From Fimbriimonadaceae bacterium (GTDB lineage Bacteria > Armatimonadota > Fimbriimonadia > Fimbriimonadales > Fimbriimonadaceae): a stretch of 64,000 bases of DNA. Below the pieces are notes generated by a model, which saw nothing but the letters and a program-made list of their open reading frames with translations, was not told the origin of the DNA and did not search any database. Shown one piece after another: positions 1 to 64,000 of the stretch (the first letter of the stretch is position 1; each line of letters starts with the position of its first letter). A program made the position numbers and the translations under genes. Location: assembly GCA_022843485.1 (NCBI GenBank), contig JALHNM010000001.1, forward strand, positions 248,001-312,000, written 5' to 3'.

Positions 1-1
1 G

Positions 2-583
2 ACCTCGACCGCCACGTTCAGCCCCGCCGAACTCCCTGCCCTCCGCGAGATGCTGGCCCACCCGAAGGTCGTCGCCCTCGGCGAGATCGGGCTCGACTAC
101 CACTGGGACTACGCCACCCCGGAGCAGCAGGCCGTCGCCCTCCGCGCCCAACTCGACCTCGCCGCCGAGCTCGAGGAGCCCGTCGTCTTCCACTGCCGAG
201 AGGCCTATCCCGACCTGCTCGACGTCCTCGAGCGGGAGCCTGGCCCCCGCAGACTGTTCCACTGCTTCGCCGGCGACGCGACCGACGCCTCCCGCGCCGT
301 GGCTCTGGGTGCATGGTTCGGCGTCGACGGCCCCGTCACATACCGTAAGGCCGATGCCCTGCGTGAGGTGCTCGCCGGGCTGCCGCGCGACCGGGTCGTC
401 GTCGAGACCGACGCCCCCTGGATGGCCCCGCACCCCTTCCGGGGAAAGCCGAACCGCCCGGCTTGGGTGACCTACGTCAACGAGGGCCTCGCGTCAGTCT
501 GGGGCGTGACGCCCGAGGTCTGCGCCGGGCTCACGACGGCCGCCGCCCAAGCCTTCTTCGGCCCCCTCGGCCTGTCCGACTAG
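2..583 (+). CDS. TatD family metal-dependent hydrolase (DNase), 5'-truncated by window edge
   Basis: The reading frame is open from the window edge, so the N-terminus is missing; 193 residues remain. The visible part has the TatD-family landmarks: GEIGLDYH with the metal-binding Glu, the VFHCRE strand with a His ligand, LFHCFAG, and VVETDAPW with the catalytic Asp near the C-terminus, followed by the usual helix in which the family often has NRP. TatD enzymes are TIM-barrel, divalent-metal 3'-5' exonucleases of the cytoplasm used in DNA repair or DNA fragment turnover; related YcfH/YjjV proteins are less well defined. Its TAG stop is shared, as CTAG, with the stop of the gene on the other strand. 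Confidence 0.9.
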   Translation, partial: TSTATFSPAELPALREMLAHPKVVALGEIGLDYHWDYATPEQQAVALRAQLDLAAELEEPVVFHCREAYPDLLDVLEREPGPRRLFHCFAGDATDASRAVALGAWFGVDGPVTYRKADALREVLAGLPRDRVVVETDAPWMAPHPFRGKPNRPAWVTYVNEGLASVWGVTPEVCAGLTTAAAQAFFGPLGLSD

Positions 584-1083
584 CCGCCGGTGCCGCCGTC
601 CGTCGTCCCGCCACCGGCCCCGGCCGGGTCGGCCGGCGGCTGTTCCGGCGCGGCCACCGCTTCCGGTTCGGCCCCTGCCGCACTCGCCGGGTCCTGGTCT
701 GGAGGGGCGGCTTGCTCGGCTCGCCGGGTCGGCCTTCGCTCGTCCCGTGCCCGGGGCTCCTCAGCGCGGTCGGCTCGGGCCCGGCGGGTTCGTGGGCGCT
801 CCTGGCTCGGCTCGACGGTGATCGTCATGATCGGCTTGTTCGCCTCTTGCCCGGTCGCCTCGGGCTCTTTCGTCGCCCGCGAGGACTCCGCGACCATCTG
901 CGAGACCCGGTCCGCCCCGGCCCGGAGCGCGGGGACCTGGCCGATCCGCGGGCCGACGATCGCATAGCCGATGGCGAACAGCGCCCCGGGCACGACCAGC
1001 CACTGGAACACGCCGACGAACACCCTCGCCGCCGGAGAGGGACCTCGCGAGACCGGCTTCTTGGCCCGGGACCGCTTCGCCAC
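580..1083 (-). CDS. Hypothetical single-pass membrane protein with Arg/Pro/Ala-rich tail
   Basis: No family recognised. The 167-residue product starts with a strongly basic stretch (residues 1-11), then one hydrophobic segment at about residues 20-45 (FVGVFQWLVVPGALFAIGYA), then a low-complexity tail rich in Arg, Glu, Pro and Ala that ends in a Gly/Thr run. This suggests an inner-membrane anchor with an unstructured periplasmic or cytoplasmic tail. Translation starts at a GTG that lies 6 bases after a TAGAAT box on the minus strand, so the mRNA may be leaderless. The stop codon shares CTAG with the convergent TatD gene. Confidence 0.6.
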   Translation of the reverse strand: MAKRSRAKKPVSRGPSPAARVFVGVFQWLVVPGALFAIGYAIVGPRIGQVPALRAGADRVSQMVAESSRATKEPEATGQEANKPIMTITVEPSQERPRTRRARADRAEEPRARDERRPTRRAEQAAPPDQDPASAAGAEPEAVAAPEQPPADPAGAGGGTTDGGTGG

Positions 1084-1089
1084 GTCGCT

Positions 1090-1095
1090 ATTCTA
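1090..1095 (-). promoter_or_regulatory. -10 box TAGAAT for the gene ending at 1083
   Basis: On the minus strand TAGAAT is followed by 6 bases and then the GTG start. The expected transcription start falls on or beside the start codon, which implies a leaderless transcript. There is no clear TTGACA-like -35. Confidence 0.5.
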
Positions 1096-1119
1096 GCAGA
1101 CACGCGACGGGGAGACAGG

Positions 1120-2865
1120 ATGGCAGTCCAGATATACGAAGACACCTGGGACGTCGAAACGGAGACCCTTCAGCCCGTTGCGTTCAACGAATCGCCCTTC
1201 GGCCCGTCCAGCTACCCGCTCCCGCCCCTCCGCCCGACAGGACGGCGCAGCGTGGTGACGCTCCGCACCGTCGTGCTCGAGAACCGGCAGGTCAAGGTCG
1301 TCGTCGTGCCCGACTTAGGTGGGCGAATCGTCCAAGTCACTAGTAAAGCGACAGGAACGGAACCGCTCGCCCTGCCGACGTCGCTCGAGGTGGTCGAGGC
1401 TCCGCCACGGGGGGCGGGGATCGCTCATGGCATCCAGGTCCAAGTCCTACCCGGCCCCCGGCCCAACGCCATGGGCGTCGTCGACCGACTCCTTCGCGAG
1501 CCCGCCGAAGATACCCAGTCTGGTGCGGTCTTCCTGTACGAAACAGTCGTGGGAACCCCACTTTCCTGGCACGCCGCCGTGACTCTCGCCCCCGACGCCG
1601 CGAACGTCCTCATCGAACTCAAGGTGTTCAACCGCTCGCTCCATGCCGCCACCGCGCTGCCCGGACTGAGCCTTGGGCCCTCTGGCCCGGGGAGCCTGAT
1701 CTACGACCCGACCGCCGACGCCGGCCTCGCGCTCGTGCCGGGTCCCGCCGTGGGCGAGTTCATGGATGACGAAGGCCTCCTCCGGCTGAGCTTCGGCCGG
1801 GCTGTGCTCGCCCCGCGCGAGACCCGGCACTACCGCGCCTGGGTCTGCCCGTTCAGCGGCATCGGGCTCCCGACCCAGGTCACCCCCGCCCTGGCGTGGT
1901 CTGGCGAGGGCACATCGAGGATCGCGATCTCGACCGCCAGCCCCCGCCCCGCCCATCAGGCCTTTGTTGGTCTGTCCGACGGCCAGACCCTCCAAGCACC
2001 CGTGTCGCTCGAGCCCGGTCGCCCGTTCGTCGCCGAGCTCCCGGGGACGATCGAGCGGCTCCTGGTCCGCGACGCGGACGGACTCGAAGTCCTCCGCAGC
2101 GACGACCCCGCCCTGCGAGTCGCCCCCCCTCGCCCCTCTCGGGTCGAGAGCGCTCTCTCGAACCCCGATCAGGACGGCTCTGCCGAGTCAGCCCTGAACG
2201 AAGCGATTCACCAAGGAACCCCCGCTCCGCCCGTACCCCTCGCTCTTCGACACGTAGCCCACGTCCACGAGGCGACCCGCGCCCTTCGTTCCGGAGCCCT
2301 CGAGTCGGCCAAGGACCACCTGACGCGTTCGCTCGCGACGAACGCCGAAGACCCGCTGGCGTGGTGGCTGCTCGGCCTCCTCGGTCGACTGACCTCCGAC
2401 CCGGCTGACGACCGCCCGGAGACTCTCAACGCCCACTACCTGGCCCCCCTTGAGCCCTCCCTGCGGGCCGAGGCCTACCTTTCGATCCCCCCGACCCAGT
2501 CGAGCGAGCCCAGTCCCGTGCTCAAGCCTCTCGCCGCCAACCCGGACGCCCTGCTCGACGTCCTCTGCCGACTCCTCGAAATCGGGCTCCCGCAAGAGGC
2601 CGCCCGACTGGCCGACGAAGCTCTCCGCCACCGAGAGATCCCGCTTGTGAGGTACCTCTACGGGTGGAGCCTCCACACAGCGACCCGCATGGCAGCTGAG
2701 GCGGCCGACCAGGTGCGGCGTGCCTCCACTGCCCCCCTCGAGCCCCCGTACCCGTGGAGACCGCTAGAAAGGAGGGCGGTCAGCGAACTGGCCGCCCTCT
2801 TCCCCGACGATCGGCGACTGGCCGACCTGCGACGGATCCTCGAGGAGAACCCGCTACGGGGTTGA
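1120..2865 (+). CDS. DUF5107-like domain protein with C-terminal TPR-type helices
   Basis: The 581-residue product resembles DUF5107 proteins: residues about 45-75 contain VTLRTVVLENRQVKVVVVPDLGGRI, the beta-strand and LGGRI signature of the galactose-mutarotase-like fold. The C-terminal third (from about residue 370) is helical with TPR-like spacing and the AWWLLG, ALRHREI and LYGWSL segments. Typical family members are around 1000 residues, so this one is short and lacks part of the middle. The ATG at 1120 was chosen because GGAG lies 6 bases upstream, although the frame stays open further 5'. Carbohydrate binding is plausible from the fold, but no catalytic activity is assigned to the family. 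The 3' end overlaps the convergent neighbour by 12 bases. Confidence 0.7.
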   Translation: MAVQIYEDTWDVETETLQPVAFNESPFGPSSYPLPPLRPTGRRSVVTLRTVVLENRQVKVVVVPDLGGRIVQVTSKATGTEPLALPTSLEVVEAPPRGAGIAHGIQVQVLPGPRPNAMGVVDRLLREPAEDTQSGAVFLYETVVGTPLSWHAAVTLAPDAANVLIELKVFNRSLHAATALPGLSLGPSGPGSLIYDPTADAGLALVPGPAVGEFMDDEGLLRLSFGRAVLAPRETRHYRAWVCPFSGIGLPTQVTPALAWSGEGTSRIAISTASPRPAHQAFVGLSDGQTLQAPVSLEPGRPFVAELPGTIERLLVRDADGLEVLRSDDPALRVAPPRPSRVESALSNPDQDGSAESALNEAIHQGTPAPPVPLALRHVAHVHEATRALRSGALESAKDHLTRSLATNAEDPLAWWLLGLLGRLTSDPADDRPETLNAHYLAPLEPSLRAEAYLSIPPTQSSEPSPVLKPLAANPDALLDVLCRLLEIGLPQEAARLADEALRHREIPLVRYLYGWSLHTATRMAAEAADQVRRASTAPLEPPYPWRPLERRAVSELAALFPDDRRLADLRRILEENPLRG

Positions 2866-3516
2866 GCCCCGCGGAGCCGCGACGTCGATCAGGATCGATC
2901 GGCTGTCCGTGGGCGTCCACGTCAGCTTCGCCGCCCGGGTCGTCACGTCCAACGCGTACCGCAGGGACGTGTCGTTCAAGAAGGCGTCCAGCTTGTACCG
3001 GGGCACCCGCGGGGAGACCTCAATGGCCACGCCCGTCTGCTTGGCGAACTCCGCGAACACCGCTCGCAGGTCGGCCTTCTTCAGGCGGGTCGTCAGCCGT
3101 TTTTGAAGGTCTGTCTCCGTCACTCGCACCGGCCGGTGCACGGCCACCTCTGGTCCGGTCTTCGCGCCTGCGGCAGGGGCAGCCCGGCGGGAAACGTAGT
3201 AGATGCCGTTATCGACCTCGTACTTAAGCGAGGCCTGCTCGCACACGATGTCGAGGGCCTCCTCGAACTCGATGCCCTGGAGCGAGAGGTAGAGCACGAA
3301 CCGCACGTTCGGTTCGAGCACGAAGTTCTTCTTGGTCTGGTCGAACAGGTCGAACAACACGTCGCGGACGTCGGTCCCCTTCGCTGTCAAGGTCACGGTA
3401 CCGGTGTCGGCCGCGATCGAGACCGTCGATTCGGGGGTCGGAGTCGGGTCGGCGGTTTGAGCCCAGGCCGCCCAGGGAAGGGCGAGCGCAAGGGCCATGG
3501 CAAGGATCGTTCTCAT
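2854..3516 (-). CDS. Secreted STN/secretin-N-like domain protein
   Basis: A 220-residue exported protein with a clear signal peptide (Met-Arg, hydrophobic core about residues 4-18, cleavage after AWA near residue 19). The mature part has the short secretin/TonB N-terminal (STN) pattern twice: TDVRDVLFDLFDQTKKNFVLEPNV...LSLQGIEFEEALDIVCEQA near residues 48-95, and ADLRAVFAEFAKQTGVAIEVSPRV...LNDTSLRYALDVTTRAA near residues 150-195. No secretin pore domain follows, so it is not a full secretin. It lies 9 bases after the membrane protein gene upstream and has an SD (GAGGA), so the two probably form one operon with an envelope role. Confidence 0.7.
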   Translation of the reverse strand: MRTILAMALALALPWAAWAQTADPTPTPESTVSIAADTGTVTLTAKGTDVRDVLFDLFDQTKKNFVLEPNVRFVLYLSLQGIEFEEALDIVCEQASLKYEVDNGIYYVSRRAAPAAGAKTGPEVAVHRPVRVTETDLQKRLTTRLKKADLRAVFAEFAKQTGVAIEVSPRVPRYKLDAFLNDTSLRYALDVTTRAAKLTWTPTDSRSILIDVAAPRGSTP

Positions 3517-3525
3517 CGGGTTTCC

Positions 3526-4419
3526 TCAGTTCTTGGGTCTGCCTTGTTCGTCGTAGACGCGGATCCCGCTCGGATGCTCCCGGCGTGGGGCTCGGCGCGT
3601 CTTCGTGCGTCGGGGGGTGGTCGGACGGACATCGTTGCGCGGGGTGCTCACGGGGGGCGCCTCTCGCGTGGGTTTGCGGGCCGGGGCGGCGAGCGTCGGG
3701 TCGGCGACGATGATCTCGCCCCCTAGCTTCGCGTCCTCGGCTTTCGCCGGAACCGGCTTCTCCTCAGGCTTCGCGGGCTCGGCCTCCTTCTTCGCCTTGG
3801 GCTCGCTCGGTTCCTTGGCCGGGTCTGGCTCGGCCGGTTCGGGCTCCTTCTCGGGCTCCGGGTCCTTCTCGGCCGTTGCCTCCGGCTTGGCCTTCTCAGG
3901 AGCGGGCTCGCTCTTGGTCTCGCCCTCCGAATCGGCGCCTTCCTTCTTCTCCGCCGCTTCCGGTTCTTCGGCCGGCGCCGCCTTAGCCTCTTTCTCCGGC
4001 AGACTCGCCGCCCTGGCGCCGAGCACCGCAGTCGGGTTGCGCATCGCGGTCGACATCAGGATCAGCACGACGGCGAGGGCGGCCGAAAGGGCCAGGTTCC
4101 TAGGCGTTCGGAGCACGTCGCCGAGCGACGGCGCGAGCGGGTCGCTCCCGGGCTTGCTCAGAAAGGCCGCCGGAGCCTTCTCCTTCGGCGCGAACGGCGC
4201 CGTGACGAGGGCCTTGACTCTGTCCAACACCCCGGTCTTGGCCGCAGGCTCAGACGCGAGAGTCTTCCCGCTGATCCGTTGCGCCTCGGCCAAAAGCTCG
4301 GGGGACGTCCGAAGTGCTCGCTCGAGATCGTCCAGCAGCGCCTCGTCGAGGGCCTCGCCCGCCAGATAGCGCTTCAACAGCGCCTCGGCCATCGCGTGCT
4401 CAAGGTTTCGTTCGGCCAT
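3526..4419 (-). CDS. Single-pass membrane protein with long Glu/Pro/Lys-rich repeat region
   Basis: No family recognised with confidence. The N-terminal 55 residues are helical and charged (ALLKRYLAGEALDEALLDDLERAL), somewhat like the cytoplasmic part of anti-sigma or Asp23-like proteins. One transmembrane segment sits near residues 107-127 (NLALSAALAVVLILMSTA). After it comes about 90 residues of EPEKEPEP/AKPE-type low-complexity sequence and then a basic tail (TPRRTKTRRAPRRE). The proline- and charge-rich part resembles TonB-like spacers that cross the periplasm. An SD (GAGGG) precedes the ATG. Its co-oriented neighbour is the STN-domain protein, which supports a shared envelope function. 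Confidence 0.6.
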   Translation of the reverse strand: MAERNLEHAMAEALLKRYLAGEALDEALLDDLERALRTSPELLAEAQRISGKTLASEPAAKTGVLDRVKALVTAPFAPKEKAPAAFLSKPGSDPLAPSLGDVLRTPRNLALSAALAVVLILMSTAMRNPTAVLGARAASLPEKEAKAAPAEEPEAAEKKEGADSEGETKSEPAPEKAKPEATAEKDPEPEKEPEPAEPDPAKEPSEPKAKKEAEPAKPEEKPVPAKAEDAKLGGEIIVADPTLAAPARKPTREAPPVSTPRNDVRPTTPRRTKTRRAPRREHPSGIRVYDEQGRPKN

Positions 4420-4519
4420 CCCTCACACTCCCTCTCAGGTTTCGTCCCCGGGCCGCGAGGCCCTCATGGGGGATTGTCGGCGCAGCCGACCCAGAACGAG
4501 AGGGTGAGGGCGAAAATCC

Positions 4520-5623
4520 TTACTGCCGCACCGCGAGGACGGCGCGCGCCGCTCGGCCGAAGGGGTACAGCAAGAGCACGAGCTCCTGTCCACCCTCGGC
4601 GGCGACGTCTCTTGCGACGCGCCGCACGTCGATGTCCAGCCCCCGTGACTTGACCGCCGTGACCCGGCCCCCGAGCCCCCGCAGCGCCGCCTTCACCGGC
4701 CCCACCCGCCAAGGCCCCGCCCACCGGACCAAGAACTGCCCCCGTGCCCAAGGGCCCTCCAACGGCCCGGGCCCGGTCAGGTAGCCGTTCGAGTCCCCCA
4801 GCCCGAGGAGCCCGAGCCGACCGAGGGCATGCGCCCGGATTCCGGCCGGGTCGGCTTCAGACACCCATTCCCCCGGGACTTCGACCGACTCCGGCGGCGT
4901 CCCGCCTCCCTCGAGCCAAGCCCCCGACTCGACGTGCAGCGCCCACACGCCCCTTCGCCTCCGCTCCCGGCCGGCCGCCACGAGTGCCTCCTTGCACTCC
5001 CCGGCGTGGCTCACGAACGTCCGGTCCGGCCCGAGCGACTCCAGGAACCCGTCGTCCAGCATCGGCGAGAGCTTCACGAGCCCCTCGCGCAGCCCGGCCA
5101 TCCGGTCGACCAATGCGTCGAGCCGGGGCGAGAACTGGCCCGGGTCGAGGGTTCGCCTCCCGCCCGCCCGTCGCGCCGGATCCGCGAAGGCAGCCTCGAA
5201 TCGCCACTCCGCAGCGAGGCAGTCCTCGGCCTTGACCTCCCCGGTCAGTCCGTGGACGGCCAGGTTGTGCAGGGCCAGTTCTGCTCGCTCGGGGTCGATC
5301 TCGAACCCGATCGCAGGCCCTCGCCCGGCGAGAGCGATCAGGTCCGCCCCGATCCCGGCGGTGAGGTCGCCCACCGGCTCGCCCGGCTCCCCGACGAGAT
5401 GGGCGGCCCTCGCCACCGCCTCGTGGCTCGCCATCTCCAGCCCGTCCCGGTCGAAGAGCATCTCCCCCGCCCGCTCGAACTTCGCCCGTCCCCTCTCCCG
5501 CAGGGCCCACTGGGTGACCGCCCACCGGGCGTCCTCCTCCCCGAACTCTAGGGCCAGCCGGTCGATGGCGGCCGGGGTCGCCTGCACTCCCTTGGCCGCG
5601 GCGAGGGCCGCCGGTCGGCCCAC
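4520..5623 (-). CDS. Class I SAM-dependent methyltransferase with THUMP-like C-terminal domain
   Basis: The 367-residue protein has the SAM-binding motif I as DLTAGIGADLIALAG (near residue 86) and the acidic loop after it (GFEIDPERAELA), then the AFADPARRAGGRRT segment that takes the place of the usual motif IV. The C-terminal 90 residues match the THUMP-like domain seen in a family of actinobacterial and deeper-branching bacterial methyltransferases (SNGYLTGPGP..., WRVGPVKAALRGLG, VKSRGLDIDVRRV). The substrate is unknown; RNA is likely by analogy with other THUMP enzymes. The start is a GTG, and no ATG lies in frame before the next gene. Confidence 0.75.
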   Translation of the reverse strand: MGRPAALAAAKGVQATPAAIDRLALEFGEEDARWAVTQWALRERGRAKFERAGEMLFDRDGLEMASHEAVARAAHLVGEPGEPVGDLTAGIGADLIALAGRGPAIGFEIDPERAELALHNLAVHGLTGEVKAEDCLAAEWRFEAAFADPARRAGGRRTLDPGQFSPRLDALVDRMAGLREGLVKLSPMLDDGFLESLGPDRTFVSHAGECKEALVAAGRERRRRGVWALHVESGAWLEGGGTPPESVEVPGEWVSEADPAGIRAHALGRLGLLGLGDSNGYLTGPGPLEGPWARGQFLVRWAGPWRVGPVKAALRGLGGRVTAVKSRGLDIDVRRVARDVAAEGGQELVLLLYPFGRAARAVLAVRQ

Positions 5624-5657
5624 CTCTAGCGTCCACCCGGACCGCCGGGCATGAGTC

Positions 5658-6308
5658 CTACGCTCCCCCCGTGCCGAGTCCGCGGACCACGCAGACCGCC
5701 AGCGGCCCAGTCGGCGAGTGGACGACGTTGAGCGTCGCCGACACCCGGATCTCAGAGCCGTCCTTTCGGAGCGCGGGGACCCCGTTGTGCTCGCCCATCG
5801 CCATCCGGTGGGGGTCGGCCATGTACCGCAGGCGGTGCTGCCGGTGCGCCTCGTGCAGGGGGGCCGGGATCAACGACCCCACGCGTGCGCCGACGAACTC
5901 CTCGACGGCCCACCCGAACAGCTCACCCGCCTGGGCGTTCGCCATCCGGACGACCCCGTCGGCGTCTACGATCAGGATCGCCTCCGGGGCTCCGCAAAGG
6001 AGGGCCTCCAGGGTGGCGAGCGTCTCCCGAGTGTCCCGCTCGTGGCGCTCCCGTTCGGCCAGTTTCGCCGCGAGCTCTCGGTTCCGCTCCCTCAGGCTCT
6101 CGAGGGCCTGATCGGCCTCTTCCTGGAGGTACCGCGCCACCAACTCGGTCCGGCTCAGCGGCCCCATCTTGATCCGGACGCGCCCCCAGTACGTGCCGAC
6201 CGTGGCGAGACTGAGCCCGAGCTCCCCGGCGATCGATTGGTCGGTGAGCCCTTGGCTCGCGAGCCGCAGCACCTGCAGCTCCCGTTCGGAAAGGGCCGGT
6301 CGGGACAT
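5658..6308 (-). CDS. LuxR-type HTH regulator with PAS sensor domain
   Basis: The 216-residue product has an N-terminal LuxR/FixJ helix-turn-helix (LSERELQVLRLASQGLTDQSIA...TVGTYWGRVRIKMG, residues about 7-55), a coiled coil (about 60-110), and a PAS domain (about 112-215) with the IVDADGVVRMANAQAGELFGW and HRMAMGEHNG segments. The HTH-first order is the reverse of most LuxR proteins. The start is set at the ATG at 6308, since a TATCCT box lies 11 bases upstream and the frame before it is low in coding character. It lies divergent from cydAB, so control of the bd oxidase by a PAS (redox or ligand) signal is possible but only inferred. Confidence 0.8.
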   Translation of the reverse strand: MSRPALSERELQVLRLASQGLTDQSIAGELGLSLATVGTYWGRVRIKMGPLSRTELVARYLQEEADQALESLRERNRELAAKLAERERHERDTRETLATLEALLCGAPEAILIVDADGVVRMANAQAGELFGWAVEEFVGARVGSLIPAPLHEAHRQHRLRYMADPHRMAMGEHNGVPALRKDGSEIRVSATLNVVHSPTGPLAVCVVRGLGTGGA

Positions 6309-6472
6309 CAGAAGGGGAGAGGATACACCGGCCGGTCGGACGCGCGGGTCCTGGGACCGAACCGAGGCTCGCTCCAAACCCGAATGAGGTGGGAATCCAT
6401 GACAGAATCCCGCTGACAAGGTTCTTGTGACTGGCGTCGCAAGGATGCCCGGCCTCAAAGTCGGGTATCGCC

Positions 6473-7864
6473 ATGAACGTCGAGATCCTCGCCCGGCTCC
6501 AGTTCGCGTTCACGACCTTCTTCCATTACATCTTCCCCCCGATCAGCATCGGGCTCGGGCTGATGCTCGTGGTGATGGAGGGCGCGTGGCTTCGAACGGG
6601 CAACGAAATGTACAAGCGCATGGCCCACTTCTGGGTCAAGGTGTTCGCCCTCGTCTTCGGGATCGGGGTCGCCTCCGGGATCGTGCTCGAGTTCGAGTTC
6701 GGGACCAATTGGGCCACCTACTCCAGGTACGTCGGCGACATCTTCGGGTCCGCACTCGCCGCGGAGGGCGTGTTCGCCTTCTTCCTCGAGTCCGGGTTCC
6801 TAGCGATCCTCGTCTTCGGCTGGCACAAGGTCACGCCGAAGTGGCACTTCTTCTCGACGTGCATGGTGGCCCTGGGCTCGACCTTCAGCGCGGTCTGGAT
6901 CGTCGTGGCGAACTCGTGGATGCAGACGCCGGCCGGATTCAAGATCGTCGGCGAGGGCACGACGGCCCGAGCCGAGATCACCGACTTCTGGGCCATGGTC
7001 TTCAACCCGTCCACGGTCGACCGGCTCAGCCACACCGTCGTCGGCGCCTGGATCACCGGGGCCATGCTCGTCGTGAGCGTGTCGGCCTACTACGTCCTGA
7101 AGAACCGACACCTCGACATCGCCAAGGCCGGGCTCAAGATGGGCCTCGTATTCGCGCTCGTCAGCTGCGGGCTCCAAATCTGGCTCGGACACCAGAGCGC
7201 GATCGGCGTCGCGAAGAACCAACCGTCGAAGTTCGCCGCCATGGAGGGCCACTACGACTCGGACAAGCCGATCGACCTCACCGTCCTCGGCGCGGTCGAC
7301 GAGCAGAACGGTCGCGTCTCCGGGCTCACCTTGCCCGGCCTTGGCAGCACCCTCATGGGCGGCCCCGACGTCCGGGCCACCGGCCTCACCGACATCCCCG
7401 CACGGGACCGCCCGCCGGTTCAGCTGACGTTCCAGATGTACCACCTCATGGTCTTCTTGGGCGTCGCGCTGACCCTGCTCGTGGTCGTGGCGAACGTCCT
7501 CCTGGCCACCGGCAAGCTCTGGACCAACCGGGCCGTCCTCGGGATGCTCGTCGGGGCCGTCGTGGTCCCGCACGTCTGCAACCAGGCCGGATGGATCGGC
7601 GCGGAGGTCGGTCGTCAGCCCTGGATCGTCTTCAACCTGCTCCGGACGTCCGACGCCCTCTCCAAGGTCGTCACGGCCGAGCACGTCCTCGCCAGCCTCG
7701 TCATGTTCATCGTCCTGTACGCCTTGCTCGGCGCCCTGTTCGTGTACCTCTTGAACAAGCGGATCCAGGAAGGGCCGGAGGACGCGACGTGGCCGGAGAA
7801 CCCTACCCTCGACGACCCGACCGGCTCGGTGAAAGAGCCGCTCCTCTCGGAGGCTAAGCGCTAA
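6473..7864 (+). CDS. cydA: Cytochrome bd ubiquinol oxidase subunit I
   Basis: This is the haem-bearing subunit of the cytochrome bd terminal oxidase, which reduces O2 with quinol in the inner membrane. The 463-residue protein has the landmark ligands: His18 (FFHYIFPP, haem b595), Glu98 and Glu106 (ALAAEGVFAFFLES), His187 (RLSHTVVG, haem b558) and Met326 (YHLMVFLG). The GWIGAEVGRQPW signature is present near residue 390. The quinol loop lacks the long insertion of the E. coli enzyme, so it belongs to the short-Q-loop class. No nearby cydDC or cydX was seen. Its stop overlaps the start of cydB (TAATG). Confidence 0.97.
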   Translation: MNVEILARLQFAFTTFFHYIFPPISIGLGLMLVVMEGAWLRTGNEMYKRMAHFWVKVFALVFGIGVASGIVLEFEFGTNWATYSRYVGDIFGSALAAEGVFAFFLESGFLAILVFGWHKVTPKWHFFSTCMVALGSTFSAVWIVVANSWMQTPAGFKIVGEGTTARAEITDFWAMVFNPSTVDRLSHTVVGAWITGAMLVVSVSAYYVLKNRHLDIAKAGLKMGLVFALVSCGLQIWLGHQSAIGVAKNQPSKFAAMEGHYDSDKPIDLTVLGAVDEQNGRVSGLTLPGLGSTLMGGPDVRATGLTDIPARDRPPVQLTFQMYHLMVFLGVALTLLVVVANVLLATGKLWTNRAVLGMLVGAVVVPHVCNQAGWIGAEVGRQPWIVFNLLRTSDALSKVVTAEHVLASLVMFIVLYALLGALFVYLLNKRIQEGPEDATWPENPTLDDPTGSVKEPLLSEAKR

Positions 7865-8892
7865 TGTTCGGATCCCTTGACCTTGCGACCATATGGTTCC
7901 TCATCGTTGGCGTCCTATTGACCGGCTACGCCATCCTCGACGGCTTCGACCTCGGAGTTGGCATGCTCCTGCCGTTCACCAAGACCGACCAGGACCGTCG
8001 TCTCATGCTCAACTCGATCGGTCCCGTGTGGGACGGGAACGAAGTCTGGCTCCTCGTGGGCGGGGGCGCCTTGTTCGCCGCGTTTCCTGACGTCTACGCG
8101 ACCGTCTTCAGCGGGTTCTACATCCCGTTCATGCTGCTCTTGGCGTGCCTGATCTTCCGAGCCGTGGCGATCGAGTTCCGCAGTAAAGAGCCGGGTGCCT
8201 GGTGGCGGAACTTCTGGGACTGGAGTTTCTCCATCGCCAGCTACCTCATCGCCCTCCTGATGGGCGTCGCGCTCAGCAATATTGCCATGGGCCTTCCTCT
8301 GCGGCCCGACAAGGAGTACGGGGGTGGGTTCTGGAACCTGTTCCACCCCCACTCCTTGGTCCTTGGCTTGACCACGATCGCCCTGTTCATGATGCACGGG
8401 TCGATCTATGCGGTCATGAAGACGGACGGCGAGCTGAACACCGCGATGCGACGCCTGTCGAAGAGCGCGATGATCTTCTTCGGCGTAACGTACGGCTTGC
8501 TCACGATCGTGACCATGGTCTTCGCCCCGCACATGGCCGATAAGATCCGCGAACTCCCGTGGCTGTTCGTTCTCCCCCTGATCGGGTTCCTCGCCATCGC
8601 CAACGTCCCCCGCGAGATGACGCGGAACCGCGAAGGGGCGGCGTTCGTCTCCTCGAGCGTGGCTATCGGGACGCTGCTTGGGCTGTTCGGACTCGGCATC
8701 TACCCGAACTTGGTCCCCTCGATGCCGAACCCTGAGCTAAGCCTCACGATCCGGAACGCAGTGGCGTCCCAAAAGACCCTCGAGACGATGACGGTCATCG
8801 CGGTCATCGGTGTGCCTTTCGTGCTCGCTTACACGATAGCGATCTACCGCGTGTTCCGCGGCAAAGTCGATCCGGCGCACATGCACTACTGA
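7864..8892 (+). CDS. cydB: Cytochrome bd ubiquinol oxidase subunit II
   Basis: The 342-residue integral membrane partner of CydA. It starts with the family signature region GYAILDGFDLGVGMLLPF (residues about 19-36) followed by IGPVWDGNEVWLLVGGGALFAAFP, both diagnostic for CydB/AppB. About eight hydrophobic helices follow, and the last one (TVIAVIGVPFVLAYTIAIYRVF) is close to the C-terminus. The ATG uses the last base of the cydA stop codon, so translation is coupled. A strong hairpin begins 12 bases after the stop, closing a two-gene operon. Confidence 0.97.
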   Translation: MFGSLDLATIWFLIVGVLLTGYAILDGFDLGVGMLLPFTKTDQDRRLMLNSIGPVWDGNEVWLLVGGGALFAAFPDVYATVFSGFYIPFMLLLACLIFRAVAIEFRSKEPGAWWRNFWDWSFSIASYLIALLMGVALSNIAMGLPLRPDKEYGGGFWNLFHPHSLVLGLTTIALFMMHGSIYAVMKTDGELNTAMRRLSKSAMIFFGVTYGLLTIVTMVFAPHMADKIRELPWLFVLPLIGFLAIANVPREMTRNREGAAFVSSSVAIGTLLGLFGLGIYPNLVPSMPNPELSLTIRNAVASQKTLETMTVIAVIGVPFVLAYTIAIYRVFRGKVDPAHMHY

Positions 8893-8903
8893 TCGGGCTG
8901 GCA

Positions 8904-8939
8904 CCCCGGGACGCCGCCAGACCAACGGCGTCACCGGGG
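8904..8939 (+). terminator. Terminator-like hairpin after cydB
   Basis: CCCCGGGACGCCG (8904-8916) pairs with CGGCGTC-A-CCGGGG (8926-8939), 13 base pairs with one bulged A and a 9-base loop. It starts 12 bases after the cydB stop. No T-run follows, so it may act as a Rho-assisted or pausing terminator or as 3' end protection. Confidence 0.5.
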
Positions 8940-8973
8940 GGCGTTCTGGGGGATGCCGCACCGCCTTCCCCCC

Positions 8974-8998
8974 GAACGCGGCCTGATGGCCCGCGTTC
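8974..8998. repeat. Inverted repeat upstream of pdxS
   Basis: GAACGCGG (8974-8981) and CCGCGTTC (8991-8998) form a perfect 8-bp stem with a 9-base loop. It ends 16 bases before the pdxS -10 box, a place where an operator could sit, but it could equally be a second terminator stem for cydAB. Confidence 0.35.
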
Positions 8999-9014
8999 CT
9001 GCACGGACGTCTCG

Positions 9015-9020
9015 TAGAAT
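9015..9020 (+). promoter_or_regulatory. -10 box TAGAAT of pdxS
   Basis: TAGAAT is followed by ACAGAC and then the ATG of pdxS, so the predicted transcription start coincides with the start codon. No Shine-Dalgarno is present, consistent with leaderless translation. Confidence 0.55.
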
Positions 9021-9026
9021 ACAGAC

Positions 9027-9938
9027 ATGTCCACCGAGAACGGCGTGGTGAACGCCACCGCCAAGAAGACCTGGCGCGAAAAGGTCGGCCTGGCCGAGAT
9101 GCTCAAGGGCGGCGTGATCATGGACGTCGTCGACCCCGACCAGGCCCGGATCGCCGAAGACGCCGGGGCCGTCGCCGTCATGGCCCTCGAGCGCGTGCCC
9201 GCCGACATCCGCCGGGACGGCGGGGTGGCCAGGATGAGCGACCCCGAGATGATCATGGGCATCAAGGAGGCCGTCAGCGTCCCCGTCATGGCCAAGTGCC
9301 GGATCGGGCACTTCGTCGAGGCCGAGATCCTCGAGGCCCTCGAGGTCGACTTCATCGACGAGAGTGAGGTCCTCACCCCCGCCGACGAGGAGAACCACGT
9401 CGATAAGCACGCCTTCACCGTCCCCTTCGTCTGCGGCGCCCGTAACCTGGGCGAGGCCCTGCGACGCTGCGCCGAGGGGGCCGCCATGATCCGCACGAAG
9501 GGCGAGGCCGGCACCGGCGACGTCGTCGAGGCCGTCCGCCACATGCGGACCATCATGGGGCAGATCCGGCAAGTCCACTCCGCCCGCGAGGACGAACTCT
9601 ACGTCCTCGCCAAGGAGATGCAAGCCCCGCTCGACCTCGTGCGGACGGTCCACGAGACCGGCCGCCTCCCAGTGCCCAACTTCAGCGCCGGTGGCATCGC
9701 CACTCCGGCGGACGCCGCCCTCATGATGAAGCTCGGCGCCGAGACCGTCTTCGTCGGCTCCGGAATCTTCAAGTCTGGCGACCCGGCGAAGCGGGCCAGG
9801 GCCATCGTCGAGTCCGTGCTCTTCCACAAGGACGCCAAGCGCCTCGCCGAAGTGAGCCGCAACCTCGGCGAGCCGATGGTCGGCATCAACGTCTCGTCCC
9901 TCCCCGAAACCGAACTCCTCGCCGGCCGGGGTTGGTAA
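9027..9938 (+). CDS. pdxS: Pyridoxal 5'-phosphate synthase, PdxS subunit
   Basis: PdxS is the lyase subunit of the DXP-independent vitamin B6 pathway: it builds PLP from ribose 5-phosphate, glyceraldehyde 3-phosphate and ammonia. The 303-residue protein has the (beta/alpha)8 phosphate-binding segments and the two catalytic lysines: Lys90 in [10 protein letters not shown] and Lys158 in [10 protein letters not shown], plus Asp33 in MDVVDP. The usual alanine after the first lysine is Cys here. The glutaminase partner gene pdxT, often adjacent, is not in the flanking sequence, so ammonia must come from a PdxT encoded elsewhere or from free ammonia. The extra 9-10 residues at the N-terminus are weakly conserved. 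Confidence 0.97.
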
Positions 9939-10106
9939 GCCCGCGATCCGCGCCGAGGCCCTGACTTCTGACACAGTTCCCCGCCAGGAACCGGCTGGAT
10001 GATCTGGATCATCGGGGAGACCCGCTCGGCCGCCCCGGACATCTGAGGGCCCGGGCCCAGAGGGGCGGGGACCGGGTAAAGTCTGCCCCCGAGGTCGAAA
10101 GGCAGC

Positions 10107-10277
10107 TTGGTCTACGTCAACGTCCACCCGAACGAGAGCATCGACGCCGCGCTCAAGCGGTTCAACTTGAAGCTTCAGCAGAGCGGAGTGCTCCGCGAGC
10201 TCAAGGAGCACGCCCACTACGAGAAGCCGAGCGAGAAACGACGCCGGGCCAAGCGCCGCCGCGTCTCTCGATCCTAG
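10107..10277 (+). CDS. rpsU: 30S ribosomal protein S21, TTG start
   Basis: A 56-residue basic protein that reads VYVNVHPNESIDAALKRF, then GVLRELKEHAHYEKPSEKRRRAKRRR, which matches the S21 pattern (NESxDxALRRFK, then GVLxExxxxxxYEKPxxxRxRK). S21 binds the platform of the small subunit and takes part in initiation. The only start is TTG at 10107, preceded by AAAGG 5 bases upstream. Its downstream neighbour, 34 bases away, is the PgpH-like HD protein, an arrangement close to the rpsU-(yqeY)-phoH-pgpH-ybeY context of Firmicutes, although yqeY and phoH are absent here. Confidence 0.93.
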   Translation: MVYVNVHPNESIDAALKRFNLKLQQSGVLRELKEHAHYEKPSEKRRRAKRRRVSRS

Positions 10278-10311
10278 CCCCACACCCTTCCGCCTCGGCC
10301 GTCAGCGACCC

Positions 10312-11799
10312 ATGACCGAGCCGACCCCCTCAGCCGTCTGGGCAAACCTTGACCTCCGCAGTGCCGGGGTGCGCCTGTTCCGTGGTGCCGTCCGCCTCGT
10401 CGGCGCCCTTCTCATGGCCGGGTTGCTGGTGATGCACCGGCCGTGGCCGGTCGATCTCCGTGTCCTCGGGGGTGTGGCTGCTCTGGGCCTCGTTGCGCTC
10501 CTGTTCTTGCGGTTCCACCTCCGCCACACAGCCCTGGCCGCCAGCAAGGTGGCCATCGCCGAGCCCGCCGTCTGGGCCACCTCCCTCCTCGCCGTGCTTG
10601 GCGTCCAGGCCGCGAACCTCGCCCTCGGCCCCCAGATCGAGCCCCGGGCCATGTTCCTCCTCACCGCCCCGCTCGTGGCCCAGGCCATGCTCGTGAGCGC
10701 CCTGTTCGGCCCCCCGGTCTCGCTCGTCTCCCTGGCGGTGACCTCGCTCCTGCTCGGGTTCGCGGGGGCCCTGCCGATCGACATCGTCGCCGCCGCTTGG
10801 GTCGCGGGGGCCGTCGGTGCTCACGCCGTGAGCCCGATGAAGCAGCGGAGCGACCTCCTTCGGGCCCTAGGGGTCCAGATCGTCGCCCAGGCCGTCCTTG
10901 CCGCCTGCCTCGTCGCAGTCGGCACGTCCCAACCCCGTGTCGTGGCGGAGGCCGCCCTCTGGTCCGGGTTCGCCGCCGTCATCGCGACGAGCGTGTTCTG
11001 GATCGGCGTGGCCCTCGTCGAACGGGCGTTCGGCATCGTGAGCGACTGGAGCCTGGTCGAGATCTGTAGCCCCGAGCACCCCCTGCTACGCGAGCTCGTC
11101 CTCCGGGCCCCCGGCACCCACGTCCACTCCATCGGCGTCGCCCACCTCGCCGAGAGTGCCGCGCGCGAGATCGGCGCGAGCCCGGTGCTGTGCCGGGCCA
11201 TGGCCTACTTCCACGACGTCGGCAAGCTCGCCCGCCCCAGCTACTTCCACGAGAACCAACGGGGCGAGAACGCCCACGACCGGCTCGCCCCGACCCTGAG
11301 CGCCGAGATCATCGCCGCCCACGTCAAGGACGGCGTCGAGCTCGCCCGCCGCCACCGGCTCCCGCAGGACGTCGTCGACGGGATCCAGCAGCACCACGGC
11401 ACGTCGCTGATCTCCTACTTTTACAACCGGGCCGTGCGCCAAGCCCCCGACTCCGACAACGACGAGCTGGAACAGCGCTTCCGCTACGAAGGGCCCCGAC
11501 CCCAAAGCCGGGAGGCCGCCATCCTCCACCTCGCCGACCAGGTCGAGGCCGTCGGACGGGCCACCCCCCGCGACGCCGACCTCGCCGAGATCGTCCACCG
11601 CATCGTCGAGGGTAGCCGGGCCGACGGCCAGCTCGACGAGAGCGACCTCACCTTCCGCGAGCTTCGGACCATCGAGCGGTCCTTCGTCAAGACCCTCGAG
11701 GCCCTGCGCCACGAACGGGTCGCCTACCCCGCCCAGGAGGCCGAGGCTGAGTCACCGGATCACGGTGTCCAACGAAACCCACAGGCGACCCAGGCTTAG
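10312..11799 (+). CDS. PgpH-like membrane HD phosphohydrolase (likely c-di-AMP phosphodiesterase)
   Basis: The 495-residue protein has about six to seven hydrophobic segments between residues 28 and 240 and a C-terminal cytoplasmic HD domain. The HD residues are visible: His272 (PGTHVHS), His301-Asp302 (YFHDVGK), the RPSYFHENQ loop typical of PgpH, His337 (IIAAHVKDG) and His361-His362 (IQQHHGT). Characterised PgpH proteins hydrolyse cyclic di-AMP to pApA. They also carry a large extracellular 7TMR-HDED domain, which is missing here, so the input signal may differ. The downstream order ybeY-dgkA-corC mirrors the Firmicutes pgpH neighbourhood and supports the assignment. Confidence 0.85.
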   Translation: MTEPTPSAVWANLDLRSAGVRLFRGAVRLVGALLMAGLLVMHRPWPVDLRVLGGVAALGLVALLFLRFHLRHTALAASKVAIAEPAVWATSLLAVLGVQAANLALGPQIEPRAMFLLTAPLVAQAMLVSALFGPPVSLVSLAVTSLLLGFAGALPIDIVAAAWVAGAVGAHAVSPMKQRSDLLRALGVQIVAQAVLAACLVAVGTSQPRVVAEAALWSGFAAVIATSVFWIGVALVERAFGIVSDWSLVEICSPEHPLLRELVLRAPGTHVHSIGVAHLAESAAREIGASPVLCRAMAYFHDVGKLARPSYFHENQRGENAHDRLAPTLSAEIIAAHVKDGVELARRHRLPQDVVDGIQQHHGTSLISYFYNRAVRQAPDSDNDELEQRFRYEGPRPQSREAAILHLADQVEAVGRATPRDADLAEIVHRIVEGSRADGQLDESDLTFRELRTIERSFVKTLEALRHERVAYPAQEAEAESPDHGVQRNPQATQA

Positions 11800-12223
11800 T
11801 CTCGTCCGAACCGCCCTTGAGGCCCTGTTCGACCACTACGCCCGCCCTGGGGCCGTCGTCGACGTCCTTGTGGCCAAGGACGAGACCCTCAGGCGCCTGA
11901 ACCGCGACCACCGCGGGCAGGACGAGGCCACTGACGTGCTCACCTTCCCCGGCCCCGGAACCCCGGGGGCCCCTCTCGGCGACATCGCCGTCGCGATCGG
12001 GTTCGCCGAGCGGGGCGCCGCCCGCCGGAAGGTGCCCCTCAGCGAGGAGGTCGCGTTCCTCGCTCTCCACGGCGGGCTGCACCTCCTCGGCTTCGACGAC
12101 GAGACCGAGACCGACCGCGACGACATGGTCGCCCGGATGAACGAAGTAGCCCGGCTCGCCGGGCTCCGTCCGGACGAGGACTGGGCGTCGCTCCCACACG
12201 GCCTCGACGACCGGGGACAATAG
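11765..12223 (+). CDS. ybeY: Endoribonuclease YbeY (rRNA maturation factor)
   Basis: YbeY is a zinc-dependent single-strand endoribonuclease used in 16S rRNA 3'-end maturation and ribosome quality control. The 152-residue product has the family core: TLRRLNRDHRGQDEATDVLTFP (residues about 41-62), LGDIAVA, and the metal motif at HGGLHLLGFDD. The usual motif is His-x3-His-x5-His; here His102 and His106 are kept but the third position is Asp112. The GTG start at 11765 lies inside the end of the pgpH-like gene (35-base overlap), and no later start would keep the first strand. Confidence 0.9.
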   Translation: MSNETHRRPRLSLVRTALEALFDHYARPGAVVDVLVAKDETLRRLNRDHRGQDEATDVLTFPGPGTPGAPLGDIAVAIGFAERGAARRKVPLSEEVAFLALHGGLHLLGFDDETETDRDDMVARMNEVARLAGLRPDEDWASLPHGLDDRGQ

Positions 12224-12226
12224 GCC

Positions 12227-12937
12227 ATGGCGTCGCGTGACCTTATCGGGCCGTTCCGGGTGGCCTTCAGCGGGATCGTCCACACGTTCCGCACCCAACG
12301 GCACATGAGGATCCACCTCTACGTGACCGTCATCACCGTGCTCGGCGCCCTGCTGCTGAACCTGCGGATCCGCGAGATCCTGGTGCTCCTCTTCATGATC
12401 ACCTTCGTCCTCGTCGCCGAGATGTTCAACAGCGCGATCGAGGCCACCGTCGACCTCGTCAGCCCGAACTACCACCCGCTCGCCAAGTTCGCCAAAGACA
12501 TCGCCGCCGGGGCCGTCCTCGTCACGACGCTCATGGCGATCATCGTCGGCTCGATGATCGCCCTCGGGGACGACCAGTGGGAACGGATCCGGATCGCCCT
12601 CACGGCCGAGTCCATCGGTGCCCCGATCGCCGCCCGTCTCATCGCCGGCGTCTGCCTCGTGTTCATCATCGTCGTGATCGGCAAGGGCATCGGCAAGCAC
12701 GGCCAGGTCCTCCAAGGCGGCCTCGTCTCCGGCCACAGCGCCCTTGGGTTCTTCTTCGCCACCTGTGTCTTCTTCCTGACCGACAACCTGCTCGTATCGG
12801 CCATCGCCATCCTCCTGGCCTCGATCATCGCCCAAAGCCGCTGGGAGGCCAAGATCCACTCGATCTTCGAGCTCACCCTGGGGGCCACCGTCGGCGTGAT
12901 CTTGGGCGTGTTGCTCTTCGGAGTCACACCGAAATGA
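12227..12937 (+). CDS. Diacylglycerol/undecaprenol kinase fused to a PAP2-like phosphatase domain
   Basis: Residues 1-115 are a DgkA-type kinase: three membrane helices with the active-site signature VLVAEMFNSAIEATVD (Glu65, Asn68, Glu72) and AKDIAAGAVL. In Gram-positive-type bacteria these enzymes phosphorylate undecaprenol. Residues about 138-232 form a second membrane domain with PAP2-like motifs: VSGHSALGFF (168-177) and QSRWEAKIHSIFE, which fits SRx5Hx3D except that the last Asp is Glu215. The first PAP2 motif (Kx6RP) is weak. A kinase and a polyprenyl-phosphate phosphatase in one chain would catalyse opposite steps of the lipid carrier cycle. The gene follows ybeY by 3 bases. Confidence 0.85.
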   Translation: MASRDLIGPFRVAFSGIVHTFRTQRHMRIHLYVTVITVLGALLLNLRIREILVLLFMITFVLVAEMFNSAIEATVDLVSPNYHPLAKFAKDIAAGAVLVTTLMAIIVGSMIALGDDQWERIRIALTAESIGAPIAARLIAGVCLVFIIVVIGKGIGKHGQVLQGGLVSGHSALGFFFATCVFFLTDNLLVSAIAILLASIIAQSRWEAKIHSIFELTLGATVGVILGVLLFGVTPK

Positions 12938-12946
12938 CCGATGTTG

Positions 12947-12952
12947 TATAAT
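12947..12952 (+). promoter_or_regulatory. -10 box TATAAT of the corC-like gene
   Basis: A perfect TATAAT lies 20 bases upstream of the ATG at 12973. This leaves a short leader of about 14 bases carrying a weak GGAAA. No TTGACA-like -35 is found at 17 bases. Confidence 0.5.
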
Positions 12953-12972
12953 CGAGCGGAAACGCCGACAAC

Positions 12973-14448
12973 ATGAGCGATCCTAGCCATAGTCACCGGC
13001 GCCGCCCAAGCCGCCTCACAGCCGGTTCGGTGGCGTCGAGTCTCTTCGGGGTCTTCCTAGTCCTGGTGCCCGTAGCCCTGGTCGGCCAGGCAGGAACGGC
13101 GTCCCCCGGCGATGCCCTCGCGCTCGCCCTGCAGACCGTCGCGGCCATGGCTGCCGTCATCGTCCTGAACGCCTGCTTCGTCGCGGGCGAGACGGCGATC
13201 GACCTCCTCCGCCCCGGGCACCTCAAGCAGCTCGCGACCGAGGAGAAGCGCCTGGCGATGGTCAAGGACCTCCTCGAAGGCAAGGCGCTCCACGTGGCCG
13301 CCTGCTTCCTCGGCTCGCAGACGATGCGGTCCTGGCTCGTCCTGTTCGCCGTCGTCCCCGCCTGGGCGGTGGCGCCGTGGCTCGCCCAAGCGACCGGTTT
13401 GGCCCCGGGCTGGCCAGCGGTCCTGGTGGCCGCCTTCGCCATCGGCATCCCCGTCGTCGCCCTCAACGTCGTCTTCGGCGAGCTCGTCCCCCGCACCTAC
13501 GCGGTGACGAACCCGGTCTCCGCCGCCTGCCGCCTCTACGGCTTCGTCAAGCTGTTCGCGGCCGTCTTCGGCCTGCCCAGCCGGGCCGCGATGGCGATCG
13601 GCGGGCTGCTGACCCAACGCTTCGGGGCCCGGGCCTCCTTCAGCACCGTCAACCAAGCCGAAGAGGAGATCCGCGGCATCCTCGACACCGCCGAAGAGGC
13701 GGGCGAGATCGAAGAGCCCGAGAAGGAGATGCTGCACTCCGTCTTCGAGTTCGGCGACACCGTCGCCCGCGAGATCATGACCCCCCGGGTCGACCTGGAC
13801 GCCGTCCCCGTCGGCACCGCCATCGCCGACGTCGCCCGGCTCGTCGAGGCGACGGGACACTCCCGCATCCCCGTCTACGAAGGCACGGACGACCAGATCG
13901 TCGGCATCGTCCACGCCAAGGACGTCCTCCGGGCCCTGGTGGGTGGGGGTGAGACCGACCTCCGGCGCATCCTCCGCCCCGCCTACTTCGTGCCCGAGAA
14001 CAAGGACCTCCACGACCTGCTCCAGGAGATGCGGGCGGCCAGGACTCAGATGGTCATCGTGCAGGACGAGTTCGGCGGCACGGCGGGGGTCGTGACGATC
14101 GAGGACATCGTGGAGGAGGTGATGGGCGAGATCGTCGACGAGTACGACGTCGAGGAACCCGTCATCGTCAAGAACGGCCACGGCTTCGTCGTGGACGGGC
14201 GGGTCAACCTCTACGACCTCAACGACGAGATCGGCACCGAGTTCGAGAGCGAGGAGTTCGACACCATCGGCGGCTACGTCTTCGGCCTCTTCGGCCGCCA
14301 ACCCGGAAAGGGCGAGGCGATCGAGGACGCGGGCTATCGCCTAGAGATCGTCCAGACTGACGGCCGCCGAATCCAATCCATTCACCTGAGCCGGCTCGAG
14401 GTCGAGCCCTCGCTCTTGCCCGACCTGAAGGTCGGTGAGACCGCCTGA
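12973..14448 (+). CDS. CNNM/CorC-HlyC family membrane transporter-like protein
   Basis: The 491-residue protein has the full CNNM/HlyC layout: an N-terminal transmembrane DUF21 domain (about residues 45-215), a CBS pair beginning at EIMTPRVDLDAVPV (about 270-390, with HSRIPVYEGTDDQIVGIVHAKDVL and QMVIVQDEFGGTAGVVTIEDIVEE), and a C-terminal CorC_HlyC domain (about 400-485). CNNM proteins bind Mg-ATP at the CBS pair and export Mg2+ or Na+-coupled divalent cations; older names call them hemolysin-like. It stands 35 bases after the kinase-PAP2 gene but has its own TATAAT box. Confidence 0.9.
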   Translation: MSDPSHSHRRRPSRLTAGSVASSLFGVFLVLVPVALVGQAGTASPGDALALALQTVAAMAAVIVLNACFVAGETAIDLLRPGHLKQLATEEKRLAMVKDLLEGKALHVAACFLGSQTMRSWLVLFAVVPAWAVAPWLAQATGLAPGWPAVLVAAFAIGIPVVALNVVFGELVPRTYAVTNPVSAACRLYGFVKLFAAVFGLPSRAAMAIGGLLTQRFGARASFSTVNQAEEEIRGILDTAEEAGEIEEPEKEMLHSVFEFGDTVAREIMTPRVDLDAVPVGTAIADVARLVEATGHSRIPVYEGTDDQIVGIVHAKDVLRALVGGGETDLRRILRPAYFVPENKDLHDLLQEMRAARTQMVIVQDEFGGTAGVVTIEDIVEEVMGEIVDEYDVEEPVIVKNGHGFVVDGRVNLYDLNDEIGTEFESEEFDTIGGYVFGLFGRQPGKGEAIEDAGYRLEIVQTDGRRIQSIHLSRLEVEPSLLPDLKVGETA

Positions 14449-14534
14449 GGGCGTTTTAAGGCTCTGCGCCATAGCTTAGGAAGCACTCGGGGGCTTCAGT
14501 CCTAGAGCGAGCTTCAGTAAAGGATTGGGGGTCG

Positions 14535-15086
14535 TCAGGACTCTGAATCCTCCTTTGTGCCCCCTCCTTCACTACTGGCGCAGGCATTCGTAGCCACCAG
14601 CACACTCAGCGCCAGTGCCGTCGCGGGCACGATCAATGGATCCACGACGAACGCCAATTGCGCGCAAGATAAAATGATCGTAGCGAAAAGAGGCAAAGCG
14701 ATGTCTCGGCCTCTAGGCGTCGATCTACGAGAGAAGCAAACGAGAGTCCTGCATACAACCGCGAACACGATGGCGCCCAAGCAAAGGTGGATGACTCCTG
14801 GCCACGGACGGTAGAAAGGCTCGGTTTCCGGAAAGGGCTCTGCATGCACGTAGAGGTCGCTCGCCATGGCCCAGGTGACGCTGCTCGGCCAGAGCCCGGA
14901 GTTCGCGTCTTGGACAACGACCTTGATGGCAAACGTACATAACCGGAGCGACTCCGGTTGTACGGCGCATACGACGGCGATGAATCCGAAGGCTACTGTC
15001 ACTAGCCACGCGACGGTCGTCCTTAGGTTCGATGTCCTGTGCCTGAGCCCGTCACGTTCTCGCATCCCCGAAGTTCTTTTACGCAC
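14535..15086 (-). CDS. Hypothetical four-helix membrane protein in a lower-GC patch
   Basis: No family recognised. The 183-residue product has hydrophobic segments near residues 23-43, 97-113, 128-146 and 150-166, between charged loops, with a Ser/Glu-rich C-terminus. GC is clearly lower here (one 60-base line at 14641 counts 30/60 G+C) than in flanking genes, and codon choice differs too, so the gene may be acquired. The start may instead be the ATG at 15065. The flanking bases 14449-14534 and 15087-15247 contain no convincing gene. If this frame were not real, about 800 bases would be non-coding. Confidence 0.5.
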   Translation of the reverse strand: MRKRTSGMRERDGLRHRTSNLRTTVAWLVTVAFGFIAVVCAVQPESLRLCTFAIKVVVQDANSGLWPSSVTWAMASDLYVHAEPFPETEPFYRPWPGVIHLCLGAIVFAVVCRTLVCFSRRSTPRGRDIALPLFATIILSCAQLAFVVDPLIVPATALALSVLVATNACASSEGGGTKEDSES

Positions 15087-15247
15087 TCAAAGTCAGTCCG
15101 ATTGCCGGGCCAGCGAACGTGGTCTGTTGCATGGATCAGTTGGTGGGCGATGGCGCACTTCAGTGGGCCGGAAGATGAAATCATCCCCACCTTCGTTGGT
15201 AGGCCACTTCTCAGGCCGCTCGCAAATCGGTTCCCCTAGAGACCGAG

Positions 15248-15901
15248 TCAAGTCCTTCGTACCTTGATCTCCGCCTCCTCCTCCAGCCGCGTCATTTCGG
15301 TTTCGAGTCGGCGGCGGGCCGCCTCGAGGGTCGCCTCGTCGGCGTCGGCGGGCACGTGGATCGGCTCGCCGAAAACCATGAGACACCTCGCGAACGGCTT
15401 CGGCACGAGGTACCCGTCCCACGTCGGTGCGAGCCAACGCCGGTCCGCCGAGACCCCGACCGGGATCAGCGCCGCCCCCGACTTCTTCGCCATGAGCACG
15501 ATCCCGGGTTGGACGACGTGGGTCGGCCCGCGGGGCCCGTCGGGCGTGAAGGCCATCGTGCCTCCCTTGCGCAGGACCCGGATGCTCTCGGCCGCCGCCC
15601 TCGCCCCTCCCCGCCCGGTCGAACCGCGGATCGTCCGAAACCCGAACCCCCGGAACACGATGTTCTGCATGTCCCCGTCCTTGCTCTGGCTGATGATCGT
15701 CCAGACTCCCTCGCCCCGGAACAGGATTGCGGCCACGAACGTCCGCCCGTGCCATCCCGCCATGATCTTCCCCCCCGGCAGGGCCCTGACCCGGTCGTAG
15801 CCCTCCGCCTGAATCCGCAAGGTCAGCCCGAGGAGCCGCGCGAAGAGATGGATGAGCGGCCCGAGGATGTACGGCCGCACGTTACGCCAATGCTGCTTCA
15901 C
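15248..15901 (-). CDS. Lysophospholipid acyltransferase family protein (DUF374)
   Basis: The 217-residue protein has the DUF374 pattern: an N-terminal hydrophobic helix (PLIHLFARLLGLTLRIQAEG), the active-site-like IMAGWHGRTF (His-containing, about residues 46-55), SQSKDGD, GFRTIRGSTGRGG, and MAFTPDGPRGP, followed by GIVLMAKKSGAALIPVGV. These proteins are thought to transfer acyl chains to a lipid at the inner membrane, as LpxL-like enzymes do, but the substrate is not known. The GTG start overlaps the stop of the upstream rhomboid gene (GTGA), which implies coupled translation. Confidence 0.8.
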   Translation of the reverse strand: MKQHWRNVRPYILGPLIHLFARLLGLTLRIQAEGYDRVRALPGGKIMAGWHGRTFVAAILFRGEGVWTIISQSKDGDMQNIVFRGFGFRTIRGSTGRGGARAAAESIRVLRKGGTMAFTPDGPRGPTHVVQPGIVLMAKKSGAALIPVGVSADRRWLAPTWDGYLVPKPFARCLMVFGEPIHVPADADEATLEAARRRLETEMTRLEEEAEIKVRRT

Positions 15902-16962
15902 TGCAGGAGGCCCTCAGCCCGGGCCTGCCGGGCGGCGTCGCTCAGTCCGTAGTCCGCCTGAAGCCGGGCCAAGTGGCGCTCCCGGTCGGCCCCTTCGACA
16001 AGGCGGGCCAGCCCCAGGAGGGCTTCGGACCGGACCGACTCCGCCCCGGGGTCGTCGACGAGGCTCTCGAAGAACGCCTGAGCCTCGGCCGGGTTGGCCG
16101 CCAGCCAGCTCTCCGCGAGGCGCAGCCGTCGGTAAGGCGGGAGCAGCCCGAACGCCCCCAACTCGGCGAGACGGGCTCCCGCTTCGGGCTCTAGCCGTGT
16201 CCCGACGGCTTCGGAGTACCGGGCCCACGCCTCGGCCTCCGCCCCCCTTTCGCCCATCTGGCCGAGGGCCGTCGCCCGTTCCCGAAGGGCGGTCGGGTCG
16301 GTCGGATGAGAGGCGAGGTGTCGCTCGGCTGCCTTCAGCAAGGCGGCAGGGCTGCGCTCGCTCATCTGCCCGAGCACCTCACGCCCGAATTGGAGGTCGG
16401 CCTGCTCCGGGGCCCGGAACGCGAGGCTCAGGGCCAGCCCCACGAAGAACCCCGCCAGGTGCGTCCAGAACGCGGTCACCGTCGCCCCCCCCAGGCTCAC
16501 GAAGGCCCCAAGGGCCTGGAGCCCGGCCCAGATCAGGGTCACCGTGCCGACCGTCACCGAGACCCCGGGCGCGAGCGGCACCCGGCGGCTCATGAACCGG
16601 ATCGCGCAATACCCGGCGCAGGCGGCGATCGCCCCGCTCGCCCCGATCAGCGGCACCGACCAGCCGGTGACTTGAGCCATGAGGGCGTGGGCACCGACCC
16701 CCGCCAGGCCTCCGACGAAGTAGATCGTCAGGAACGCCCCTCGGCCCCCGACCGTCTCGACACGAGGCCCGACCGCGGCCAAGAAGACCAAGTTGCCGAG
16801 CAGGTGGGCGATGTTCGTGTGCAGGAACAGGCTCGCCAGCGCCGTCACGAGCGAGGGTCGATCCGGCCTAAACGCGAACTCGTCCACGACGCCCGGGTCC
16901 AACGCCCCGAGGAACGAGGCCACGAGACACGCTCCGACCAAGGCGAGGGTCGCCCAGGGCAC
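15898..16962 (-). CDS. Rhomboid family serine protease with C-terminal TPR-like helical tail
   Basis: Residues 1-185 form a six-helix rhomboid core. The landmarks are HTNIAHLLGNLVFL (the HxxxN-type motif near residue 50), the catalytic serine in IGASGAIAACAG (near residue 108), and the catalytic histidine in FWTHLAGFFVGL (near 167). Residues about 205-354 are soluble, helical and TPR-like (ALLKAAERHLASHPTDPTAL..., RLAESWLAANPAEAQAF). Rhomboid proteases cleave membrane proteins within the bilayer; the tail may recruit substrates. The start is a GTG 46 bases after the yebC stop, so both may be on one transcript. Confidence 0.85.
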   Translation of the reverse strand: MPWATLALVGACLVASFLGALDPGVVDEFAFRPDRPSLVTALASLFLHTNIAHLLGNLVFLAAVGPRVETVGGRGAFLTIYFVGGLAGVGAHALMAQVTGWSVPLIGASGAIAACAGYCAIRFMSRRVPLAPGVSVTVGTVTLIWAGLQALGAFVSLGGATVTAFWTHLAGFFVGLALSLAFRAPEQADLQFGREVLGQMSERSPAALLKAAERHLASHPTDPTALRERATALGQMGERGAEAEAWARYSEAVGTRLEPEAGARLAELGAFGLLPPYRRLRLAESWLAANPAEAQAFFESLVDDPGAESVRSEALLGLARLVEGADRERHLARLQADYGLSDAARQARAEGLLQ

Positions 16963-17008
16963 CCCGTCCTGCCGACCGGCCGTTCCCTGCTTCGCGCTCT
17001 CAGCGGCG

Positions 17009-17755
17009 TCAGGCGTTCTCGTACACCTCTTCCGGGATCTCGACGTTGATGTACGTCTCCTTGACGTCGTCCAGGTCTTCGAGCGCCTCGAGGAGCCGGA
17101 CGATCTTCGGGAGCAGGTCGGGGTCGGGCTCGGCCCAGTTCGTCGCGAGTCGGGTGATGCCCACGTCTTCGGTCGGGATCCCCGCGCCCTTCAAAGCGTC
17201 GTTGCAGGCGTGGAGGGCACTAACGGGGGTCTCGACCGTCCAGTACTCCTCGTCGTCGCCAGTCACCTCGTCCGCCCCGCCGTCGAGTGCGGTGAGCGTG
17301 AGGGTCTCTTCATCGACCGCCGACTTCGGGACACTGATCTGGCCGACCTGCTTGAACTGCCAGGCTACCGACCCGTTCTCGCCGAGGGCCCCGCCGTTCT
17401 TGCTAAAGACGTGCCGCAGTTCGCCGACCGTGCGGTTCCGGTTGTCGGAGTAGACCTCGACCATGAACGCGACGCCCCCCGGGCCTGTGCCCTCGTACAG
17501 GATCTCCTCGTAGTTGCTGCCCTCGCCCCCGCCCGTGCCCTTGGCGATGGCCCGGTCGATGTTCTCCTTCGGGAGCGAGTTCTCCTTCGCCTTATCGATC
17601 GCCAAGCGCAACCGGAGGTTCGTCGCCGGGTCGCCGCCCCCCATCTTCGCGGCGACGATGATCTCCCTCGCCAGCTTCGTGAAGAGCTTGCCCCGGATCG
17701 CGTCCTGCTTCCCCTTGCGCAGGCGGATGTTCTTCCATTTGGAGTGGCCAGCCAT
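17009..17755 (-). CDS. YebC/TACO1 family translation or transcription factor
   Basis: The 248-residue protein begins with the signature MAGHSKWKNIRLRKGKQDA and has GKLFTKLAREI, the Gly-rich GTGGGEG loop, the YEGTGPGGVAFMVEVYSDNRNRT block, and the FSKNGGALGENGSVAWQF block that mark this family. Recent work links YebC proteins to translation of proline-rich stretches, while older work describes DNA binding near ruvC. A CAAAAT box lies 8 bases upstream of the ATG on the minus strand, in line with the short-leader habit in this window. Confidence 0.95.
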   Translation of the reverse strand: MAGHSKWKNIRLRKGKQDAIRGKLFTKLAREIIVAAKMGGGDPATNLRLRLAIDKAKENSLPKENIDRAIAKGTGGGEGSNYEEILYEGTGPGGVAFMVEVYSDNRNRTVGELRHVFSKNGGALGENGSVAWQFKQVGQISVPKSAVDEETLTLTALDGGADEVTGDDEEYWTVETPVSALHACNDALKGAGIPTEDVGITRLATNWAEPDPDLLPKIVRLLEALEDLDDVKETYINVEIPEEVYENA

Positions 17756-17829
17756 GTCGGCCTATTTTGACACCGCCAGCCGCCCGCCGTCAGCGCACTA
17801 AGGGCAGCCTAAGCGACTGGCACCGCTTC

Positions 17830-17858
17830 GCCGGACGGACAGAGGCCGTCCGTCCGGC
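17830..17858 (-). terminator. Terminator-like hairpin after the CmoB-like methyltransferase gene
   Basis: GCCGGACGGAC (17830-17840) and GTCCGTCCGGC (17848-17858) form a perfect 11-bp stem with a 7-base loop. It begins about 24 bases after the stop of the minus-strand gene at 17883 and lies before yebC. There is no T-run. Confidence 0.45.
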
Positions 17859-17882
17859 TGAAGGAGGATCGCCCATGGCCCC

Positions 17883-18629
17883 TTAGGCCGTCCGGATGCC
17901 CTTAGCGAAGCCGCGGCAGTGGGGGAGTTGGGTCGCCGTATCGACGAGCTTCCACACCTCGACCGAGGGCCACCCGGCCGACATGACCATGTTCCCAAGG
18001 CACGCGAGCGTCGGCACCCACCAGTTGCTCGTGTTGCCGCCGTACTCGGTCGTCGGATAGAACTCCGCGACCATCTGCCGACCGGGGTAGCCCTGACCGA
18101 GACCGCCCCGGTACGGGCTGAAGTCGTCCAGGATCGCCGACTCCACGTAGATCTCGCCTTCGCAGATCAGGTTGAGCAAATCGAGCGCGAAGAGCGGGTG
18201 GCGCAGGTGGTAGAGCGTCCCGAAGAAGAACACGACGTCGAACTTGCCCAGTCGGTCCTCGGTCGCCTCGTAGACCGACATGTCGATCCGGTGGCAGACG
18301 TCCCGGCTGTACCCGAGCGCCTCGCGGCAAAAGTCGAAGGTCTCCCAGGCGCGGCGGTCGCCCGACCCGAGCTGGCCGAGGTCGTCGCTGAAGTCGTCGA
18401 TGGCCACGACTTCGCGGGCCCCGCGCTTGAGCGCTTCGAAGGTCCAGAACCCGTCCCAGGCGCCCACGTCGAGCACGCGCTTGCCCGTGAGGTCGTCCGG
18501 AATCCGGTACGCCTCGGGCGCGAGCGGCGCCCAGCCCGGCGTGAAGACCCCCCCGGGCAGTTCGATGCGGTGGTACCAGTACGGGAACCGGTCGATGCCG
18601 GTCTGGATCTGTGCGGCAGGCAGGGCCAT
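17883..18629 (-). CDS. CmoB-like class I SAM methyltransferase
   Basis: The 248-residue protein starts with FPYWYHRIELPGGVFTPGW, which matches the N-terminal pattern of the tRNA (mo5U34) carboxymethyl/methyltransferase family (Methyltransf_9, CmoB-type). The SAM site is KRVLDVGAWDGFWTFEALKRGA (about residues 50-71) with an acidic VAIDDF strand end, and FDVVFFFGTLYHLRHP follows as motif IV. It is shorter than true CmoB (about 320 residues), so it may act on small molecules or glycans and not on tRNA. It is divergent from the GT41 cluster by 81 bases, which allows a glycan-methylation role, but this is only context. Confidence 0.75.
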   Translation of the reverse strand: MALPAAQIQTGIDRFPYWYHRIELPGGVFTPGWAPLAPEAYRIPDDLTGKRVLDVGAWDGFWTFEALKRGAREVVAIDDFSDDLGQLGSGDRRAWETFDFCREALGYSRDVCHRIDMSVYEATEDRLGKFDVVFFFGTLYHLRHPLFALDLLNLICEGEIYVESAILDDFSPYRGGLGQGYPGRQMVAEFYPTTEYGGNTSNWWVPTLACLGNMVMSAGWPSVEVWKLVDTATQLPHCRGFAKGIRTA

Positions 18630-18710
18630 ACGTTTGAGTGTCGGCCCTACCCCTGAAAATCATCAGGGTTCAGGGCTCAAGACTTCGAGCAGGTTGCCAA
18701 GAATCCCCCC

Positions 18711-20366
18711 GTGGCGCTTCCAAGTCCGCTTTACCTTTCCACCCAAAACACGTTCGAGACAGCCGTCCAGCACCATCAGCATGGCGACTACTCGGGCGCG
18801 GAGGCGCTCTACCGTGCCGTTCTCGAGACCGCCCCGGGCCACCCGCTTGCCAACGCTTACTTGGGCGTGCTCCTGTGCCAGACCGGCCGGACGGCCGAAG
18901 GCGTGGCCTTTCTCGAGACCGCCCACATGCTCGACCCGGACGACGCGGAGACCCTGATCAACCTTGGCAACGCCTGTCGCATCGCGTCCCTAATCGACCG
19001 CTCGCTCGAGACTCTCAAGCGTGCGGTCCGGCTCGCCCCGCTCGAATCGTCCGCCTGGGCCAACCTCGGCGCCTCGCTCGTCCTTGCCGGTCGCTCCCAT
19101 TCGGCCGTCGCCCATCTTCGGAAGGCGGTCGAACTCGACCCGGCGAACCTGGGCGCCCGCTCCGACCTCCTGCTCACGATGCTCTACGACCCCGAGGCCT
19201 CGAAGGACGCCGAGCGAGAGGCGGCCGAGTTCGGCAAGCTCTTCGCGCCCGTCCCCCCCGTCCGCCCTGACCGACGCCTTCGCACGATCGCCTTCCTGAG
19301 CGGCCACTTCGGGAACCACCCGGTCGGGTTCTTCCTCGAGGGCCTGCTCCGGACGATCGACCGGAGTCGGTACCGGGTCGTGGCCCTCGTCAACCAGACC
19401 GCAGCCGACGCCCAGACCCAGTGCCTTCGCGCCCTCTTCGACGAGTGGTTCCCGGTCGCGAGCCTCGACGACGACGCCCTGGAAGCCCTGACCCGCCAGG
19501 TGGACGTGGATGCCCTGATCGACCTCGAGGGCCACACCGCTAAGCAGCGCGTCACGGCCCTCTCCCGGCGCCTCGCTCCCCTCCAGGTGAACTGGCTGGG
19601 CTTCTCTGGCACCTCCGGGCTCCCGTTCCACGACCTGCTGATCGGCGATCCGACCGTGACCCCGGCCCGCGAGGACGCCCGCGCCGTCGAGCGGGTCGCC
19701 CGGTTGCCCCGCAGCTTCGTGACGGTGCCCTTCGGCCGCCTCCCGGCCCCCCGGGTCATCCCGCCCGTCTCCCAGAACGGCCTCGTGACCTTCGGCTCGT
19801 TCGCCAACGTGGCCAAGCTGAGCGAGGAGACGGTGGCCCTCTGGGCCCGGATCCTCCACGCCGTCCCTGGCTCGAGGCTGCTCCTGAAGAGCGCGGCCCT
19901 CGGGAACCCGGGCGTCGCCGCCGATGTCGTCCACCGGTTCGCTGAGCACCACGTCCACGGCAGCCGCATCGCCGTCCGCGGGCTCATCGAGTGCCGCGAC
20001 GAGCACCTCGAGGCCTACTGTGACGTCGACGTGGCCCTCGATACCGTGCCCTACACCGGGGCGACGACCACCGTCGAGGCCCTCGCGATGGGCGTCCCGG
20101 TCGTGACCCTCGAGGGAGCGCGGTACAGCGCTCGGATGTCGGCCAGCCTCCTCCGCACCGCGGGGCTCGAGGACTGGGTCGCCCAGACCCCCGACGAGTA
20201 CGTGGCCAAGGCTGTGGCCCTCGCCCGCGAGGCAGCCGCGAACGGGCTCGACCGGCTCGGGCTCCGGGCCCGGCTCGAAGCGTCCCCGCTGGCCGACCTC
20301 GACGGGTTCGCCCGCGCCTTCGAGGCCGCCCTCGAAACTGCCTGGGAAGGCACCCCCTCCGCATGA
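18711..20366 (+). CDS. TPR-containing GT41 glycosyltransferase (O-GlcNAc transferase/SPINDLY-like), copy 1
   Basis: The 551-residue protein has about four TPR units (residues 10-150) followed by a GT41 catalytic region. Landmarks are FLSGHFGNHPVGFFLEG (N-terminal catalytic lobe with the HPVG motif), DALIDLEGHT, VNWLGFSGTSGLP, TFGSFANVAKLSEE with the Lys that matches the UDP-contacting lysine of OGT, and PYTGATTTVEALAMGVPVVTL (nucleotide-binding C-lobe). GT41 enzymes attach GlcNAc or fucose to Ser/Thr of proteins. The GTG start follows an AAGAAT box by 6 bases. It heads a three-gene run coupled by ATGA overlaps and faces the flagellin gene. Confidence 0.88.
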   Translation: MALPSPLYLSTQNTFETAVQHHQHGDYSGAEALYRAVLETAPGHPLANAYLGVLLCQTGRTAEGVAFLETAHMLDPDDAETLINLGNACRIASLIDRSLETLKRAVRLAPLESSAWANLGASLVLAGRSHSAVAHLRKAVELDPANLGARSDLLLTMLYDPEASKDAEREAAEFGKLFAPVPPVRPDRRLRTIAFLSGHFGNHPVGFFLEGLLRTIDRSRYRVVALVNQTAADAQTQCLRALFDEWFPVASLDDDALEALTRQVDVDALIDLEGHTAKQRVTALSRRLAPLQVNWLGFSGTSGLPFHDLLIGDPTVTPAREDARAVERVARLPRSFVTVPFGRLPAPRVIPPVSQNGLVTFGSFANVAKLSEETVALWARILHAVPGSRLLLKSAALGNPGVAADVVHRFAEHHVHGSRIAVRGLIECRDEHLEAYCDVDVALDTVPYTGATTTVEALAMGVPVVTLEGARYSARMSASLLRTAGLEDWVAQTPDEYVAKAVALAREAAANGLDRLGLRARLEASPLADLDGFARAFEAALETAWEGTPSA

Positions 20367-22141
20367 CGACCGTCACCCTCGACTCCGTACTCGAGGCCGC
20401 GCTCGCGCTCCACATGTCCGGCCGATTGGCCGAGGCCGAACCGGTCTACCGGCAGCTCGCGGTCGCCCAACCGGGCGACCCCCGGCCCTGGCACTTCCTG
20501 GGCGTCCTCCTCGGCCAGACCCATCGACCCGACGAGGCCGAACGAGCCCTCACCAAGGCCATCGAGCTCGCCCCCGACGACGCCGAGGCGTTGACGAACC
20601 TCGCGAACGTCGTGCGATCCCAGGGTCGGTACCGCGATTCGGCCGAGCTCTGTCGCCGGGCCATCGCCCTCAACCCGTCGCTCGCCGCGGCCTACGTCAA
20701 CCTCAGCGCCGCGGTCCGCATGACGCTTGGTATCGAAGAGGCGATCTCCGCCGCCGAGGAGGCGATCCGACTCGCCCCGGGCCTCGACCAGGGGCACTGC
20801 AACCTCGGCCACGCCCTCCTCTTCGCCGGTCGGGCGGAGGAAGCCGTGGGTGCCTTCCAGCAGGCCCTCGCCGGGAGCCCCCATCGCGAGGACATCCACC
20901 AGAACCTCCTCTTCTCGCTGCAGTACTCCGACCGTGCGCCCGCAGCCGCGATCGCCGACGAGACTCGAAGGTACGGGCGACGCTATCGACCGGTCCCCCG
21001 CCAGGTGCCGAACCGGCCGCTTCGGACGATCGGGTTCGTGTCCGGCGACTTCCGCCGCCATCCCGTCGGGCTGGTCGTGACCCCGCTCCTCGAGCGGCTG
21101 CGAGACCGCGGGTTCCGCCTCGTCGCCTTCTCCCAGGTCTTGGAGGAGGACGGCTGGACCGCCCGGACCAAGGCCGCCGTCCACGAGTTCCACCGTCTGC
21201 GGGACCTCGACCCGGCCTCCAGCGTCAACGTCGTCCGCGGGGCCGCCGTCGATCTCATGATTGACCTCGCCGGCCACAGCGCGGATAACCGGATGGACGT
21301 TATGGCCCTTGGGGCGGCGCCAGTACAAGCGACCTGGCTCGGTTACTCGGGCTCGACGGGGCTCCCGACCATCGATTGGCTCATCGGCGACCCCCATGTC
21401 ACCCCGGCGACAGAGGAGGCCCACCTGACCGAGCGGGTCGTCCGCCTTCGCGACGCCTTCCTCGCTACGGACCCCAACTACATCGAGGGCGGGCCGACGC
21501 CGCTCCCCGCCCTAGAGCCCTCCGCCGCCGTCACGTTCGCCAGCTTCAACAACATCGTGAAGGCCAGCGACTCGTGCCTTCGGGCCTGGGTCGCGGTGCT
21601 CGAAGCGGTCCCGAACGCCCGGTTCCTGATGAAGGGTCAGCATTTTTGCGACCCTTCCGTCCTCTCCCACTTCCGGGACCGGTTCCGGGCGGCTGGGGCG
21701 GACCTCTCGCGCGTCGAGCTCCGGGCCGGTGAGCCACTCGACAGGCACTGGGCTTCGTTCGGCGAGGTCGACGTCATGCTCGACACCTTCCCCTACACCG
21801 GGGCGACCACCACGGTGGAGGCCCTCGCGCTGGGCGTCCCGGTCGTGACGATGCGCGGAGACCGCTACGTCGGGCACATGAGCGAGAGCCTGCTCGCCAC
21901 CGTTGGCCGGTCCGAGTGGGTGGCCGACTCGGTCGAGCAGTACGCCGCGATCGCGTCCGGCCTCGTCGCGGACCTCCCGGCCTTGGCCGAGACTCGGGCC
22001 GCCCTTCGCCCCGAAACGCTCGCTTCGCCGCTCTGCGACCTGGACCGCTTCGCCGATTCGTTCGTCATGGCCTGTGAGCACGTGTGGGCCTCCTCGCAGA
22101 CGGCCCCCAACCCTGAAACCCGATCCCCCCAAACCCTATGA
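20363..22141 (+). CDS. TPR-containing GT41 glycosyltransferase (O-GlcNAc transferase/SPINDLY-like), copy 2
   Basis: The 592-residue paralogue has TPR units over residues about 8-180 (LHMSGRLAEAEPVYRQL, AERALTKAIELAPDDAEALTNLANV, ALLFAGRAEEAVGAFQQAL) and the GT41 landmarks GFVSGDFRRHPVGLVVTPL, DLMIDLAGHS, TWLGYSGSTGLP, TFASFNNIVKASDS with the conserved Lys, LMKGQHFCDP and PYTGATTTVEALALGVPVVTM. It starts inside the stop of copy 1 (ATGA). Flagellin Ser/Thr glycosylation is the leading idea from context; no experiment-based specificity can be read from sequence. Confidence 0.88.
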   Translation: MTTVTLDSVLEAALALHMSGRLAEAEPVYRQLAVAQPGDPRPWHFLGVLLGQTHRPDEAERALTKAIELAPDDAEALTNLANVVRSQGRYRDSAELCRRAIALNPSLAAAYVNLSAAVRMTLGIEEAISAAEEAIRLAPGLDQGHCNLGHALLFAGRAEEAVGAFQQALAGSPHREDIHQNLLFSLQYSDRAPAAAIADETRRYGRRYRPVPRQVPNRPLRTIGFVSGDFRRHPVGLVVTPLLERLRDRGFRLVAFSQVLEEDGWTARTKAAVHEFHRLRDLDPASSVNVVRGAAVDLMIDLAGHSADNRMDVMALGAAPVQATWLGYSGSTGLPTIDWLIGDPHVTPATEEAHLTERVVRLRDAFLATDPNYIEGGPTPLPALEPSAAVTFASFNNIVKASDSCLRAWVAVLEAVPNARFLMKGQHFCDPSVLSHFRDRFRAAGADLSRVELRAGEPLDRHWASFGEVDVMLDTFPYTGATTTVEALALGVPVVTMRGDRYVGHMSESLLATVGRSEWVADSVEQYAAIASGLVADLPALAETRAALRPETLASPLCDLDRFADSFVMACEHVWASSQTAPNPETRSPQTL

Positions 22142-24240
22142 GCCGTCTCCGCCGCCAAGCCGTCGCCTTTGCCACCGCCCGCCCAACTGAGCCTAGCCCC
22201 GCGGACCGTCTCGTCCAGGAAGGCTTCTTCGCGCACCAGCAGGGGCACGTCGAGGCCGCGTGCGAGAAGTACGCCGCCGCGATCCAGGCGGACCCCCAGC
22301 ATAACGACGCTCTCCGCCTGTGTGGCACCGCCGCCCTCCAACTTGGACGGCCGGCACAGGCCGTAGAGCTCCTTCAGGCGGCCCTCGCCGCCGATCCCCG
22401 CGACCTCCCGGCCATGACGAACCTCGCGAGCGCCTTCATGGCCCTCGGTCGACCCGAGGCGGCGCACAAAGCCTGCGAGGCTGCCTTGACCATCGCCCCC
22501 GACGACTACGACGCCCTGTACAACGACGGGAACGCATTGCTGGAGCTTGGGAGCTATGCGCGGGCCGCCGGGCGGTACCGCGAGGCCCTCGTGAAGCGAC
22601 CGGACGCGGCCTCGGCCCAGATGAACCTGGGCTTCGCCCTCCTCAAGCTCGGTCTGTACGCCGAGGCCCTGGCCGCCCTCGACCGAGCCACCGACCTCGC
22701 CCCCGCGAGCCCGAAGGCCAACTACGCCCGCGGGGTGGCGCTCTCCGCCCTCCACCGGAAGTCCGAGGCGGCTGCGGCCCTCGAGCGAGCGGTCGAGGCC
22801 GACCCCTGCCACGTCCGGGCCCGGGTCGCCCTCGCCGACGTGCTCCGCAACGAGAGCCGGGTCTCCGAAGCCCGGGCCCACCTCGTCGAGGCCCTCACTC
22901 TAGCCCCCGACGACGCAGAGGCCCACAATGGGATGGGCGACGTCCTCCTCTCCTTGGGCGACGCCCCGGCGGCGACGGCCGCTTTCGAGAGGGCGGCCCG
23001 CTCCGACCCCGGCACCCCCGGGTACGGGAGCAACGTGGTCTTCTCGATGCACTTCGACGAGCGGGTCTCCGCCCAGGACATCCGGGTCGAGGCCGAGCGG
23101 TGGGCACGGCGACACGCCTCGGGCACGCCCTCGCGCAGCCGACCGAGCGGGCCGATTCGCCGGGTGGGCTTCCTCTCGCCCGACCTCCACTTCCACCCGG
23201 TCGGCCTCTTCCTCGCCCCGCTCCTGGGCCGCCTCGAGGGGTTCGAGACGGTGCTGTTCTCGAACGAGAGCGTGGTCGACCACGTCACCGAGCGTCTCCA
23301 ACGCGACGCGGGCGGGTGGTGGGACGTCTCGTGCCTCGAGCCCGCCGAGGTCGCCGACTTGGTCCGTGAAGAGGGCATCGACGTGCTCATCGACCTCGCC
23401 GGTCACACGAGCCGTACCCGGCTCGACGTGTGCGCCCTCGCCCCGGCCCCCCTCTTGCTGAGTTGGCTGGGCTACTCGGGCACGACGGGGATGGGCCAGT
23501 TCGACGGGCTCATCGCTGACCGCCACTTGATCCCGCCGGGGCACGAGGATGGGTACACCGAGCCGGTCTTGCGCCTCCCCGACTCCTTCGTTTGCTACGA
23601 ACCCCCGGTCCGGGGCCCGGACGTCGCCGTGACCCCCGCCGTGCGGAACGGCTTCGTCACCTTCGGCTGCGTGAACTCGACGAACAAGGTCTCGGACGCC
23701 GCCCTCCGGTCGTGGGCCGAGATTTTGCGGCGGGTGCCGGACGCCCGCCTCGTGCTGGGCCACCATGCGCTCGGCGACCCCGCGGTCCGGGCGGCGGTGC
23801 TCGGTCGGCTGGGGGCATTCGGAGCCGACCTCGACCGGGTCTCGACCCGGGGGGCGCTGCCCCGCGAGGAGTACCTGGCCAGCTTCGCCGAGATCGACGT
23901 CGCCCTCGATACCCTGCCCTACACCGGGGCGACGACGACCTGCGACACATTGTGGACCGGTACCCCCGTCCTCACTCTCGCAGGGGACCGGTACTCGGCC
24001 CGAATGTCGGCCAGCCTGCTGGCGACCGTCGGACGCCTTGATCTTGTCGCCCATTCCCTGGACGAGTACGTAGACCGCGCCGTGTCGCTCGCCGCGGACG
24101 TCCCGCGCCTGGACGCCGCCCGCCGAGCGCTCCGGGGCCAGCTGTCGACCTCGCCCCTCTGCGACGCCGACCGCTTCGCCCGGGGGTTCCAGTCACTCCT
24201 CGAGGAGGCCTGGGCTGGCCGGTTCGCCACCGCCGCCTGA
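22138..24240 (+). CDS. TPR-containing GT41 glycosyltransferase (O-GlcNAc transferase/SPINDLY-like), copy 3
   Basis: The longest copy (700 residues) has about seven to eight TPR units (residues 25-310), then GT41 landmarks FLSPDLHFHPVGLFLAPL, DVLIDLAGHTS, SWLGYSGTTGMG, TFGCVNSTNKVSDAAL with the conserved Lys, and PYTGATTTCDTLWTGTPVLTL. One difference stands out: where copies 1 and 2 read LLLK or FLMK before the ALGxP-like stretch, this copy reads LVLGHHALGDP, so that Lys is absent. The larger TPR superhelix suggests a different protein target. Its ATG overlaps the stop of copy 2 (ATGA). Its own stop is 86 bases from the convergent flagellin stop. Confidence 0.88.
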   Translation: MSRLRRQAVAFATARPTEPSPADRLVQEGFFAHQQGHVEAACEKYAAAIQADPQHNDALRLCGTAALQLGRPAQAVELLQAALAADPRDLPAMTNLASAFMALGRPEAAHKACEAALTIAPDDYDALYNDGNALLELGSYARAAGRYREALVKRPDAASAQMNLGFALLKLGLYAEALAALDRATDLAPASPKANYARGVALSALHRKSEAAAALERAVEADPCHVRARVALADVLRNESRVSEARAHLVEALTLAPDDAEAHNGMGDVLLSLGDAPAATAAFERAARSDPGTPGYGSNVVFSMHFDERVSAQDIRVEAERWARRHASGTPSRSRPSGPIRRVGFLSPDLHFHPVGLFLAPLLGRLEGFETVLFSNESVVDHVTERLQRDAGGWWDVSCLEPAEVADLVREEGIDVLIDLAGHTSRTRLDVCALAPAPLLLSWLGYSGTTGMGQFDGLIADRHLIPPGHEDGYTEPVLRLPDSFVCYEPPVRGPDVAVTPAVRNGFVTFGCVNSTNKVSDAALRSWAEILRRVPDARLVLGHHALGDPAVRAAVLGRLGAFGADLDRVSTRGALPREEYLASFAEIDVALDTLPYTGATTTCDTLWTGTPVLTLAGDRYSARMSASLLATVGRLDLVAHSLDEYVDRAVSLAADVPRLDAARRALRGQLSTSPLCDADRFARGFQSLLEEAWAGRFATAA

Positions 24241-24252
24241 GGCCGGGCACAC

Positions 24253-24284
24253 AAAAAAGGGCCCCAGGGCAGGGGCCCTGGGGC
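24253..24284 (-). terminator. Rho-independent terminator of the flagellin gene
   Basis: On the minus strand a perfect 10-bp stem GCCCCAGGGC / GCCCTGGGGC with a 4-base loop is followed by CC and six T residues. It begins 42 bases after the flagellin stop. This is the clearest intrinsic terminator in the window. Read from the plus strand, the same stem also closes the GT41 run but with its A-run on the wrong side. Confidence 0.9.
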
Positions 24285-24326
24285 AAAGTGGAAGCAGTAT
24301 GGCTTGGTCGGTGGTGTGCGGTCGGT

Positions 24327-25727
24327 TTATCGGAGCAGGCTCAGCACCGACTGGGGCGCCGAGTTGGCCTGCGCCAAGACCGAGAGGCCGGCCTGCTGCA
24401 GGATCTGCAGCTTGGTGTAGTTGGTCATCTCCTCGGCGACGTCGACGTCTCGGATGGACGACTCGGTGGCGACGAGGCTCTCCCGGGTGATGCTGAGGGA
24501 GCGCATGTTCGACTCGATCGTGTTGCGCATGAACGAGCCGATGTTGCCCCGGGCGCTCGAGACCGTGGCGACGGCCGCATCGAGGGCGCTCAACGCCGCG
24601 GTCTGGTTCGACCCGGTGATGTCGAGCGAGCTGAGCCCCAGCGACCCAGCGCTGAAGTTCTGCAGGCTGAGCTGGGCGGTCTGGTCGCCCGCCGAACCGA
24701 TCTGGAACGAGCTCGAACCCGCGAGGACCTGCACGACGCCGGTGCGGTTGGTGGCGGTGTTCCCCGTGGCCGTGACGTTGATCGTGTTGCCATCCGTGTC
24801 CTTGAGCTGGAGGCCCCGGCCCTGGTTGAAGGTCGCGCTCACCGTGTTGGTGCCGTAGGTATAGGTCACCGCGGCGACGGCGTTCGCGCCGGCGTCGGAG
24901 ACGGTGCCCGCCGCCGTGAAGAGCGTGCCCGCCGTGCCCGTGGTGACGGTAACGGTCGTGTCGCTGCCGTAAGCGGCCGCCGTGAAGGAGACGCCCGCGC
25001 TCGCGGCCCAACTCGCCCGGACGCCCGTGTCGGTTTGCTGGGCGTTGACCATATCGAGGACGTTCTGGACGGTCTGGCCCGCCTGGACGGTGAAGGCCTT
25101 GCCGTTGATCGAGAAGGTGCCAGCGGTCACGGTCGCCGTGGCGGCCGAGTAGGTCTGGGTGCCCGTCACGACCGCCTGGTCGGCAGCCGTCGTGATGTTC
25201 ACGCTGAGCATCCCGTTGCTGTTCACCGCGGCACCAGCAAATGTGCCGGTGAGCGATGCGGACGAGAAGTTGGTCGCGTCGGTGACCGTGCCGGTGACAC
25301 CGGCGCCACCGTTCAGGAGCTTGCGGCTGCCGAACGCCGTCGTCGAGGCGACCCGGTCGATCGAGGTGAGGATGTTGTTGAGCTGCGTCTGGTTCGCCGC
25401 CTTCTGGGTGGCGTCAACCGAGCTGTTGCCGTTGGCGACGGCGAGAGCCCGGGCGTCGCGGAGCAGCTTGCTCACCTCGTCGAGGGCGCCGTCGGCGGTC
25501 TTGGCGTAGTTGAGGGCGTCCTGGTTGTTACGCAGGGCGGCGCTCATGCCCGAGATCTGGCTGCGGAAGTTCTCGCTGGCGATCAGGCCGGCGGGGTCGT
25601 CCGCACCCGAGTTGATGCGAAGACCGGTCGACAGGCGGGTGATCGAACGGCTCACCTCGAGGCCCGTCGAGCTCAGGTTGCGATAGGCCGTCATGGCCGT
25701 GACGTTGTTGTTGATTCGGAACGACAT
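24327..25727 (-). CDS. Flagellin
   Basis: The 466-residue protein has the conserved flagellin ends that pack into the filament core: SFRINNNVTAMTAYRNL, then SRSITRLSTGLRINSGADDPAGLIASE at the N-terminus, and IGSFMRNTIESNMRSLSITRESL with MTNYTKLQILQQAG at the C-terminus. The central 200 residues are Ala/Thr/Val-rich with a flagellin_IN-type repeat (AGTFSINGKAFTVQAGQTVQNVLDMVNA), and the region is full of Thr and Ser, good acceptors for O-glycans. The ATG at 25727 was chosen because GGAGGAA lies 5 bases upstream, the strongest SD in the window. The gene faces three GT41 genes. Confidence 0.96.
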   Translation of the reverse strand: MSFRINNNVTAMTAYRNLSSTGLEVSRSITRLSTGLRINSGADDPAGLIASENFRSQISGMSAALRNNQDALNYAKTADGALDEVSKLLRDARALAVANGNSSVDATQKAANQTQLNNILTSIDRVASTTAFGSRKLLNGGAGVTGTVTDATNFSSASLTGTFAGAAVNSNGMLSVNITTAADQAVVTGTQTYSAATATVTAGTFSINGKAFTVQAGQTVQNVLDMVNAQQTDTGVRASWAASAGVSFTAAAYGSDTTVTVTTGTAGTLFTAAGTVSDAGANAVAAVTYTYGTNTVSATFNQGRGLQLKDTDGNTINVTATGNTATNRTGVVQVLAGSSSFQIGSAGDQTAQLSLQNFSAGSLGLSSLDITGSNQTAALSALDAAVATVSSARGNIGSFMRNTIESNMRSLSITRESLVATESSIRDVDVAEEMTNYTKLQILQQAGLSVLAQANSAPQSVLSLLR

Positions 25728-25821
25728 GTCTTCCTCCGTGAAGCGGTTGTCTGCGGACGCTGGGTCGTCCTGACCCGTCCGTAAGGTCACCTTCCAAAGC
25801 CCGCCCTCTCACGGGCCCGTA

Positions 25822-25827
25822 ATCCTA
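25822..25827 (-). promoter_or_regulatory. Possible -10 box TAGGAT for flagellin
   Basis: On the minus strand TAGGAT lies about 95 bases before the flagellin ATG, giving a long leader with a strong SD. I see no convincing sigma-28 site (TAAA-N15-GCCGATAA) here, so the control of this gene is uncertain. Confidence 0.25.
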
Positions 25828-25900
25828 CGGGTTCCGGCTCAAAGCTAGAACAAATGCGGGGCCCGTCCCGACCGCCGAGACGGTGCCCCGAGCCCGGCGG

Positions 25901-25906
25901 TAGAGT
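25901..25906 (+). promoter_or_regulatory. -10 box TAGAGT for the gene at 25913
   Basis: TAGAGT is followed by 6 bases and the ATG, so the transcript is probably leaderless. No SD is seen. Confidence 0.45.
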
Positions 25907-25912
25907 CCGAGC

Positions 25913-26329
25913 ATGCGCCTCGCCGAGTACGTCGCCCAGAAGAAACGGGCCCTCTACGACGACCTTCTCGCCGGCCGCGACCCTGGGGAGGGGGCGTACG
26001 ACCCCGCCGCCCTCAAGGAGGGACGGTCGAAGGGCAAGCCGCAGATGGGGTCGACCTTCTTCGAGCCCCGGTCGATCCGGCTCGAGTTCATCTTCCCCGA
26101 CCCGACGGCTTCCGCCGTCATCCTCACGGTCACCCTCGACCCCCCGGAGCGGGTCGTCTACCTCCCCGTCCCCGGCTGGGTCGTCGAGTCGATCTGGCAG
26201 GGCGAAGTGAGTGGGTCGCACCACTTCGAGTCGCACGCCCGGGCCCTGGTCGACGAGTTCGTCGCCCTCACCGCTCCTGTCCCCAACGAGGCCCTCTTCG
26301 GACCCCAGGCGGCCAAGCGCCGGGAGTGA
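25913..26329 (+). CDS. Hypothetical cytoplasmic protein
   Basis: I do not recognise a family. The 138-residue product has a charged N-terminal helix (EYVAQKKRALYDDLL), then a beta-rich middle (IRLEFIFPDPTASAVILTVTLDPPERVVYLPVPGWVVESIW) and a C-terminal helix. No signal peptide, membrane segment or cysteine motif is present. The start fits a TAGAGT box 6 bases upstream. Its stop lies within the region just before the choice-of-anchor B gene, so both may be transcribed together. Confidence 0.7.
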   Translation: MRLAEYVAQKKRALYDDLLAGRDPGEGAYDPAALKEGRSKGKPQMGSTFFEPRSIRLEFIFPDPTASAVILTVTLDPPERVVYLPVPGWVVESIWQGEVSGSHHFESHARALVDEFVALTAPVPNEALFGPQAAKRRE

Positions 26330-26418
26330 CGGGCACCTGGGAGACTTGCTTTCTAATGCGACCTAGCGTCATGATCACACTAAGCTCGGGCCGAACTGGC
26401 AAGGGCGGAGATCTCCCT

Positions 26419-28011
26419 ATGTCAGCCCGAGCGCTCCCGTACTTCCTTGCCGTCGCCTCCTTCGTCCTTGCGGCCGCGCCGTCTGCGGGGCAGGGGCAGT
26501 ACCCGGCCGACAAGGTCAAGTTGCTCAAGCACTTCTCGGTCCAGGAGATGGGTGGGGGCGGGGGGACGACCTGCTGGGGGTACGTGAGCCCCTCTGGCCG
26601 CGAGTACGCGATCATGGGCCTGACCAGGTCCTCGGTGATCGTCGAAGTGACGGACCCCGTGAACGCCCGCATCGTCGCGACCATCCCTAGAACACCCAGT
26701 GGCTGGACCGACTTCAAGACGTTCCGGCACGCGCTCTACATCAGTGCCGAGGGGGATGCGAGACGGGGGATCCAGGTCGTCGACCTTCGTGAGATCGACC
26801 AAGGCATCGCGACCGTGGTGCGCACGATCAACCCGACCAGCTACTCCCATACGCTGGCGGTCGACGAGGCGAGCGGCTTTATGTACTTCGCCGGTGCCGG
26901 GGGGTCGGCCACGATGTTCGACCTGAACCAAGACCCGCTGAACCCGACGCCGCTCCCCGTCCATGCGCCGAGCAGGGGCATGCACGAGTCCCTCGTGGTG
27001 ACGTACACCACGGGGCCCTATGCCGGTCGCCAGATCATGTTCGGGTTCGGCGGGTACAGCGGGACGCTCCTGATCCACGACGTGACGGACAAATCCAACC
27101 CGCGCCTGATCCGCACCGTCGCCTACCCGTTCGCCGGCTATTGCCACCAAGGGTGGCTCAGCGACGACCGCCGCTACCTCTACGTGAACGACGAGTTCGA
27201 CGAAGAGAGGGGCCCGATGCAGACGCGCACCCTCGTCTTCGACGTGAGCGTGCTCGAGACCGCGGACCTCGTCTCCACCTTCTCGACCGGGCGATGGTCC
27301 ACCGACCACAACCTCTACGTCAAGAACGACTTCGTCTTCCAGTCGAACTACACGTCGGGCCTGTGCGTCTTCGACGCCAACTCGGATCCGATCCAGCCGA
27401 CTTTCCGGGGCTTCTTCGACACGTATCCGGCGAACGATTTCGGCGGGTACAATGGCTCCTGGGGCAACTACCCGTACTTCCCGAGCGGCATCGTCGCGGT
27501 GAGCGACCGGTCCAACGGCCTGTTCATCGTCGACGTCTCGGAGGCCACCCGGACCGAACTTCCGACCCTCAACTTCCGGCTCGTACGCGGGAAGGTTCTC
27601 GCCGGCGGGCTCGAAGAGCTCCAGTCCGAGGACGGTCGAACTCTTGACGTCGGCCCGTTCCTCACGGGTTCGGCCAACGAGGCCCCGGTGACCGTCGAGT
27701 TCGAAACGACCTCCAAGTGGCAGGACGTCAGCCGACTCTCGCTCTCCGTCCGGTCGCGGGCCTCGACGCTCGGCCTGGAGCAGACGCTCGAGCTCTTCGA
27801 TTGGCGGGCCGGTCGGTTCGAGTCGGTTCAGACGTCACAGATCACAAAGGGCTTCGAGACGACGGAGCAGGCCGCCACGAACCCCGACCGGTTCGTTCAG
27901 GAAGGCACCAAGCGCGTCCTTGCTCGGGTCAGCTTCAAGCCCGTCGGCCCGGTCGCGAACACCGGGTGGTCCGCGTCGCTCGACCGGGCCATCACAGTCA
28001 TCAACCCCTAA
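26419..28011 (+). CDS. Secreted choice-of-anchor B family (LVIVD-repeat) protein
   Basis: The 530-residue protein starts with a signal peptide (hydrophobic core about residues 6-22, likely cut after APSAG). Residues about 35-380 match the choice-of-anchor B family of LVIVD-like beta-propellers: GYVSPSGREYAIMGL, VEVTDPVNARIVATIP, SYSHTLAVDEASGFMYFAG, YCHQGWLSDDRRYLYVNDEFDE and WSTDHNLYVKNDFVFQSNYTSGL. A separate beta-rich C-terminal domain of about 140 residues begins at FRLVRGKVLAGGLEELQSEDGR. It has no sortase or PEP-CTERM signal at the very end, so it is probably secreted or held by the C-terminal domain. The ATG at 26419 was chosen for its SD (GGAG 8 bases upstream) and signal peptide. Confidence 0.88.
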   Translation: MSARALPYFLAVASFVLAAAPSAGQGQYPADKVKLLKHFSVQEMGGGGGTTCWGYVSPSGREYAIMGLTRSSVIVEVTDPVNARIVATIPRTPSGWTDFKTFRHALYISAEGDARRGIQVVDLREIDQGIATVVRTINPTSYSHTLAVDEASGFMYFAGAGGSATMFDLNQDPLNPTPLPVHAPSRGMHESLVVTYTTGPYAGRQIMFGFGGYSGTLLIHDVTDKSNPRLIRTVAYPFAGYCHQGWLSDDRRYLYVNDEFDEERGPMQTRTLVFDVSVLETADLVSTFSTGRWSTDHNLYVKNDFVFQSNYTSGLCVFDANSDPIQPTFRGFFDTYPANDFGGYNGSWGNYPYFPSGIVAVSDRSNGLFIVDVSEATRTELPTLNFRLVRGKVLAGGLEELQSEDGRTLDVGPFLTGSANEAPVTVEFETTSKWQDVSRLSLSVRSRASTLGLEQTLELFDWRAGRFESVQTSQITKGFETTEQAATNPDRFVQEGTKRVLARVSFKPVGPVANTGWSASLDRAITVINP

Positions 28012-28043
28012 ACCGCCCGTGCCGGACCCATCCGGCCCGGGAA

Positions 28044-28081
28044 GGGCCGTTCGAGGCGAGGGCCCACCCCTCGAACGGCCC
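28044..28081 (+). terminator. Terminator-like hairpin after the choice-of-anchor B gene
   Basis: GGGCCGTTCGAGG (28044-28056) and CCTCGAACGGCCC (28069-28081) form a perfect 13-bp stem with a 12-base loop, 33 bases after the stop. No T-run follows. Confidence 0.6.
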
Positions 28082-28099
28082 CCAGCCCCACGCCCCGGG

Positions 28100-28105
28100 T
28101 AGCCT
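28100..28105 (+). promoter_or_regulatory. -10-like box TAGCCT for the asparaginase gene
   Basis: TAGCCT lies 9 bases before the ATG at 28115, in the position used by other short-leader or leaderless genes of this window. It is less A/T-rich than the others, so support is weaker. Confidence 0.35.
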
Positions 28106-28114
28106 GACGGGTCG

Positions 28115-28987
28115 ATGGCGACGATCCTCGCGACGTGGGAAGAACCGGGAAAGGTGGCGATCCACGCCGCCCGGCAGACCGTACTCAACGGAGGTTCGGT
28201 CCTCGACTCGCTAGAAGCCGGGCTCACCGCCGCCGAGGACGACCCGAACCTGGTCGCTATCGGCCGGGGGTCGCTCCCGAACAGTGACGGCGAGATCGAG
28301 TTGGACGCGAGCGTCATGCTTGGCTCGGGCCTCGAGGCCGGAGCGGTCTGCGCCCTGCGAGGTGTGCTCCCCGCCATCCGCGTCGCCCGCTGGGTCATGG
28401 AGCGCACCGAACACGTCATGCTGACCGGCGACCAGGCCCGGCGGTTCGCCATCGAGCAGGGCCTCCGCCCCCAGAACCTCATGACCGCCGAGTCGATCCG
28501 CCGTTACGAGGAGTGGCTCCGCTCCCCCGAGTCGGTGGCCGAGTACGCCCACAGCGTCCACGACACGGTCACGATGCTCGGCGAGGACGGCGGGCGCATG
28601 GTCGCGGCGAGCAGCACGAGCGGGTGGGCGTACAAGAAGCCGGGCCGGGTCGGCGACTCCCCGATCGTGGGGGCGGGGATCTACGCCGACGATGAGCATG
28701 GAGCGGCCGGGGCGACGGGGTGGGGCGAGCAACTCTGGCGGGCCTGCGCCTCCTTCCGGACCGTGCAAGCCATGGGCCGAGGGCTGAGCCCGCAAGAGGC
28801 CTGCGAAGAGACGGTCGCCTACATGCAGCGACGGCTCCCCGGGTCGCGCGAGCTGCCGTGCGTCGTGCTCGCGCTCGGGAAGGACGGCTCGTTCGGGGCG
28901 GCCACGACCAAGGGCGAGTTCCACCTCTGGGTGTGCCGGGACGGGGGCGGACCGCAGGTCCACGCCTACCGGCCGAAAGGGGGCTAG
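28115..28987 (+). CDS. N4-(beta-N-acetylglucosaminyl)-L-asparaginase (Ntn-hydrolase family)
   Basis: The 290-residue protein belongs to the glycosylasparaginase/type III asparaginase family, which self-cleaves to expose a catalytic threonine. The cleavage motif HDTVTML places the nucleophile at Thr151. Downstream come [35 protein letters not shown] and the ATTKGEF end strand, all typical. The usual reaction is release of aspartate and glycosylamine from GlcNAc-Asn, or isoaspartyl/asparagine hydrolysis. No signal peptide is visible, so it acts in the cytoplasm. Its TAG stop is followed with no gap by the selB reading frame in the same phase. Confidence 0.93.
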
Positions 28988-30844
28988 CTGGCACGGCTCA
29001 TCGGCACGGCGGGGCACGTCGACCACGGCAAGACGACCCTGATCCGCGCCCTCACCGGCATCGACGCCGACCGCCTGCCCGAAGAGAAGCGGCGGGGGAT
29101 GACGATTGACGTGGGCTTCGCTTACATCGATTTGCCCGAGGTGGGCCGGGTCTCGATCGTGGACGTCCCGGGGCACGAGCGGTTCGTCCACAACATGCTC
29201 GTCGGGGCGTTGGGGATCGACGTGGCCCTGCTCTGCGTCGCGGCGGACGAGTCGGTCATGCCCCAGACCCGGGAGCACCTCCAGATCCTCGATCTCCTCC
29301 CGGTCGAGCGGCTCGTCGTGGCCCTCACGCGAGCCGACCTCGCCGACGCCGAGACCCGCGAGTTCGCCGTCGCCGAGACCGAGGAGCTCCTTGCCGAGGG
29401 TCGCTTCGCCAGGTCTCCGGTCCTGCCGGTGTCGGCCGTCACGGGGGAAGGCCTCGACGACCTCCGCCGCACCTTGGCCCAAGCCCTCTCCGCCCCCCGC
29501 GACGAGCCCCCAGCGCCTTGGTACCTGCCGATTGACCGGGTCTTCACCGTCAAAGGGCACGGGACGGTCGTGACCGGGACGCTCATGCAGGGCGTCGTGC
29601 GGGAGGGGGACCAGGCCGTGCTTCAGCCCGGCGTGCACGAAGTCCGGGTGCGTCAGGTCCAGGGGCACGACCAGCCTGTGCCCGAGATGGGCCGCGGCTC
29701 GCGGACGGCGCTCAACCTGGGCGGCGTCCGCCTCGAGGACGTCCACCGGGGCATGGTCGTGGGAGCGGTGGGGACGGTGGTCGAAACGACCTGCCTGGAC
29801 GCCCGGGTGCGCTGGGTGGGCGAACCCAAGCACGGGGCGCGGGTCCGGGTTTCGATCGGGGCCGACGAGGCGATCGCGAGGCTGTTCACGAACGACCACG
29901 ACGCCGACCTGGTGCAGCTTCGGTTCGAGCGGCCGGCCGCGGCGGTGCTCGGGCAGCCGCTCGTGCTCCGGCGCTACTCGCCCCCGGTCGTCCTGGCGGG
30001 GGGTCGGGTCGTGACCCCGCTCGCCCCGACCCGCCGGAAGAACCAAGCCCCCGCCGCGGGCACCGGGGCCGGCGGTCTACGGGAGACGCTCGTCGCGTTC
30101 ATCGTCGGTCGCCCGGACGGGGCGGACACGCCGGCCGTCTGTGAGGCGGTCGGGCGGACCCCCCAGGCCCTCGGCGATGAGTTCGAGGCCCTTCTGCGAG
30201 AGGGGGCCCTGCTCGGGTTTGCCGGTCGGTGGTTCAGTCTGGACACGTTCGCCGCGGCCCGGGCCCGATTCCTCGCCGCGCTCAAGGAGCTGCACGAATC
30301 CGACTCGCGCAAGCTCGTCTGGCCGCGAGAGGCGGTGGTGGCCCGGGCCGGGCTCAAGTGGCAGGGCAAGCCGCTCGACCGCATCGTCGCCTGGCTCGCC
30401 GAGGAGGGCAGCCTTCGGTCGAGCGGGACGTCGGTCGGCCTCGCCGGGTTCCAGGTGGAGCTCCCCGCGCGGCAACGGGCCCTTCTCGACCGGGTCAAGG
30501 CGGATCTCGCGGCGAAGACCCCGAACGTGCCCGGGCCGGCCGAGATCGCGCGGGAGTTCGGCGTCCCGGTCCAAGCGGTCGAGGAGATCGTCCGGGTCGG
30601 GATCGACGCGGGGGAGTTGGTCCGGCTGGCCCCTGACCTGGTCTATCCGCCTGAAGCCTTGGAGGTGCTGGTCGAATCCGCCCGGCGGGTGCTCACCGGC
30701 GCGGGGTTCTCGGCCTCGGAGTTTCGGGAGGCGGTCGGGACGACCCGGAAGTATGCGATCCCCCTCCTCGAGTGGCTCGACGCACGGGGCGTGACCCTGC
30801 GCCAAGGCGATTCGAGGGTCTTCCGAGAGCGGATCGAAGGCTAG
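28988..30844 (+). CDS. selB: Selenocysteine-specific elongation factor SelB, probable CTG start
   Basis: SelB delivers Sec-tRNA to UGA codons marked by a SECIS hairpin. The protein (618 residues from CTG at 28988) has the GTPase motifs [13 protein letters not shown] (G1), [16 protein letters not shown] (G2 region typical of SelB), [10 protein letters not shown] (G3) and LTRAD (G4), then beta-barrel domains, and a C-terminal set of winged helices (from about residue 400, with [14 protein letters not shown] and [13 protein letters not shown]). The G1 loop begins 15 codons before the first ATG/GTG would allow, and a TAG in frame stands directly before CTG. Hence the start must be CTG at 28988 (AAAGGGGG 4 bases upstream). 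No selA, selD or tRNA-Sec lies in this window. Confidence 0.92.
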
Positions 30845-31653
30845 CCGAGCCGAGCGAGGGCCTCAGCCACGGTCGGCGCCCGGAGCACCACAGTCTTGAC
30901 CGAGCCATAGCCCTCCATGAGGAGCCGGGCGGCGAGGGCCTGGCCGTTCTCCGCCCGCAAGAGCAACCCGCCCTTCGCGGGGCGGGCCTCGAGGCAGAAC
31001 GGCTCGACCATCTGGCGCACGGCCTCCGCCTCGTCGGTCTCGACGACCAACTCGACCGGGCCCGCGGAGCGGACAAGGTCCTCGACCGATCCCGCGAAGA
31101 CGGGCGACCCCGCAGCCATCACGATGACCGCCCCTAGGGCCTCGACAACGCTCGGCCGGACCGTGGCCACCAAGAACGCCCGGCCCCGACCTCGCTCGGC
31201 GGCGATGATCCCAAGCGCCCCGTCGAGGGCCCAGGGGTCGAGGGCGTCGAGCGTGTGGTCGAGCACGAGCACATGCGCGTCGCCGTTCACCGCCGCGAGG
31301 AGCGCGAGGGCGTGCGCGGCCGAGGGGCCGAGTTGGCCAGTCGGCGTCTGTCGCTCGTCCCAAAGCCCGAGGGCCAGGAGCTGGGTCGCGGCTTCGTCGT
31401 TCTCGCCTCGTGCCCCGACGGCGATGGACTGGGGGGTAGTCCTTCGACCGGTGGGCGGGCGGGCCACGGTTACTTTGGCCGCGGTCACGACGGATCCGTG
31501 GCGACCGTCGGCGACGGCCTCCAAGAAAGCGTGCACCCCAGCCCCACGACGGCCGACGACGGCGTAGGCGTCTCCTGGCGCCAACTCGAGGCTGAGCTGG
31601 CGGCCCTCGGGCGAGAGCCGAAGGCCGTCGAGAGCGAGCAGGGGCTCGGTCAC
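30841..31653 (-). CDS. Degenerate ABC-type ATPase domain protein (likely pseudoenzyme)
   Basis: The 270-residue protein has the ABC ATPase fold order but broken motifs. The Walker A position reads GRRGAGVH (residues 34-41), where the Lys of GxxGxGK is Val40 and the Ser/Thr is His41. The signature position reads TGQLGPSAA, not LSGGQ. Walker B is HVLVLDHTLDALD, where the catalytic Glu is His133. The tail (VELVVETDEAEAVRQMVEPF..., VVLRAPTVAEALARL) resembles the C-terminal regulatory domain of ABC-2 exporter ATPases. It starts with GTG overlapping the stop of the M24 peptidase gene and shares CTAG with selB at its end. No permease gene is adjacent. Confidence 0.75.
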   Translation of the reverse strand: MTEPLLALDGLRLSPEGRQLSLELAPGDAYAVVGRRGAGVHAFLEAVADGRHGSVVTAAKVTVARPPTGRRTTPQSIAVGARGENDEAATQLLALGLWDERQTPTGQLGPSAAHALALLAAVNGDAHVLVLDHTLDALDPWALDGALGIIAAERGRGRAFLVATVRPSVVEALGAVIVMAAGSPVFAGSVEDLVRSAGPVELVVETDEAEAVRQMVEPFCLEARPAKGGLLLRAENGQALAARLLMEGYGSVKTVVLRAPTVAEALARLG

Positions 31654-32708
31654 AACTCGGTCAAGCCCTTGGGGTAGCTCGACAGGATCTCGGGGCCCTC
31701 GGGGGTCACATGGACGTCGTCCTCGATCCGCACGCCTCCGAAGCTTTCGATGTAAACACCAGGTTCGACCGTCCAGACCTGACCAGGTTCGATGATGTCC
31801 GTCGACCGCGCCCCGAGCGAGCCCAGGTCGTGCACCGCCCGTCCGAGCCCGTGCCCCAGCGAGTGGCCGAAGTACTTCGCGAGATCCTTTTCGTTAAGGA
31901 TGTCCCGTGCTAACTGGTCTACAGCCACGCCAGTCGCCCCTGGGATCAGGGCGGCACAACACGCGACCTCTGCCTTGAGGACCTGCTCGTAGACCTCGCG
32001 GTGCCGGTCGCTTGCGGGGCCGATCACGAACGTCCGCGTGATGTCGCTGCAGTACCCGTCGAGGACGCACCCGAGGTCGATGGTGACGAAGTCGCCCTTC
32101 TCCAGGGCCCGGTCCGTAGGCCGGGCGTGCGGCCGGGCACTGTTCGGGCCGCTCGCCACGATCGGCGGGAACCCGATCCCGGCCCCGTTGCGGCGGAAGA
32201 AGAACTCGATGTCGAGGCCGATGTCGAACTCGGTCACCCCGGGCTGGAGCATTCGGACGGAATGCCCGAGACACGCCTCCGCGAGCTTGATCGCCTCTCG
32301 GATCTTGCCGACCTCGTCCGAGGTCTTCACCATGCGGAGCGGTCGGAGGATGTCGTCCGCCGGCACCCACTCGACCCCACCGACTTGGGTCGTCCAGTCC
32401 TGCCACGTGGAGTACGGGATGGACTTTTCGAACGCGATCTGAGCAAGTCCGAGCCGTGTCGCCTCCTCATTGATTACGTCCGTGAACCGGCGGGGCACGC
32501 CGAAGATGCGTACGTCAAGCCCCTTGATCTGTTCCTCAGCCTGGATCGCGTAGCGGCTGTCGGTGACGAACACGCCTGAATCCGGGGTCAGGAGCACGGC
32601 TCCGAACGTCCCCGTGAACCCCGTGAGCCACTGAACGTTGGTCGTGTCGTTGACGAGGAAGGCCCCCGTCCCGTTGAGTGAAGCCCGAAGACGTTCGAGA
32701 TTGGTCAT
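31650..32708 (-). CDS. M24 family aminopeptidase P-like protein (Xaa-Pro peptidase)
   Basis: The 352-residue protein has a creatinase N-terminal domain (residues about 1-125; [34 protein letters not shown]) and an M24 pita-bread domain with dinuclear metal ligands: [21 protein letters not shown] (Asp pair), [15 protein letters not shown] (His), TVEPGVYI (Glu) and [12 protein letters not shown] (Glu). Members cleave N-terminal residues before proline and are often called PepQ or YpdF. The ATG at 32708 overlaps the stop of aroQ (ATGA), a pairing (aroQ-pepP-like, followed by efp) common in Firmicutes. Here efp is not next in line; a degenerate ABC ATPase is. Confidence 0.92.
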
Positions 32709-33160
32709 ATCGCTCCCACTTCCGATTCCTTGATCGCCCGCAGCGCGAGCAAGTACCCGTTCGCCCCGAAGCCCGCGATAACGCCGACGCAGACCGGTGC
32801 GATCACGGAGTGGCGTCGGAACTCTTCCCGGGCCTGGACGTTGGTCAGGTGGACCTCGATGACGGGCAGCCGGACGCTGATGAGGGCGTCGCGGAGCGCG
32901 AACGAGTAGTGCGTCAGCGCTCCGGGGTTGATCACGATCGCCTCGGCCCAACGGCGGTGCTCCTGGATCGCGTCGATCAGCACGCCCTCGTGGTTGGACT
33001 GGAGCGTGCGCACCTCCATCCCCAGGGGCTCGGCGAACCGGTGGATGTCCTCGTCGATCTCGGCGAGGGGTTTCTTGCCGTACAGCTCGGGCTCGCGGAA
33101 CCCCGTGAGGTTCAGGTTCGGCCCGTGGAGCACGAGGACTTTCTTGCGGTCAACGCTCAT
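32705..33160 (-). CDS. aroQ: 3-Dehydroquinate dehydratase, type II
   Basis: AroQ removes water from 3-dehydroquinate in the shikimate pathway and forms dodecamers in the cytoplasm. The 151-residue protein has the type II hallmarks: [19 protein letters not shown] with the catalytic Tyr27 and loop Arg22, [23 protein letters not shown] (His84) and [18 protein letters not shown] with the general acid His104. It is translationally linked to the upstream Trm112 gene (11-base overlap) and to the M24 peptidase (ATGA). Confidence 0.96.
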
Positions 33161-33332
33161 CGTTTTCGTCCGGAGGGAGGGCCTCGTCGGGCAGGAGGTT
33201 TGGGATCCCGTCCTCGACGCGGTAGCGCCAGTGGCACACCGTGCACCGGAGCCAGGCGCCCTCGTCGGCGAGCGGCGGGCGGTCGTCGCACCGGGGGCAG
33301 GCCAACAGGGGCAGGAGGGTCGGGTCGATCAC
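33150..33332 (-). CDS. Trm112 family zinc-binding protein
   Basis: The 60-residue protein starts with [20 protein letters not shown] and continues with [24 protein letters not shown], the Trm112/YcaR pattern of two CxxC zinc knuckles and the GIPxLLPDEA end. Bacterial Trm112-like proteins bind and activate methyltransferases or other enzymes. The start is GTG and overlaps the stop of the upstream glycosyltransferase (GTGA). Confidence 0.9.
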
Positions 33333-34387
33333 GCCATCGCCTCCCTGTACGCCTGTTCGGTCAAGCGGGCCGTCGCGAGCCAGTCGAAGGCCTTGACCCT
33401 CTCGTAGCCGCGCTCGCGCATCGAGCCGACTTTACCGGAATCGACGAGGAGGCCCTCGATCCGCTCGGCCCAATCGGTGGGGTCGAACGTCGGCACGACC
33501 TCGGCCGCACCACCCGCCACCTCCGGGAGGGCGCCACCGTTCGAGCACACGACCGGGCACCCGGACGCGAACGCTTCGAGCAGCGGGATCCCGAACCCTT
33601 CGTGGAACGCGGGCGCAAGGTAGAGGGCGGCCCGGGCGTAGAGGGCGGCGAGGTGGGCGTCATCGACATAGCCGGTGTAAAGGGGCCCGGCGGCCTCGGC
33701 GTCCCCCCAGGGTTTGCCCGTCACGACCAGCCGTCGCCCAGCACGGGCGGCGGCTTCGATCGCGAGGGCCGTGTTCTTGCGGGGCCACCGCGTCCCGACG
33801 GTCAGGAGGTAAGGCTCCTCGACCCCGAGGCTGGCGACGAGGCGACGGGCGGTGGCGTCGTCCGGCCTTTCGAACCCTTCCCGTAGCGCGTTCGGGGTCA
33901 CCACGGTCTTCCCCCGGGCGGCGGGGATGGCGCGCTCGATCTCCTGCCTGCTCGTCTCGGAGACGGTAAGGACCCGTGCCGCTCGGCGTACGGAAGCGGG
34001 GACCTGGGATTGCAGCAGGAGCCGGTCCTTGAGCCCAAACCACTGGGGCCCGATGAAGAACGAGACGTCGTGCACAGTCGTGACGCCGTGTCGCCCGACC
34101 AGGGGGGACAGGAAGTACTGGGTGTGCAAAGCCCGGGCGCCTGCCCGGCGAGCGGCGAGGGGGAACCGGACGAGGCTCCACCATCGGTCCCCGGCCGGAG
34201 CGGTCTGGATCCACCGGACGCGGGCCGTTTCGGGAATCCCCGGCGGTCTCGGCGCGTTAGAGAAGAGAAGGAAGACGGTCTCCGACTCCAGCCTCGCTAG
34301 CCCGCCGATGAGGCCCCGCCAGTAGGACGTGTCCCCGGTCATCGTTCGCGAGGCGAGGCGGGCGTCGAGGGCGACGAGGTCGGCCAT
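33329..34387 (-). CDS. Glycosyltransferase family 4 (mannosyltransferase-like)
   Basis: The 352-residue GT-B protein has an N-terminal lobe with LDARLASRTMTGDTSYWRGLIGGLA and HTQYFLSPLVGRHGVTTVHD, and the donor-binding C-lobe with YLLTVGTRWPRKN, YTGYVDDAHLAALYARAALYLAPAFHEGFGIPLLEAFASGCPVV, the EX7E-type motif of GT4 enzymes. The acceptor is unknown. The ATG at 34387 was chosen since it starts the first conserved strand, although the frame is open up to 34453. A TATTCT box lies on the minus strand about 35 bases upstream, between this gene and the divergent small membrane protein. Confidence 0.88.
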   Translation of the reverse strand: MADLVALDARLASRTMTGDTSYWRGLIGGLARLESETVFLLFSNAPRPPGIPETARVRWIQTAPAGDRWWSLVRFPLAARRAGARALHTQYFLSPLVGRHGVTTVHDVSFFIGPQWFGLKDRLLLQSQVPASVRRAARVLTVSETSRQEIERAIPAARGKTVVTPNALREGFERPDDATARRLVASLGVEEPYLLTVGTRWPRKNTALAIEAAARAGRRLVVTGKPWGDAEAAGPLYTGYVDDAHLAALYARAALYLAPAFHEGFGIPLLEAFASGCPVVCSNGGALPEVAGGAAEVVPTFDPTDWAERIEGLLVDSGKVGSMRERGYERVKAFDWLATARLTEQAYREAMA

Positions 34388-34441
34388 AGGTCGGCAGGTC
34401 GGCGGCGGGGCCGCTTCATTCAGAATAGCAGGTCGTTCGTT

Positions 34442-34846
34442 ATGCAGAAACAAGGCTCAAGGATGCTCCTCGTCGGGGTCGTGGTGGTGGCGCTCGCCGG
34501 CGCCGTCGTGTGGAACGCCGCCTCGATGGCTCGGGCCAGTGGCGGCGGTGAGACGCCCGGCCACGAGGGCCACGACCACGGCGAGGGGAAGGCGGCCACT
34601 AAGGAAGAGCGCGACTCGGCCCAGAAGACCCTCCTCAGCCGCCTCGAGAAGCGGAGTCCCCAGGTCGCCAACGCCGAGGGTGAGGACCCCGACGGGATCC
34701 CCGACCGGCCCACGATCCTCGTCGACCGACCGGCGCCCTACCGGCCCGCCCCGAACGATGCCGGCACCGCGACCCACTGGTACCAAGAGGACTCTCGCTC
34801 AGCGAAGATCTCGGAACGGAACGAGCGCGAGCGGAGCGGGGGCTAG
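34442..34846 (+). CDS. Hypothetical small membrane-anchored protein with His-rich segment
   Basis: No family recognised. The 134-residue protein has one N-terminal transmembrane or signal-anchor helix (LLVGVVVVALAGAVVW, about residues 9-25) followed by a HEGHDHGEG segment (about 41-49) that could bind metal, a helical middle and a Pro/Asp-rich, poorly structured tail. It overlaps by CTAG with the convergent gene for a transition-metal/siderophore-type ABC ATPase, which is suggestive but not evidence of a link. Confidence 0.6.
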   Translation: MQKQGSRMLLVGVVVVALAGAVVWNAASMARASGGGETPGHEGHDHGEGKAATKEERDSAQKTLLSRLEKRSPQVANAEGEDPDGIPDRPTILVDRPAPYRPAPNDAGTATHWYQEDSRSAKISERNERERSGG

Positions 34847-35616
34847 CCGAGGGGCACCACGACGAACCCCCCGTCCTCCCGCCGCACGCGCTCGAAGGCA
34901 ACCCCGTAGACCCGACACAGAGAGTCCGGCTCCAGGGCCTCTTCTACGGGCCCGACCGTCCAGACTTGGCCCCGCGCGAGGAGGGCGGCCCGGTCGGCGC
35001 ACCCCGCGGCCCAGTTGAGGTCGTGGGTGGCGATGACGACGCACAGCCCCTCGGCGGTCAGTGACCGGACTAACCCGGCGAACGAGGCTTGGGCGGCCGG
35101 GTCGAGGTGGTTCGTAGGCTCGTCCAGCAGGAGGATCCTGCCGCCCTGGGCCAGGGCCCTCGCGACGAGCACCCGCTGGGCCTCGCCCCCGCTGAGCTCG
35201 GAGAGGGGCCGATCGGCCAGCCACGTACACCCTGTCCGCTCCAGCGCGGCCTCGGCCACGGCTCTGTCCTCGGGGCTGTCGAACAGCCCGACCGAGTGGG
35301 GGGTGCGGCCCATCAAGACGACCTCGCGGACGGTCACGTCGAACGTGGGTTCTTCGCGTTGGGGGACGTAGGCCACAGTTCGGGCCACTTGGCGGACCTG
35401 CGTTCGAGCGGGGTCCTGCCCAAGCAGCCGCACACGTCCCGCGATCGGGACAATGGCTCCGGAGGCCGCCTTCAGGAGCGTCGTCTTGCCCGAACCGTTC
35501 GGCCCAAGGAGCGCGAGGGCCTCGCCGGGGTGGGCCGCGAGGTTGACCCCCTGGACGACTGTCCTTCCCCGGTAGCCGAGGCTGACCCCCTCGAAAGTGA
35601 GGGCGGGCTCAGGCAT
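34843..35616 (-). CDS. ABC transporter ATP-binding protein, metal/iron-chelate type
   Basis: The 257-residue protein has intact motifs: Walker A GPNGSGKTT, Q-loop VPQREEPTFDVTVREVVLMGR, signature LSELSGGEAQRV, Walker B ILLLDEPTNHLD and the H-loop ATHDLNWA. The sequence around the Q-loop and AALERTGCTWLADRPL fits the ZnuC/FecE group that serves importers of metals or metal chelates. No permease or binding protein is adjacent, so it works with partners elsewhere or is an orphan. It overlaps the end of the ABC exporter gene by 8 bases. Confidence 0.88.
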   Translation of the reverse strand: MPEPALTFEGVSLGYRGRTVVQGVNLAAHPGEALALLGPNGSGKTTLLKAASGAIVPIAGRVRLLGQDPARTQVRQVARTVAYVPQREEPTFDVTVREVVLMGRTPHSVGLFDSPEDRAVAEAALERTGCTWLADRPLSELSGGEAQRVLVARALAQGGRILLLDEPTNHLDPAAQASFAGLVRSLTAEGLCVVIATHDLNWAAGCADRAALLARGQVWTVGPVEEALEPDSLCRVYGVAFERVRREDGGFVVVPLG

Positions 35617-37408
35617 CGACCTCGAGCACCCCGCTCACGAACGCCCGATACATGCCTGCGTACGCCCCGTTCTGGCGGACGAGGTCGTCGTGGCTCCCGG
35701 TCTCCAGCACCTCGCCGCGCCGCAGCACGAGGATGCGGTCGGCCCGGGCCGCGGTCGTCAGCCGGTGGGCGATGAAGAGGGTCGTCCGGCCCGCCATCGC
35801 CTTCTCGATGGCCTGAGTGACGGCCTTTTCGCTCACCGCGTCCAAGTTGCTCGTGGCCTCGTCGAGGAGGAGCACCTCCGGGTTCCCGACGAGGGCCCGG
35901 GCGATGGCGAGCCGCTGGCCCTCGCCGCCGCTCAGCCGGACCCCTCGTTCTCCGAGCGTCGTCTCGTACCGGTTCGGTGTGGCCTCGATGAACCCGTCGG
36001 CACTGGCGAGGGCGGCCGCGCGGCGGAGGTCCTCGTCGCTCGCTTCACCGGCGCCCAGGCGGAGGTTGTCGGCGATCGACCCGGCGAAGAGGAACGTGGA
36101 CTGCGGCACGACGCCGAACAGCCGCCGGTACCACCCAAGGTCGAGCTCGCGGACGTCGACCCCGTCATAAAGTATCGCGCCCGACGTCGGGTCGTAGAAG
36201 CGCAGGAGCAGGTCGGCGATGGTGCTCTTGCCCGCACCGCTCGGCCCGACGAGGGCGAGGGACGTGCCCGCCGGGATCGTGAAGCTCACCCCGTTCAGGG
36301 CCCGCGTCCCGTCCGGGTACTCGAAGACGACGTCGCGGAACTCGATCGTGCCTTGGGGCTGGGGGAGGGTCCGGGCTCCTGGGCGGTCGAGGTGCTCGTC
36401 CGGCACATCGAGGACTTCGGCGTGGATGCGGTCAGCGGCCGCTTGGACTTGGTTGTAGACGTTGTTGACGTTCGCCAGGCTCTTCATGCCCTGGTTGACC
36501 AGGTCGAGTGCCACCGTCAGCGAGACGATGTCGGCGATCGCGAGCGTCCCGGCCTGGGCCATGAACCCGCAGATGAACAGGATGGCGGCGAGCGAAGTCG
36601 CCCCAAGGAACTCCACCATCGGCTTGAGCTCCGCGAAGCGGCGCACGGCCCGCATCTGGCTCTCGAACCCTCGCTGGAGCAACCCGCCGAAGTGGGAGCG
36701 CATCCGTTCCTCGGCCGCGAAGGCCTTGACCACCCGGGCCCCGGCGATGGCCTCTTGGCTCATCGAAGCGAGGCTCGCCAGGTCGTCCTGGACCTGTCCC
36801 TGCGCCTCCTTCATTTTGCGGCCGTTCCGGTGGACGAACGCGGCGATCACGGGGACGAACAGGAGCGCCACAAGGGCGAGTTGCCACTGGATCAGCACGA
36901 TCCAGACGAGGGCGAAGAGGGCCTTGGCCGGGCCGTCGATGCTGTCGCGGATGAGCGACACTGCGTTCTGGTAGACGTTGATGTCGTTCGTCAGGACGCT
37001 TTGGAGCCCGCCCTGCCGCTTCTCGTTGAAGTAGGAGACGGGGAGGCGCTGGAGCTTCGCGAAGAGCCGCTCGCGGAGTTCGAGCGCGAGCTTGGCCGCG
37101 GCCCGGCTCAGGTAGTAGGTCTGCCCGCGGACGAAGGCGTACCGGAGGGCGAAGACGCCGACGACGGCCAGGCAGACGAGCCCGAGCCGCTCGAGAGCCT
37201 CCTCCTGCCGGATCTGGCGTTCGGCCGGGGTCTCGGGGCGGGCGGTGTCGGGCTGTGTCCGGGTGGGGGATTGGACCAGGGCACCCAGCCCGCCAGCGCC
37301 GGGCGCGGCCGGGCGCACGGTCGGGGAGGCGTCTTGGATCGCCTGGATGGCGCGGTTCGTGAGTGGGATCGTCGCCGACGCCAAGGCACTGGCGAGGGCG
37401 ACGCACAC
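35609..37408 (-). CDS. ABC exporter, fused permease-ATPase (MsbA/multidrug type)
   Basis: The 599-residue half-transporter has a six-helix exporter domain (residues about 1-330; SYFNEKRQGGLQSVLTNDINVYQ is a typical coupling region) and an ATPase domain with Walker A VGPSGAGKST, Q-loop VPQSTFLFAGSIADNLR, signature VRLSGGEGQR, Walker B VLLLDEATSNLD and H-loop IAHRLTT. It likely flips a lipid or drug as a homodimer. The GTG at 37408 begins inside helix 1. In the same frame the sequence runs upstream to 37501 with a convincing basic pre-helix (SPFRRLDPR, then LKRQRTSILKGL), yet contains no ATG, GTG or TTG. A CTG (37420) or ATC start, or a sequence error, is possible. Confidence 0.9.
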   Translation of the reverse strand: MCVALASALASATIPLTNRAIQAIQDASPTVRPAAPGAGGLGALVQSPTRTQPDTARPETPAERQIRQEEALERLGLVCLAVVGVFALRYAFVRGQTYYLSRAAAKLALELRERLFAKLQRLPVSYFNEKRQGGLQSVLTNDINVYQNAVSLIRDSIDGPAKALFALVWIVLIQWQLALVALLFVPVIAAFVHRNGRKMKEAQGQVQDDLASLASMSQEAIAGARVVKAFAAEERMRSHFGGLLQRGFESQMRAVRRFAELKPMVEFLGATSLAAILFICGFMAQAGTLAIADIVSLTVALDLVNQGMKSLANVNNVYNQVQAAADRIHAEVLDVPDEHLDRPGARTLPQPQGTIEFRDVVFEYPDGTRALNGVSFTIPAGTSLALVGPSGAGKSTIADLLLRFYDPTSGAILYDGVDVRELDLGWYRRLFGVVPQSTFLFAGSIADNLRLGAGEASDEDLRRAAALASADGFIEATPNRYETTLGERGVRLSGGEGQRLAIARALVGNPEVLLLDEATSNLDAVSEKAVTQAIEKAMAGRTTLFIAHRLTTAARADRILVLRRGEVLETGSHDDLVRQNGAYAGMYRAFVSGVLEVDA

Positions 37409-37558
37409 GAGCCCCTTCAGGATGCTCGTGCGTTGCCGCTTAAGGTCGGCCGCGATCCGAGGGTCGAGACGCCGGAAGGGAGAGCGAAGGCCGATGCCGC
37501 TAGTTTAGCCGTCCAGGTTTCGGAGGCTGGGCACGGGCGTTGCGCTCTCCCGCCGAGG

Positions 37559-38473
37559 TCAGTTCGCCCGCTCGCGCATTAGGGTTGAGAGGTCGAGGAT
37601 GAAACTCCCTCCACCTCCTCCTCCGCCGCCGGCGCTCACGCTCGGGAGCTTGCCGTCCCACTTATCGATCCATTCGCGGGCGATGACGAGCGCGCCGCCG
37701 TTGGCTTGGAGGGCGGCGGCCTTGAGCTTGGCCGACTCGGCGTCGCCCTGGGCTTTGGCGATGGCCGTCTGCTTCTGTAGCTCGGCCTGTTGGAGCACGA
37801 ACTTCTGTTTTTCGGCTTCCTGTTGGGCGATCTGCTTGGCCTCGATCGCTTTGTTGAACTCGGGCGAGAACTCGAAGTTCGTGATCGAGAGGCCGCCCGG
37901 GTCGACGATGATGTCGTACGCCTTCAGTCGGAGGGCGATGTCCCGCTCGACTTCGTTCTTGACCTGCGCCCGGTTGCGGATGAGGTCCTCGGCCGAGTAC
38001 TTTGCCGTGACGACCTTGATCGACTCCTGGACGGTCGGGTCGATGATGCGCACCTTGTACTCCGTGCCGACTTGCTGGAAGAGGCGGCCGGCCTGCTGGG
38101 GGTCGATGCGGAAGTTCAAGGCGAGCGTGGTCGTAACCGTCTGGAGGTCGCGCGAGGCTGCGCTCGCCGTGCTCTCCTCCTTCTGGGTACGGACTTCGAG
38201 GAGAACGATCGTGTTGACGCCCGGCATGACGAAGTGGATGCCTTCGGCGAGCGTGCCCTGCATGGCCCCGAAACGGAGCAGCACGGCCCGGTAGCCAGAC
38301 TGGACCACGACGAACCCGCCGGACAACGCGCCGCCGACGACCATGAGCACCCCGACGACCCTGGCGGCGAGCGCCAGGCCCTTCGTCGCCCCCTTCTGGG
38401 CGCCGGGCACCTCGACCGCTCCGATCACGAACGAGAGGGCCACCAGGATGACCCCGAGAACGATGATTCCCAT
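37559..38473 (-). CDS. Band-7/prohibitin (SPFH) family membrane protein
   Basis: The 304-residue protein has two N-terminal hydrophobic helices (about residues 3-20 and 35-55) and an SPFH domain that starts VVVQSGYRAVLLRFGAMQGTLAEGIHFVMPGVNTIVLLEVRTQKEE, followed by TTTLALNFRIDPQQAGRLFQQVG and a long coiled coil (AIEAKQIAQQEAEKQKFVLQQAELQKQTA). The C-terminus has a run of eight glycines before LDLSTLMRERAN. Prohibitin-type SPFH proteins form large ring- or dome-like complexes in the membrane that can surround proteases. The ATG at 38473 was chosen since it starts the first hydrophobic helix. Confidence 0.9.
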   Translation of the reverse strand: MGIIVLGVILVALSFVIGAVEVPGAQKGATKGLALAARVVGVLMVVGGALSGGFVVVQSGYRAVLLRFGAMQGTLAEGIHFVMPGVNTIVLLEVRTQKEESTASAASRDLQTVTTTLALNFRIDPQQAGRLFQQVGTEYKVRIIDPTVQESIKVVTAKYSAEDLIRNRAQVKNEVERDIALRLKAYDIIVDPGGLSITNFEFSPEFNKAIEAKQIAQQEAEKQKFVLQQAELQKQTAIAKAQGDAESAKLKAAALQANGGALVIAREWIDKWDGKLPSVSAGGGGGGGGSFILDLSTLMRERAN

Positions 38474-38569
38474 TGTGTCTATCCCCGGGGACGGTCCGAT
38501 GGCCCGTTCGGTTGCAGGCAGGGGCCCGTCGCCCTCCTGCCCTGGGCGGGACCGACCGATCATCCCCCT

Positions 38570-38752
38570 ATGACCGTCAACAGCGCGGGGAGTGTCCGGG
38601 CCGCCGCCCAGGCGACCGTCCGGCCCGGAGGCGAGGCGACGCCCGTCCAAGTGGCCGTGCTCAAGAAGGCGCTGGACGCCCAGAAGCGCGAGGGCGAGGC
38701 CCTGATCGACCTCCTGCAGACCAAGGGCCGCCTGTTGGACGTCCGGGCCTAG
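38570..38752 (+). CDS. YjfB-like putative motility protein (60 residues)
   Basis: The small protein reads TVNSAGSVRAAAQATVRPGG, then VQVAVLKKALDAQKREGEALIDLLQ. The second half fits the YjfB family (PF14070), which is found in flagellated Firmicutes and others under SigD-type control (VQxAVLKKALDxQKxxGxxLLxLL). It is cytoplasmic, amphipathic and helical. No flagellar gene is adjacent; the flagellin gene lies 13 kb away. The start is the ATG at 38570; longer readings of the frame overlap the band-7 gene and are not supported. Confidence 0.75.
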   Translation: MTVNSAGSVRAAAQATVRPGGEATPVQVAVLKKALDAQKREGEALIDLLQTKGRLLDVRA

Positions 38753-38762
38753 ACCCCCCGGG

Positions 38763-38768
38763 TACCAT
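38763..38768 (+). promoter_or_regulatory. -10 box TACCAT for the gene at 38777
   Basis: TACCAT is followed by 8 bases and then the GTG start, with no SD. It matches the box and spacing of other leaderless candidates here. Confidence 0.45.
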
Positions 38769-38776
38769 GACGGGCT

Positions 38777-39028
38777 GTGCCGAAGAAGCGCCCGTCAAAG
38801 CCGGTGTGGTGGAAGAACACGTTCTTCCTCTTCGCGGCGATGCTACTGGTGGTCGCCGGGGCCGGGATCGTCGGCGGTGACGCCCTGATCCGAGACCCGG
38901 GACAAGTCAACGAGCGGATGCCCCTTTTCCTGATCTACCTTGGGGGGGCGGTGGTGCTGCTCGTGAACGGGCTTCTCAGCCATCGCCAGGCGGTGCAGAG
39001 CTTCGAAGAGGCAGAGGACGACCTATGA
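38777..39028 (+). CDS. Hypothetical two-helix membrane protein
   Basis: No named family. The 83-residue product has a basic N-terminus (PKKRPSKPVWWKN), two hydrophobic segments (about residues 14-34 and 48-66) and an acidic C-terminus. The basic start points to an N-in, C-in hairpin. The GTG start fits the TACCAT box 8 bases upstream. Its stop overlaps the start of the next gene (ATGA), so the two are co-translated. Confidence 0.65.
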   Translation: MPKKRPSKPVWWKNTFFLFAAMLLVVAGAGIVGGDALIRDPGQVNERMPLFLIYLGGAVVLLVNGLLSHRQAVQSFEEAEDDL

Positions 39029-39243
39029 CGCAGTGCATGTGCGGGAAGACGATCGACAAGGTGCCGGACTGGCTCGCGACCGTGAAGGTCACGTTCGTCT
39101 GCAACAACTGCCCGAACCGGACGGTCAAATCGATCGCCCAGGTTCAACTCGAGGCGCCCCGGGACCCCAACTCGGTGGAAGGGTCCGGGGCGATCGAGGG
39201 GGCCTTCGACGACGAAGAGGAGACCGAAGAAGACGAGTCCTGA
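39025..39243 (+). CDS. Hypothetical small cysteine-motif protein
   Basis: No named family. The 72-residue product starts TQCMCGKTIDKVPDWL and continues FVCNNCPNRTVKSIAQV, so it holds a CxC plus CxxC arrangement that could bind one zinc ion, and it ends in a strongly acidic tail (DDEEETEEDES). The ATG overlaps the stop of the membrane protein before it. The acidic tail and zinc ribbon resemble small nucleic-acid or ribosome-associated proteins, but no function can be set. Confidence 0.65.
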   Translation: MTQCMCGKTIDKVPDWLATVKVTFVCNNCPNRTVKSIAQVQLEAPRDPNSVEGSGAIEGAFDDEEETEEDES

Positions 39244-39261
39244 CCGGGAGTCGGCCAGGGG

Positions 39262-39498
39262 CTAGGCGGCGTGCCGCAGGGCTCTCTGGACGAGGACGAG
39301 CCTCGGGGAGGCCTCCGATCCGAAGGTTCGGACGCACAGGTCTCTCAGGAGGCCCGGGTCAGTAGGGCTCGTATCGTCTAGGGTGACCGAGGCGAGGAGA
39401 GTCCCGTTGGAGCGCCAGACGCTCGCGTCTAGCACCCCGTCTTGGCTGAGCAGGAAGCCTTCGAGAACGGAATGGTCCAAAGCGAGGAGGGACACCAC
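39262..39498 (-). CDS. Hypothetical protein, last gene of the gatC-ispE operon
   Basis: No firm family. The 78-residue product (LLALDHSVLEGFLLSQDGVLDASVWRS then GTLLASVTLDDTS...) alternates helix and strand and resembles a small roadblock-like or inhibitor fold, but the similarity is too weak to name. It starts 3 bases after the stop of the MobA-like gene and reads in the same direction, which supports a real gene. It lacks cysteines, signal peptide and membrane segments. Confidence 0.5.
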   Translation of the reverse strand: MVSLLALDHSVLEGFLLSQDGVLDASVWRSNGTLLASVTLDDTSPTDPGLLRDLCVRTFGSEASPRLVLVQRALRHAA

Positions 39499-39501
39499 GC
39501 T

Positions 39502-40248
39502 TTACGTACTGGTCGTTTCGTCCCGGTTCTGGAGGGCCAATAGGGCCGAATACTGGGTCGCATCGTCGATGTCGGTGCCGATCTCGGCGTGGTGAGTGAC
39601 GATCCCTTTCACCGGCATCCCAAGGAAGGCCCCCACGGCCCGCTCGAGAGTGCGCTGGGTGAGGGTGTTCGGGCTCAGCCGACCCACCATGACTCGCAGG
39701 AGCGTCTGCCAGCCGACCAGCCCTGCGAGCCGGAGCGGGCTCTTGCGGGCGGCGTAGGCCTGCTCGAGCACCGGGAGCGAGGCCCTCATGAGGCCGGTCC
39801 GGATGAGGGCGGCGTTCCCCCCGGTGAACCGACCCTCTCGCATCTTCAGTGCGGTCCGCTTGAGTCCGGGGAACTGAGCCTCGCAGTCGGCGATCGGGAT
39901 GATTGGGTAGTTGACCCCGGCCTCAGGGTCGCACCGGTCAAGGAAGTCGCGCAGGCCCTCGGTAGTCAGGAACGGCGTGTCGCAGGTGACGAGCAGGAAC
40001 GCCTCCGTCCGGACGGCGTCGAGCCCCGACGAGACGCTCTCGAGGAAGGTCGAGCCGGGCGCGACCTGGCGGTCGGCGAGCCCCGCCGGGCCGCCGACCA
40101 GAACGAGATCGCCGAGCGGGGCAGTCGCTTCAAGGACGATATCGACGAACCGACGCCCACGGAACGGGAGCTCCGCCCGAGTGGCGACCCCACTCAGGGC
40201 GGCAAGATCGGGGTCGCAGGTCCCCCCGGCCAAGATCACGACGTCCAT
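39502..40248 (-). CDS. Nucleotidyltransferase family protein (MobA/GlmU-like)
   Basis: The 248-residue protein begins VVILAGGTCDPDLA..., a relaxed form of the nucleotide-binding LAGGxSxRMG loop, then keeps the VLVGGP strand and the metal-site motif LLVTCDTPFLT (Asp in CDTP). A long helical C-terminus (MVGRLSPNTLTQRTLERAVGAFLGMPVKG) follows. Such proteins transfer a nucleotide to a sugar or cofactor precursor. The substrate is not clear; the adjacent ispE makes a role in a phosphate-containing metabolite plausible. It overlaps ispE by 13 bases. Confidence 0.8.
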   Translation of the reverse strand: MDVVILAGGTCDPDLAALSGVATRAELPFRGRRFVDIVLEATAPLGDLVLVGGPAGLADRQVAPGSTFLESVSSGLDAVRTEAFLLVTCDTPFLTTEGLRDFLDRCDPEAGVNYPIIPIADCEAQFPGLKRTALKMREGRFTGGNAALIRTGLMRASLPVLEQAYAARKSPLRLAGLVGWQTLLRVMVGRLSPNTLTQRTLERAVGAFLGMPVKGIVTHHAEIGTDIDDATQYSALLALQNRDETTST

Positions 40249-41054
40249 AGGCTTTCCTCCCGGCTAAGGGTCCAGACGGGCCAGGACCGCTCAAAGCCTT
40301 CTCCAGCGAGGCGGACTGCGGCGGATCGGGCGGACTCCTCGTCCTCGAAGACCCCGAACACGGCCGCCCCCGACCCCGTGAGCCCCGCCGCCGAGGCCCC
40401 GTGGACATGGAGCCGCTCGGCGAGGTCGCCGCACACGCAGGGCGCCACTCGCTCGAAGTCGTTGTAGAGCTGCCACGGGTCGTCGACGAACGGGCGCCAG
40501 GGGTAGGGCTGCGCGTCCAGGGCGGCGTAGGCCTCGCCGGTCGAGACGCAGGCGTCCGGCATGACGACGAGGAGCGGTCGCGGCTCGGCGTCGGCGATGG
40601 GCGTCAAGCGTTCGCCGTACCCTTCGGCCCGGGCCCTCCCGCCGACGAGGAAGAACGGGACGTCCGCCCCGACGGCCTGGGCGACCTCGGCCGCGTTCTC
40701 CGAGGTGAACCGGCCTCTCGTCGCGCGGACGAGCACCCGAAGCAAGCCGGCCGCGTCCGAACTCCCACCACCCAGACCGCTCTGGGCCGGGATGCGCTTG
40801 GTCAGCTTCACGGCCAGCTTCGGGAGGCCGACGTACTCGGCGGCGAGCCGCCACGCGCGGGTCACAGTGTTCTCGGCCGGGACGTCGGATGAGTCGCATG
40901 AGAACGAGTCCGCCTCGGCCAGAGTCGCCTCGAGGTCGTCGAAGAGCGCAACGGCTTGGAAGACGGTGCGGATCGGGTGGTAGCCGCTCGGGTCCGGCGG
41001 GCCGACGGCCAGGAACAGGTTGACCTTCGCCGGGCAGCGCGTACGCCAGGTCAC
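40236..41054 (-). CDS. ispE: 4-Diphosphocytidyl-2-C-methyl-D-erythritol kinase
   Basis: IspE phosphorylates CDP-methylerythritol in the MEP pathway to isopentenyl diphosphate. The 272-residue GHMP kinase starts CPAKVNLFLAVGPPDPSGYHPIRTVFQAV (the substrate loop with the catalytic Lys and His), has the ATP loop PAQSGLGGGSSDAAGLL and the third motif LTGSGAAVFGVFE. It starts with GTG overlapping the stop of the membrane coiled-coil gene (GTGA). Confidence 0.95.
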   Translation of the reverse strand: MTWRTRCPAKVNLFLAVGPPDPSGYHPIRTVFQAVALFDDLEATLAEADSFSCDSSDVPAENTVTRAWRLAAEYVGLPKLAVKLTKRIPAQSGLGGGSSDAAGLLRVLVRATRGRFTSENAAEVAQAVGADVPFFLVGGRARAEGYGERLTPIADAEPRPLLVVMPDACVSTGEAYAALDAQPYPWRPFVDDPWQLYNDFERVAPCVCGDLAERLHVHGASAAGLTGSGAAVFGVFEDEESARSAAVRLAGEGFERSWPVWTLSREESLWTS

Positions 41055-41872
41055 GCCCTATCCTCCTGGCCCTGTTCGGTCGTCGGCGAGCTGGGCATGG
41101 GTGGCGGCGGGGTCGAGGCGGCGGAGGCGTCCGGAATGATCGTGACCGTCGTCGGGAACGGGGTCATCTCGAGCTCGGCGAGCGTCTTGTCGATCGCGTC
41201 GAGCTGCATCTTCGCCTCTGTGATCGCGGCCATGAACTCGCTCGATGCGGCCTCCACCTCACGCCCGGCGTACCGGTGGCCGAGCATCTTCATCCGCAGG
41301 GTGTCGAGCGTGGTCGAGAGGACGGCGGATTGGGCCTCGGCCCGCTCCACGCTCGCCATGATCGCCTGGAAGTGAAGGCGGTACTCGGCGATGTTCCGAT
41401 CCGCCATCCGGTACAGCTCCTGCGCCTGGACGTCCCGGGGCGGGTTGACGAACGTCCCCGGCTGGGCGATGAGCCATCCTTCGCTCTGGGCCAGCTCGTT
41501 GGCGACGCAGTCCGCGCGGCGAAGGGTGAGGTAGAGCTGCCGGGCGACGGACTCGATCGTGACGGGCAAGTCCTCGAGCTGGGCGACCTTCTGTTTGCGC
41601 ATCGACTTGAGCGCGTCGCGGAAAAGACCGAGGCGTCGGTCCACCCCTTGCCAGAGCGCGAGGTACCGGCGTTGGTAGAACCGCTTCGGGACGCTTGACT
41701 TGTGCGCTCGGGCCACTCCGAGGGAAGCCAAGGCTCCCCCTAGGATCATTGCCGGGATGCTTCCGCCGCTGAGTGCGAGCGCGATCGCCCCGAGGCCCAC
41801 CAGGAGCAGGTTCCACGACCAGAACAGTTCGACCAGGAAGACCGTACAGTTCCTCTTGCGGATCTCCTGCAT
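41051..41872 (-). CDS. Hypothetical membrane protein with coiled-coil domain
   Basis: No family recognised. The 273-residue protein has two closely spaced hydrophobic helices near the N-terminus (FLVELFWSWNLLLVGLGAIALALS and IPAMILGGALASLGVA, residues about 11-55), then a long helical region (about 60-245) with heptad-like spacing, and a Pro/Thr/Ser-rich tail. It resembles 5-bromo-4-chloroindolyl-phosphate hydrolysis-type or TelA-like membrane helical proteins in shape only. It lies 7 bases after gatA and overlaps ispE, so it is expressed with both. Confidence 0.65.
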   Translation of the reverse strand: MQEIRKRNCTVFLVELFWSWNLLLVGLGAIALALSGGSIPAMILGGALASLGVARAHKSSVPKRFYQRRYLALWQGVDRRLGLFRDALKSMRKQKVAQLEDLPVTIESVARQLYLTLRRADCVANELAQSEGWLIAQPGTFVNPPRDVQAQELYRMADRNIAEYRLHFQAIMASVERAEAQSAVLSTTLDTLRMKMLGHRYAGREVEAASSEFMAAITEAKMQLDAIDKTLAELEMTPFPTTVTIIPDASAASTPPPPMPSSPTTEQGQEDRA

Positions 41873-41879
41873 CTTCGCC

Positions 41880-43331
41880 TCACGGCATCGGGGGGCGTCG
41901 GTAGCCCCACGGGAGGGCTCGTTCGATCGCGTAGGCGGCCTGGAGGAGCCGCTCGTCTTGGCCGACGGGACCGTTCAGGAGCATCCCCACCGGCAGGTCG
42001 TCCGCATAGCCGCACGGGATCGAGAGGCTGGGAAACCCACCCATGTTCGCGGGGATCGTGCAGAGGTCGAGCAGCTTGAGGGCGAGGGGGTCCTGCGAGA
42101 GCCCGCCGACCGGGAACGCGACGATGGGGCTGGCCGGTGAGACGACGAGGTCGAACTCCTGGAAGGCGGTCTCGAACTCGGCCGCCATGACCGCGCGGAC
42201 CTGCTGCGCCCGGTTGTAGTACGCATCGTAATAGCCGGCGGAGAGGGCGTAGGTGCCGACCATGATCCGGAGCTTGACCTCGTGCCCGAAGAGCCCTCCA
42301 CGGGTGGAGGCGACGACCCCGATGTGGCCGTCGCCCTCGACCTGGCCGCCGTACCGGATGCCGTCGAACCGGGCGAGGTTGCTGCTCGCCTCGGCGGGGG
42401 CGATGATGTAGTAGGTCGTCACCCCGACTGCGACACTGGGGAGATCGATCTCGCTCACTTCGGCGCCCTCGCGGCGCAAGACGTCGAGGGCGGCTTCGAG
42501 GGCCTCCCGAACTCCGCTTTGGATGGCCTCGCCCATGAACTGGCGAGGGAGCGCGATCCTAAGGCCCCGCACGTTGCCGTCTTTGAGCGCTTCGGTCGAG
42601 ACAGGCGGGACGTCGAGCGACGTGCTGTCGAGGGGGTCGTAGCCGCTCACCGCCTCGGCGAGCAGGGCGGCGTCCTCCACGGTGCGGCCGAACGGTCCGA
42701 TTTGGTCGAGGCTGGAGCCGAAGGCCACGAGGCCGTACCGCGAGACCCGCCCGTAGGTGGGCTTATAGCCGACGATGCCGCAGAGCGCCGCCGGCATCCG
42801 GATCGACCCGCCGGTATCGGACCCGAGCGAGAGCGGGGCGAGCTCGCCCGCCACCGCCGCCGCCGATCCGCTCGAGCTCCCGCCCGGGACGAGGTCGCGC
42901 CCCCAGGGGTTCTTGGTGACCTGGAACGCGCTGTTCTCGCCGGACGTGCCCATCGCGAACTCGTCGAGGTTGGTCTTCCCGAGCGAGACGAGCCCCGCCT
43001 CCCGGAGCCGGGAGACGACCGTGGCGTCGTAGGGCGGGACGTAGCCCTTCAGCACGTTCGAGGCGCACGTCGTGGGCACGCCCTCGGTCGAGACGTTGTC
43101 CTTGATCGCGATGGGCACGCCCGTGAGCGGCCCGGCCTCGCCGGCGTCGATCCGCTTCTGGGCCGCCTCTGCCTCGGCGAGCGTGCGCTCCGGGTGGACG
43201 GTGAGGAAGGCCTTGAACTCGGGGTCGAGCCGGGCGATGCGGTCGAGGTGGGCTTGGGCGACCTCGACCGCACCGACCTCTCGCGAACGAAGCTTGGCTG
43301 CGGTCTCGGCCGCCGTGAGCTGGGTCAGCAC
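41880..43331 (-). CDS. gatA: Aspartyl/glutamyl-tRNA amidotransferase subunit A
   Basis: GatA is the amidase of GatCAB, which converts Glu-tRNA(Gln) and often Asp-tRNA(Asn) to the amide forms. The 483-residue amidase-signature protein has PIAIKDNVSTEGVPTTCAS with the catalytic Lys, LVPGGSSSGSAAAVA with the cis-Ser, and SLGSDTGGSIRMPAALCGIVGYKPTYGRVSRYG with the nucleophile Ser. It starts with GTG 7 bases after gatC. gatB is not in the window. The presence of gatCA means that Gln-tRNA is probably made indirectly here. Confidence 0.97.
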   Translation of the reverse strand: MLTQLTAAETAAKLRSREVGAVEVAQAHLDRIARLDPEFKAFLTVHPERTLAEAEAAQKRIDAGEAGPLTGVPIAIKDNVSTEGVPTTCASNVLKGYVPPYDATVVSRLREAGLVSLGKTNLDEFAMGTSGENSAFQVTKNPWGRDLVPGGSSSGSAAAVAGELAPLSLGSDTGGSIRMPAALCGIVGYKPTYGRVSRYGLVAFGSSLDQIGPFGRTVEDAALLAEAVSGYDPLDSTSLDVPPVSTEALKDGNVRGLRIALPRQFMGEAIQSGVREALEAALDVLRREGAEVSEIDLPSVAVGVTTYYIIAPAEASSNLARFDGIRYGGQVEGDGHIGVVASTRGGLFGHEVKLRIMVGTYALSAGYYDAYYNRAQQVRAVMAAEFETAFQEFDLVVSPASPIVAFPVGGLSQDPLALKLLDLCTIPANMGGFPSLSIPCGYADDLPVGMLLNGPVGQDERLLQAAYAIERALPWGYRRPPMP

Positions 43332-43338
43332 CCCTGCG

Positions 43339-43629
43339 TCACTCCTCGATGATCGTCGGGACGATGAAGAGCCCGGCGCGGCTGTTGGCGGCGTTGCGCA
43401 GGGCTTGCTCCCGGGTCAGCCCGAACCGGGGCTCGTCCTCGGCCCAGACGTTCTGGAGCGCGACCGCGTGCGGCTTCGGCGCGACCCCGCTCACGTCGAC
43501 CCCCTGGATGTCGCCGAAGTGGCCGAGCAGTTGGTTGAGCTCCCCTTGGAACGCCATCAGCTCCGACTCGTCGAGGTCGAGCCGGGCGAGTCGGGCCACG
43601 TGCCGGACTTCGTCGAGGGAGATGGACAT
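43339..43629 (-). CDS. gatC: Aspartyl/glutamyl-tRNA amidotransferase subunit C
   Basis: The 96-residue protein has the GatC layout: ISLDEVRHVARLARLDLDESELMAFQGELNQLLGHFGDIQGVDVSGVAP and the C-terminal LRNAANSRAGLFIVPTIIEE, which wraps around GatA. The ATG at 43629 is the start: a perfect TATAAT on the minus strand lies just 7 bases upstream, so the mRNA is likely leaderless. It heads an operon with gatA, a membrane protein, ispE, a MobA-like gene and a small gene. Confidence 0.95.
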   Translation of the reverse strand: MSISLDEVRHVARLARLDLDESELMAFQGELNQLLGHFGDIQGVDVSGVAPKPHAVALQNVWAEDEPRFGLTREQALRNAANSRAGLFIVPTIIEE

Positions 43630-43636
43630 CAGGGCG

Positions 43637-43642
43637 ATTATA
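43637..43642 (-). promoter_or_regulatory. -10 box TATAAT of gatC
   Basis: On the minus strand TATAAT is followed by CGCCCTG and the gatC ATG. The expected transcription start is the start codon itself. It shares the 33-base spacer with the divergent promoter at 43649-43654. Confidence 0.65.
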
Positions 43643-43648
43643 ACCCTG

Positions 43649-43654
43649 CATAAT
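43649..43654 (+). promoter_or_regulatory. -10 box CATAAT of the DUF255 gene
   Basis: CATAAT is followed by 8 bases and the ATG at 43663. The box is identical to the one 10 bases before the tRNA gene at 45767, which supports its being a real -10 element. Confidence 0.6.
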
Positions 43655-43662
43655 CGGGCGGT

Positions 43663-45744
43663 ATGCCCATTTGGGGACACCGGGAGACCTACCCGGTCGT
43701 CACGACCACCGTAACGATACTGGCCGGCGTGTTCGCGGCGGCGGCGCTCGTGCGGCCCCTCATCCCTCCCCCCGACGAGTCGCCCCTCGCCCTCCGGGCT
43801 GGGGAGTACTACCAAGCAGGGGCGCGGCAACGGGTGCGCTGGCTCACCTTGGCCGACGACCCGTTCGGCGAGGCGATGCGGCAGGACAAGCCGATCGTGC
43901 TCGTGATGGGGACGCTTGGCGCGTTCAGCGCCCGTGAGTTCGACGAAGCGACGCTCAGCCAGGACGACGTCGCTGAGCGGCTGAACCGCGAGTTCATCGC
44001 CGTGCGCATCGACCTGGACGAGAGCCCAGAGTGGGAGAACGCGTACCTCCCCCTGCAGGGAGCAGAGGAGGGCGCGGACTCTGGGTGGACGGTCGTCGTC
44101 CTCTCGCCGTCCGGGGTACCGGTCCAAGTCGTGCGGACGGTCCGACCGAATTGGACGCTCGACCCTCAAACGTTCCTTCGGATGCTCACCGCCGCTCGTG
44201 CGACGGTCGTCGGGGAGGGGTCGCTGGCTGACTCCGCGACGACGAAACGGCACCGGGACGAGCGTCGCGTACTGCTCGCGCCGAATCCGGCCCCGCCCCC
44301 GGTCGGCCCGTACGTCGAGCGCCTCCGCGCCCGTCTCGCCGTCGCGACCGACGTGGAGTCAGGGCCCCGCCTCTACCGGTTCGAGACGTGGGACTGGCGG
44401 CTGCTCGCTCTCATCGGCGACTACGCGACCGTGCGGGCCACGCTCGGGCCGCTGTTACAGACCCCGATCGTCAACTGGCTCGACGGGGGGTTCTTCCGGG
44501 GGGCGGACGGCCCGGCCGGGTCGCGGCTTCGCTACGAAGGGTCCGCTGTTCAGAGCGCGGACTTGGCGGCCCTCCTCGCACTGCTCTACTGCCGGCTCCC
44601 GGACGACTATGCCCGCGACCTTGCCGAGCGCAGCTTCGACGGGGTGATGGAGACCTTCCTGCAAGACGAGGCGTTCTACGGGGTCTGGTGGAGTGAGCGC
44701 ATTGGCATCGAGCGCAGCCCCCGCTTTTCGATCCGGCCCACTGCCCTGGCCAAGGCCCTCACGCCCGAGGAGGCACGATGGGCGGTCGAACGCCTCGACC
44801 TGGACCCCGGCCGGAACCCGGCGATGGTGCTCCGCGTCCCCGACCCGACCGACTACGTCCGAGAGCGGGTCCGGTACGAGGACGTGTTCCGGCGCCTCCG
44901 GGCGATCCAGCCCAAGGACGGACAGTCGTTCGGGGCGCGCGATACCCTCGACGTCGTCGCGCGGGTCGGGGCCCGGCTCCTCGAGGTGTCCCGGAGTCTG
45001 GAGGACGCGGAACGGACACGGCGGGCGCTTGCCCTCTTCGACCGGGCGGCCCGGTTCCGCGTCGGCCCGGCAGACGTGGTCCATGCGAACCGTCGCGACG
45101 GGCGGGCGAACGTCTCGCTGATGGACTACCTCGCTTACGCCGACTTCGCCGCCCAGGTGTACGTCTCGACCGGTGACGAGCGTGTGTTGCGGGACGGGCT
45201 CGCCGTCCTTGTCCGGGCGCTCGACTTGTTTAAGGGGCCGAGCCCGGGGGTCTACCGGAACGGCCTACCGGACGCGGGCGTGCTGGGTACCGACGCCCCC
45301 GCCCTCCCCGACCTTGTGGACGCGGCCGTGGAGTCGTCGACCGGAGCGTTGCTCCGCATCGTCTCGACCTACTTGGTGTTCTTTGGAGACGACCCCGTCC
45401 ATGGCTCTCGGTTCGGTCGGACGCTGCCTGAGGTCTCCTCGGCGACGGCCGAGGCGATGGCGGGGGCGAGTTGGCGGATGGGAGGCGTGGCCCACGGGAT
45501 CCTGATGGCTGCGGGCGAGCGATGGGTCGTCACGGTGGGTCCGGAGGCGGTCCCTGCGGCCCAGGCCCTGGCCCGGCTCGCTCCATTCTCGGTCGTGGGT
45601 CCCGCGGTCGGGGGCGTGCGCCGCGATCTGCAGGCTCGGGGGCCCGGCGTGTACCTCCGGGCAGGCGGCCAAACGCTCGGTCCGGTCTCAGTCGCGGAGG
45701 CCGGGCGGCTTTTGGGCCTGAACACCCTGCGGACGGAGCCCTGA
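43663..45744 (+). CDS. DUF255/YyaL-like protein, membrane-anchored, without thioredoxin cysteines
   Basis: The 693-residue protein has one N-terminal transmembrane helix (TTTVTILAGVFAAAALV, about 14-30), then a DUF255 thioredoxin-like domain (about residues 60-170: KPIVLVMGTLGAFSAREFDEATLS...RLNREFIAVRIDLDE), then an alpha/alpha-barrel domain (about 210-690) as in YyaL and human SPATA20. The family's CxxC (usually STCHWCH) is replaced by TLGAFSA at residues 84-90, so no redox chemistry is expected. ATG placement fits a CATAAT box 8 bases upstream. The role of the family is not known; the anchor and lost site suggest binding, not disulfide exchange. Confidence 0.8.
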   Translation: MPIWGHRETYPVVTTTVTILAGVFAAAALVRPLIPPPDESPLALRAGEYYQAGARQRVRWLTLADDPFGEAMRQDKPIVLVMGTLGAFSAREFDEATLSQDDVAERLNREFIAVRIDLDESPEWENAYLPLQGAEEGADSGWTVVVLSPSGVPVQVVRTVRPNWTLDPQTFLRMLTAARATVVGEGSLADSATTKRHRDERRVLLAPNPAPPPVGPYVERLRARLAVATDVESGPRLYRFETWDWRLLALIGDYATVRATLGPLLQTPIVNWLDGGFFRGADGPAGSRLRYEGSAVQSADLAALLALLYCRLPDDYARDLAERSFDGVMETFLQDEAFYGVWWSERIGIERSPRFSIRPTALAKALTPEEARWAVERLDLDPGRNPAMVLRVPDPTDYVRERVRYEDVFRRLRAIQPKDGQSFGARDTLDVVARVGARLLEVSRSLEDAERTRRALALFDRAARFRVGPADVVHANRRDGRANVSLMDYLAYADFAAQVYVSTGDERVLRDGLAVLVRALDLFKGPSPGVYRNGLPDAGVLGTDAPALPDLVDAAVESSTGALLRIVSTYLVFFGDDPVHGSRFGRTLPEVSSATAEAMAGASWRMGGVAHGILMAAGERWVVTVGPEAVPAAQALARLAPFSVVGPAVGGVRRDLQARGPGVYLRAGGQTLGPVSVAEAGRLLGLNTLRTEP

Positions 45745-45750
45745 TCCGGC

Positions 45751-45756
45751 CATAAT
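45751..45756 (+). promoter_or_regulatory. -10 box CATAAT of tRNA-Ser
   Basis: CATAAT ends 10 bases before the mature tRNA 5' end at 45767, so transcription would start about 4 bases before the tRNA. Since a tRNA needs no ribosome site, this anchors CATAAT as a true -10 sequence in this genome. No obvious TTGACA lies at 17 bases. Confidence 0.65.
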
Positions 45757-45766
45757 CAACGTTCCC

Positions 45767-45854
45767 GGAGAGGTCGCATAGTGGTCTAGTGCGCCGCACT
45801 CGAAATGCGGTGAGTCGCAAGGCTCCGTGGGTTCGAATCCCACCCTCTCCTCCA
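45767..45854 (+). tRNA. tRNA-Ser (anticodon CGA), CCA encoded
   Basis: An 88-base class II tRNA folds cleanly. The acceptor stem is GGAGAGG (45767-45773) with CCTCTCC (45844-45850). The D stem is GCA/TGC with GG in its loop. The anticodon stem CCGCA/TGCGG encloses CTCGAAA, with anticodon CGA at 45801-45803. A long variable arm (GAGTC-GCAA-GGCTC) and T arm GTGGG-TTCGAAT-CCCAC follow. It reads serine UCG. The 3' CCA is encoded at 45852-45854. The discriminator base (45851) is T, whereas bacterial serine tRNAs nearly always have G. Confidence 0.96.
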
Positions 45855-45894
45855 TCCCTTTACCCTTGGCCCGACTCTGGGGCCAGAATGGTTC

Positions 45895-46731
45895 GTGGCC
45901 GACCTGATCCGCTTGGACGTGGCGCAGCGTGTGTCGCTCGCCGACTTGCCGACCCGCCCTCCCGGCTCCTGGGACCGGGGCGACGGCGAGAAGGAGACCG
46001 ATCACCTCGGCGCGGAGCTCGACGACCTGCTCGACCTGCTCTTCTACGCCGGGCAGACGGGTCTCTTGATCGTGCTCCAGGGCATGGACACCAGCGGGAA
46101 GGACGGGACGATCCGGCACCTGCTGAGCCATTCCAACGCCCAGAGCGTGCGGGTGGCCCCGTTCAAGGTGCCGACGCCGCTCGAGTTGGCCCACGACTTC
46201 CTGTGGCGGGTCCATGCCCAGATTCCGGCTCGGGGGTCGATCGCGATCTTCAACCGGTCGCACTACGAGGACGTTCTCGTCGTCCGGGTGCGGGGGCTCG
46301 CCCCAGAGGCGGTGTGGTCTCGTCGCTACGATCACATCCGGGCGCTCGAGAGTCTGCTCGCCGATTCGGGCACCGTGGTCCTGAAGTTCTTCCTGCATAT
46401 CAGCAAGGACGAGCAGGAGCGACGGCTCCTCGACCGGGAGAAGGAGGTCGAGAAGGCCTGGAAGCTGAGTGTGGGGGACTGGAAGGAGCGGGAGCGTTGG
46501 GACGACTACCAGCGGGCCTACGAGGACGCTCTCGGGCGGACGGCGGACTCCCGGGCCCCGTGGTTCGTCGTCCCGGCGGACGACAAGCGGTTCCGCGACC
46601 TTGTGGTGACCCGGGCGATCGTCGAGGCTCTACGGCCGTTAGCGCCCGGGTGGAGGGCTTCGCTGGCCGAGCTCGGCGCAGAGGCTAAGGCGGAACTAGA
46701 GGCCTACCGAAGGGGCGGGGCGGAGGGTTAG
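45895..46731 (+). CDS. Polyphosphate kinase 2 family protein
   Basis: PPK2 enzymes move phosphate from polyphosphate to NDP or NMP. The 278-residue protein has Walker A LQGMDTSGKDGT (about residues 61-72), the substrate motif IFNRSHYEDVLVVRV, the FLHISKDEQERRLLDRE lid region, and DDYQRAYEDAL, in the order typical of PPK2. It looks like a one-domain PPK2 (class I or III by length); the nucleotide preference cannot be set from sequence. The start is GTG, 5 bases after a CAGAAT box and 40 bases after the tRNA, so it may be leaderless. Confidence 0.93.
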   Translation: MADLIRLDVAQRVSLADLPTRPPGSWDRGDGEKETDHLGAELDDLLDLLFYAGQTGLLIVLQGMDTSGKDGTIRHLLSHSNAQSVRVAPFKVPTPLELAHDFLWRVHAQIPARGSIAIFNRSHYEDVLVVRVRGLAPEAVWSRRYDHIRALESLLADSGTVVLKFFLHISKDEQERRLLDREKEVEKAWKLSVGDWKERERWDDYQRAYEDALGRTADSRAPWFVVPADDKRFRDLVVTRAIVEALRPLAPGWRASLAELGAEAKAELEAYRRGGAEG

Positions 46732-46741
46732 CCCCCGCCCC
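46712..46741. terminator. Bidirectional terminator-like hairpin between ppk2 and epsI-like gene
   Basis: GGGGCGGGG (46712-46720) and CCCCGCCCC (46733-46741) make a perfect 9-bp stem with a 12-base loop that holds the ppk2 stop codon. It lies between two convergent genes 22 bases apart. There is no T-run. Confidence 0.4.
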
Positions 46742-46753
46742 GTGGAACCCAGG

Positions 46754-47416
46754 TCAGAGCTTGCCGTCGCTCGTCTTGTAGGCTTCGTCCAGGAACTTCG
46801 ACGCGAAGGAGATGACCTCTTCCGGGAGGGAGTCCGTGTACTGCGGGATGAAGCGGTAGGAGAAGCCGATGTGCCGCTTGCCGCGGAGGATCTCGTTCCA
46901 GAAGTAGTCCTTCGAGGCTTCGGGCGTCGTCGAGTGGAACTTGCCCGGGCCTTGGAACGTGAAGAGGGCCCAGGCGGGCGGCTTACCCGGGCGGGAGATC
47001 TGGACGAGGAACCCGGGGAGGTTGCCCCGCGACTTCGTGGGGATATCGACGAAGTCCTCCTTGTCGATCGTCCAACCCTGGGCGACGAAACACCAGCGCT
47101 GGTCGTGGAACGACTGCATGGTGTCCCCCGCGATCACGACGACGTCGAAGTCCCGGACGCCGTTCGTGAAGCGCTGGCAGGAGATCCCGATCGGGTTGAG
47201 CTCCTCGTAGGTCATGTCGTCCATCTTGTAGGAGATCTTGCTCCCCTGGACGAGCGGGATGAGCCGCCAATCGCCGACTTGGGACGGGACCATATCGACG
47301 AGCCAACTCTCCGGCGGCCGGGCGCTGTTGCTGATGGCGTTGACGTTGTTGACGACCCCGACCCCGATGAACAGGGCGATGAGCAGGGCGATGCGCTTAA
47401 CGATAGGGTTGTTCAT
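46754..47416 (-). CDS. EpsI-type exosortase-associated protein (DUF3485)
   Basis: The 220-residue protein has an N-terminal membrane anchor (IALLIALFIGVGVVNN, about residues 9-24) and an extracytoplasmic domain in the style of EpsI/DUF3485: VPSQVGDWRLIP near residue 44, CQRFTNGVRDFDVVVIAG, and QRWCFVAQGWTI, with SKDYFWNEIL near the end. EpsI proteins stand beside exosortases in exopolysaccharide loci and are needed for function. The ATG shares its A with the exosortase stop codon (TAATG). Confidence 0.8.
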   Translation of the reverse strand: MNNPIVKRIALLIALFIGVGVVNNVNAISNSARPPESWLVDMVPSQVGDWRLIPLVQGSKISYKMDDMTYEELNPIGISCQRFTNGVRDFDVVVIAGDTMQSFHDQRWCFVAQGWTIDKEDFVDIPTKSRGNLPGFLVQISRPGKPPAWALFTFQGPGKFHSTTPEASKDYFWNEILRGKRHIGFSYRFIPQYTDSLPEEVISFASKFLDEAYKTSDGKL

Positions 47417-48342
47417 TACTTGTAGCCCAGTTTCTTGGTGATCCAGCCGAGGATGACGAAGCACAGTGCGAGGGCGATGTACCCGCTGTAGTCGTGGAAC
47501 TTCATGCCGGCGTCCGAGCCCCAGGTGTTCCCCACGACCCCGATCAGGAAGATGCGGATGCCGTTGATGAGGACGCTGAGGGGGATGGCGACGACGGCCA
47601 GGATAAGGTTGGCCCACCACCGCAACCGCGCGATGAGCATGAAGAAGATGACGGCGGCGCTGACCGCGATCGTGGTCTTGAGGCCGCTACAGGCGGCGGC
47701 CACGTAGAGCTGGAAGTTGTCCAGCAGGATGATCGTGGGGTCCTCGCGGTAGGGGTCCAGCCCGGCGACCTTGAGGCCGTAGTAGGCGATCGTCGTCGAG
47801 TGGATCTGGAGCGGCATCGTCGTGCTGTCGATGACCCGGTCGAAGATCGGCATCCCGAGGGACAGGAAGAGGATGCCAGGCGACGTTGCGACCATCCACC
47901 GCCAGCCCGCCACGAACAGCACGCTGAGGAGGAGGGCTGTGATGAGCAGCACGGAGAGCGCCATCGGCATGATCGCCCGGGCCGCGCTGAGGCTCACGTA
48001 GAGCACGAGCGCAAGGGGCACCAGGGCGAACAGGAAGGGCTTGACAGGGAGGGCCTTGATCTTCTCCCACCGCTCCCAGATCAGGTAGATCGCACAGAGC
48101 GGGATCAGGAGCCCGTGGGCGTAGTAGGAGTCCATGTCCAGCCACCGCTTGCGCAGCTCCGGGATCAGCGGCCCGAAGCAGAACACAATGGCGAGGACAC
48201 CGATGAAGGTGGCGAGGAAGACCGGTTTGCGGAAGAGGGCCCCGACTTGGGCCATCACCGCCCCGAGGTCGAAGCCCTTCTTCTCAGCCGGCTGAGCGAT
48301 GGCCCCGTCCGGTGCGGGGATGGGCGCGTCGGTAGTGGACAT
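47416..48342 (-). CDS. Exosortase (membrane cysteine transpeptidase)
   Basis: The 308-residue integral membrane protein has about eight helices and the exosortase active-site triad: Cys218 in VAAACSGLKTT, Arg263 in LINGIRIFLIG and His283 in KFHDYSGYI. These enzymes cleave a C-terminal sorting tripartite signal (often PEP-CTERM) and attach proteins to the envelope. A 25-residue soluble start (APIPAPDGAIAQPAEKKG) precedes the first helix. No protein with a clear PEP-CTERM tail is coded in the window. A CATAAT box 8 bases before the ATG suggests a leaderless mRNA. Confidence 0.9.
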   Translation of the reverse strand: MSTTDAPIPAPDGAIAQPAEKKGFDLGAVMAQVGALFRKPVFLATFIGVLAIVFCFGPLIPELRKRWLDMDSYYAHGLLIPLCAIYLIWERWEKIKALPVKPFLFALVPLALVLYVSLSAARAIMPMALSVLLITALLLSVLFVAGWRWMVATSPGILFLSLGMPIFDRVIDSTTMPLQIHSTTIAYYGLKVAGLDPYREDPTIILLDNFQLYVAAACSGLKTTIAVSAAVIFFMLIARLRWWANLILAVVAIPLSVLINGIRIFLIGVVGNTWGSDAGMKFHDYSGYIALALCFVILGWITKKLGYK

Positions 48343-48350
48343 GTCTGTGG

Positions 48351-48356
48351 ATTATG
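48351..48356 (-). promoter_or_regulatory. -10 box CATAAT of the exosortase operon
   Basis: On the minus strand CATAAT is followed by 8 bases and the exosortase ATG. No SD lies between them. Confidence 0.55.
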
Positions 48357-48436
48357 AACGGCGGCTCCCCGAGGGGCGTTCCCATCGGGCCGTCCATCTG
48401 GTAATTGTGGTCCGCGGGCCACTTCGGGACAGAGCC

Positions 48437-49636
48437 TTACCGGGCCAGGACTCGGTTTAGGGCCTGTTGCAGTACCTGAAGGTTCTCCTTAAAGCCCCAC
48501 TGGGAGATGATCTCGAGGCTCTTTTGGCCCATTCGGTGGGCGAGATCGGGGTCGCTGGTGACCCGGTGGAGCCGGTCGGTGAGGTCGTCGATCGCCCCGA
48601 CCTGGACGATGTGCCCGTTCTCGCCCTCCCGGGCCAGGTCGCGCCAGGCTCCGACCTCGTCGCTGATCACGATCGGTTTGCCCGCGTTCATGACTTCGTT
48701 CAGGATGAGTCCGAAGGCCTCGCGGGTGCTCACCAGGACGAACAGGTCGCACAGATCGAAGTAGGCCGGGAGCTCTTTCTGGTTCTTGAACCCCTCGAAA
48801 CGGAAGGAGGACCAACCGGTCGACGCCGCCCGGGCTTCGAGGGCTTGCCGCTCGGCCCCGTCCCCGACGATGACCAGGTAGGGGTGGGGCTCTCCGTTCG
48901 CCGCCTTCGGCAACCGGATGTACGCCTCGACGAGATCCATGCACCGCTTTTGTGCGGTGAGCTTGCCCGCGAACAGGATCACGGGCCGGCCGGGGTCGAG
49001 GCCGAGGCTCGCCCGGAACTCCTCGCGCTTCGGTCGGCAGGCCTCGCAGCTCGTCCGGAAGAAGTCGTTGTCCACCGCATAGGGCATCAGGAAGACTTGG
49101 TCTTCCCGGGCGCCGTAGTGCATGTAGTACTCCTTGTTGAGCTGGCCGACGGCGAAGAACCCGTCCACATGGCGGAACGTCCAGCGAAGGACCGCCTCTT
49201 TCAGGGGGCGGGTGAGGGGGTGGCGCCGGGCTGTGGCCTTCTGCACGTCGGATCGGACGAAGGTCTTGAGCCCGAGGCCCTTGCTCGCCACGAGCGCCCT
49301 CAGGTTGGCGTGGTGGCTGTACCCGTGGAGCCAGATCGCGTCGAACTGGCCCCGGGCGATCGCGCCCTTGATCCCGGTGGTGAAGGGGCGCTGGCCGTCG
49401 ACGCTGTCCCGTCCGCCGATCGCAGGCAGGAACTCGTGCTCGTACCCTTCGAGGAGCGGCGTGTCCCAGGCGAACGTGGTCTTGAACTGGGCGTCGTAGT
49501 AGCCCTTGACCGAGAGGTCGCTCAGGAAGAACGCCTTGAGTTGGATGTCCGAGTTTTGGACGATGTACCGAAGGAGCGGGGCCTGGTACTGGATCGGGTG
49601 CGAGACGAAGTAGGCGAGGCGGATCGGACGGGACAT
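48437..49636 (-). CDS. Glycosyltransferase family 4, exopolysaccharide locus
   Basis: The 399-residue GT-B enzyme begins IRLAYFVSHPIQYQAPLLRYI, a start often seen in GT4 proteins of exopolysaccharide clusters. The C-lobe shows GRPVILFAGKLTAQKRCMDLVEAY, LVIVGDGAERQALEARA, and CDLFVLVSTREAFGLILNEVMNAGKPIVISDEVGA with the nucleotide-sugar site. The ATG at 49636 was chosen from the conserved start. A TACAAT box on the minus strand at 49671-49676 gives a leader of about 28-30 bases. The gene lies between the exosortase gene and another GT4 gene. Confidence 0.9.
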   Translation of the reverse strand: MSRPIRLAYFVSHPIQYQAPLLRYIVQNSDIQLKAFFLSDLSVKGYYDAQFKTTFAWDTPLLEGYEHEFLPAIGGRDSVDGQRPFTTGIKGAIARGQFDAIWLHGYSHHANLRALVASKGLGLKTFVRSDVQKATARRHPLTRPLKEAVLRWTFRHVDGFFAVGQLNKEYYMHYGAREDQVFLMPYAVDNDFFRTSCEACRPKREEFRASLGLDPGRPVILFAGKLTAQKRCMDLVEAYIRLPKAANGEPHPYLVIVGDGAERQALEARAASTGWSSFRFEGFKNQKELPAYFDLCDLFVLVSTREAFGLILNEVMNAGKPIVISDEVGAWRDLAREGENGHIVQVGAIDDLTDRLHRVTSDPDLAHRMGQKSLEIISQWGFKENLQVLQQALNRVLAR

Positions 49637-49670
49637 GGATCGCTCAGGTGGGCAAGCCTCAGCCCAAATC

Positions 49671-49676
49671 ATTGTA
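49671..49676 (-). promoter_or_regulatory. -10 box TACAAT for the GT4 gene at 48437-49636
   Basis: TACAAT on the minus strand lies 34 bases before the ATG at 49636, in the 43-base gap between two glycosyltransferase genes, so this gene has its own promoter. Confidence 0.45.
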
Positions 49677-49679
49677 CCC

Positions 49680-50912
49680 CTACCGGGGTCCGTCCCCTCG
49701 AGCGGCGTCTCGGAACCGGTCGGCGAACTTCTCGGCCACGCGTCGGTTGCTGTACTCGGCCTCGATGGCCTTGCGGGCGTTCTCGCCCTGTCGCACGACC
49801 CGTTCCGGCTCGGCAATGGCCCGCTCGACCTCATGGGCGAGTCCAGTCGCGTCGGCCGTGCCCACCACGACCCCGCAGTCGGTCTCAGCGACCACACGGG
49901 CGATCTCGGTGACGGGGCTCACCATGGCGAGCGTGGCCCGGCCCGAGGCGAGGATCGAATAGAACTTGCTGGGCATACAGAGCCCCTCCATGCCCTCTTC
50001 GAGCGTGACCAAGCTCATGTCGGCCGATGCGAGCAGGTCGGGGAAGGCGTCGTGCGATACGAACGGGAAGACCCGGACGTTCGTGAGGGCTTCCCGCTCG
50101 ACTCGGGCCTTGATGTCCGCTTCCTTAACCCCGTTCCCGACGAGCACGATCGTGGCGGGGACGTTCCGGTGCTTGAGCGTGGCCGCAGCATCGAGGACGG
50201 CGTCGAAATCGTGGTAACGACCAAAGTTACCGCTGTAGAGCAGGATGAATCCCTCGAGACCGTGCTCCCGTCGGAACTGCGTGTCCCGGCTGAGGGGTTT
50301 GACTTCGTCCGTGTCCGCCCCGACTTCGACGACGGCGACCCGGTCCGGCGGCAGGGCGTAGCGTTCGACCAGGAGGTCCTTCATGCAGCGACCGATGGCG
50401 ACCACCGTGGCCGCGTTGTGAAGCCAGCGCCGCTGCCATGCCCCGAGCAGCCGTACCGGGAGGCTCCCCGGCTTAGCCACGCGCAGCGTCACGGCCCGGT
50501 CCGGCTCGAGGTCGTACACGATGTACAGGTACGGGGTTCCGGTTCGGCGCTTGGCGTTGAGGGCGGCCAGCGGGAGGAACGGCGGCGCCGACGAGACCAG
50601 GACGGCGTCGAACCGGGGGAGTGCGGCGAGCCTCTTCGCGACGAGGCAGCTGAACCGGTAGTTGGCGAGGAACCGCTGGACCGTCCGGGCTCGGTCGACG
50701 CTCTCGACCTCGACCCGGTGGATCTGGACCCCGTCCCAATCCTCGAAGTCGGCGACCTCGATTTGCCCGCTCCGGTACGAGTTCTTCGACGTGACGGCGT
50801 GGACCTCGAACCCGTGGTCGTCGTGGAGTCGGCGGGCGAGTTGGGACAGTACGAACCCCGTCCCTCCGACCATGTCGGGGTAGAAGAACTCGTTCAGGAT
50901 GCAGACCCGCAC
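49680..50912 (-). CDS. Glycosyltransferase family 4 (WbuB-like), exopolysaccharide locus
   Basis: The 410-residue GT-B protein starts RVCILNEFFYPDMVGGTGFVLSQLARRL, the pattern of WbuB-type transferases, and has SAPPFLPLAALNAKRRTGTPYLYIVYDLEPD, LLYSGNFGRYHDFDAVLDAA and EGMEGLCMPSKFYSILASGRATLAMV in the C-lobe. WbuB enzymes act on lipid-linked sugars in O-antigen or capsule synthesis. The start is GTG, 8 bases after a CATAAT box. Confidence 0.9.
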   Translation of the reverse strand: MRVCILNEFFYPDMVGGTGFVLSQLARRLHDDHGFEVHAVTSKNSYRSGQIEVADFEDWDGVQIHRVEVESVDRARTVQRFLANYRFSCLVAKRLAALPRFDAVLVSSAPPFLPLAALNAKRRTGTPYLYIVYDLEPDRAVTLRVAKPGSLPVRLLGAWQRRWLHNAATVVAIGRCMKDLLVERYALPPDRVAVVEVGADTDEVKPLSRDTQFRREHGLEGFILLYSGNFGRYHDFDAVLDAAATLKHRNVPATIVLVGNGVKEADIKARVEREALTNVRVFPFVSHDAFPDLLASADMSLVTLEEGMEGLCMPSKFYSILASGRATLAMVSPVTEIARVVAETDCGVVVGTADATGLAHEVERAIAEPERVVRQGENARKAIEAEYSNRRVAEKFADRFRDAARGDGPR

Positions 50913-50920
50913 GGGGGTGG

Positions 50921-50926
50921 ATTATG
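50921..50926 (-). promoter_or_regulatory. -10 box CATAAT of the WbuB-like gene
   Basis: CATAAT on the minus strand is followed by 8 bases and the GTG start at 50912, the same geometry as for the exosortase gene. Confidence 0.55.
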
Positions 50927-50967
50927 GGGTCTTGGCGGACGGGCCTTCAGGGTCGGCCGCTGTGGGC

Positions 50968-51642
50968 CTAGTAGGCCCCGTCCCCCTTGAGGACGGCGAG
51001 GGGGGTCATGACGAGGATCTTGAGGTCGGTCCAGAGGCTCATCTCCCTCAGGTACCGGTGGTCGAGTTCCATCCACTGCTCGAACGTGAGGTCGCTCCGC
51101 CCCATGATCTGCCAGTAGCAGGTGAGCCCGGGCCGCACGGTGAGGCGCTGCATGCTGTACTCGTCGTACTCCGCGACCTCGCGGGGCAGCGGGGGCCGGG
51201 GGCCGACGAGGCTCATGTGGCCGAGGAAGACGTTGAGGAGCTGGGGCAGCTCGTCCACGCTGTACTTGCGCATGAACCGCCCGACCGGGGTGACCCGCGG
51301 GTCGTTCTTCATCTTGAAGATAGGCCCCTCACGCTCGTTCTGGGCCTTGAGCTCGGCCAGGCGCCGCTCGGCGTCCGTGTACATCGAACGGAACTTGTAG
51401 AACGGGAACACCCGGCCACAGAGGCCGACCCGCTTGCTCACATAGAAGACCGGTCCGGGGCTCGTGAGCTTGATCACGATCGCCATCACGAGCATCAGAG
51501 GGAAGAAGAGGAGGAGCAGCACGCCGGAGCCGAGGATGTCGAGGATCCGCTTGCGCTTGCGGTAATGGATGACCCTCGGCGCGAGGTCTTGGAGCTTCTC
51601 GTTCGCCGACAGGGCAGGGTCAGTCACGCCGTGCACCGCCAT
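50968..51642 (-). CDS. Undecaprenyl-phosphate sugar phosphotransferase (priming enzyme)
   Basis: The 224-residue protein is the catalytic core of the bacterial sugar transferase family. It has a basic start (YRKRKRILDILGSGVLLLLFFPLMLVMAIVIKL) with the membrane helix, then SPGPVFYVSKRVGLCGRVFPFYKFRSMY, RVTPVGRFMRKYSVDELPQLLNVFLGHMSLVGPRPPLPREV, and LTVRPGLTCYWQIMGRSDLTFEQWMELDHRYL. It loads the first sugar 1-phosphate onto undecaprenyl phosphate. Its SD is AGGAGA. With two GT4 enzymes and the exosortase it makes an exopolysaccharide locus, although wzx/wzy genes are absent from this stretch. Confidence 0.94.
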   Translation of the reverse strand: MAVHGVTDPALSANEKLQDLAPRVIHYRKRKRILDILGSGVLLLLFFPLMLVMAIVIKLTSPGPVFYVSKRVGLCGRVFPFYKFRSMYTDAERRLAELKAQNEREGPIFKMKNDPRVTPVGRFMRKYSVDELPQLLNVFLGHMSLVGPRPPLPREVAEYDEYSMQRLTVRPGLTCYWQIMGRSDLTFEQWMELDHRYLREMSLWTDLKILVMTPLAVLKGDGAY

Positions 51643-51756
51643 GGGTCTCCTATCTCCTGAGTCATCCGACTGGGCCCGAGCCCGGGGCCTGCCACATCGC
51701 AGACCAAGGCTCTATCTTAGCATGATCGGACGCCCGGCGAGCGGCCGCCAGGGTGG

Positions 51757-52887
51757 TTAACGGGGGTCTTGGGAGGCACGTCCCGGCGTCGGCCGCAGGC
51801 CGTCGCAGACGGCCCAGGCGATGGTCGCCCCGAGGAACGTCACGTTGCCGCCGAGGAGCAGGATCGAGAGCGCCACGTCGCCGCCTTTGGTCCAGCCGGC
51901 CAGGGCGAGCACGACCGTCGCGACCCCGCACACGCCGAGAAGGAGGGAGAGCGACCGGTTGAACGCTTGCTGCCGGGTGCCCACCAGGAAGTAGAGGGCG
52001 ACGGCCGCCCAGAAGAACACGATGGAGACGAGGCCGAGGAGGGTGACGGGTGGGACCTTGAACACGGCGCTCCCGTTCACGGCCCGGAACCGCGAGATCG
52101 CCCCACTTAGGGAAAGCCCGCTCCCGGCGGCGAGGCCGGTGACGGCGAGCCCGAGCACGGCCCCCGGGCTCCAGGCGAAGGGTGGCGTCCCGCCCGGGGC
52201 CCCCCCGACTAGGAAGAGCAGTGCCAAGCCGATCCCGGCCACCAGTCCGGCGAAAATGAGGGGCTGGAGGTTGAGGTCCGGCGTCGCGGTGGACATCGGG
52301 CGGTACTCGGCCGGGTCGTTCAAGGCGGCCATCACCTCCTCGTACTTCCGCTGGTAGACCGAGTTCGAAGGTTCGAACTGGGCGGCGTAGCCGTACATCT
52401 CGAGCGCCTTAGGCAGCTCCCCTCGCATGCGGCACAAGTCGCCGAGCACGGCGTACGGGACCGGCTGCCTGCTCTGACGCATGAGCATCTGCTGGGCGAG
52501 GGCCTCGGCGTCGTTGAACCGGCCGGCGTTGAGGAGCCCGGTGAGCCGTCGTACCTCTTCGGGGTCGGCCCGATCCGGGCCGACGGCGTCCCGCATCCGT
52601 TCCTCCGCACGGCGCCGGAGCTCTTCGGCCTCTTGGCGCTCCTTCTCCTGGCGCCGCTTCTCCTTGTCGCCTCCCTCACGGGCCTTCAGGATCGCGTCAT
52701 AGGCCGTCCGCCGCCGCTCGTCGGCGAGCACTTCGTAGGCCTCCTGGATCGCCCGGAACCGGTCGGCGGCGTCCCCGCGCGACGAGACGTCGGGGTGCTC
52801 CTGCCGGGCGAGCGCCCGGTAGGCCCCCTTGATCTCGTCCAAGCTCGCACCGGGCTTGAGCCCGAGCGTCTCGTAATGCGTGCGCAC
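51757..52887 (-). CDS. J-domain membrane protein with TPR-like region
   Basis: Residues 1-65 form a DnaJ J-domain with the HPD motif (ALARQEHPDVS, about residue 30) and AIQEAYEVLADERRRTAYD. A charged helical region (about 70-115) and TPR-like helices (about 115-195) follow, then four to five membrane helices (from about residue 212 to 365). It would hold an Hsp70 partner at the inner membrane. It is not DnaJ itself, since it lacks the Gly/Phe and zinc-finger regions. The three upstream genes (lgt, lipoprotein, pyrC) read the same way. Confidence 0.85.
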   Translation of the reverse strand: MRTHYETLGLKPGASLDEIKGAYRALARQEHPDVSSRGDAADRFRAIQEAYEVLADERRRTAYDAILKAREGGDKEKRRQEKERQEAEELRRRAEERMRDAVGPDRADPEEVRRLTGLLNAGRFNDAEALAQQMLMRQSRQPVPYAVLGDLCRMRGELPKALEMYGYAAQFEPSNSVYQRKYEEVMAALNDPAEYRPMSTATPDLNLQPLIFAGLVAGIGLALLFLVGGAPGGTPPFAWSPGAVLGLAVTGLAAGSGLSLSGAISRFRAVNGSAVFKVPPVTLLGLVSIVFFWAAVALYFLVGTRQQAFNRSLSLLLGVCGVATVVLALAGWTKGGDVALSILLLGGNVTFLGATIAWAVCDGLRPTPGRASQDPR

Positions 52888-52953
52888 GGCCTGCTATACC
52901 TGATGGCAAGGACGACGGTTTCCCCTGTCCTGCGGGCCTTTCGGCGGCGGGCC

Positions 52954-53757
52954 TCAGGCCGGGCTTCCAGGAGAGGCGGTGGGGGCGGGCCGCCGACCGA
53001 AGGCGAGGTACACCGCCACCCCCACGACCGCCATCGCGAGCGCGAACACCTGGGCCGTCGTCACCGGACTGGCTCCGAGGGTGGCCGAACTCGCGATCCC
53101 GCGCTCGAACTCCTCGCGGGTCCCGGCCCGGAAAATCTCGTAGACGGCGCGGCTGAACCCGTAGGCGACCAGCATCAGGCCGAAGGACTGACCCGTGGCG
53201 AGTGGTCGCCTCCGCTCGACCGCCCATACGACGAAGGCCCCCAACAGCATCAACACGAAGTCGACGAGTTGGGCGGGGGCGTGCGGGCCGGGAAGTCCGT
53301 TCACGGCCACCCCGTACCATGCGTCCGTCGGCCGGCCGTAACAGCACCCGTTGAGCAGGCAGCCCAGGCGTCCGATCGCTTGCGCTACCAGGACGGGGAC
53401 ACCGACGACGTCGAGGAAGGCGGGGATCGAGACCTTCGACCGCTTCGCCCAGACGAGGAGGCCGAGGAACCCGAACACGAGGCCGCCGAAGCTCGTCAGG
53501 CCGTCGAACCGGAGGGAGAAGAGCTCGGCCGTGTTGCGGGAGTAGTGGTCCCAGTTCTGGGCGATGTAGAAGACTCTGGCCCCGATGATCCCGGGGAAAA
53601 CGAGCCAGAACGTGGCGTCCCAGACCTTGTCCGGGGCGATCCCCCATCGCGGCGCGCGGGCCCGGGCCATCAAGACCGCGACCAGCACGCCTACGACAAG
53701 GAGGACGCCGTAGGAGCGGACGGGGAGGGGGCCGATCTCGAAGAGGACGGGGTGCAT
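52954..53757 (-). CDS. lgt: Prolipoprotein diacylglyceryl transferase
   Basis: Lgt adds diacylglycerol to the lipobox cysteine of prolipoproteins at the inner membrane. The 267-residue protein has seven or so helices, starts MHPVLFEIGPLPVRSYGVL, and has the Lgt segments LVFPGIIGARVFYIAQNW, GLTSFGGLVFGFLG, AIGRLGCLLNGCCYGRPT (the signature with CC in place of the usual Glu), and AQLVDFVLMLL. It follows a lipoprotein gene by 47 bases, which fits its role. Confidence 0.94.
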   Translation of the reverse strand: MHPVLFEIGPLPVRSYGVLLVVGVLVAVLMARARAPRWGIAPDKVWDATFWLVFPGIIGARVFYIAQNWDHYSRNTAELFSLRFDGLTSFGGLVFGFLGLLVWAKRSKVSIPAFLDVVGVPVLVAQAIGRLGCLLNGCCYGRPTDAWYGVAVNGLPGPHAPAQLVDFVLMLLGAFVVWAVERRRPLATGQSFGLMLVAYGFSRAVYEIFRAGTREEFERGIASSATLGASPVTTAQVFALAMAVVGVAVYLAFGRRPAPTASPGSPA

Positions 53758-53804
53758 AGGTGGCTCGCGTCGATAAGCTTAACGCCCCCGGAGGGGCCGC
53801 GCGC

Positions 53805-54584
53805 TCACATTTGCCCAAAGGACCGGAGCATGCGCTGGCCGTCCAGGACTGCCTGGCGCGCCGCTTCTTGGTCGCCGGCCTTGGCGAAGAGTCGCGCAAC
53901 AGTCCCCCAAGCGTTCTCGACGTGCCTCGGACGGGCGAGGAGGAACGCCTTCCCTGGGGCGGAATCCGGGTCGACCGTCGTCGCCATATGCTGGCCGATC
54001 GCGTCCCGCAGGAGCCGGGCGAGTTGGGCGTCCTTGTCCTTGCCCTCTCCGGAGGGGACGACCTCATAGAGCACGGCCATGAGGATGGGGGCCTTCTCTT
54101 GGGGCGGCGCGTCGAAGGTCGAACGGCTGAGCTCGATCGCCCGGTCGACGTTGCCGAGGTGGGCCTCGGCCCGGGCAAGCCGCAGGGTGTCGTTGATCCT
54201 TCGGTCGTCGGTCTCCGCGACCTTCACCGCTCGTTCGTAGAACTCGCGGGCCTTCTCCCAGTCGTCGCCCTGCCGGAAGGCGTCGCCGTACTTCCAGAAC
54301 TCGCGCTCGGGCACCTTTTGAAGGTCGACGGCGGCGAGCATGGCCTGAACCCTGTCTTGGAAGAGCCGCTCGGCCTCCGGGGGCGTGATGTCCCCTTGGG
54401 CCAGGCGCTCCTCGACCGTCTTGCGCAGCTCGTTGATGTTGCGCAGGAGCACTTCCCCGCTCATCGCCTGGGTGTCAGCGGGCTCGTTCGGGTCTGGGAG
54501 CGTGGCAGTCTGGCACCCGCCGAGTCCCACGACCAGCGCGAGGGCGGCGAGTTTAGGCCAAAGCGATATGGCTACGCGCATCAT
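53805..54584 (-). CDS. Lipoprotein with TPR-like helices
   Basis: The 259-residue product (from the ATG at 54584; 54581 is equally possible) has a lipoprotein signal: a short basic start, hydrophobic core LAALALVVGL and lipobox LGGC, with the acylated Cys near residue 24. The mature part is helical with TPR-like pairs (WKYGDAFRQGDDWEKAREFYERAVKVAE, RLARAEAHLGNVDRAIELS). Such lipoproteins often act as envelope scaffolds. The start lies within the end of pyrC (about 30-base overlap). Confidence 0.75.
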   Translation of the reverse strand: MMRVAISLWPKLAALALVVGLGGCQTATLPDPNEPADTQAMSGEVLLRNINELRKTVEERLAQGDITPPEAERLFQDRVQAMLAAVDLQKVPEREFWKYGDAFRQGDDWEKAREFYERAVKVAETDDRRINDTLRLARAEAHLGNVDRAIELSRSTFDAPPQEKAPILMAVLYEVVPSGEGKDKDAQLARLLRDAIGQHMATTVDPDSAPGKAFLLARPRHVENAWGTVARLFAKAGDQEAARQAVLDGQRMLRSFGQM

Positions 54585-55875
54585 CGAAGAGGGGGTCGCG
54601 GTAGACCTCGCCACCGCAGTAGGTCAGGACGGCCTTCCCCCGGAAGGTCGTGCCGTCGAAGGGCGAGTTCTTGCCCTTGCTGAAGGTGCGGTTGACGTCG
54701 AACGTCCACTCGAGGTTCGGGTCGATGACCGTGATTTGGGCGACCGGCGTGGCGTTGGCCTTGAGCGTCCCGGCGTCGAGCCGTAGGATCTCCGCGGGGG
54801 CCGTCGAGAGCTTGCGGACGGTCTCCAGCGGGCTCAGGACGCCGTTGTGGGTGAGCCGGAGGGTCGCCCCGACCGTGCTCTCCAGCCCGACCATCCCGAA
54901 GGGCGCCTCGTCGAAGGGCACGTTGACCTCGTGGGGGGCGTAGGGGGAGTGGTCGCTGGCGATGCAGTCGATGGTGCCGTCGCTCAGGGCCTGGAGCAAG
55001 ATCTCGACGTCCACCTTCGTCCTGAGCGGCGGGGTCGTCTTGAACCGGACGTCGAATTCGTCGACCGCGTCCTCTGTGAGCGTGAAATGGTGGGGGCAGA
55101 TCTCGCAGGTGACCGGGGCTCCCAGGTACTTGGCCTGGCGAACCATCTCGACGGCGCCCCAGGTGCTCACGCGGAGGATGTGGACGCGGCACCCTGTGTT
55201 GAGCGAGAGGAGGCAGTTACGCATGACCATGACCTCCTCGGCCGTGCGGGGGATGCCCGGGACGCCGAGCATCGCGCTCATCGCCCCCTCGTTCATGCTG
55301 CCGTGCTGGCTCAGGGAGCGGTCGTCGCAGTGGGCCATGATGGGCAGGTCGAGCTGGAGGCAGTACTCCATGGCCCGCATCATCACGTGCGCGTCCTGGA
55401 TCGGCCCCCCTTCGTCGCTGGCGGCGACTACGCCCGCCTTGCGCAGGGCGGCGAGGTCCGACAGCTGTTGGCCTTTCTGGCCGACGGTGAGCGCCCCTAC
55501 CGGGGCCACGAAGATGCCGCCCGCGTCCGGCGAAGCGGACCGGTCGAGGATGAAGTCCACGAGGGCCGGGTTGTCGAGCGGAGGCGACGTGTTCGGCATG
55601 CAGCACACGTTGGTGAACCCGCCCGCGGCCGCCGCCTGGGTGCCCGTGCGGATCGTCTCGCGGTGCTCTTCCCCGGGCTCGCGGAGGTGGGTGTGCATAT
55701 CGACGAGCCCCGGGGCGATCCAGAGGCCCGAGCAGTCCATCACGCTGTCCGCCCCCGAGGCATCGACCTCTTCGCCGATCTCGACGATCTGGGCGTCCTC
55801 GAGCACGACGCTGCCGACGAAGTCGAGGTCTTGGCTCGGGTCGAGGACCCGGCCGTTCTTGAGTACGGTCTTCAC
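54553..55875 (-). CDS. pyrC: Dihydroorotase
   Basis: The 440-residue class I (PyrC/AllB-type) amidohydrolase closes carbamoyl-aspartate to dihydroorotate. Metal and active-site motifs are PGLVDMHTHLREPGEEHRETI (the HxH pair), TNVCCMPNTSPPLDNP, IMAHCDDRSL and CIASDHSPYAPHE with the catalytic Asp. The C-terminal beta domain ends with NPNLEW-like ITVIDPNLEWTFD, FKGKNSPFDGTTFRGKAVLT. It starts with GTG overlapping the pyrB stop (GTGA). Confidence 0.96.
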   Translation of the reverse strand: MKTVLKNGRVLDPSQDLDFVGSVVLEDAQIVEIGEEVDASGADSVMDCSGLWIAPGLVDMHTHLREPGEEHRETIRTGTQAAAAGGFTNVCCMPNTSPPLDNPALVDFILDRSASPDAGGIFVAPVGALTVGQKGQQLSDLAALRKAGVVAASDEGGPIQDAHVMMRAMEYCLQLDLPIMAHCDDRSLSQHGSMNEGAMSAMLGVPGIPRTAEEVMVMRNCLLSLNTGCRVHILRVSTWGAVEMVRQAKYLGAPVTCEICPHHFTLTEDAVDEFDVRFKTTPPLRTKVDVEILLQALSDGTIDCIASDHSPYAPHEVNVPFDEAPFGMVGLESTVGATLRLTHNGVLSPLETVRKLSTAPAEILRLDAGTLKANATPVAQITVIDPNLEWTFDVNRTFSKGKNSPFDGTTFRGKAVLTYCGGEVYRDPLFDDARSHIALA

Positions 55876-56807
55876 TTCTTCGCTCCCGCCGCCGGTTTGG
55901 CCGCGCCGTCGAACACCCAGTGCAGGGCGGCCATCCGGACGTAGATGCCGTTGGTGATCTGGTCAGTGATTGCGCTGGCCGGGCTGTCGGCGGCGCCGTC
56001 GTCCAGTTCGACCCCGCGGTTCAGCGGCCCGGGGTGCATGACCATCACGTCCGGGGCGGCCGACCGCAGGACCCCGCGCGTGACTTGGTAGAGCCGTCGG
56101 TACTCCCCGACCGAGGCGAGCGTGGCCTCCTCCATACGCTCCTTCTGAAGGCGGAGGCACATGACGACGTCGGCGTCGGCGACCCCAGCGCGAAGGTCGT
56201 AGTAGACCGTGCCCGGCAGCTTGCCCGTATGGCTGGGGATGAGGGTCCGGGGCCCGACGAACCGGACTTCGGCGCCCATCTTGCTCAGGAGCCAGGCGTT
56301 CGAACGGGCGACGCGGCTGTGGGCGACGTCCCCGACGATCGCGACCACGAGCCCGTCTAGCGAGCCCTTGCGCTCCAAGATGGTGAGGGCGTCGCCAAGG
56401 GCCTGGGTGGGGTGTTCGTGCTGGCCGTCCCCCGCGCTCACGACCGGCCCTCCGAAGTGGTCGGCGGCGAGCCGGACCGAGCCCGAACTCGGGTGGCGCA
56501 TGACGAGGGCCTCGAGCCGCTCGTAGCGCAGGGTGAGGATCGTGTCCCGGAGCGTCTCGCCCTTTCGCATCGAGCTCCCGGCGCCGGAGAAGTTGACCGT
56601 TCGCATGCCGAGGTAGTTGGCGGCTTGCTCGAACGAGACGCGGGTGCGGGTCGAGTTCTCGAAGAAGAGGAGTCCCACGGTGCGTCCGCGGCCCGAATCG
56701 ACGGTCTTGCCCGCCTCCACGCGGTCTCGGAAGTCCGCGGCGAGGGAGAGGAGAGCCTCGATCTCCGGGCGTTCGAGGTGGCGGATGGCGAGCAGGTGGC
56801 GGTTCAT
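55872..56807 (-). CDS. pyrB: Aspartate carbamoyltransferase, catalytic subunit
   Basis: PyrB joins carbamoyl phosphate and aspartate. The 311-residue protein has the carbamoyl-phosphate loop FFENSTRTRVSFE (Ser52-Arg56), GAGSSMRKGETLRDT (80s loop), VMRHPSSGS, DGQHEHPTQALGDALT and, in the second domain, VMHPGPLNRGVELDD. It starts with ATG that overlaps the pyrR stop (ATGA) and is followed by pyrC in the same way, a three-gene pyr operon. No pyrI is present, as expected outside the enterobacterial type. Confidence 0.97.
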   Translation of the reverse strand: MNRHLLAIRHLERPEIEALLSLAADFRDRVEAGKTVDSGRGRTVGLLFFENSTRTRVSFEQAANYLGMRTVNFSGAGSSMRKGETLRDTILTLRYERLEALVMRHPSSGSVRLAADHFGGPVVSAGDGQHEHPTQALGDALTILERKGSLDGLVVAIVGDVAHSRVARSNAWLLSKMGAEVRFVGPRTLIPSHTGKLPGTVYYDLRAGVADADVVMCLRLQKERMEEATLASVGEYRRLYQVTRGVLRSAAPDVMVMHPGPLNRGVELDDGAADSPASAITDQITNGIYVRMAALHWVFDGAAKPAAGAKK

Positions 56808-57346
56808 CGGAGGGCGGTCTCCCGGTCGTCGGCGCGGGTGAGGACGACTTCGTCGTCCCCGTCGAACTCGTGGACACGGACGTCGATGTGGTCGTCGCGC
56901 CCGGTCTCGACGACCTTGCCGACGAAGTCTGGTTGGATCGGCAGTTCGCGGTGGCCCCGGTCCACGAGCACGGCGAGCCACACCCGGGCGGGCCGACCGA
57001 ACCGGCGGAGGGCGTCGAGGGCGGCCCGGATCGTCCGGCCCGTGAAGACGACTTCATCGACCAGCACGACGTTCTTGCCTCCGACCTCGAAGGGGATCTC
57101 GCTGTCGTCGGTCTGGGGCGGCGGCGAGTCGTCGCGGAAGGCGCGGGTGTCGAGCTTGCCGCAGGGCACCGTCTCGCCCTCGATCTGGGTCATCGTGAAG
57201 GCGAGCCGCTTGGCGACCGGGTAGCCGCGCCGGAGGATGCCCACCACGACCAGGCCCTCGGAGCCCCCGTTGGCCTCGAGCACCTCGTGCGCCATCCGCC
57301 CCAGCGTCCGCTTCATCGCGGCAGCGTCGAGGATCACCTCACCCAT
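56804..57346 (-). CDS. pyrR: PyrR bifunctional regulator / uracil phosphoribosyltransferase
   Basis: The 180-residue protein has the phosphoribosyltransferase fold with the PRPP loop NVVLVDEVVFTGRTIRAALDAL, and the PyrR features LVVVGILRRGYPVAKRLAF and VWLAVLVDRGHRELPIQPDFVGK. In Bacillus PyrR binds a pyr mRNA leader and promotes attenuation. Here the pyrR ATG lies 9 bases after a CATAAT box, so there is no room for such a leader in front of the operon. Confidence 0.95.
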   Translation of the reverse strand: MGEVILDAAAMKRTLGRMAHEVLEANGGSEGLVVVGILRRGYPVAKRLAFTMTQIEGETVPCGKLDTRAFRDDSPPPQTDDSEIPFEVGGKNVVLVDEVVFTGRTIRAALDALRRFGRPARVWLAVLVDRGHRELPIQPDFVGKVVETGRDDHIDVRVHEFDGDDEVVLTRADDRETALR

Positions 57347-57355
57347 CGTACTGGG

Positions 57356-57361
57356 ATTATG
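57356..57361 (-). promoter_or_regulatory. -10 box CATAAT of the pyrRBC operon
   Basis: On the minus strand CATAAT is followed by 9 bases and the pyrR ATG. It falls just after the end of the RNase HIII gene (27-base gap). Confidence 0.5.
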
Positions 57362-57373
57362 GCCCTCCTCGGT

Positions 57374-58015
57374 TCACCGGGCCCGGGCGATGGCCTCTTG
57401 GGTGGTCTTGAAGTGAAGCTTGGCGACGTCCGCCAGGGCCTGCGGGCCGCGTTGGCGCACGATGGCGACGGCGGCTTGCATAACGGGTGGCCCGGCGCCC
57501 TTCGGCAAGCTAACTCCGTGCTCCTCACCGAGCCGGGTCAGCCGTCCCACGAACTCGGACCTGGCCACGATGGAGGCGGCGGCGACGGCCGTGTCCGACT
57601 CCCCGCGGACTCGGCTCTCGAGCGTCACCTGTCGGCCCTTCTCGAAGAGCTGTCGCTTGAGCCCGGCCGGGTCGGCGAACTGGTCGGAGATCACGTAGTC
57701 GCAGTCGACCTTCTCGAGCACGTTCTCGATGGCCCGCGCGTGGCCCCAGGCGAGCAGCTTGTTCAGGTTGCCGATCTTGGCGTAGAGCTCGTTGTACTTG
57801 GCCGGGCCGATCGCGATCACGGCGTAGGGGCAGACCGCCTTGATCGTCGCCGAGAGCGCGTGGCACCTGGCGTCGGTCAGCTTCTTGCTGTCCATGACCC
57901 CGTCGAGCTCGGCCAGGTGCTCGGGACCCACATAGACGGCGGCCACGACGAGGGGGCCGAAGTAGTCCCCTTTACCGCTCTCGTCGACTCCGACCCGACG
58001 ACCAGGGTCTGGCAT
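57374..58015 (-). CDS. Ribonuclease HIII-like enzyme lacking the N-terminal domain
   Basis: The 213-residue protein starts almost at the catalytic core: RVGVDESGKGDYFGPLVVAAVYV, with the Asp-Glu pair (Asp11, Glu12) and the GKGDYFGP signature that separates RNase HIII from HII. Later come VMDSKKLTDAR, NLNKLLAWGHARAIENVLEK and ESDTAVAAASIVARSEFV with the third and fourth acids. Full-length RNase HIII (about 300 residues) has a TBP-like N-terminal domain that binds the RNA-DNA hybrid; that domain is missing. It removes RNA from RNA-DNA hybrids in the cytoplasm. Confidence 0.9.
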   Translation of the reverse strand: MPDPGRRVGVDESGKGDYFGPLVVAAVYVGPEHLAELDGVMDSKKLTDARCHALSATIKAVCPYAVIAIGPAKYNELYAKIGNLNKLLAWGHARAIENVLEKVDCDYVISDQFADPAGLKRQLFEKGRQVTLESRVRGESDTAVAAASIVARSEFVGRLTRLGEEHGVSLPKGAGPPVMQAAVAIVRQRGPQALADVAKLHFKTTQEAIARAR

Positions 58016-58020
58016 CGGGT

Positions 58021-58914
58021 TCAGACCTTAGGCCTCCGGGCCAGATGGTCGCGGATCAGGGCGAGGGCCTCGTCCCGCTCGGCGCCCCCTACCGGCAGGC
58101 GGGGCGGCCGGACGCGCTCGCTCCCAAGGCCCACCTCCTGCTGAACCAGCTTGATGAGCTGGACGAACGTTGGCACGGTGTCGAGCCGCAACAGCGGGAG
58201 GAACCATCGATAGAGGTCGTGGGCAAGGCCCCACTCCTTGCGGCGACAGAGTTCGAACAGCTCGATCGACTCGCGCGGGAGGGCGTTCACCAGGCCCGCT
58301 ACCCAGCCCACCGCACCGACGGACATGCCCTCGACGACCATGTCGTCCAGCCCCACGAAGAGGGCGAGACGGTCGCCGACTTCGGCCCGGACGGCGCTAA
58401 GGCGCCGGGTGTCGCCGCTCGACTCCTTCACCGCCTCCACATTCGGGTGGGCGGCGGCGAGCTCGGCGATCTGGGGGGCGCGAAGGTCGGTCCCGTAGGC
58501 GATCGGGTTGTTGTAGAGCATGCACGAGAGGCCGGTCGCCCGGATCACGGCGTCGAAGTGGGCGCGAGTCTCCGGCCAGGTGCCTTGATAGACGTAGGGG
58601 GGCAGCACCATGAGCCCCTGGCACCCGATGCGCTCGGCGTCTTGGGCCAGGGCGACGGCCTCGGCCGTGCTGAGCGCCGAGACCCCGCAGACCACCGGCA
58701 CCCGGCCGTCCACCGCCTGCACGCACGTGCGGAGCACGTCCCGCTTCTCCTCGTGCGTGAGGGTCGCCCCTTCGCCGAGCGACCCGAGGGCGACGAGGCC
58801 GGTACTCCCGTGGTCCACGAGAAGGCCGGCGTGCTGGGCGAGGAAGGCGTGGTCGACGGCCCCGTCCTCCAGGAACGGCGTCGTGATCGCGGGCATCACC
58901 CCTCGCCAGGTCAC
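58021..58914 (-). CDS. Dihydrodipicolinate synthase/N-acetylneuraminate lyase family protein
   Basis: The 297-residue TIM-barrel aldolase has the family motifs GSLGEGATLTHEEKRDVL (the GTTGE-type loop), GLMVLPPYVYQGTWPE, LYNNPIAYGTDL (with the catalytic Tyr) and VEAVKESSGDTRRL with the Schiff-base lysine. True DapA usually has GTTGE and a conserved Arg near position 138; the pattern here differs enough that the substrate may be another 2-keto acid aldehyde pair. The start GTG overlaps the stop of the 5'-nucleotidase gene (GTGA). Confidence 0.85.
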   Translation of the reverse strand: MTWRGVMPAITTPFLEDGAVDHAFLAQHAGLLVDHGSTGLVALGSLGEGATLTHEEKRDVLRTCVQAVDGRVPVVCGVSALSTAEAVALAQDAERIGCQGLMVLPPYVYQGTWPETRAHFDAVIRATGLSCMLYNNPIAYGTDLRAPQIAELAAAHPNVEAVKESSGDTRRLSAVRAEVGDRLALFVGLDDMVVEGMSVGAVGWVAGLVNALPRESIELFELCRRKEWGLAHDLYRWFLPLLRLDTVPTFVQLIKLVQQEVGLGSERVRPPRLPVGGAERDEALALIRDHLARRPKV

Positions 58915-60464
58915 GAGCGCACCTTGACCCGGCCTTCGGGCTTCGCGGCGATCGGAGACTTCGCCTTGACGAACTCGACGAGGGCGTCGATGTCGAGGAA
59001 GCCGGTGTCGGTCCGGGCGCCTTTGGCGTCACGCAGAGCCTCGTGCCCGTCGCCCCCGCCCGCTGTGAAACTGTTCAGAGTCACCCGGTAGGTCTTACTC
59101 GGATCGAGCGGGGCTCCCGAGATTCGGGCATTCGTCACCCGGCTCCCGGCCGGCTTGGTCGCGTCGAGTTCGTAGCTCGTGCCGGCCGAGGGGTAGAGGA
59201 GTCCGCCTCCGAACTGAGGGGCGCGCGAGGCCCCATGCTCGAGGGCCGCGAGGATCTCGGATCCGGTGAGGTCAACGAGCACGAGGCTGTTATTGAACGG
59301 TTGCACTTCGATCGCGTCGCCGAACGTGACGTCCCCCGCCTCGAGGCTCGACCGGACCCCACCGGCGTTCATAAAGGCCGCGACCGAGCCCATGCCAACG
59401 GTCTTGGCGAGCATGGCGTCCGCGATCACGTTGCCCATCAGGCTCTCGCCGTCGACCGCCTCGCGGGGCAGGGTCGTCGTCACAGAGCCGACCTTCTCGG
59501 CCTTGAGGGTGGCGATCGGCCGGGCGAAGGCGGCCACCATGGCGGCGATCGTGGGGTCCTCCTCGATGAGCGGGCTCACAAGGATCGGGGCTTCGTCGGT
59601 CCAGGACTCGACTTCGCCGCTCGCGTCGAACTTCACTTCCAGCCGGCCGAACACCTTGCCCCACTCCCACGCTTGTGCCACCAGCGTCGTCTTGCCGTCC
59701 GCGTCCTTGACCACAGTCGGATAGGCCCCTCTCGAGGTGAGGAACGGTTGCTGGGGGTACCGGCCGAGGAGGGTGTGGCTGTGGCCGCCGACCACGACAT
59801 CGACCCCGCGGAGTTGCCCGGCGAGCTCCAAGTCCTGCGTGAATCCGATATGGCTCAGGAGCACGATCTTGTCGACGCCTTGCGCTCGGAGGCCGTCTAC
59901 CGCGCCCTGGACGCTCTCGCGCAACGGGAGCATCGTGACGTTCGGGCCCGGGTTCGCGATGGTCGGGAGGTCGGTCGTGACGCACCCGACCACTCCGACT
60001 TTTTCGCCCCCGACCTCGATGACCGTCGAGGGCTTGATGAGGTCCTTCAGCAGCGGCTCCTTCGAGACGTCGAGGTTCGCGGCGAGCACCGGGAACTTGG
60101 CCAGGCGGGCGAAGTCGGCGAGGGGGGCGGGCCCCCGGTCGAATTCGTGGTTCCCCGCCGCCATCGCTTGGTAGCCGGCCGCGTTCATAAACGCAAGGTC
60201 GGCGAGCCCAACGTACACGTTGAAGTACAGCGTCCCTTGGAACGTGTCCCCGGCGTTGAGGAGGATCGGGTTGGTCGACTCCGCCTTGAGGCGACGGATG
60301 AGGGTGGCCTGTCGGGCGTAGCCACCGAGGTCGAACTGCCTCGTCCGGTTCGGTTCGACGTGTCCGTGGAGGTCGTTCGTGTGGAGGATCGTAAGGGTGA
60401 AGTCCGCCGTCGCGAACGGGGCGGCGGCGATCGCGAGGAGGAGGGCGAGCGGGCGGGCGGTCAT
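58911..60464 (-). CDS. Secreted 5'-nucleotidase/UshA family metallophosphatase
   Basis: The 517-residue protein has a signal peptide (LALLLAIAAAPFATA, cleavage near residue 20), a calcineurin-type domain with LTILHTNDLHGHVEPNRT, LLNAGDTFQGTLYFN, AMAAGNHEFDRG and VVVGGHSHTLLGRYPQ, and a C-terminal 5'-nucleotidase domain (MNAGGVRSSLEAGDVTFGDAIEVQPFNNSLVLVDLTG, then TAGGGDGHEAL). UshA-type enzymes release nucleosides and phosphate from extracellular nucleotides. A TAAAAC-like box stands 7 bases before the ATG. Confidence 0.93.
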   Translation of the reverse strand: MTARPLALLLAIAAAPFATADFTLTILHTNDLHGHVEPNRTRQFDLGGYARQATLIRRLKAESTNPILLNAGDTFQGTLYFNVYVGLADLAFMNAAGYQAMAAGNHEFDRGPAPLADFARLAKFPVLAANLDVSKEPLLKDLIKPSTVIEVGGEKVGVVGCVTTDLPTIANPGPNVTMLPLRESVQGAVDGLRAQGVDKIVLLSHIGFTQDLELAGQLRGVDVVVGGHSHTLLGRYPQQPFLTSRGAYPTVVKDADGKTTLVAQAWEWGKVFGRLEVKFDASGEVESWTDEAPILVSPLIEEDPTIAAMVAAFARPIATLKAEKVGSVTTTLPREAVDGESLMGNVIADAMLAKTVGMGSVAAFMNAGGVRSSLEAGDVTFGDAIEVQPFNNSLVLVDLTGSEILAALEHGASRAPQFGGGLLYPSAGTSYELDATKPAGSRVTNARISGAPLDPSKTYRVTLNSFTAGGGDGHEALRDAKGARTDTGFLDIDALVEFVKAKSPIAAKPEGRVKVRS

Positions 60465-60495
60465 GCCCGGGGTTTTACCGGACGGGCGCGGGCGG

Positions 60496-61389
60496 TCAGG
60501 TCAGGCCGACCCAGTCGGGGCCTGCCCGTTCGAGCCAGCGCGAACGTACGGCGTCGAACTCGGCGGCTGGAAGCGGCCCGCGGGCGAGGACCGCAGCGTT
60601 CTCGCGCCATCGTCCGGGCCGGGTCGTGCCGACGATCATCGTCGAGACCCCGCGGCAGGAGGCGGTGAAGCGCAACGCCGTATCGAGGGCCCGGGTGGGG
60701 TCGCCCGCCCACTCGTAGTCCAGCTCCCGGAGTCGGTCGAAGTACGGCCTCCGGTAGGGGCTCTCGGGCGGGGTGTCGCTGGCCCAGACCGCGTTCGCGA
60801 CCGGCCGCTTGACGATCACCCCGACCCCCTGTTCGGCCGCGAGGGGGAGCACAAGGTCGATGGCCTCCTGGTCGCAGACGCTCACCGAGATCTGGATCGC
60901 GTCGAAGTGCCCGCTCTCGACCGCCCACCGGGCCGCCTCGCCGTCGCCGCTGTAGCCGACGAAACGGGTCTGGCCCCTCTCCTGGGCGCGCTTCACGACC
61001 TCGATGACGTCGCCTTGCTGCAGGGTCTCGAGCGGGCAGCTGTGGAGTTGAAGGAGGTCGACCCGGTCGGTCCGGAGCTCCCGGAGCGAGCGTTCGATCC
61101 CGGCCGTCATCATGGCGGGCGTCCAGTCGTCACCCTCGAGCCCTGCGGCGTGGCCGGTCTTCGTGAAGAGCGCGAACTCGTCGCGGCGATGGCCGATCGC
61201 CTTGCCGATCTTCGTCTCCGAGTCCATGTAGCACTCGGCGGTGTCGATGACATTGAGCCCGTCGTCAAGGGCCGAGTTCAGCACGGCGCTACAGTCCTCG
61301 CCCTGCGGCAGCATGTAGCCGATCTCGCTCGTCCCCATCCCGAGCACCGTCACCTCGATCCCCGTCTTCCCCAGTTCCCGATGCTCCAT
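60496..61389 (-). CDS. Aldo/keto reductase
   Basis: The 297-residue TIM-barrel NADPH-dependent oxidoreductase has GMGTSEIGYMLP near the start, DTAECYMDSETKIGKAI with the catalytic Tyr54 and Asp49, TKTGHAAGLEG with the catalytic Lys, VDLLQLHSC with His, and VSVCDQEAIDLVLPLAAEQGVGVIVKRPVANAVW near the cofactor site. It resembles the group of AKRs acting on sugar-type aldehydes, but the substrate is unknown. The SD is GGAACGGA directly before the ATG. Confidence 0.9.
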   Translation of the reverse strand: MEHRELGKTGIEVTVLGMGTSEIGYMLPQGEDCSAVLNSALDDGLNVIDTAECYMDSETKIGKAIGHRRDEFALFTKTGHAAGLEGDDWTPAMMTAGIERSLRELRTDRVDLLQLHSCPLETLQQGDVIEVVKRAQERGQTRFVGYSGDGEAARWAVESGHFDAIQISVSVCDQEAIDLVLPLAAEQGVGVIVKRPVANAVWASDTPPESPYRRPYFDRLRELDYEWAGDPTRALDTALRFTASCRGVSTMIVGTTRPGRWRENAAVLARGPLPAAEFDAVRSRWLERAGPDWVGLT

Positions 61390-61438
61390 TCCGTTCCCAT
61401 CCGCTCATCGCGCCGAGCGGTGTGCGACACTCACACGG

Positions 61439-61444
61439 TACCAT
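61439..61444 (+). promoter_or_regulatory. -10 box TACCAT of the ATPase-DUF3226 pair
   Basis: TACCAT is followed by 6 bases and the GTG at 61451. It lies in the 61-base spacer to the divergent aldo/keto reductase gene. This means the pair, though foreign-looking in composition, has the host's promoter geometry. Confidence 0.45.
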
Positions 61445-61450
61445 TTCACC

Positions 61451-62548
61451 GTGACCATGCGGGCAGATCGCCTAGAGATTCACGGCTACCGGGGCTTCCA
61501 GCACTTCTCGATTCCTCATTTGGCTCGAGTCAACCTGCTCGTAGGAAAAAACAATTCCGGCAAAACTACGTTATTGGAAGCGATGCGCATTGGAGTTAGT
61601 CAAAATCCTGTTCAATCACTCGTCGCCTCTGCTAATCGACGACAAGAGTACGTGCAGCTACTGTCGGAGACCGGGGCTTTTCCGGCTCCTCGACGGGTGC
61701 CTTCGCAAGTAGACATCTCGCACTCTTTTTTTGGACACGAGCCCCAGGCCGACAGTGCGATCCAGATCCGTATCGACGCAAGTGTCGAGACAACCGTTAC
61801 TCTAGAGGAGCTAGAGGAGACTCCATCGCTCCCCTTCCTCTTCGATGAAGGGAGCTTCCCAGACCTGTCGTTGATAGCCCGCAGAGGAGAGGAAAGGGTC
61901 GAGGTTGCGTATGCATCTTCTGAGGGGCTAGTGTTCGAGTCGCGCAGGGCTCCCTCGCGGGTCGTTGGCGAGCCGGGAGACGTTCCATTTGTGGCGACTA
62001 GTGGTATGACAGATCGATTACTAGTTGTTGCATGGAACCGAGTCGTGACGATGTCCGCTGAAGACAAGATTGTTCGCGCGCTGCAGCTCTTGCACTCTGA
62101 TATTGTCGATCTCAAGGCTCTTCAGCCGGATGGAAATGCCTCTCGCGGATTCTTGGCGTACGTGCTTGTGCAAGAAAGCGATGGTTCCCGCTACCCGATT
62201 GGCTCTTACGGCGACGGCATGAAGCGATTGCTTGGACTGGCCCTCCTGGTGGCTAGTCTGCGGGACGACCTCTTGCTGGTCGATGAGATCGATACGGGGT
62301 TGCACTACAGTGTGTTGCCCGAAATGTGGAAGCTTTTAGTCCTTGGGGCCACAGACGCAAATTTTCAGGTAGTCGCTACGACCCACAGCTGGGATTGTAT
62401 CGACGGGCTCCGAGAGTTTATGCTTCGAAATCCCGAATATGCCGACACCGTGGCGGTGCACAAGGTGATCGCCGGGCAGAACATGGCCGTCTCGTTCACG
62501 GGAGAGGATCTCGTCTTAGCCTTAAAAGGCGGAGTGGAGCTACGCTAG
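61451..62548 (+). CDS. AAA family ATPase (OLD/RecF-like), likely defence component
   Basis: The 365-residue ABC-type (RecF/OLD-like) ATPase has LEIHGYRGFQHFSI at its N-terminus, Walker A VGKNNSGKTT (residues 31-40), the signature-like IGSYGDGMKRLLGLALLVASL (250-270), Walker B LLLVDEIDTGLH (Asp278, Glu279) and the H-loop VVATTHSWD (His312). It has no C-terminal TOPRIM domain of its own; that role appears to be in the next gene. The start is GTG at 61451 or ATG at 61457. GC is far lower than the surroundings (one 60-base line counts 24/60). Confidence 0.85.
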   Translation: MTMRADRLEIHGYRGFQHFSIPHLARVNLLVGKNNSGKTTLLEAMRIGVSQNPVQSLVASANRRQEYVQLLSETGAFPAPRRVPSQVDISHSFFGHEPQADSAIQIRIDASVETTVTLEELEETPSLPFLFDEGSFPDLSLIARRGEERVEVAYASSEGLVFESRRAPSRVVGEPGDVPFVATSGMTDRLLVVAWNRVVTMSAEDKIVRALQLLHSDIVDLKALQPDGNASRGFLAYVLVQESDGSRYPIGSYGDGMKRLLGLALLVASLRDDLLLVDEIDTGLHYSVLPEMWKLLVLGATDANFQVVATTHSWDCIDGLREFMLRNPEYADTVAVHKVIAGQNMAVSFTGEDLVLALKGGVELR

Positions 62549-63259
62549 ATGACCTTCGATGGTCGGATTTTGGTCGAGGGGAGTACAGACCGTCACGTCT
62601 TGCACGCTCTGCTAACCCGCGAGTTCAGCCAGCGCGGGTGCAGCCTTCGGAAAGGAGTCAACGATGTCCCAAATGGAGAGCGAAGTTCGGAGGTTCTGAT
62701 CGCAATCCCAAGGGAACTCGATGGGGAGGCTGACGGCGATAGTGGTGTCATCAAGGTCATTGGACTTCAGGTTCTTACCGCAGAGGTTCCAACCGCATTC
62801 GTTGTGGACGCGGATCTCGACACTGGTGTGTCCAGAAGATGGGAATCCATAAAGTCCAAGCTCAAGAAGGCCGACTTTACCGAATCCTTGCCCGAAGAGA
62901 TGCCGACAGGCGGGTTCGTAGGCACGAAGGTGGCAGGTTCGGTGCCCATCGGAGTCTGGATCATGCCTGACAATCTCAAGCCAGGGACGTTAGAGACGTT
63001 CCTCTCTCGCCTCGTTGTGTCGGATGACGGACTGTTCGAACATGCGCGTCAATCGACCGAGAAGGCTGTCGGTCTAGGCGCCAAGTTTTCTCCCAATCAT
63101 ACAGACAAGGCAAACCTTTACTGCTGGCTTGCTTGGCAGAGACCCCCAGGGCTTCCCTTTGGACAGGCGGTAACGAAGGGATACTTCTCCCAAATCGATG
63201 ATCCGCTCGCAAAGTCCTTCCTCGAGTGGTGCCTGAGAGTGTTCTTCCCCGGCAGCTGA
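62549..63259 (+). CDS. DUF3226 / TOPRIM-like protein, partner of the AAA ATPase
   Basis: The 236-residue protein fits DUF3226: VEGSTDRHVLHALL at residues 9-22 (Glu10 of the TOPRIM-like VEG), FVVDADLDTG (Asp87 and Asp89), VWIMPDNLKPGTLETFLSRL (about 136-155), DKANLYCWLAWQRPPGLPFGQAV and a FLEWCLRVFF end. The Glu and Asp-x-Asp pattern is that of metal-dependent TOPRIM nucleases. It starts directly after the ATPase TAG stop with no gap. Pairing of an OLD-like ATPase with a TOPRIM-type partner recalls the two-gene PARIS (AriA-AriB) system, but the family here is DUF3226, not DUF4435. Confidence 0.75.
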   Translation: MTFDGRILVEGSTDRHVLHALLTREFSQRGCSLRKGVNDVPNGERSSEVLIAIPRELDGEADGDSGVIKVIGLQVLTAEVPTAFVVDADLDTGVSRRWESIKSKLKKADFTESLPEEMPTGGFVGTKVAGSVPIGVWIMPDNLKPGTLETFLSRLVVSDDGLFEHARQSTEKAVGLGAKFSPNHTDKANLYCWLAWQRPPGLPFGQAVTKGYFSQIDDPLAKSFLEWCLRVFFPGS

Positions 63260-63292
63260 GATACGATCCGTCCGGACGACGCTGTCCGTTAA

Positions 63293-64000
63293 TCATTCGG
63301 CGCTGAAGGGGCGGACGTGTGCCTTTGCCTGCAGTTCCTCGACCAGCGTTCGATTGCCCATCCGGGTGCCGTCGGTGGTTGCGGTTGCGGCGCCGGCGGC
63401 GGTTCCGAGGCGGAGCGCCTCGGGGAGCGGCAGCCCTCGCTCGAGGCCGCAGAGGAACCCACCGATGAGCGAGTCCCCACTCCCGATCGTGCTCCTGGCC
63501 TCGACGGGGATCGGGCTGGCGACGAACTCTCCGTCCGCACCGACGGCGACGGCCCCTTCGGCCCCCAGGCTCACGATGGCGACGGGGTCGGGCGCCCCGC
63601 CCGCGGATTGACGCTCTCGAAGCGCCCTGGCCGCGGCGAGGGCGTGTCCCGTCGTCGTGACGGGTGCCCCCAGGAACCGGGCCGCCTCGTTCGCGTTCGG
63701 CTTGACGAGGGAGGGCCCCGCTTGGAGCCCCTCGACGAACGGGATCCCGTCCGCATCGAGCACCCAGGGCACCCCGTTTGAGCGGGCCATCTCCCCAAGG
63801 ACTCGGTAGGCGAAGTCGGGGAGGCCGGGCGGGAGCGACCCCCCGACCGCGAGCCAGCCGCACCGGGGGAGCCAGGCGGCGACGCGGGACAGGAGCGTCT
63901 CCCAGGCCAGGCCGTCGATGGGCGGCCCAGGGTCGCTGAAAGCGGTCGGCGGGCGTCCCGATCCGTCCTCCACGCTGACGTTGGTCCGGGTCTCAGCGTC
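63293..64000 (-). CDS. PfkB-family sugar-phosphate kinase (1-phosphofructokinase/tagatose-6-phosphate kinase type), 5'-truncated
   Basis: The frame is open to the window edge, so the N-terminus is missing; 235 residues remain. Visible landmarks are AETRTNVSVED at the edge (the ETRxN strand of the 1-PFK/LacC subfamily), VGGSLPPGLPD, DADG, VKPNANEAARFLGAPV, and the PfkB signature region STIGSGDSLIGGFLCGLERG with the catalytic Asp and anion hole. The TTxxGTRMGN end follows. It phosphorylates fructose 1-phosphate or a similar ketose phosphate. It faces the DUF3226 gene with a 33-base gap. Confidence 0.9.
   Translation of the reverse strand, partial: DAETRTNVSVEDGSGRPPTAFSDPGPPIDGLAWETLLSRVAAWLPRCGWLAVGGSLPPGLPDFAYRVLGEMARSNGVPWVLDADGIPFVEGLQAGPSLVKPNANEAARFLGAPVTTTGHALAAARALRERQSAGGAPDPVAIVSLGAEGAVAVGADGEFVASPIPVEARSTIGSGDSLIGGFLCGLERGLPLPEALRLGTAAGAATATTDGTRMGNRTLVEELQAKAHVRPFSAE

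Follow-up and report, generated by a model that had tools for sequence, protein, structure and literature searches.

A divergent methyltransferase gene and three tandem TPR-GT41 glycosyltransferase genes beside a flagellin gene in Fimbriimonadaceae: a candidate flagellin O-glycosylation module

The window, a 64,000-nucleotide stretch of a Fimbriimonadaceae genome (assembly GCA_022843485.1, here G000; contig JALHNM010000001.1, positions 248,001 to 312,000), includes three tandem genes coding for GT41 glycosyltransferases with N-terminal TPR units, a flagellin gene convergent with the last of them and a methyltransferase gene divergent from the first (Table 1). The PF13844 scores of all three GT41 proteins are far above the cut-off of 25, and TPR families are found in each. 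The genes overlap by ATGA at both junctions (20363-20366 and 22138-22141), and 86 bases separate the stop codon of GT41-3 from that of flagellin A. The flagellin ORF extends from 24327 to 25790 on the reverse strand, and its likely start, at MSFRINNN, corresponds to position 25727. An earlier sequence-only reading had described this trio with its overlaps, the 86-base spacing and the flagellin start, and Pfam matches and the junction sequence confirmed the description. The same reading put the TPR units at about 4, 5-6 and 7-8; a strict motif count gives 3 and 4 for GT41-1 and GT41-2, fewer than proposed, and 8 for GT41-3, as proposed. The 2.96-Mb assembly includes no GT41 genes beyond these three (six matches, two per gene). 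It does include two further flagellins and one FlgL-like protein, which was the weakest match and was assigned to FlgL by reading.

Table 1. Features of the methyltransferase-GT41-flagellin locus (positions in the window)
Feature	Coordinates	Strand	Remarks
SAM-dependent methyltransferase (TIGR04290/CmoB-like), divergent from the GT41 array	17883..18629	-	PF08003, TIGR04290
Divergent promoter region, methyltransferase/array, 81 bases	18630..18710	.	Weak sigma-28-like match, suggestive only
GT41-1, short-TPR GT41 glycosyltransferase, 551 aa	18711..20366	+	PF13844 108 bits; tree partner is a G001 copy
GT41-2, short-TPR GT41 glycosyltransferase, 592 aa	20363..22141	+	PF13844 112 bits; tree partners are G001 and G008 copies
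GT41-3, long-TPR (8 units) GT41 glycosyltransferase, 700 aa	22138..24240	+	PF13844 136 bits
Flagellin A, probable substrate, convergent with GT41-3	24327..25727	-	Flagellin_N/C

The methyltransferase, a protein of 248 amino acids that the sequence-only reading had overlooked, is best matched by TIGR04290 (E 5e-26), yet below the cut-off of that profile; its match to PF08003 is above the cut-off. Identification as the CmoB tRNA methyltransferase was rejected, as the best PDB match amounts to 36 of 251 profile positions and the NCBIfam scores are below their cut-offs. The predicted structure had a mean pLDDT of 42.5 and was unusable. Orthologues with at least 62% identity are present in 16 of the 85 genomes of the family, a 17th match at 39% identity being a more distant homologue; 14 of the 16 orthologues have GT41 genes as neighbours. 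The two remaining cases are G081, where the methyltransferase and GT41 genes are on separate contigs, and G022, a 72% complete genome in which the methyltransferase was found and GT41 was not. In the latter (L111) the gene is flanked by dus- and murB-like genes.

The catalytic halves of GT41-1, GT41-2 and GT41-3 show pairwise identities of 42-44%, which excludes a recent duplication. In trees the three proteins belong to separate groups, and their relatives come from G001, G008 and G016, several of the deeper forks being weakly supported; the GT41 fragments of G088 and G003 and the second GT41 of G016 were left out. Copy number in the arrays of relatives varies from one to four, and therefore the triple array that had been singled out as unusual is real in this genome but three copies are not the rule. 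Most arrays consist of one copy of about 675-735 amino acids plus one to three copies of about 510-610. The presence of a long and a short TPR class, maintained as old paralogues, fits a division of labour among the enzymes, although it is no proof that TPR length selects the target, as the sequence-only reading had proposed.

The nearest relative of GT41-3 of solved structure is the plant SPINDLY protein (7y4i, E 2.9e-91), and an alignment of the two was used to map the SPINDLY residues. All three window enzymes keep the catalytic residues His495 and Lys665 together with Tyr744, Thr748 and Thr749 (SPINDLY numbering), with Pro at position 496, which is Ser in SPINDLY, and Ala at 747. Throughout the arrays that are accompanied by the methyltransferase, Lys665, Tyr744, Thr748 and Thr749 are kept in all GT41 copies. 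His495 is likewise present in all those read over their N-terminal half (the gene call of one G088 copy being short). As the GT41 family includes OGT and UDP-GlcNAc is always available in cells, the enzymes could act as O-GlcNAc transferases of the human type, or in polysaccharide synthesis, with no tie to the flagellum. We consider this very improbable, because no polysaccharide genes adjoin the array and because Tyr744 occupies the position of Cys917 in human OGT, where, as argued in the part of PMC9715652 that was available, it leaves too little room for GlcNAc and clashes with it. This residue favours a sugar smaller than GlcNAc, which is thus the most likely kind of donor, and GDP-fucose is the first candidate.

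The gene gmd is found in G000 and in 15 of the 16 methyltransferase-bearing genomes and is also common where the module is absent. Its co-occurrence (9/9 against 13/28, Fisher p 0.004, calculated ignoring phylogeny) was rejected as proof of GDP-fucose: G107 has the module and the methyltransferase and no gmd, so that GDP-fucose made by Gmd is no strict requirement, and G102, G103 and G105, with eroded active sites (see below), do have gmd. The co-occurrence can be considered a weak hint. A separate hint of protein O-fucosylation in bacteria is found on plasmid p2 of Azospirillum sp. TSA2s (L193:6882-9824), where a TPR-GT41 gene is preceded, at a distance of 57 bases, by a GDP-L-fucose synthase gene of the same strand. 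G000 has no match to PF01973, presumably the Pfam family that holds Maf (library name MptE-like), and no true NeuB was found in it, the best match being partial with 33 bits as compared to 225-334 bits for the strong NeuB matches of relatives. The absence of both excludes the pseudaminic acid chemistry of the FlmG type.

GT41 is uncommon in the phylum: a match at E 1e-10 was obtained in 38 of 291 genomes, 37 of them in the family of the window. The search of relatives (61 genomes) identified flagellin in 57 and GT41 in 19, and 103 stretches around GT41 or flagellin genes were compared, with genes called by a purpose-written codon-score caller and not taken from annotation. The flagellin locus has the same order across the family: an asparaginase-like gene (Pfam), c4, flagellin, c11 and two long helicase/nuclease-like genes, AddB/AddA by eye. 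The c11 product, of about 200 amino acids, gave no match in a Pfam search. While c11 directly adjoins flagellin in the GT41-less genomes G005, G012 and G024, methyltransferase and GT41 genes lie between the two in G008, G015, G083 and G088. The empty sites indicate that the module entered at this point in an ancestor. The inserts consist of methyltransferase and GT41 genes only, with no sugar-synthesis genes.

A GT41 gene is convergent with flagellin, at a distance of 56-132 bases, in 15 of the 24 genomes of this GT41 clade (G000, G001, G008, G015, G081, G082, G083, G088 and G102-G108), which belong to the genera g1, g8, g15, g16 and g30. The other nine (G002, G004, G009, G016, G030, G033, G089, G100 and G101), some of them with short contigs, lack this arrangement, and the adjacency has been lost in at least four lineages, the groups concerned being G002, G004/G033/G089, G009/G100/G101, G016 and G030.

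The combination is also found outside the family. A tblastn search of plasmids with GT41-3 produced 84 records, every one below 60% identity. Flagellar genes were near GT41 in seven of the 17 loci examined; in the other ten none was present in the stretch, the unannotated ones having been scanned for flagellin only. Flagellin is within 8 kb in three: Burkholderia glumae pBGF3, with the order flagellin-fliD-fliT-GT41-vioA, a Hyphomicrobiales UR115 plasmid, with three flagellins around GT41, and Cupriavidus campinensis, with 4.6 kb between the two genes. In four Azospirillum loci, which are near relatives of each other, flaF is less than 3 kb from GT41. A scan of named genomes with GT41-3 gave two loci only, and at L069 the stretch examined includes no flagellin. 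Eleven GT41 enzymes, nearly all with methyltransferase domains, are described in the flagellin islands of 198 Enterobacteriaceae strains in the available part of De Maayer and Cowan (2016, PMC4875605). Taken with these islands and the plasmid loci, the window locus makes GT41, methyltransferase and flagellin a recurring set.

The sequence-only reading had proposed a dedicated flagellin glycosylation set and had named conservation of the GT41-flagellin neighbourhood in relatives as a check. The neighbourhood proved to be conserved in the 15 genomes listed above and to recur in unrelated bacteria, so that GT41 arrays do occur beside flagellin in relatives. Dedication to flagellin is less well served, since the adjacency goes back to one insertion, was lost in several lineages, and the Ser/Thr content of the flagellin is not distinctive. 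These observations weigh against a module, and the convergent flagellin/c11 junction is a point at which an insertion would cost the cell little. The array could thus glycosylate other exported or cytoplasmic proteins, its position being merely that of a harmless insertion site. The single insertion and the empty sites in relatives agree with this possibility, as do the lineages in which the array was separated from flagellin while the methyltransferase stayed with the array, and a second GT41 clade has members near a PilB-type ATPase gene (two loci, G015 and G003). We nevertheless regard it as unlikely, because the adjacency survived deep divergence across five genera, because TPR-GT41 and flagellin genes are neighbours in unrelated bacteria (the plasmid loci, and the islands in the part of PMC4875605 available), and because enzymes encoded at a distant position could still act on flagellin in trans. 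The conserved neighbourhood and its recurrence make flagellin glycosylation the best reading.

The genes of the second GT41 clade are dispersed (L075-L078 in G003, six called; L074 in G015; L086 in G021) and mostly code for Ser at SPINDLY position 496. A FlgD-like gene, identified by eye, lies no more than 8 kb from one of these loci. Six divergent GT41-like genes of G020 (L089-L092) have Trp at the position of SPINDLY Tyr744.

The genus g30, represented by eight genomes, shows a different state of the locus. G107 has the methyltransferase and two GT41 genes with intact active sites. The other seven genomes have no methyltransferase and a single long GT41 copy, all of one clade, in which position 495 holds Thr or Ser instead of His, position 744 Ala, Val, Ser or Cys instead of Tyr, and position 748 Met, Ile or Gln instead of Thr, with Lys665 retained. 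Six of these seven copies remain convergent with flagellin. The dN/dS values in the eroded clade, 0.02 for G105/G106 and 0.13 for G102/G108, indicate purifying selection (dS was saturated in the three remaining pairs). Among five eroded copies the TPR half is ahead of the catalytic half in conservation in 10 of 10 pairs, and among ten intact long copies the catalytic half is ahead in 45 of 45; neither set is made up of independent pairs, and the eroded copies are closer to each other than the intact ones, although G004/G033 and G009/G101, two close pairs of intact copies, likewise have the catalytic half ahead. Either these proteins no longer catalyse transfer and retain TPR binding, or they have changed their donor; an eroded site together with a conserved TPR half suggests a non-catalytic, flagellin-binding role. 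It is conceivable, if doubtful, that the long-TPR GT41 is primarily a flagellin binder whose activity can be shed, and that in g30 a transferase has turned into a non-catalytic flagellin reader or chaperone. The broader proposal, that TPR-GT41 proteins are chiefly chaperones or regulators that bind flagellin, catalysis being of secondary importance or, in one genus, gone, draws on the same seven genomes, on the purifying selection in their clade, on the better conserved TPR half and on the position of six of the copies beside flagellin; it appears quite improbable, given that the arrays with a methyltransferase have intact active sites and that the catalytic half leads in all 45 pairs of their long copies.

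The Thr/Ser-rich centre of flagellin A that had been noted before is real, with a Ser/Thr fraction of 0.27, but ordinary, as the 22 flagellins from GT41-less genomes have fractions of 0.20-0.30 (the truncated flagellin of G004, L119, was left out). The idea that Ser/Thr enrichment marks glycosylated flagellins was rejected, as flagellins with and without GT41 do not differ. Flagellin B (G000:C1:567551; L100:9540-10943) is 91% identical to flagellin A, and in many relatives the A and B copies pair within the genome, which points to concerted evolution of these unlinked genes. Flagellin C (L101:8590-10044 and other loci), often a neighbour of ParA- and ParB-like genes by eye, is preceded in most genomes by a clear sigma-28-like element, TAAAGTT...GCCGA, that is largely missing from flagellins A and B. 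The intergenic regions between methyltransferase and GT41 genes have mean sigma-28-like z scores of 1.8 and 1.5 against 0.26 for 444 control scores, a weak excess. The genomes are related, however, several sites are only 7-11 bases from start codons, and flagellin A lacks the element; co-regulation of array and flagellin by such a promoter is therefore not claimed, and its lack at flagellin A is a point against the module.

We know of no flagellin link for XcOGT and TtOGT, two bacterial GT41 enzymes of solved structure. Like the window enzymes, both have Tyr at the position related to donor size (PMC9715652, available part). SPINDLY, the Arabidopsis protein O-fucosyltransferase (7y4i; PMC9715652, same part), shares the five residues mapped above; it differs at position 496 and in its host, and GDP-fucose is here a candidate donor. 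FlmG of Caulobacter also combines an N-terminal TPR region with a GT-B domain and carries out cytoplasmic flagellin O-glycosylation without Maf; its TPR domain binds flagellins, and the C-terminal GT domain alone fails to restore modification (PMC7591256, from the portion available). FlmG requires pseudaminic acid made by NeuB, which has no true counterpart in G000, and one enzyme serves six flagellins as opposed to three enzymes and three flagellins in G000. The Enterobacteriaceae islands share with the window a SPINDLY-type GT41 beside flagellin and a linked AdoMet methyltransferase, which in the part of PMC4875605 available is nearly always in the same protein and here is a separate divergent gene. 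The arrays of the window type differ further in having up to four GT41 paralogues and an insert free of sugar-synthesis genes; they belong to another phylum and are inherited vertically, where the inheritance of the islands is patchy. As such, a GT41 locus for flagellin glycosylation is therefore of a known kind. What looks new is the presence of several old GT41 paralogues, the separate methyltransferase and a related genus with an apparently dead surviving copy; searches of the open-licence literature for work that connects GT41 with flagellin in such bacteria gave no paper.

Considering gene order, common ancestry and active sites together, we think that the array and its methyltransferase probably constitute a cytoplasmic flagellin O-glycosylation module. 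The TPR superhelices of the three enzymes would capture newly made flagellin, and sugar would be transferred from a soluble nucleotide-sugar to Ser/Thr residues prior to export. The long-TPR copy may be the core enzyme, with the short-TPR copies serving other sites or other flagellins, and the methyltransferase probably methylates the sugar, or flagellin. How O-glycosyltransferases choose their targets is poorly understood. This one locus, with one flagellin, presents a graded series, from no enzyme through one eroded enzyme to two, three and four paralogues of two TPR classes, and such natural variants would allow TPR reading and catalysis to be told apart.

Follow-up and report, generated by a model that had tools for sequence, protein, structure and literature searches.

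A candidate split OLD/PARIS-like module of an ABC-type ATPase and a predicted DUF3226 TOPRIM nuclease in a Fimbriimonadaceae bacterium

ABC ATPases and TOPRIM nucleases are combined in several described systems. In OLD class 1/2 (TsOLD, BpOLD and the GajA protein of Gabija), both activities reside in one polypeptide, whereas the pair of genes that we describe here encodes two. Two separate genes are also found in PARIS (AriA and AriB, OLD class 4), and while OLD proteins cut DNA, the AriB effector acts on tRNA: AriA releases AriB, which then cuts the tRNA of the host (PMC12409363). AbiL provides a bicistronic, plasmid-borne precedent, and a network analysis has described AAA ATPases and TOPRIM_OLD proteins that are encoded side by side by separate genes and work as antitoxin and toxin (PMC10440598). 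Our analysis supports an OLD/PARIS-like architecture, proposed in a preliminary description of this DNA, for an ABC ATPase and a DUF3226 (PF11536) protein, a family to which Pfam assigns no function. The two-gene system put forward in that description is a real pair, but as a candidate it is not new because PADLOC already lists it as PDC-M38; new here are the catalytic assignment of DUF3226 and a mechanism proposal. In our literature search, which left most subscription papers and all preprints outside its scope, PDC-M38, DUF3226 and PF11536 were named nowhere.

The window, by which we mean the whole stretch of 64,000 nucleotides that was analysed, carries the gene for an ABC-type (SMC/Rad50/OLD-like) ATPase of 365 amino acids at 61451–62548 on the forward strand. 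Its reading frame starts with GTG at 61451 and has an ATG two codons on, at 61457; position 61439, from which the pair had earlier been drawn, holds no start codon and lies 12 bases before the frame opens. The gene for DUF3226, a predicted OLD-type TOPRIM nuclease effector of 236 amino acids, follows on the same strand at 62549–63259, starts with ATG and abuts the stop codon of the ATPase gene with zero gap. The pair lies between two reverse-strand genes that we named by eye from their sequence as aldo/keto reductase (60496–61389) and sugar kinase (from 63293), and these neighbours delimit the presumably acquired stretch of low GC (61390–63292, no strand assigned). Same-size stretches in the rest of the window have a mean GC of 0.688 (s.d. 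0.022, minimum 0.631) compared with 0.556 for the pair (z = -6.1); the low GC of the pair is thus far beyond chance, and the adjoining reading frames of lower GC than their flanks are confirmed. The source genome contains one DUF3226 gene and one copy of the ATPase of the pair. The best PADLOC models are PDC-M38A for the ATPase (4.1e-59) and PDC-M38B for DUF3226 (4.3e-37), and with both proteins and their adjacency in common with PDC-M38 and no difference among the features tested, the pair belongs to this entry in both components. Elsewhere in the window, at 57374–58015, a gene read by eye as coding for an RNase H-like protein (VDESGKGDYFGP, RNase HIII-like) adjoins a PyrR/PyrB pair.

The ATPase matches AAA_15/AAA_21 in Pfam, and by its motifs it is an ABC/SMC-type ATPase, with a Walker A motif (G32-x-N-N-x-G-K38-T), a signature-like motif (P-x-G-S-x-G254-D-G256-x-x-R), a Walker B motif (L-L-x-D278-E279), a D-loop (D-T-G-L-H285) and an H-loop (T-T-H312). 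Among 72 ATPase sequences, G32, K38, G254, G256, D278, E279 and H312 are invariant and H285 is present in 71. The D-loop and H-loop histidines are shared with P2 OLD, where the matching residues (of Walker A and Walker B, and the D-loop and H-loop histidines) are needed to kill a sensitive Escherichia coli strain (PMC7049728). At the very C-terminus, E363-x-R365 (window 62537–62545) is conserved almost as strictly (E in 70/72, R in 72/72) and is possibly the site of contact with DUF3226. An AlphaFold2 model of the ATPase (pLDDT 89.3) matches the heads of SMC, Rad50 and PtuA with Z 16–19. The closest solved sequence is AriA, whose model matches the ATPase at 9e-24, although the PDC-M38A and AbiLi models rank above it, AbiLi with a full-length match at 4.5e-40.

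DUF3226 appears to retain the whole two-metal nuclease set of OLD, in order. E10, D14, D87, D89, E149 and K187 match, one after the other, E400, E404, D455, D457, E508 and K562 of BpOLD, the active-site residues that served as our reference (PMC6755086), and the set also parallels, in order, E377, D381, D431, D433 and E480 of TsOLD; this mapping is one of order, spacing and conservation rather than of geometry. The features of an OLD-type TOPRIM domain are thereby all represented, namely the motif Glu and DxD, the metal-B acid at +4, the second metal-B Glu and the catalytic Lys. Among 75 DUF3226 sequences, E10, D87 and K187 are found in all, D14 in 74 and E149 in 73, while D89, the second residue of the DxD, is the least constant position and is mostly D with some N or E. 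Lys38 and Glu279 of the ATPase, and the VEG motif (E10) and Asp87/Asp89 of DUF3226, are the residues that had been named earlier.

The comparison of DUF3226 with the AriB and OLD TOPRIM domains that the preliminary description had called for points in the same direction, in that the predicted fold is TOPRIM-like. The AlphaFold2 model of DUF3226 (pLDDT 87.7) finds its top structural match in PH0156 (PDB 2p62; Z 10.4 over 197 residues), a Pyrococcus hypothetical protein that differs in being an archaeal structural entry without a function and that matches DUF3226 weakly by profile (E 6e-4). Further matches are BpOLD (Z 8.4), retron Eco2 (7.4), TsOLD (7.2), with XccOLD likewise at Z 7–7.5, and AriB (6.0), and these OLD and AriB rows stand only modestly above unrelated Rossmann-like folds at Z about 5–6, one unrelated row reaching 8.1. 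No TOPRIM match reached significance in Foldseek by itself (best E 4.9e-3, to retron Eco2). The fold call therefore leans on profile evidence as well, and on several lines taken together. By hhalign, DUF3226 aligns with the OLD TOPRIM at E 1.2e-6 and with an AriB-like set at E 8.6e-6, with both TOPRIM motifs aligned and reversed controls above 0.3. The Pfam scan returned PF11536 at 1e-45 and otherwise only a sub-threshold OLD-like_TOPRIM match for the window protein, whereas three DUF3226 proteins exceed the cut-off of the OLD-like TOPRIM family PF20469. The best PDB match of one DUF3226 profile (A3) is AriB (E 0.02); TAL-effector matches of another (A1) were discarded as repeat artefacts, and phmmer of DUF3226 against the PDB yielded chance matches only.

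The two genes are near-obligate partners. A scan of species genomes confirmed at least 553 relatives, of which 80 loci were kept for the analysis of pairing, and the ATPase lies directly upstream on the same strand in 77 of the 79 testable loci, across many phyla, so that the predicted co-occurrence of DUF3226 homologues with this ATPase is borne out. In the Armatimonadota loci uncut by a contig end, the ATPase is upstream of DUF3226. The distance matrices of the two proteins from 68 loci correlate with r = 0.865 (maximum of 2000 permutations, 0.18), a value that by itself is no proof of contact and that indicates that the two are inherited together as complex partners would be. The two exceptions, L096 and L115, encode a DUF3226 protein with catalytic motifs and no adjacent ATPase; at L096 a transposase-like reading frame takes its place, at L115 nothing similar adjoins, and both genomes carry other members of the ATPase family elsewhere. 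Two tandem ATPase–DUF3226 pairs are present at each of L111 (6863–10624) and L047 (1–3175), the second copy at L047 being broken. An apparent ATPase–DUF3226 fusion at L058 was rejected: its middle is out of frame and the ATPase match ends at 275 of 371 positions, consistent with an apparent frameshift.

Several observations point to horizontal movement of the pair, namely patchiness, GC content, mixing of phyla in the tree, carriage on plasmids and a synteny breakpoint. DUF3226 is found in 32 of 291 Armatimonadota genomes and is absent from the one same-genus genome that we compared. That genome keeps both flanking neighbourhoods (L130 and L131), but about 175 kb apart, which places the pair at a synteny breakpoint (window 60496–63973); between its 5'-nucleotidase and aldo/keto reductase genes lie about 2.9 kb that are absent from the window. 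Of 38 loci from other organisms with long flanking sequence, 37 have a pair whose GC is below that of its surroundings, by a mean of 6 points, whereas ten control positions in the same 38 loci gave mean differences between -0.5 and +1.0 points. Phylum labels on the DUF3226 tree are clustered yet mixed, with 25 changes where the least possible is 12 and the shuffled mean is 47.5; some of the MAG records are possibly mis-binned. The DUF3226 of the window sits on a long, unsupported branch, and hence no donor can be named. Patchy occurrence, low GC and mixed phyla together support the earlier suggestion of an acquired module.

A plasmid search retrieved nine plasmid records with relatives, including plasmids of 4–40 kb from Acinetobacter, Citrobacter and Klebsiella and a plasmid of Plesiomonas. 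On some of the small plasmids the pair lies beside other toxin–antitoxin pairs (BrnT/BrnA, RelE/NadS). On the 396 kb Plesiomonas plasmid (NZ_CP027853.1, 237462–258040) it follows contractile phage tail genes, a position that could be that of prophage or phage-plasmid cargo, and on the plasmid NZ_CP038011.1 the open DUF3226 frame is preceded by an ATPase annotated in two pieces, through either assembly error or decay. The phage collection yielded no DUF3226, one scan of viral contigs gave no relative, Foldseek against viral structures found nothing, and the Plesiomonas and Citrobacter pairs, used as DNA queries against E. coli genomes, likewise had no match.

For all its likeness to the described systems, the pair stands apart from PARIS, Gabija and AbiL. 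AriB contains DUF4435 (PF14491), which the Pfam scan did not find here, and membership in PARIS was rejected on that ground; the window effector is instead DUF3226, and AriA has 464 amino acids compared with 365 in the window ATPase. The catalytic set and the predicted TOPRIM-like fold of DUF3226 are shared with OLD class 1/2, GajA included, but Gabija was rejected because there are two polypeptides and no UvrD-like GajB, the neighbours being the aldo/keto reductase and sugar kinase genes. AbiL differs in its effector, AbiLii/RloB, and was rejected likewise: RloB (PF13707) was not found by Pfam, and hhalign of DUF3226 against RloB gave no signal (probability 0.4%). We read the pair as, most probably, a toxin–sensor defence module of split OLD/PARIS-like design, and as a member of none of these three systems.

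Altogether, we favour with reasonable confidence a model in which the two genes were acquired horizontally and form a conflict module of the split-OLD kind, composed of an ATPase sensor and holder and a DUF3226 TOPRIM nuclease. In our model, DUF3226 would be bound and restrained by the ATPase in the uninfected cell; an infection signal, be it a phage protein or an altered nucleotide state, would change the ATPase, which would then release or activate DUF3226. As a two-metal nuclease, DUF3226 would cut phage or host DNA or, like AriB, host tRNA, and infection would be stopped, probably via abortive infection. Complex formation, restraint, trigger, cleavage and defence are modelled here on OLD and PARIS. 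Phage defence as the selected role is held with less confidence than the general model since the defence-island test was negative. The preliminary description had anticipated enrichment in defence islands, and this was not found: at 1e-20, 125 genes near the pair matched 18 PADLOC families and 121 genes 7–10 kb away matched 47, in a rough test with a crude ORF picker and a sample from one subfamily, and the neighbours of the pair are mostly ordinary genes. This result does not exclude defence, because class 1 OLD genes, too, have not been found in the vicinity of other defence candidates (PMC10568477). Two other PDC candidates of PADLOC, on the other hand, gave no protection when assayed (PMC12409345). 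Also counting against our model are the lack of DUF3226 from the phage collection and the viral-contig scan, and the DUF3226 genes of L096 and L115, which do not suit a toxin held strictly in check by an adjoining ATPase, although both genomes have ATPases of the family elsewhere.

A toxin–antitoxin module, with DUF3226 as the toxin and the ATPase as the antitoxin, might instead be selected by plasmid or locus maintenance rather than by phage defence. Carriage on small plasmids, some with BrnT/BrnA or RelE/NadS alongside, the antitoxin-first gene order, and the split AAA ATPase and TOPRIM_OLD pairs that a published screen classes among neutralised toxins (PMC10440598) all agree with this idea. 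We nevertheless regard it as unlikely: a large, fully conserved ABC ATPase exceeds the needs of a neutraliser, the at least 553 relatives in species genomes contrast with nine plasmid records, and the two DUF3226 genes without an adjacent ATPase speak against it as well. Moreover, such a module would be compatible with defence, as AriA and AriB are both antitoxin/toxin-like and defensive.

The ordinary neighbours, the missing defence-island signal and the SMC/Rad50-like fold of the ATPase would also suit a maintenance pair acting on nucleic acids outside defence, in repair, on the chromosome or in the cell cycle, for which the archaeal OLD protein Cran1, with its role in the cell cycle and not in defence, is a precedent (PMC12796447). 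Patchiness within the phylum and within one genus, plasmid carriage, a GC below that of the host in nearly all loci and the intermixing of phyla argue against such a role, and we consider it quite improbable. That two unrelated genes merely adjoin and DUF3226 is no enzyme would be in keeping with the lack of a Pfam function and the weak Foldseek matches, yet this explanation is refuted by the pairing, the correlated distances and the full catalytic set, and we give it practically no weight. Returning to the split-OLD model, it is tempting to speculate that the pair represents a widespread class of split OLD nucleases in its own right, found in different phyla and on plasmids, that has a trigger and a substrate of its own and works independently, away from defence islands, in immunity or against plasmids; we put this forward tentatively, as possible though short of probable.

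The two genes form a real system, acquired and conserved, that was already on record as a candidate. DUF3226 proteins are common, and the OLD two-metal set together with the near-obligate ATPase partner now gives specific residues to mutate in what had been an unnamed catalogue entry, PDC-M38. If defensive, the pair would join PARIS as another class of split OLD, of a kind that guilt-by-association within defence islands would tend to overlook.
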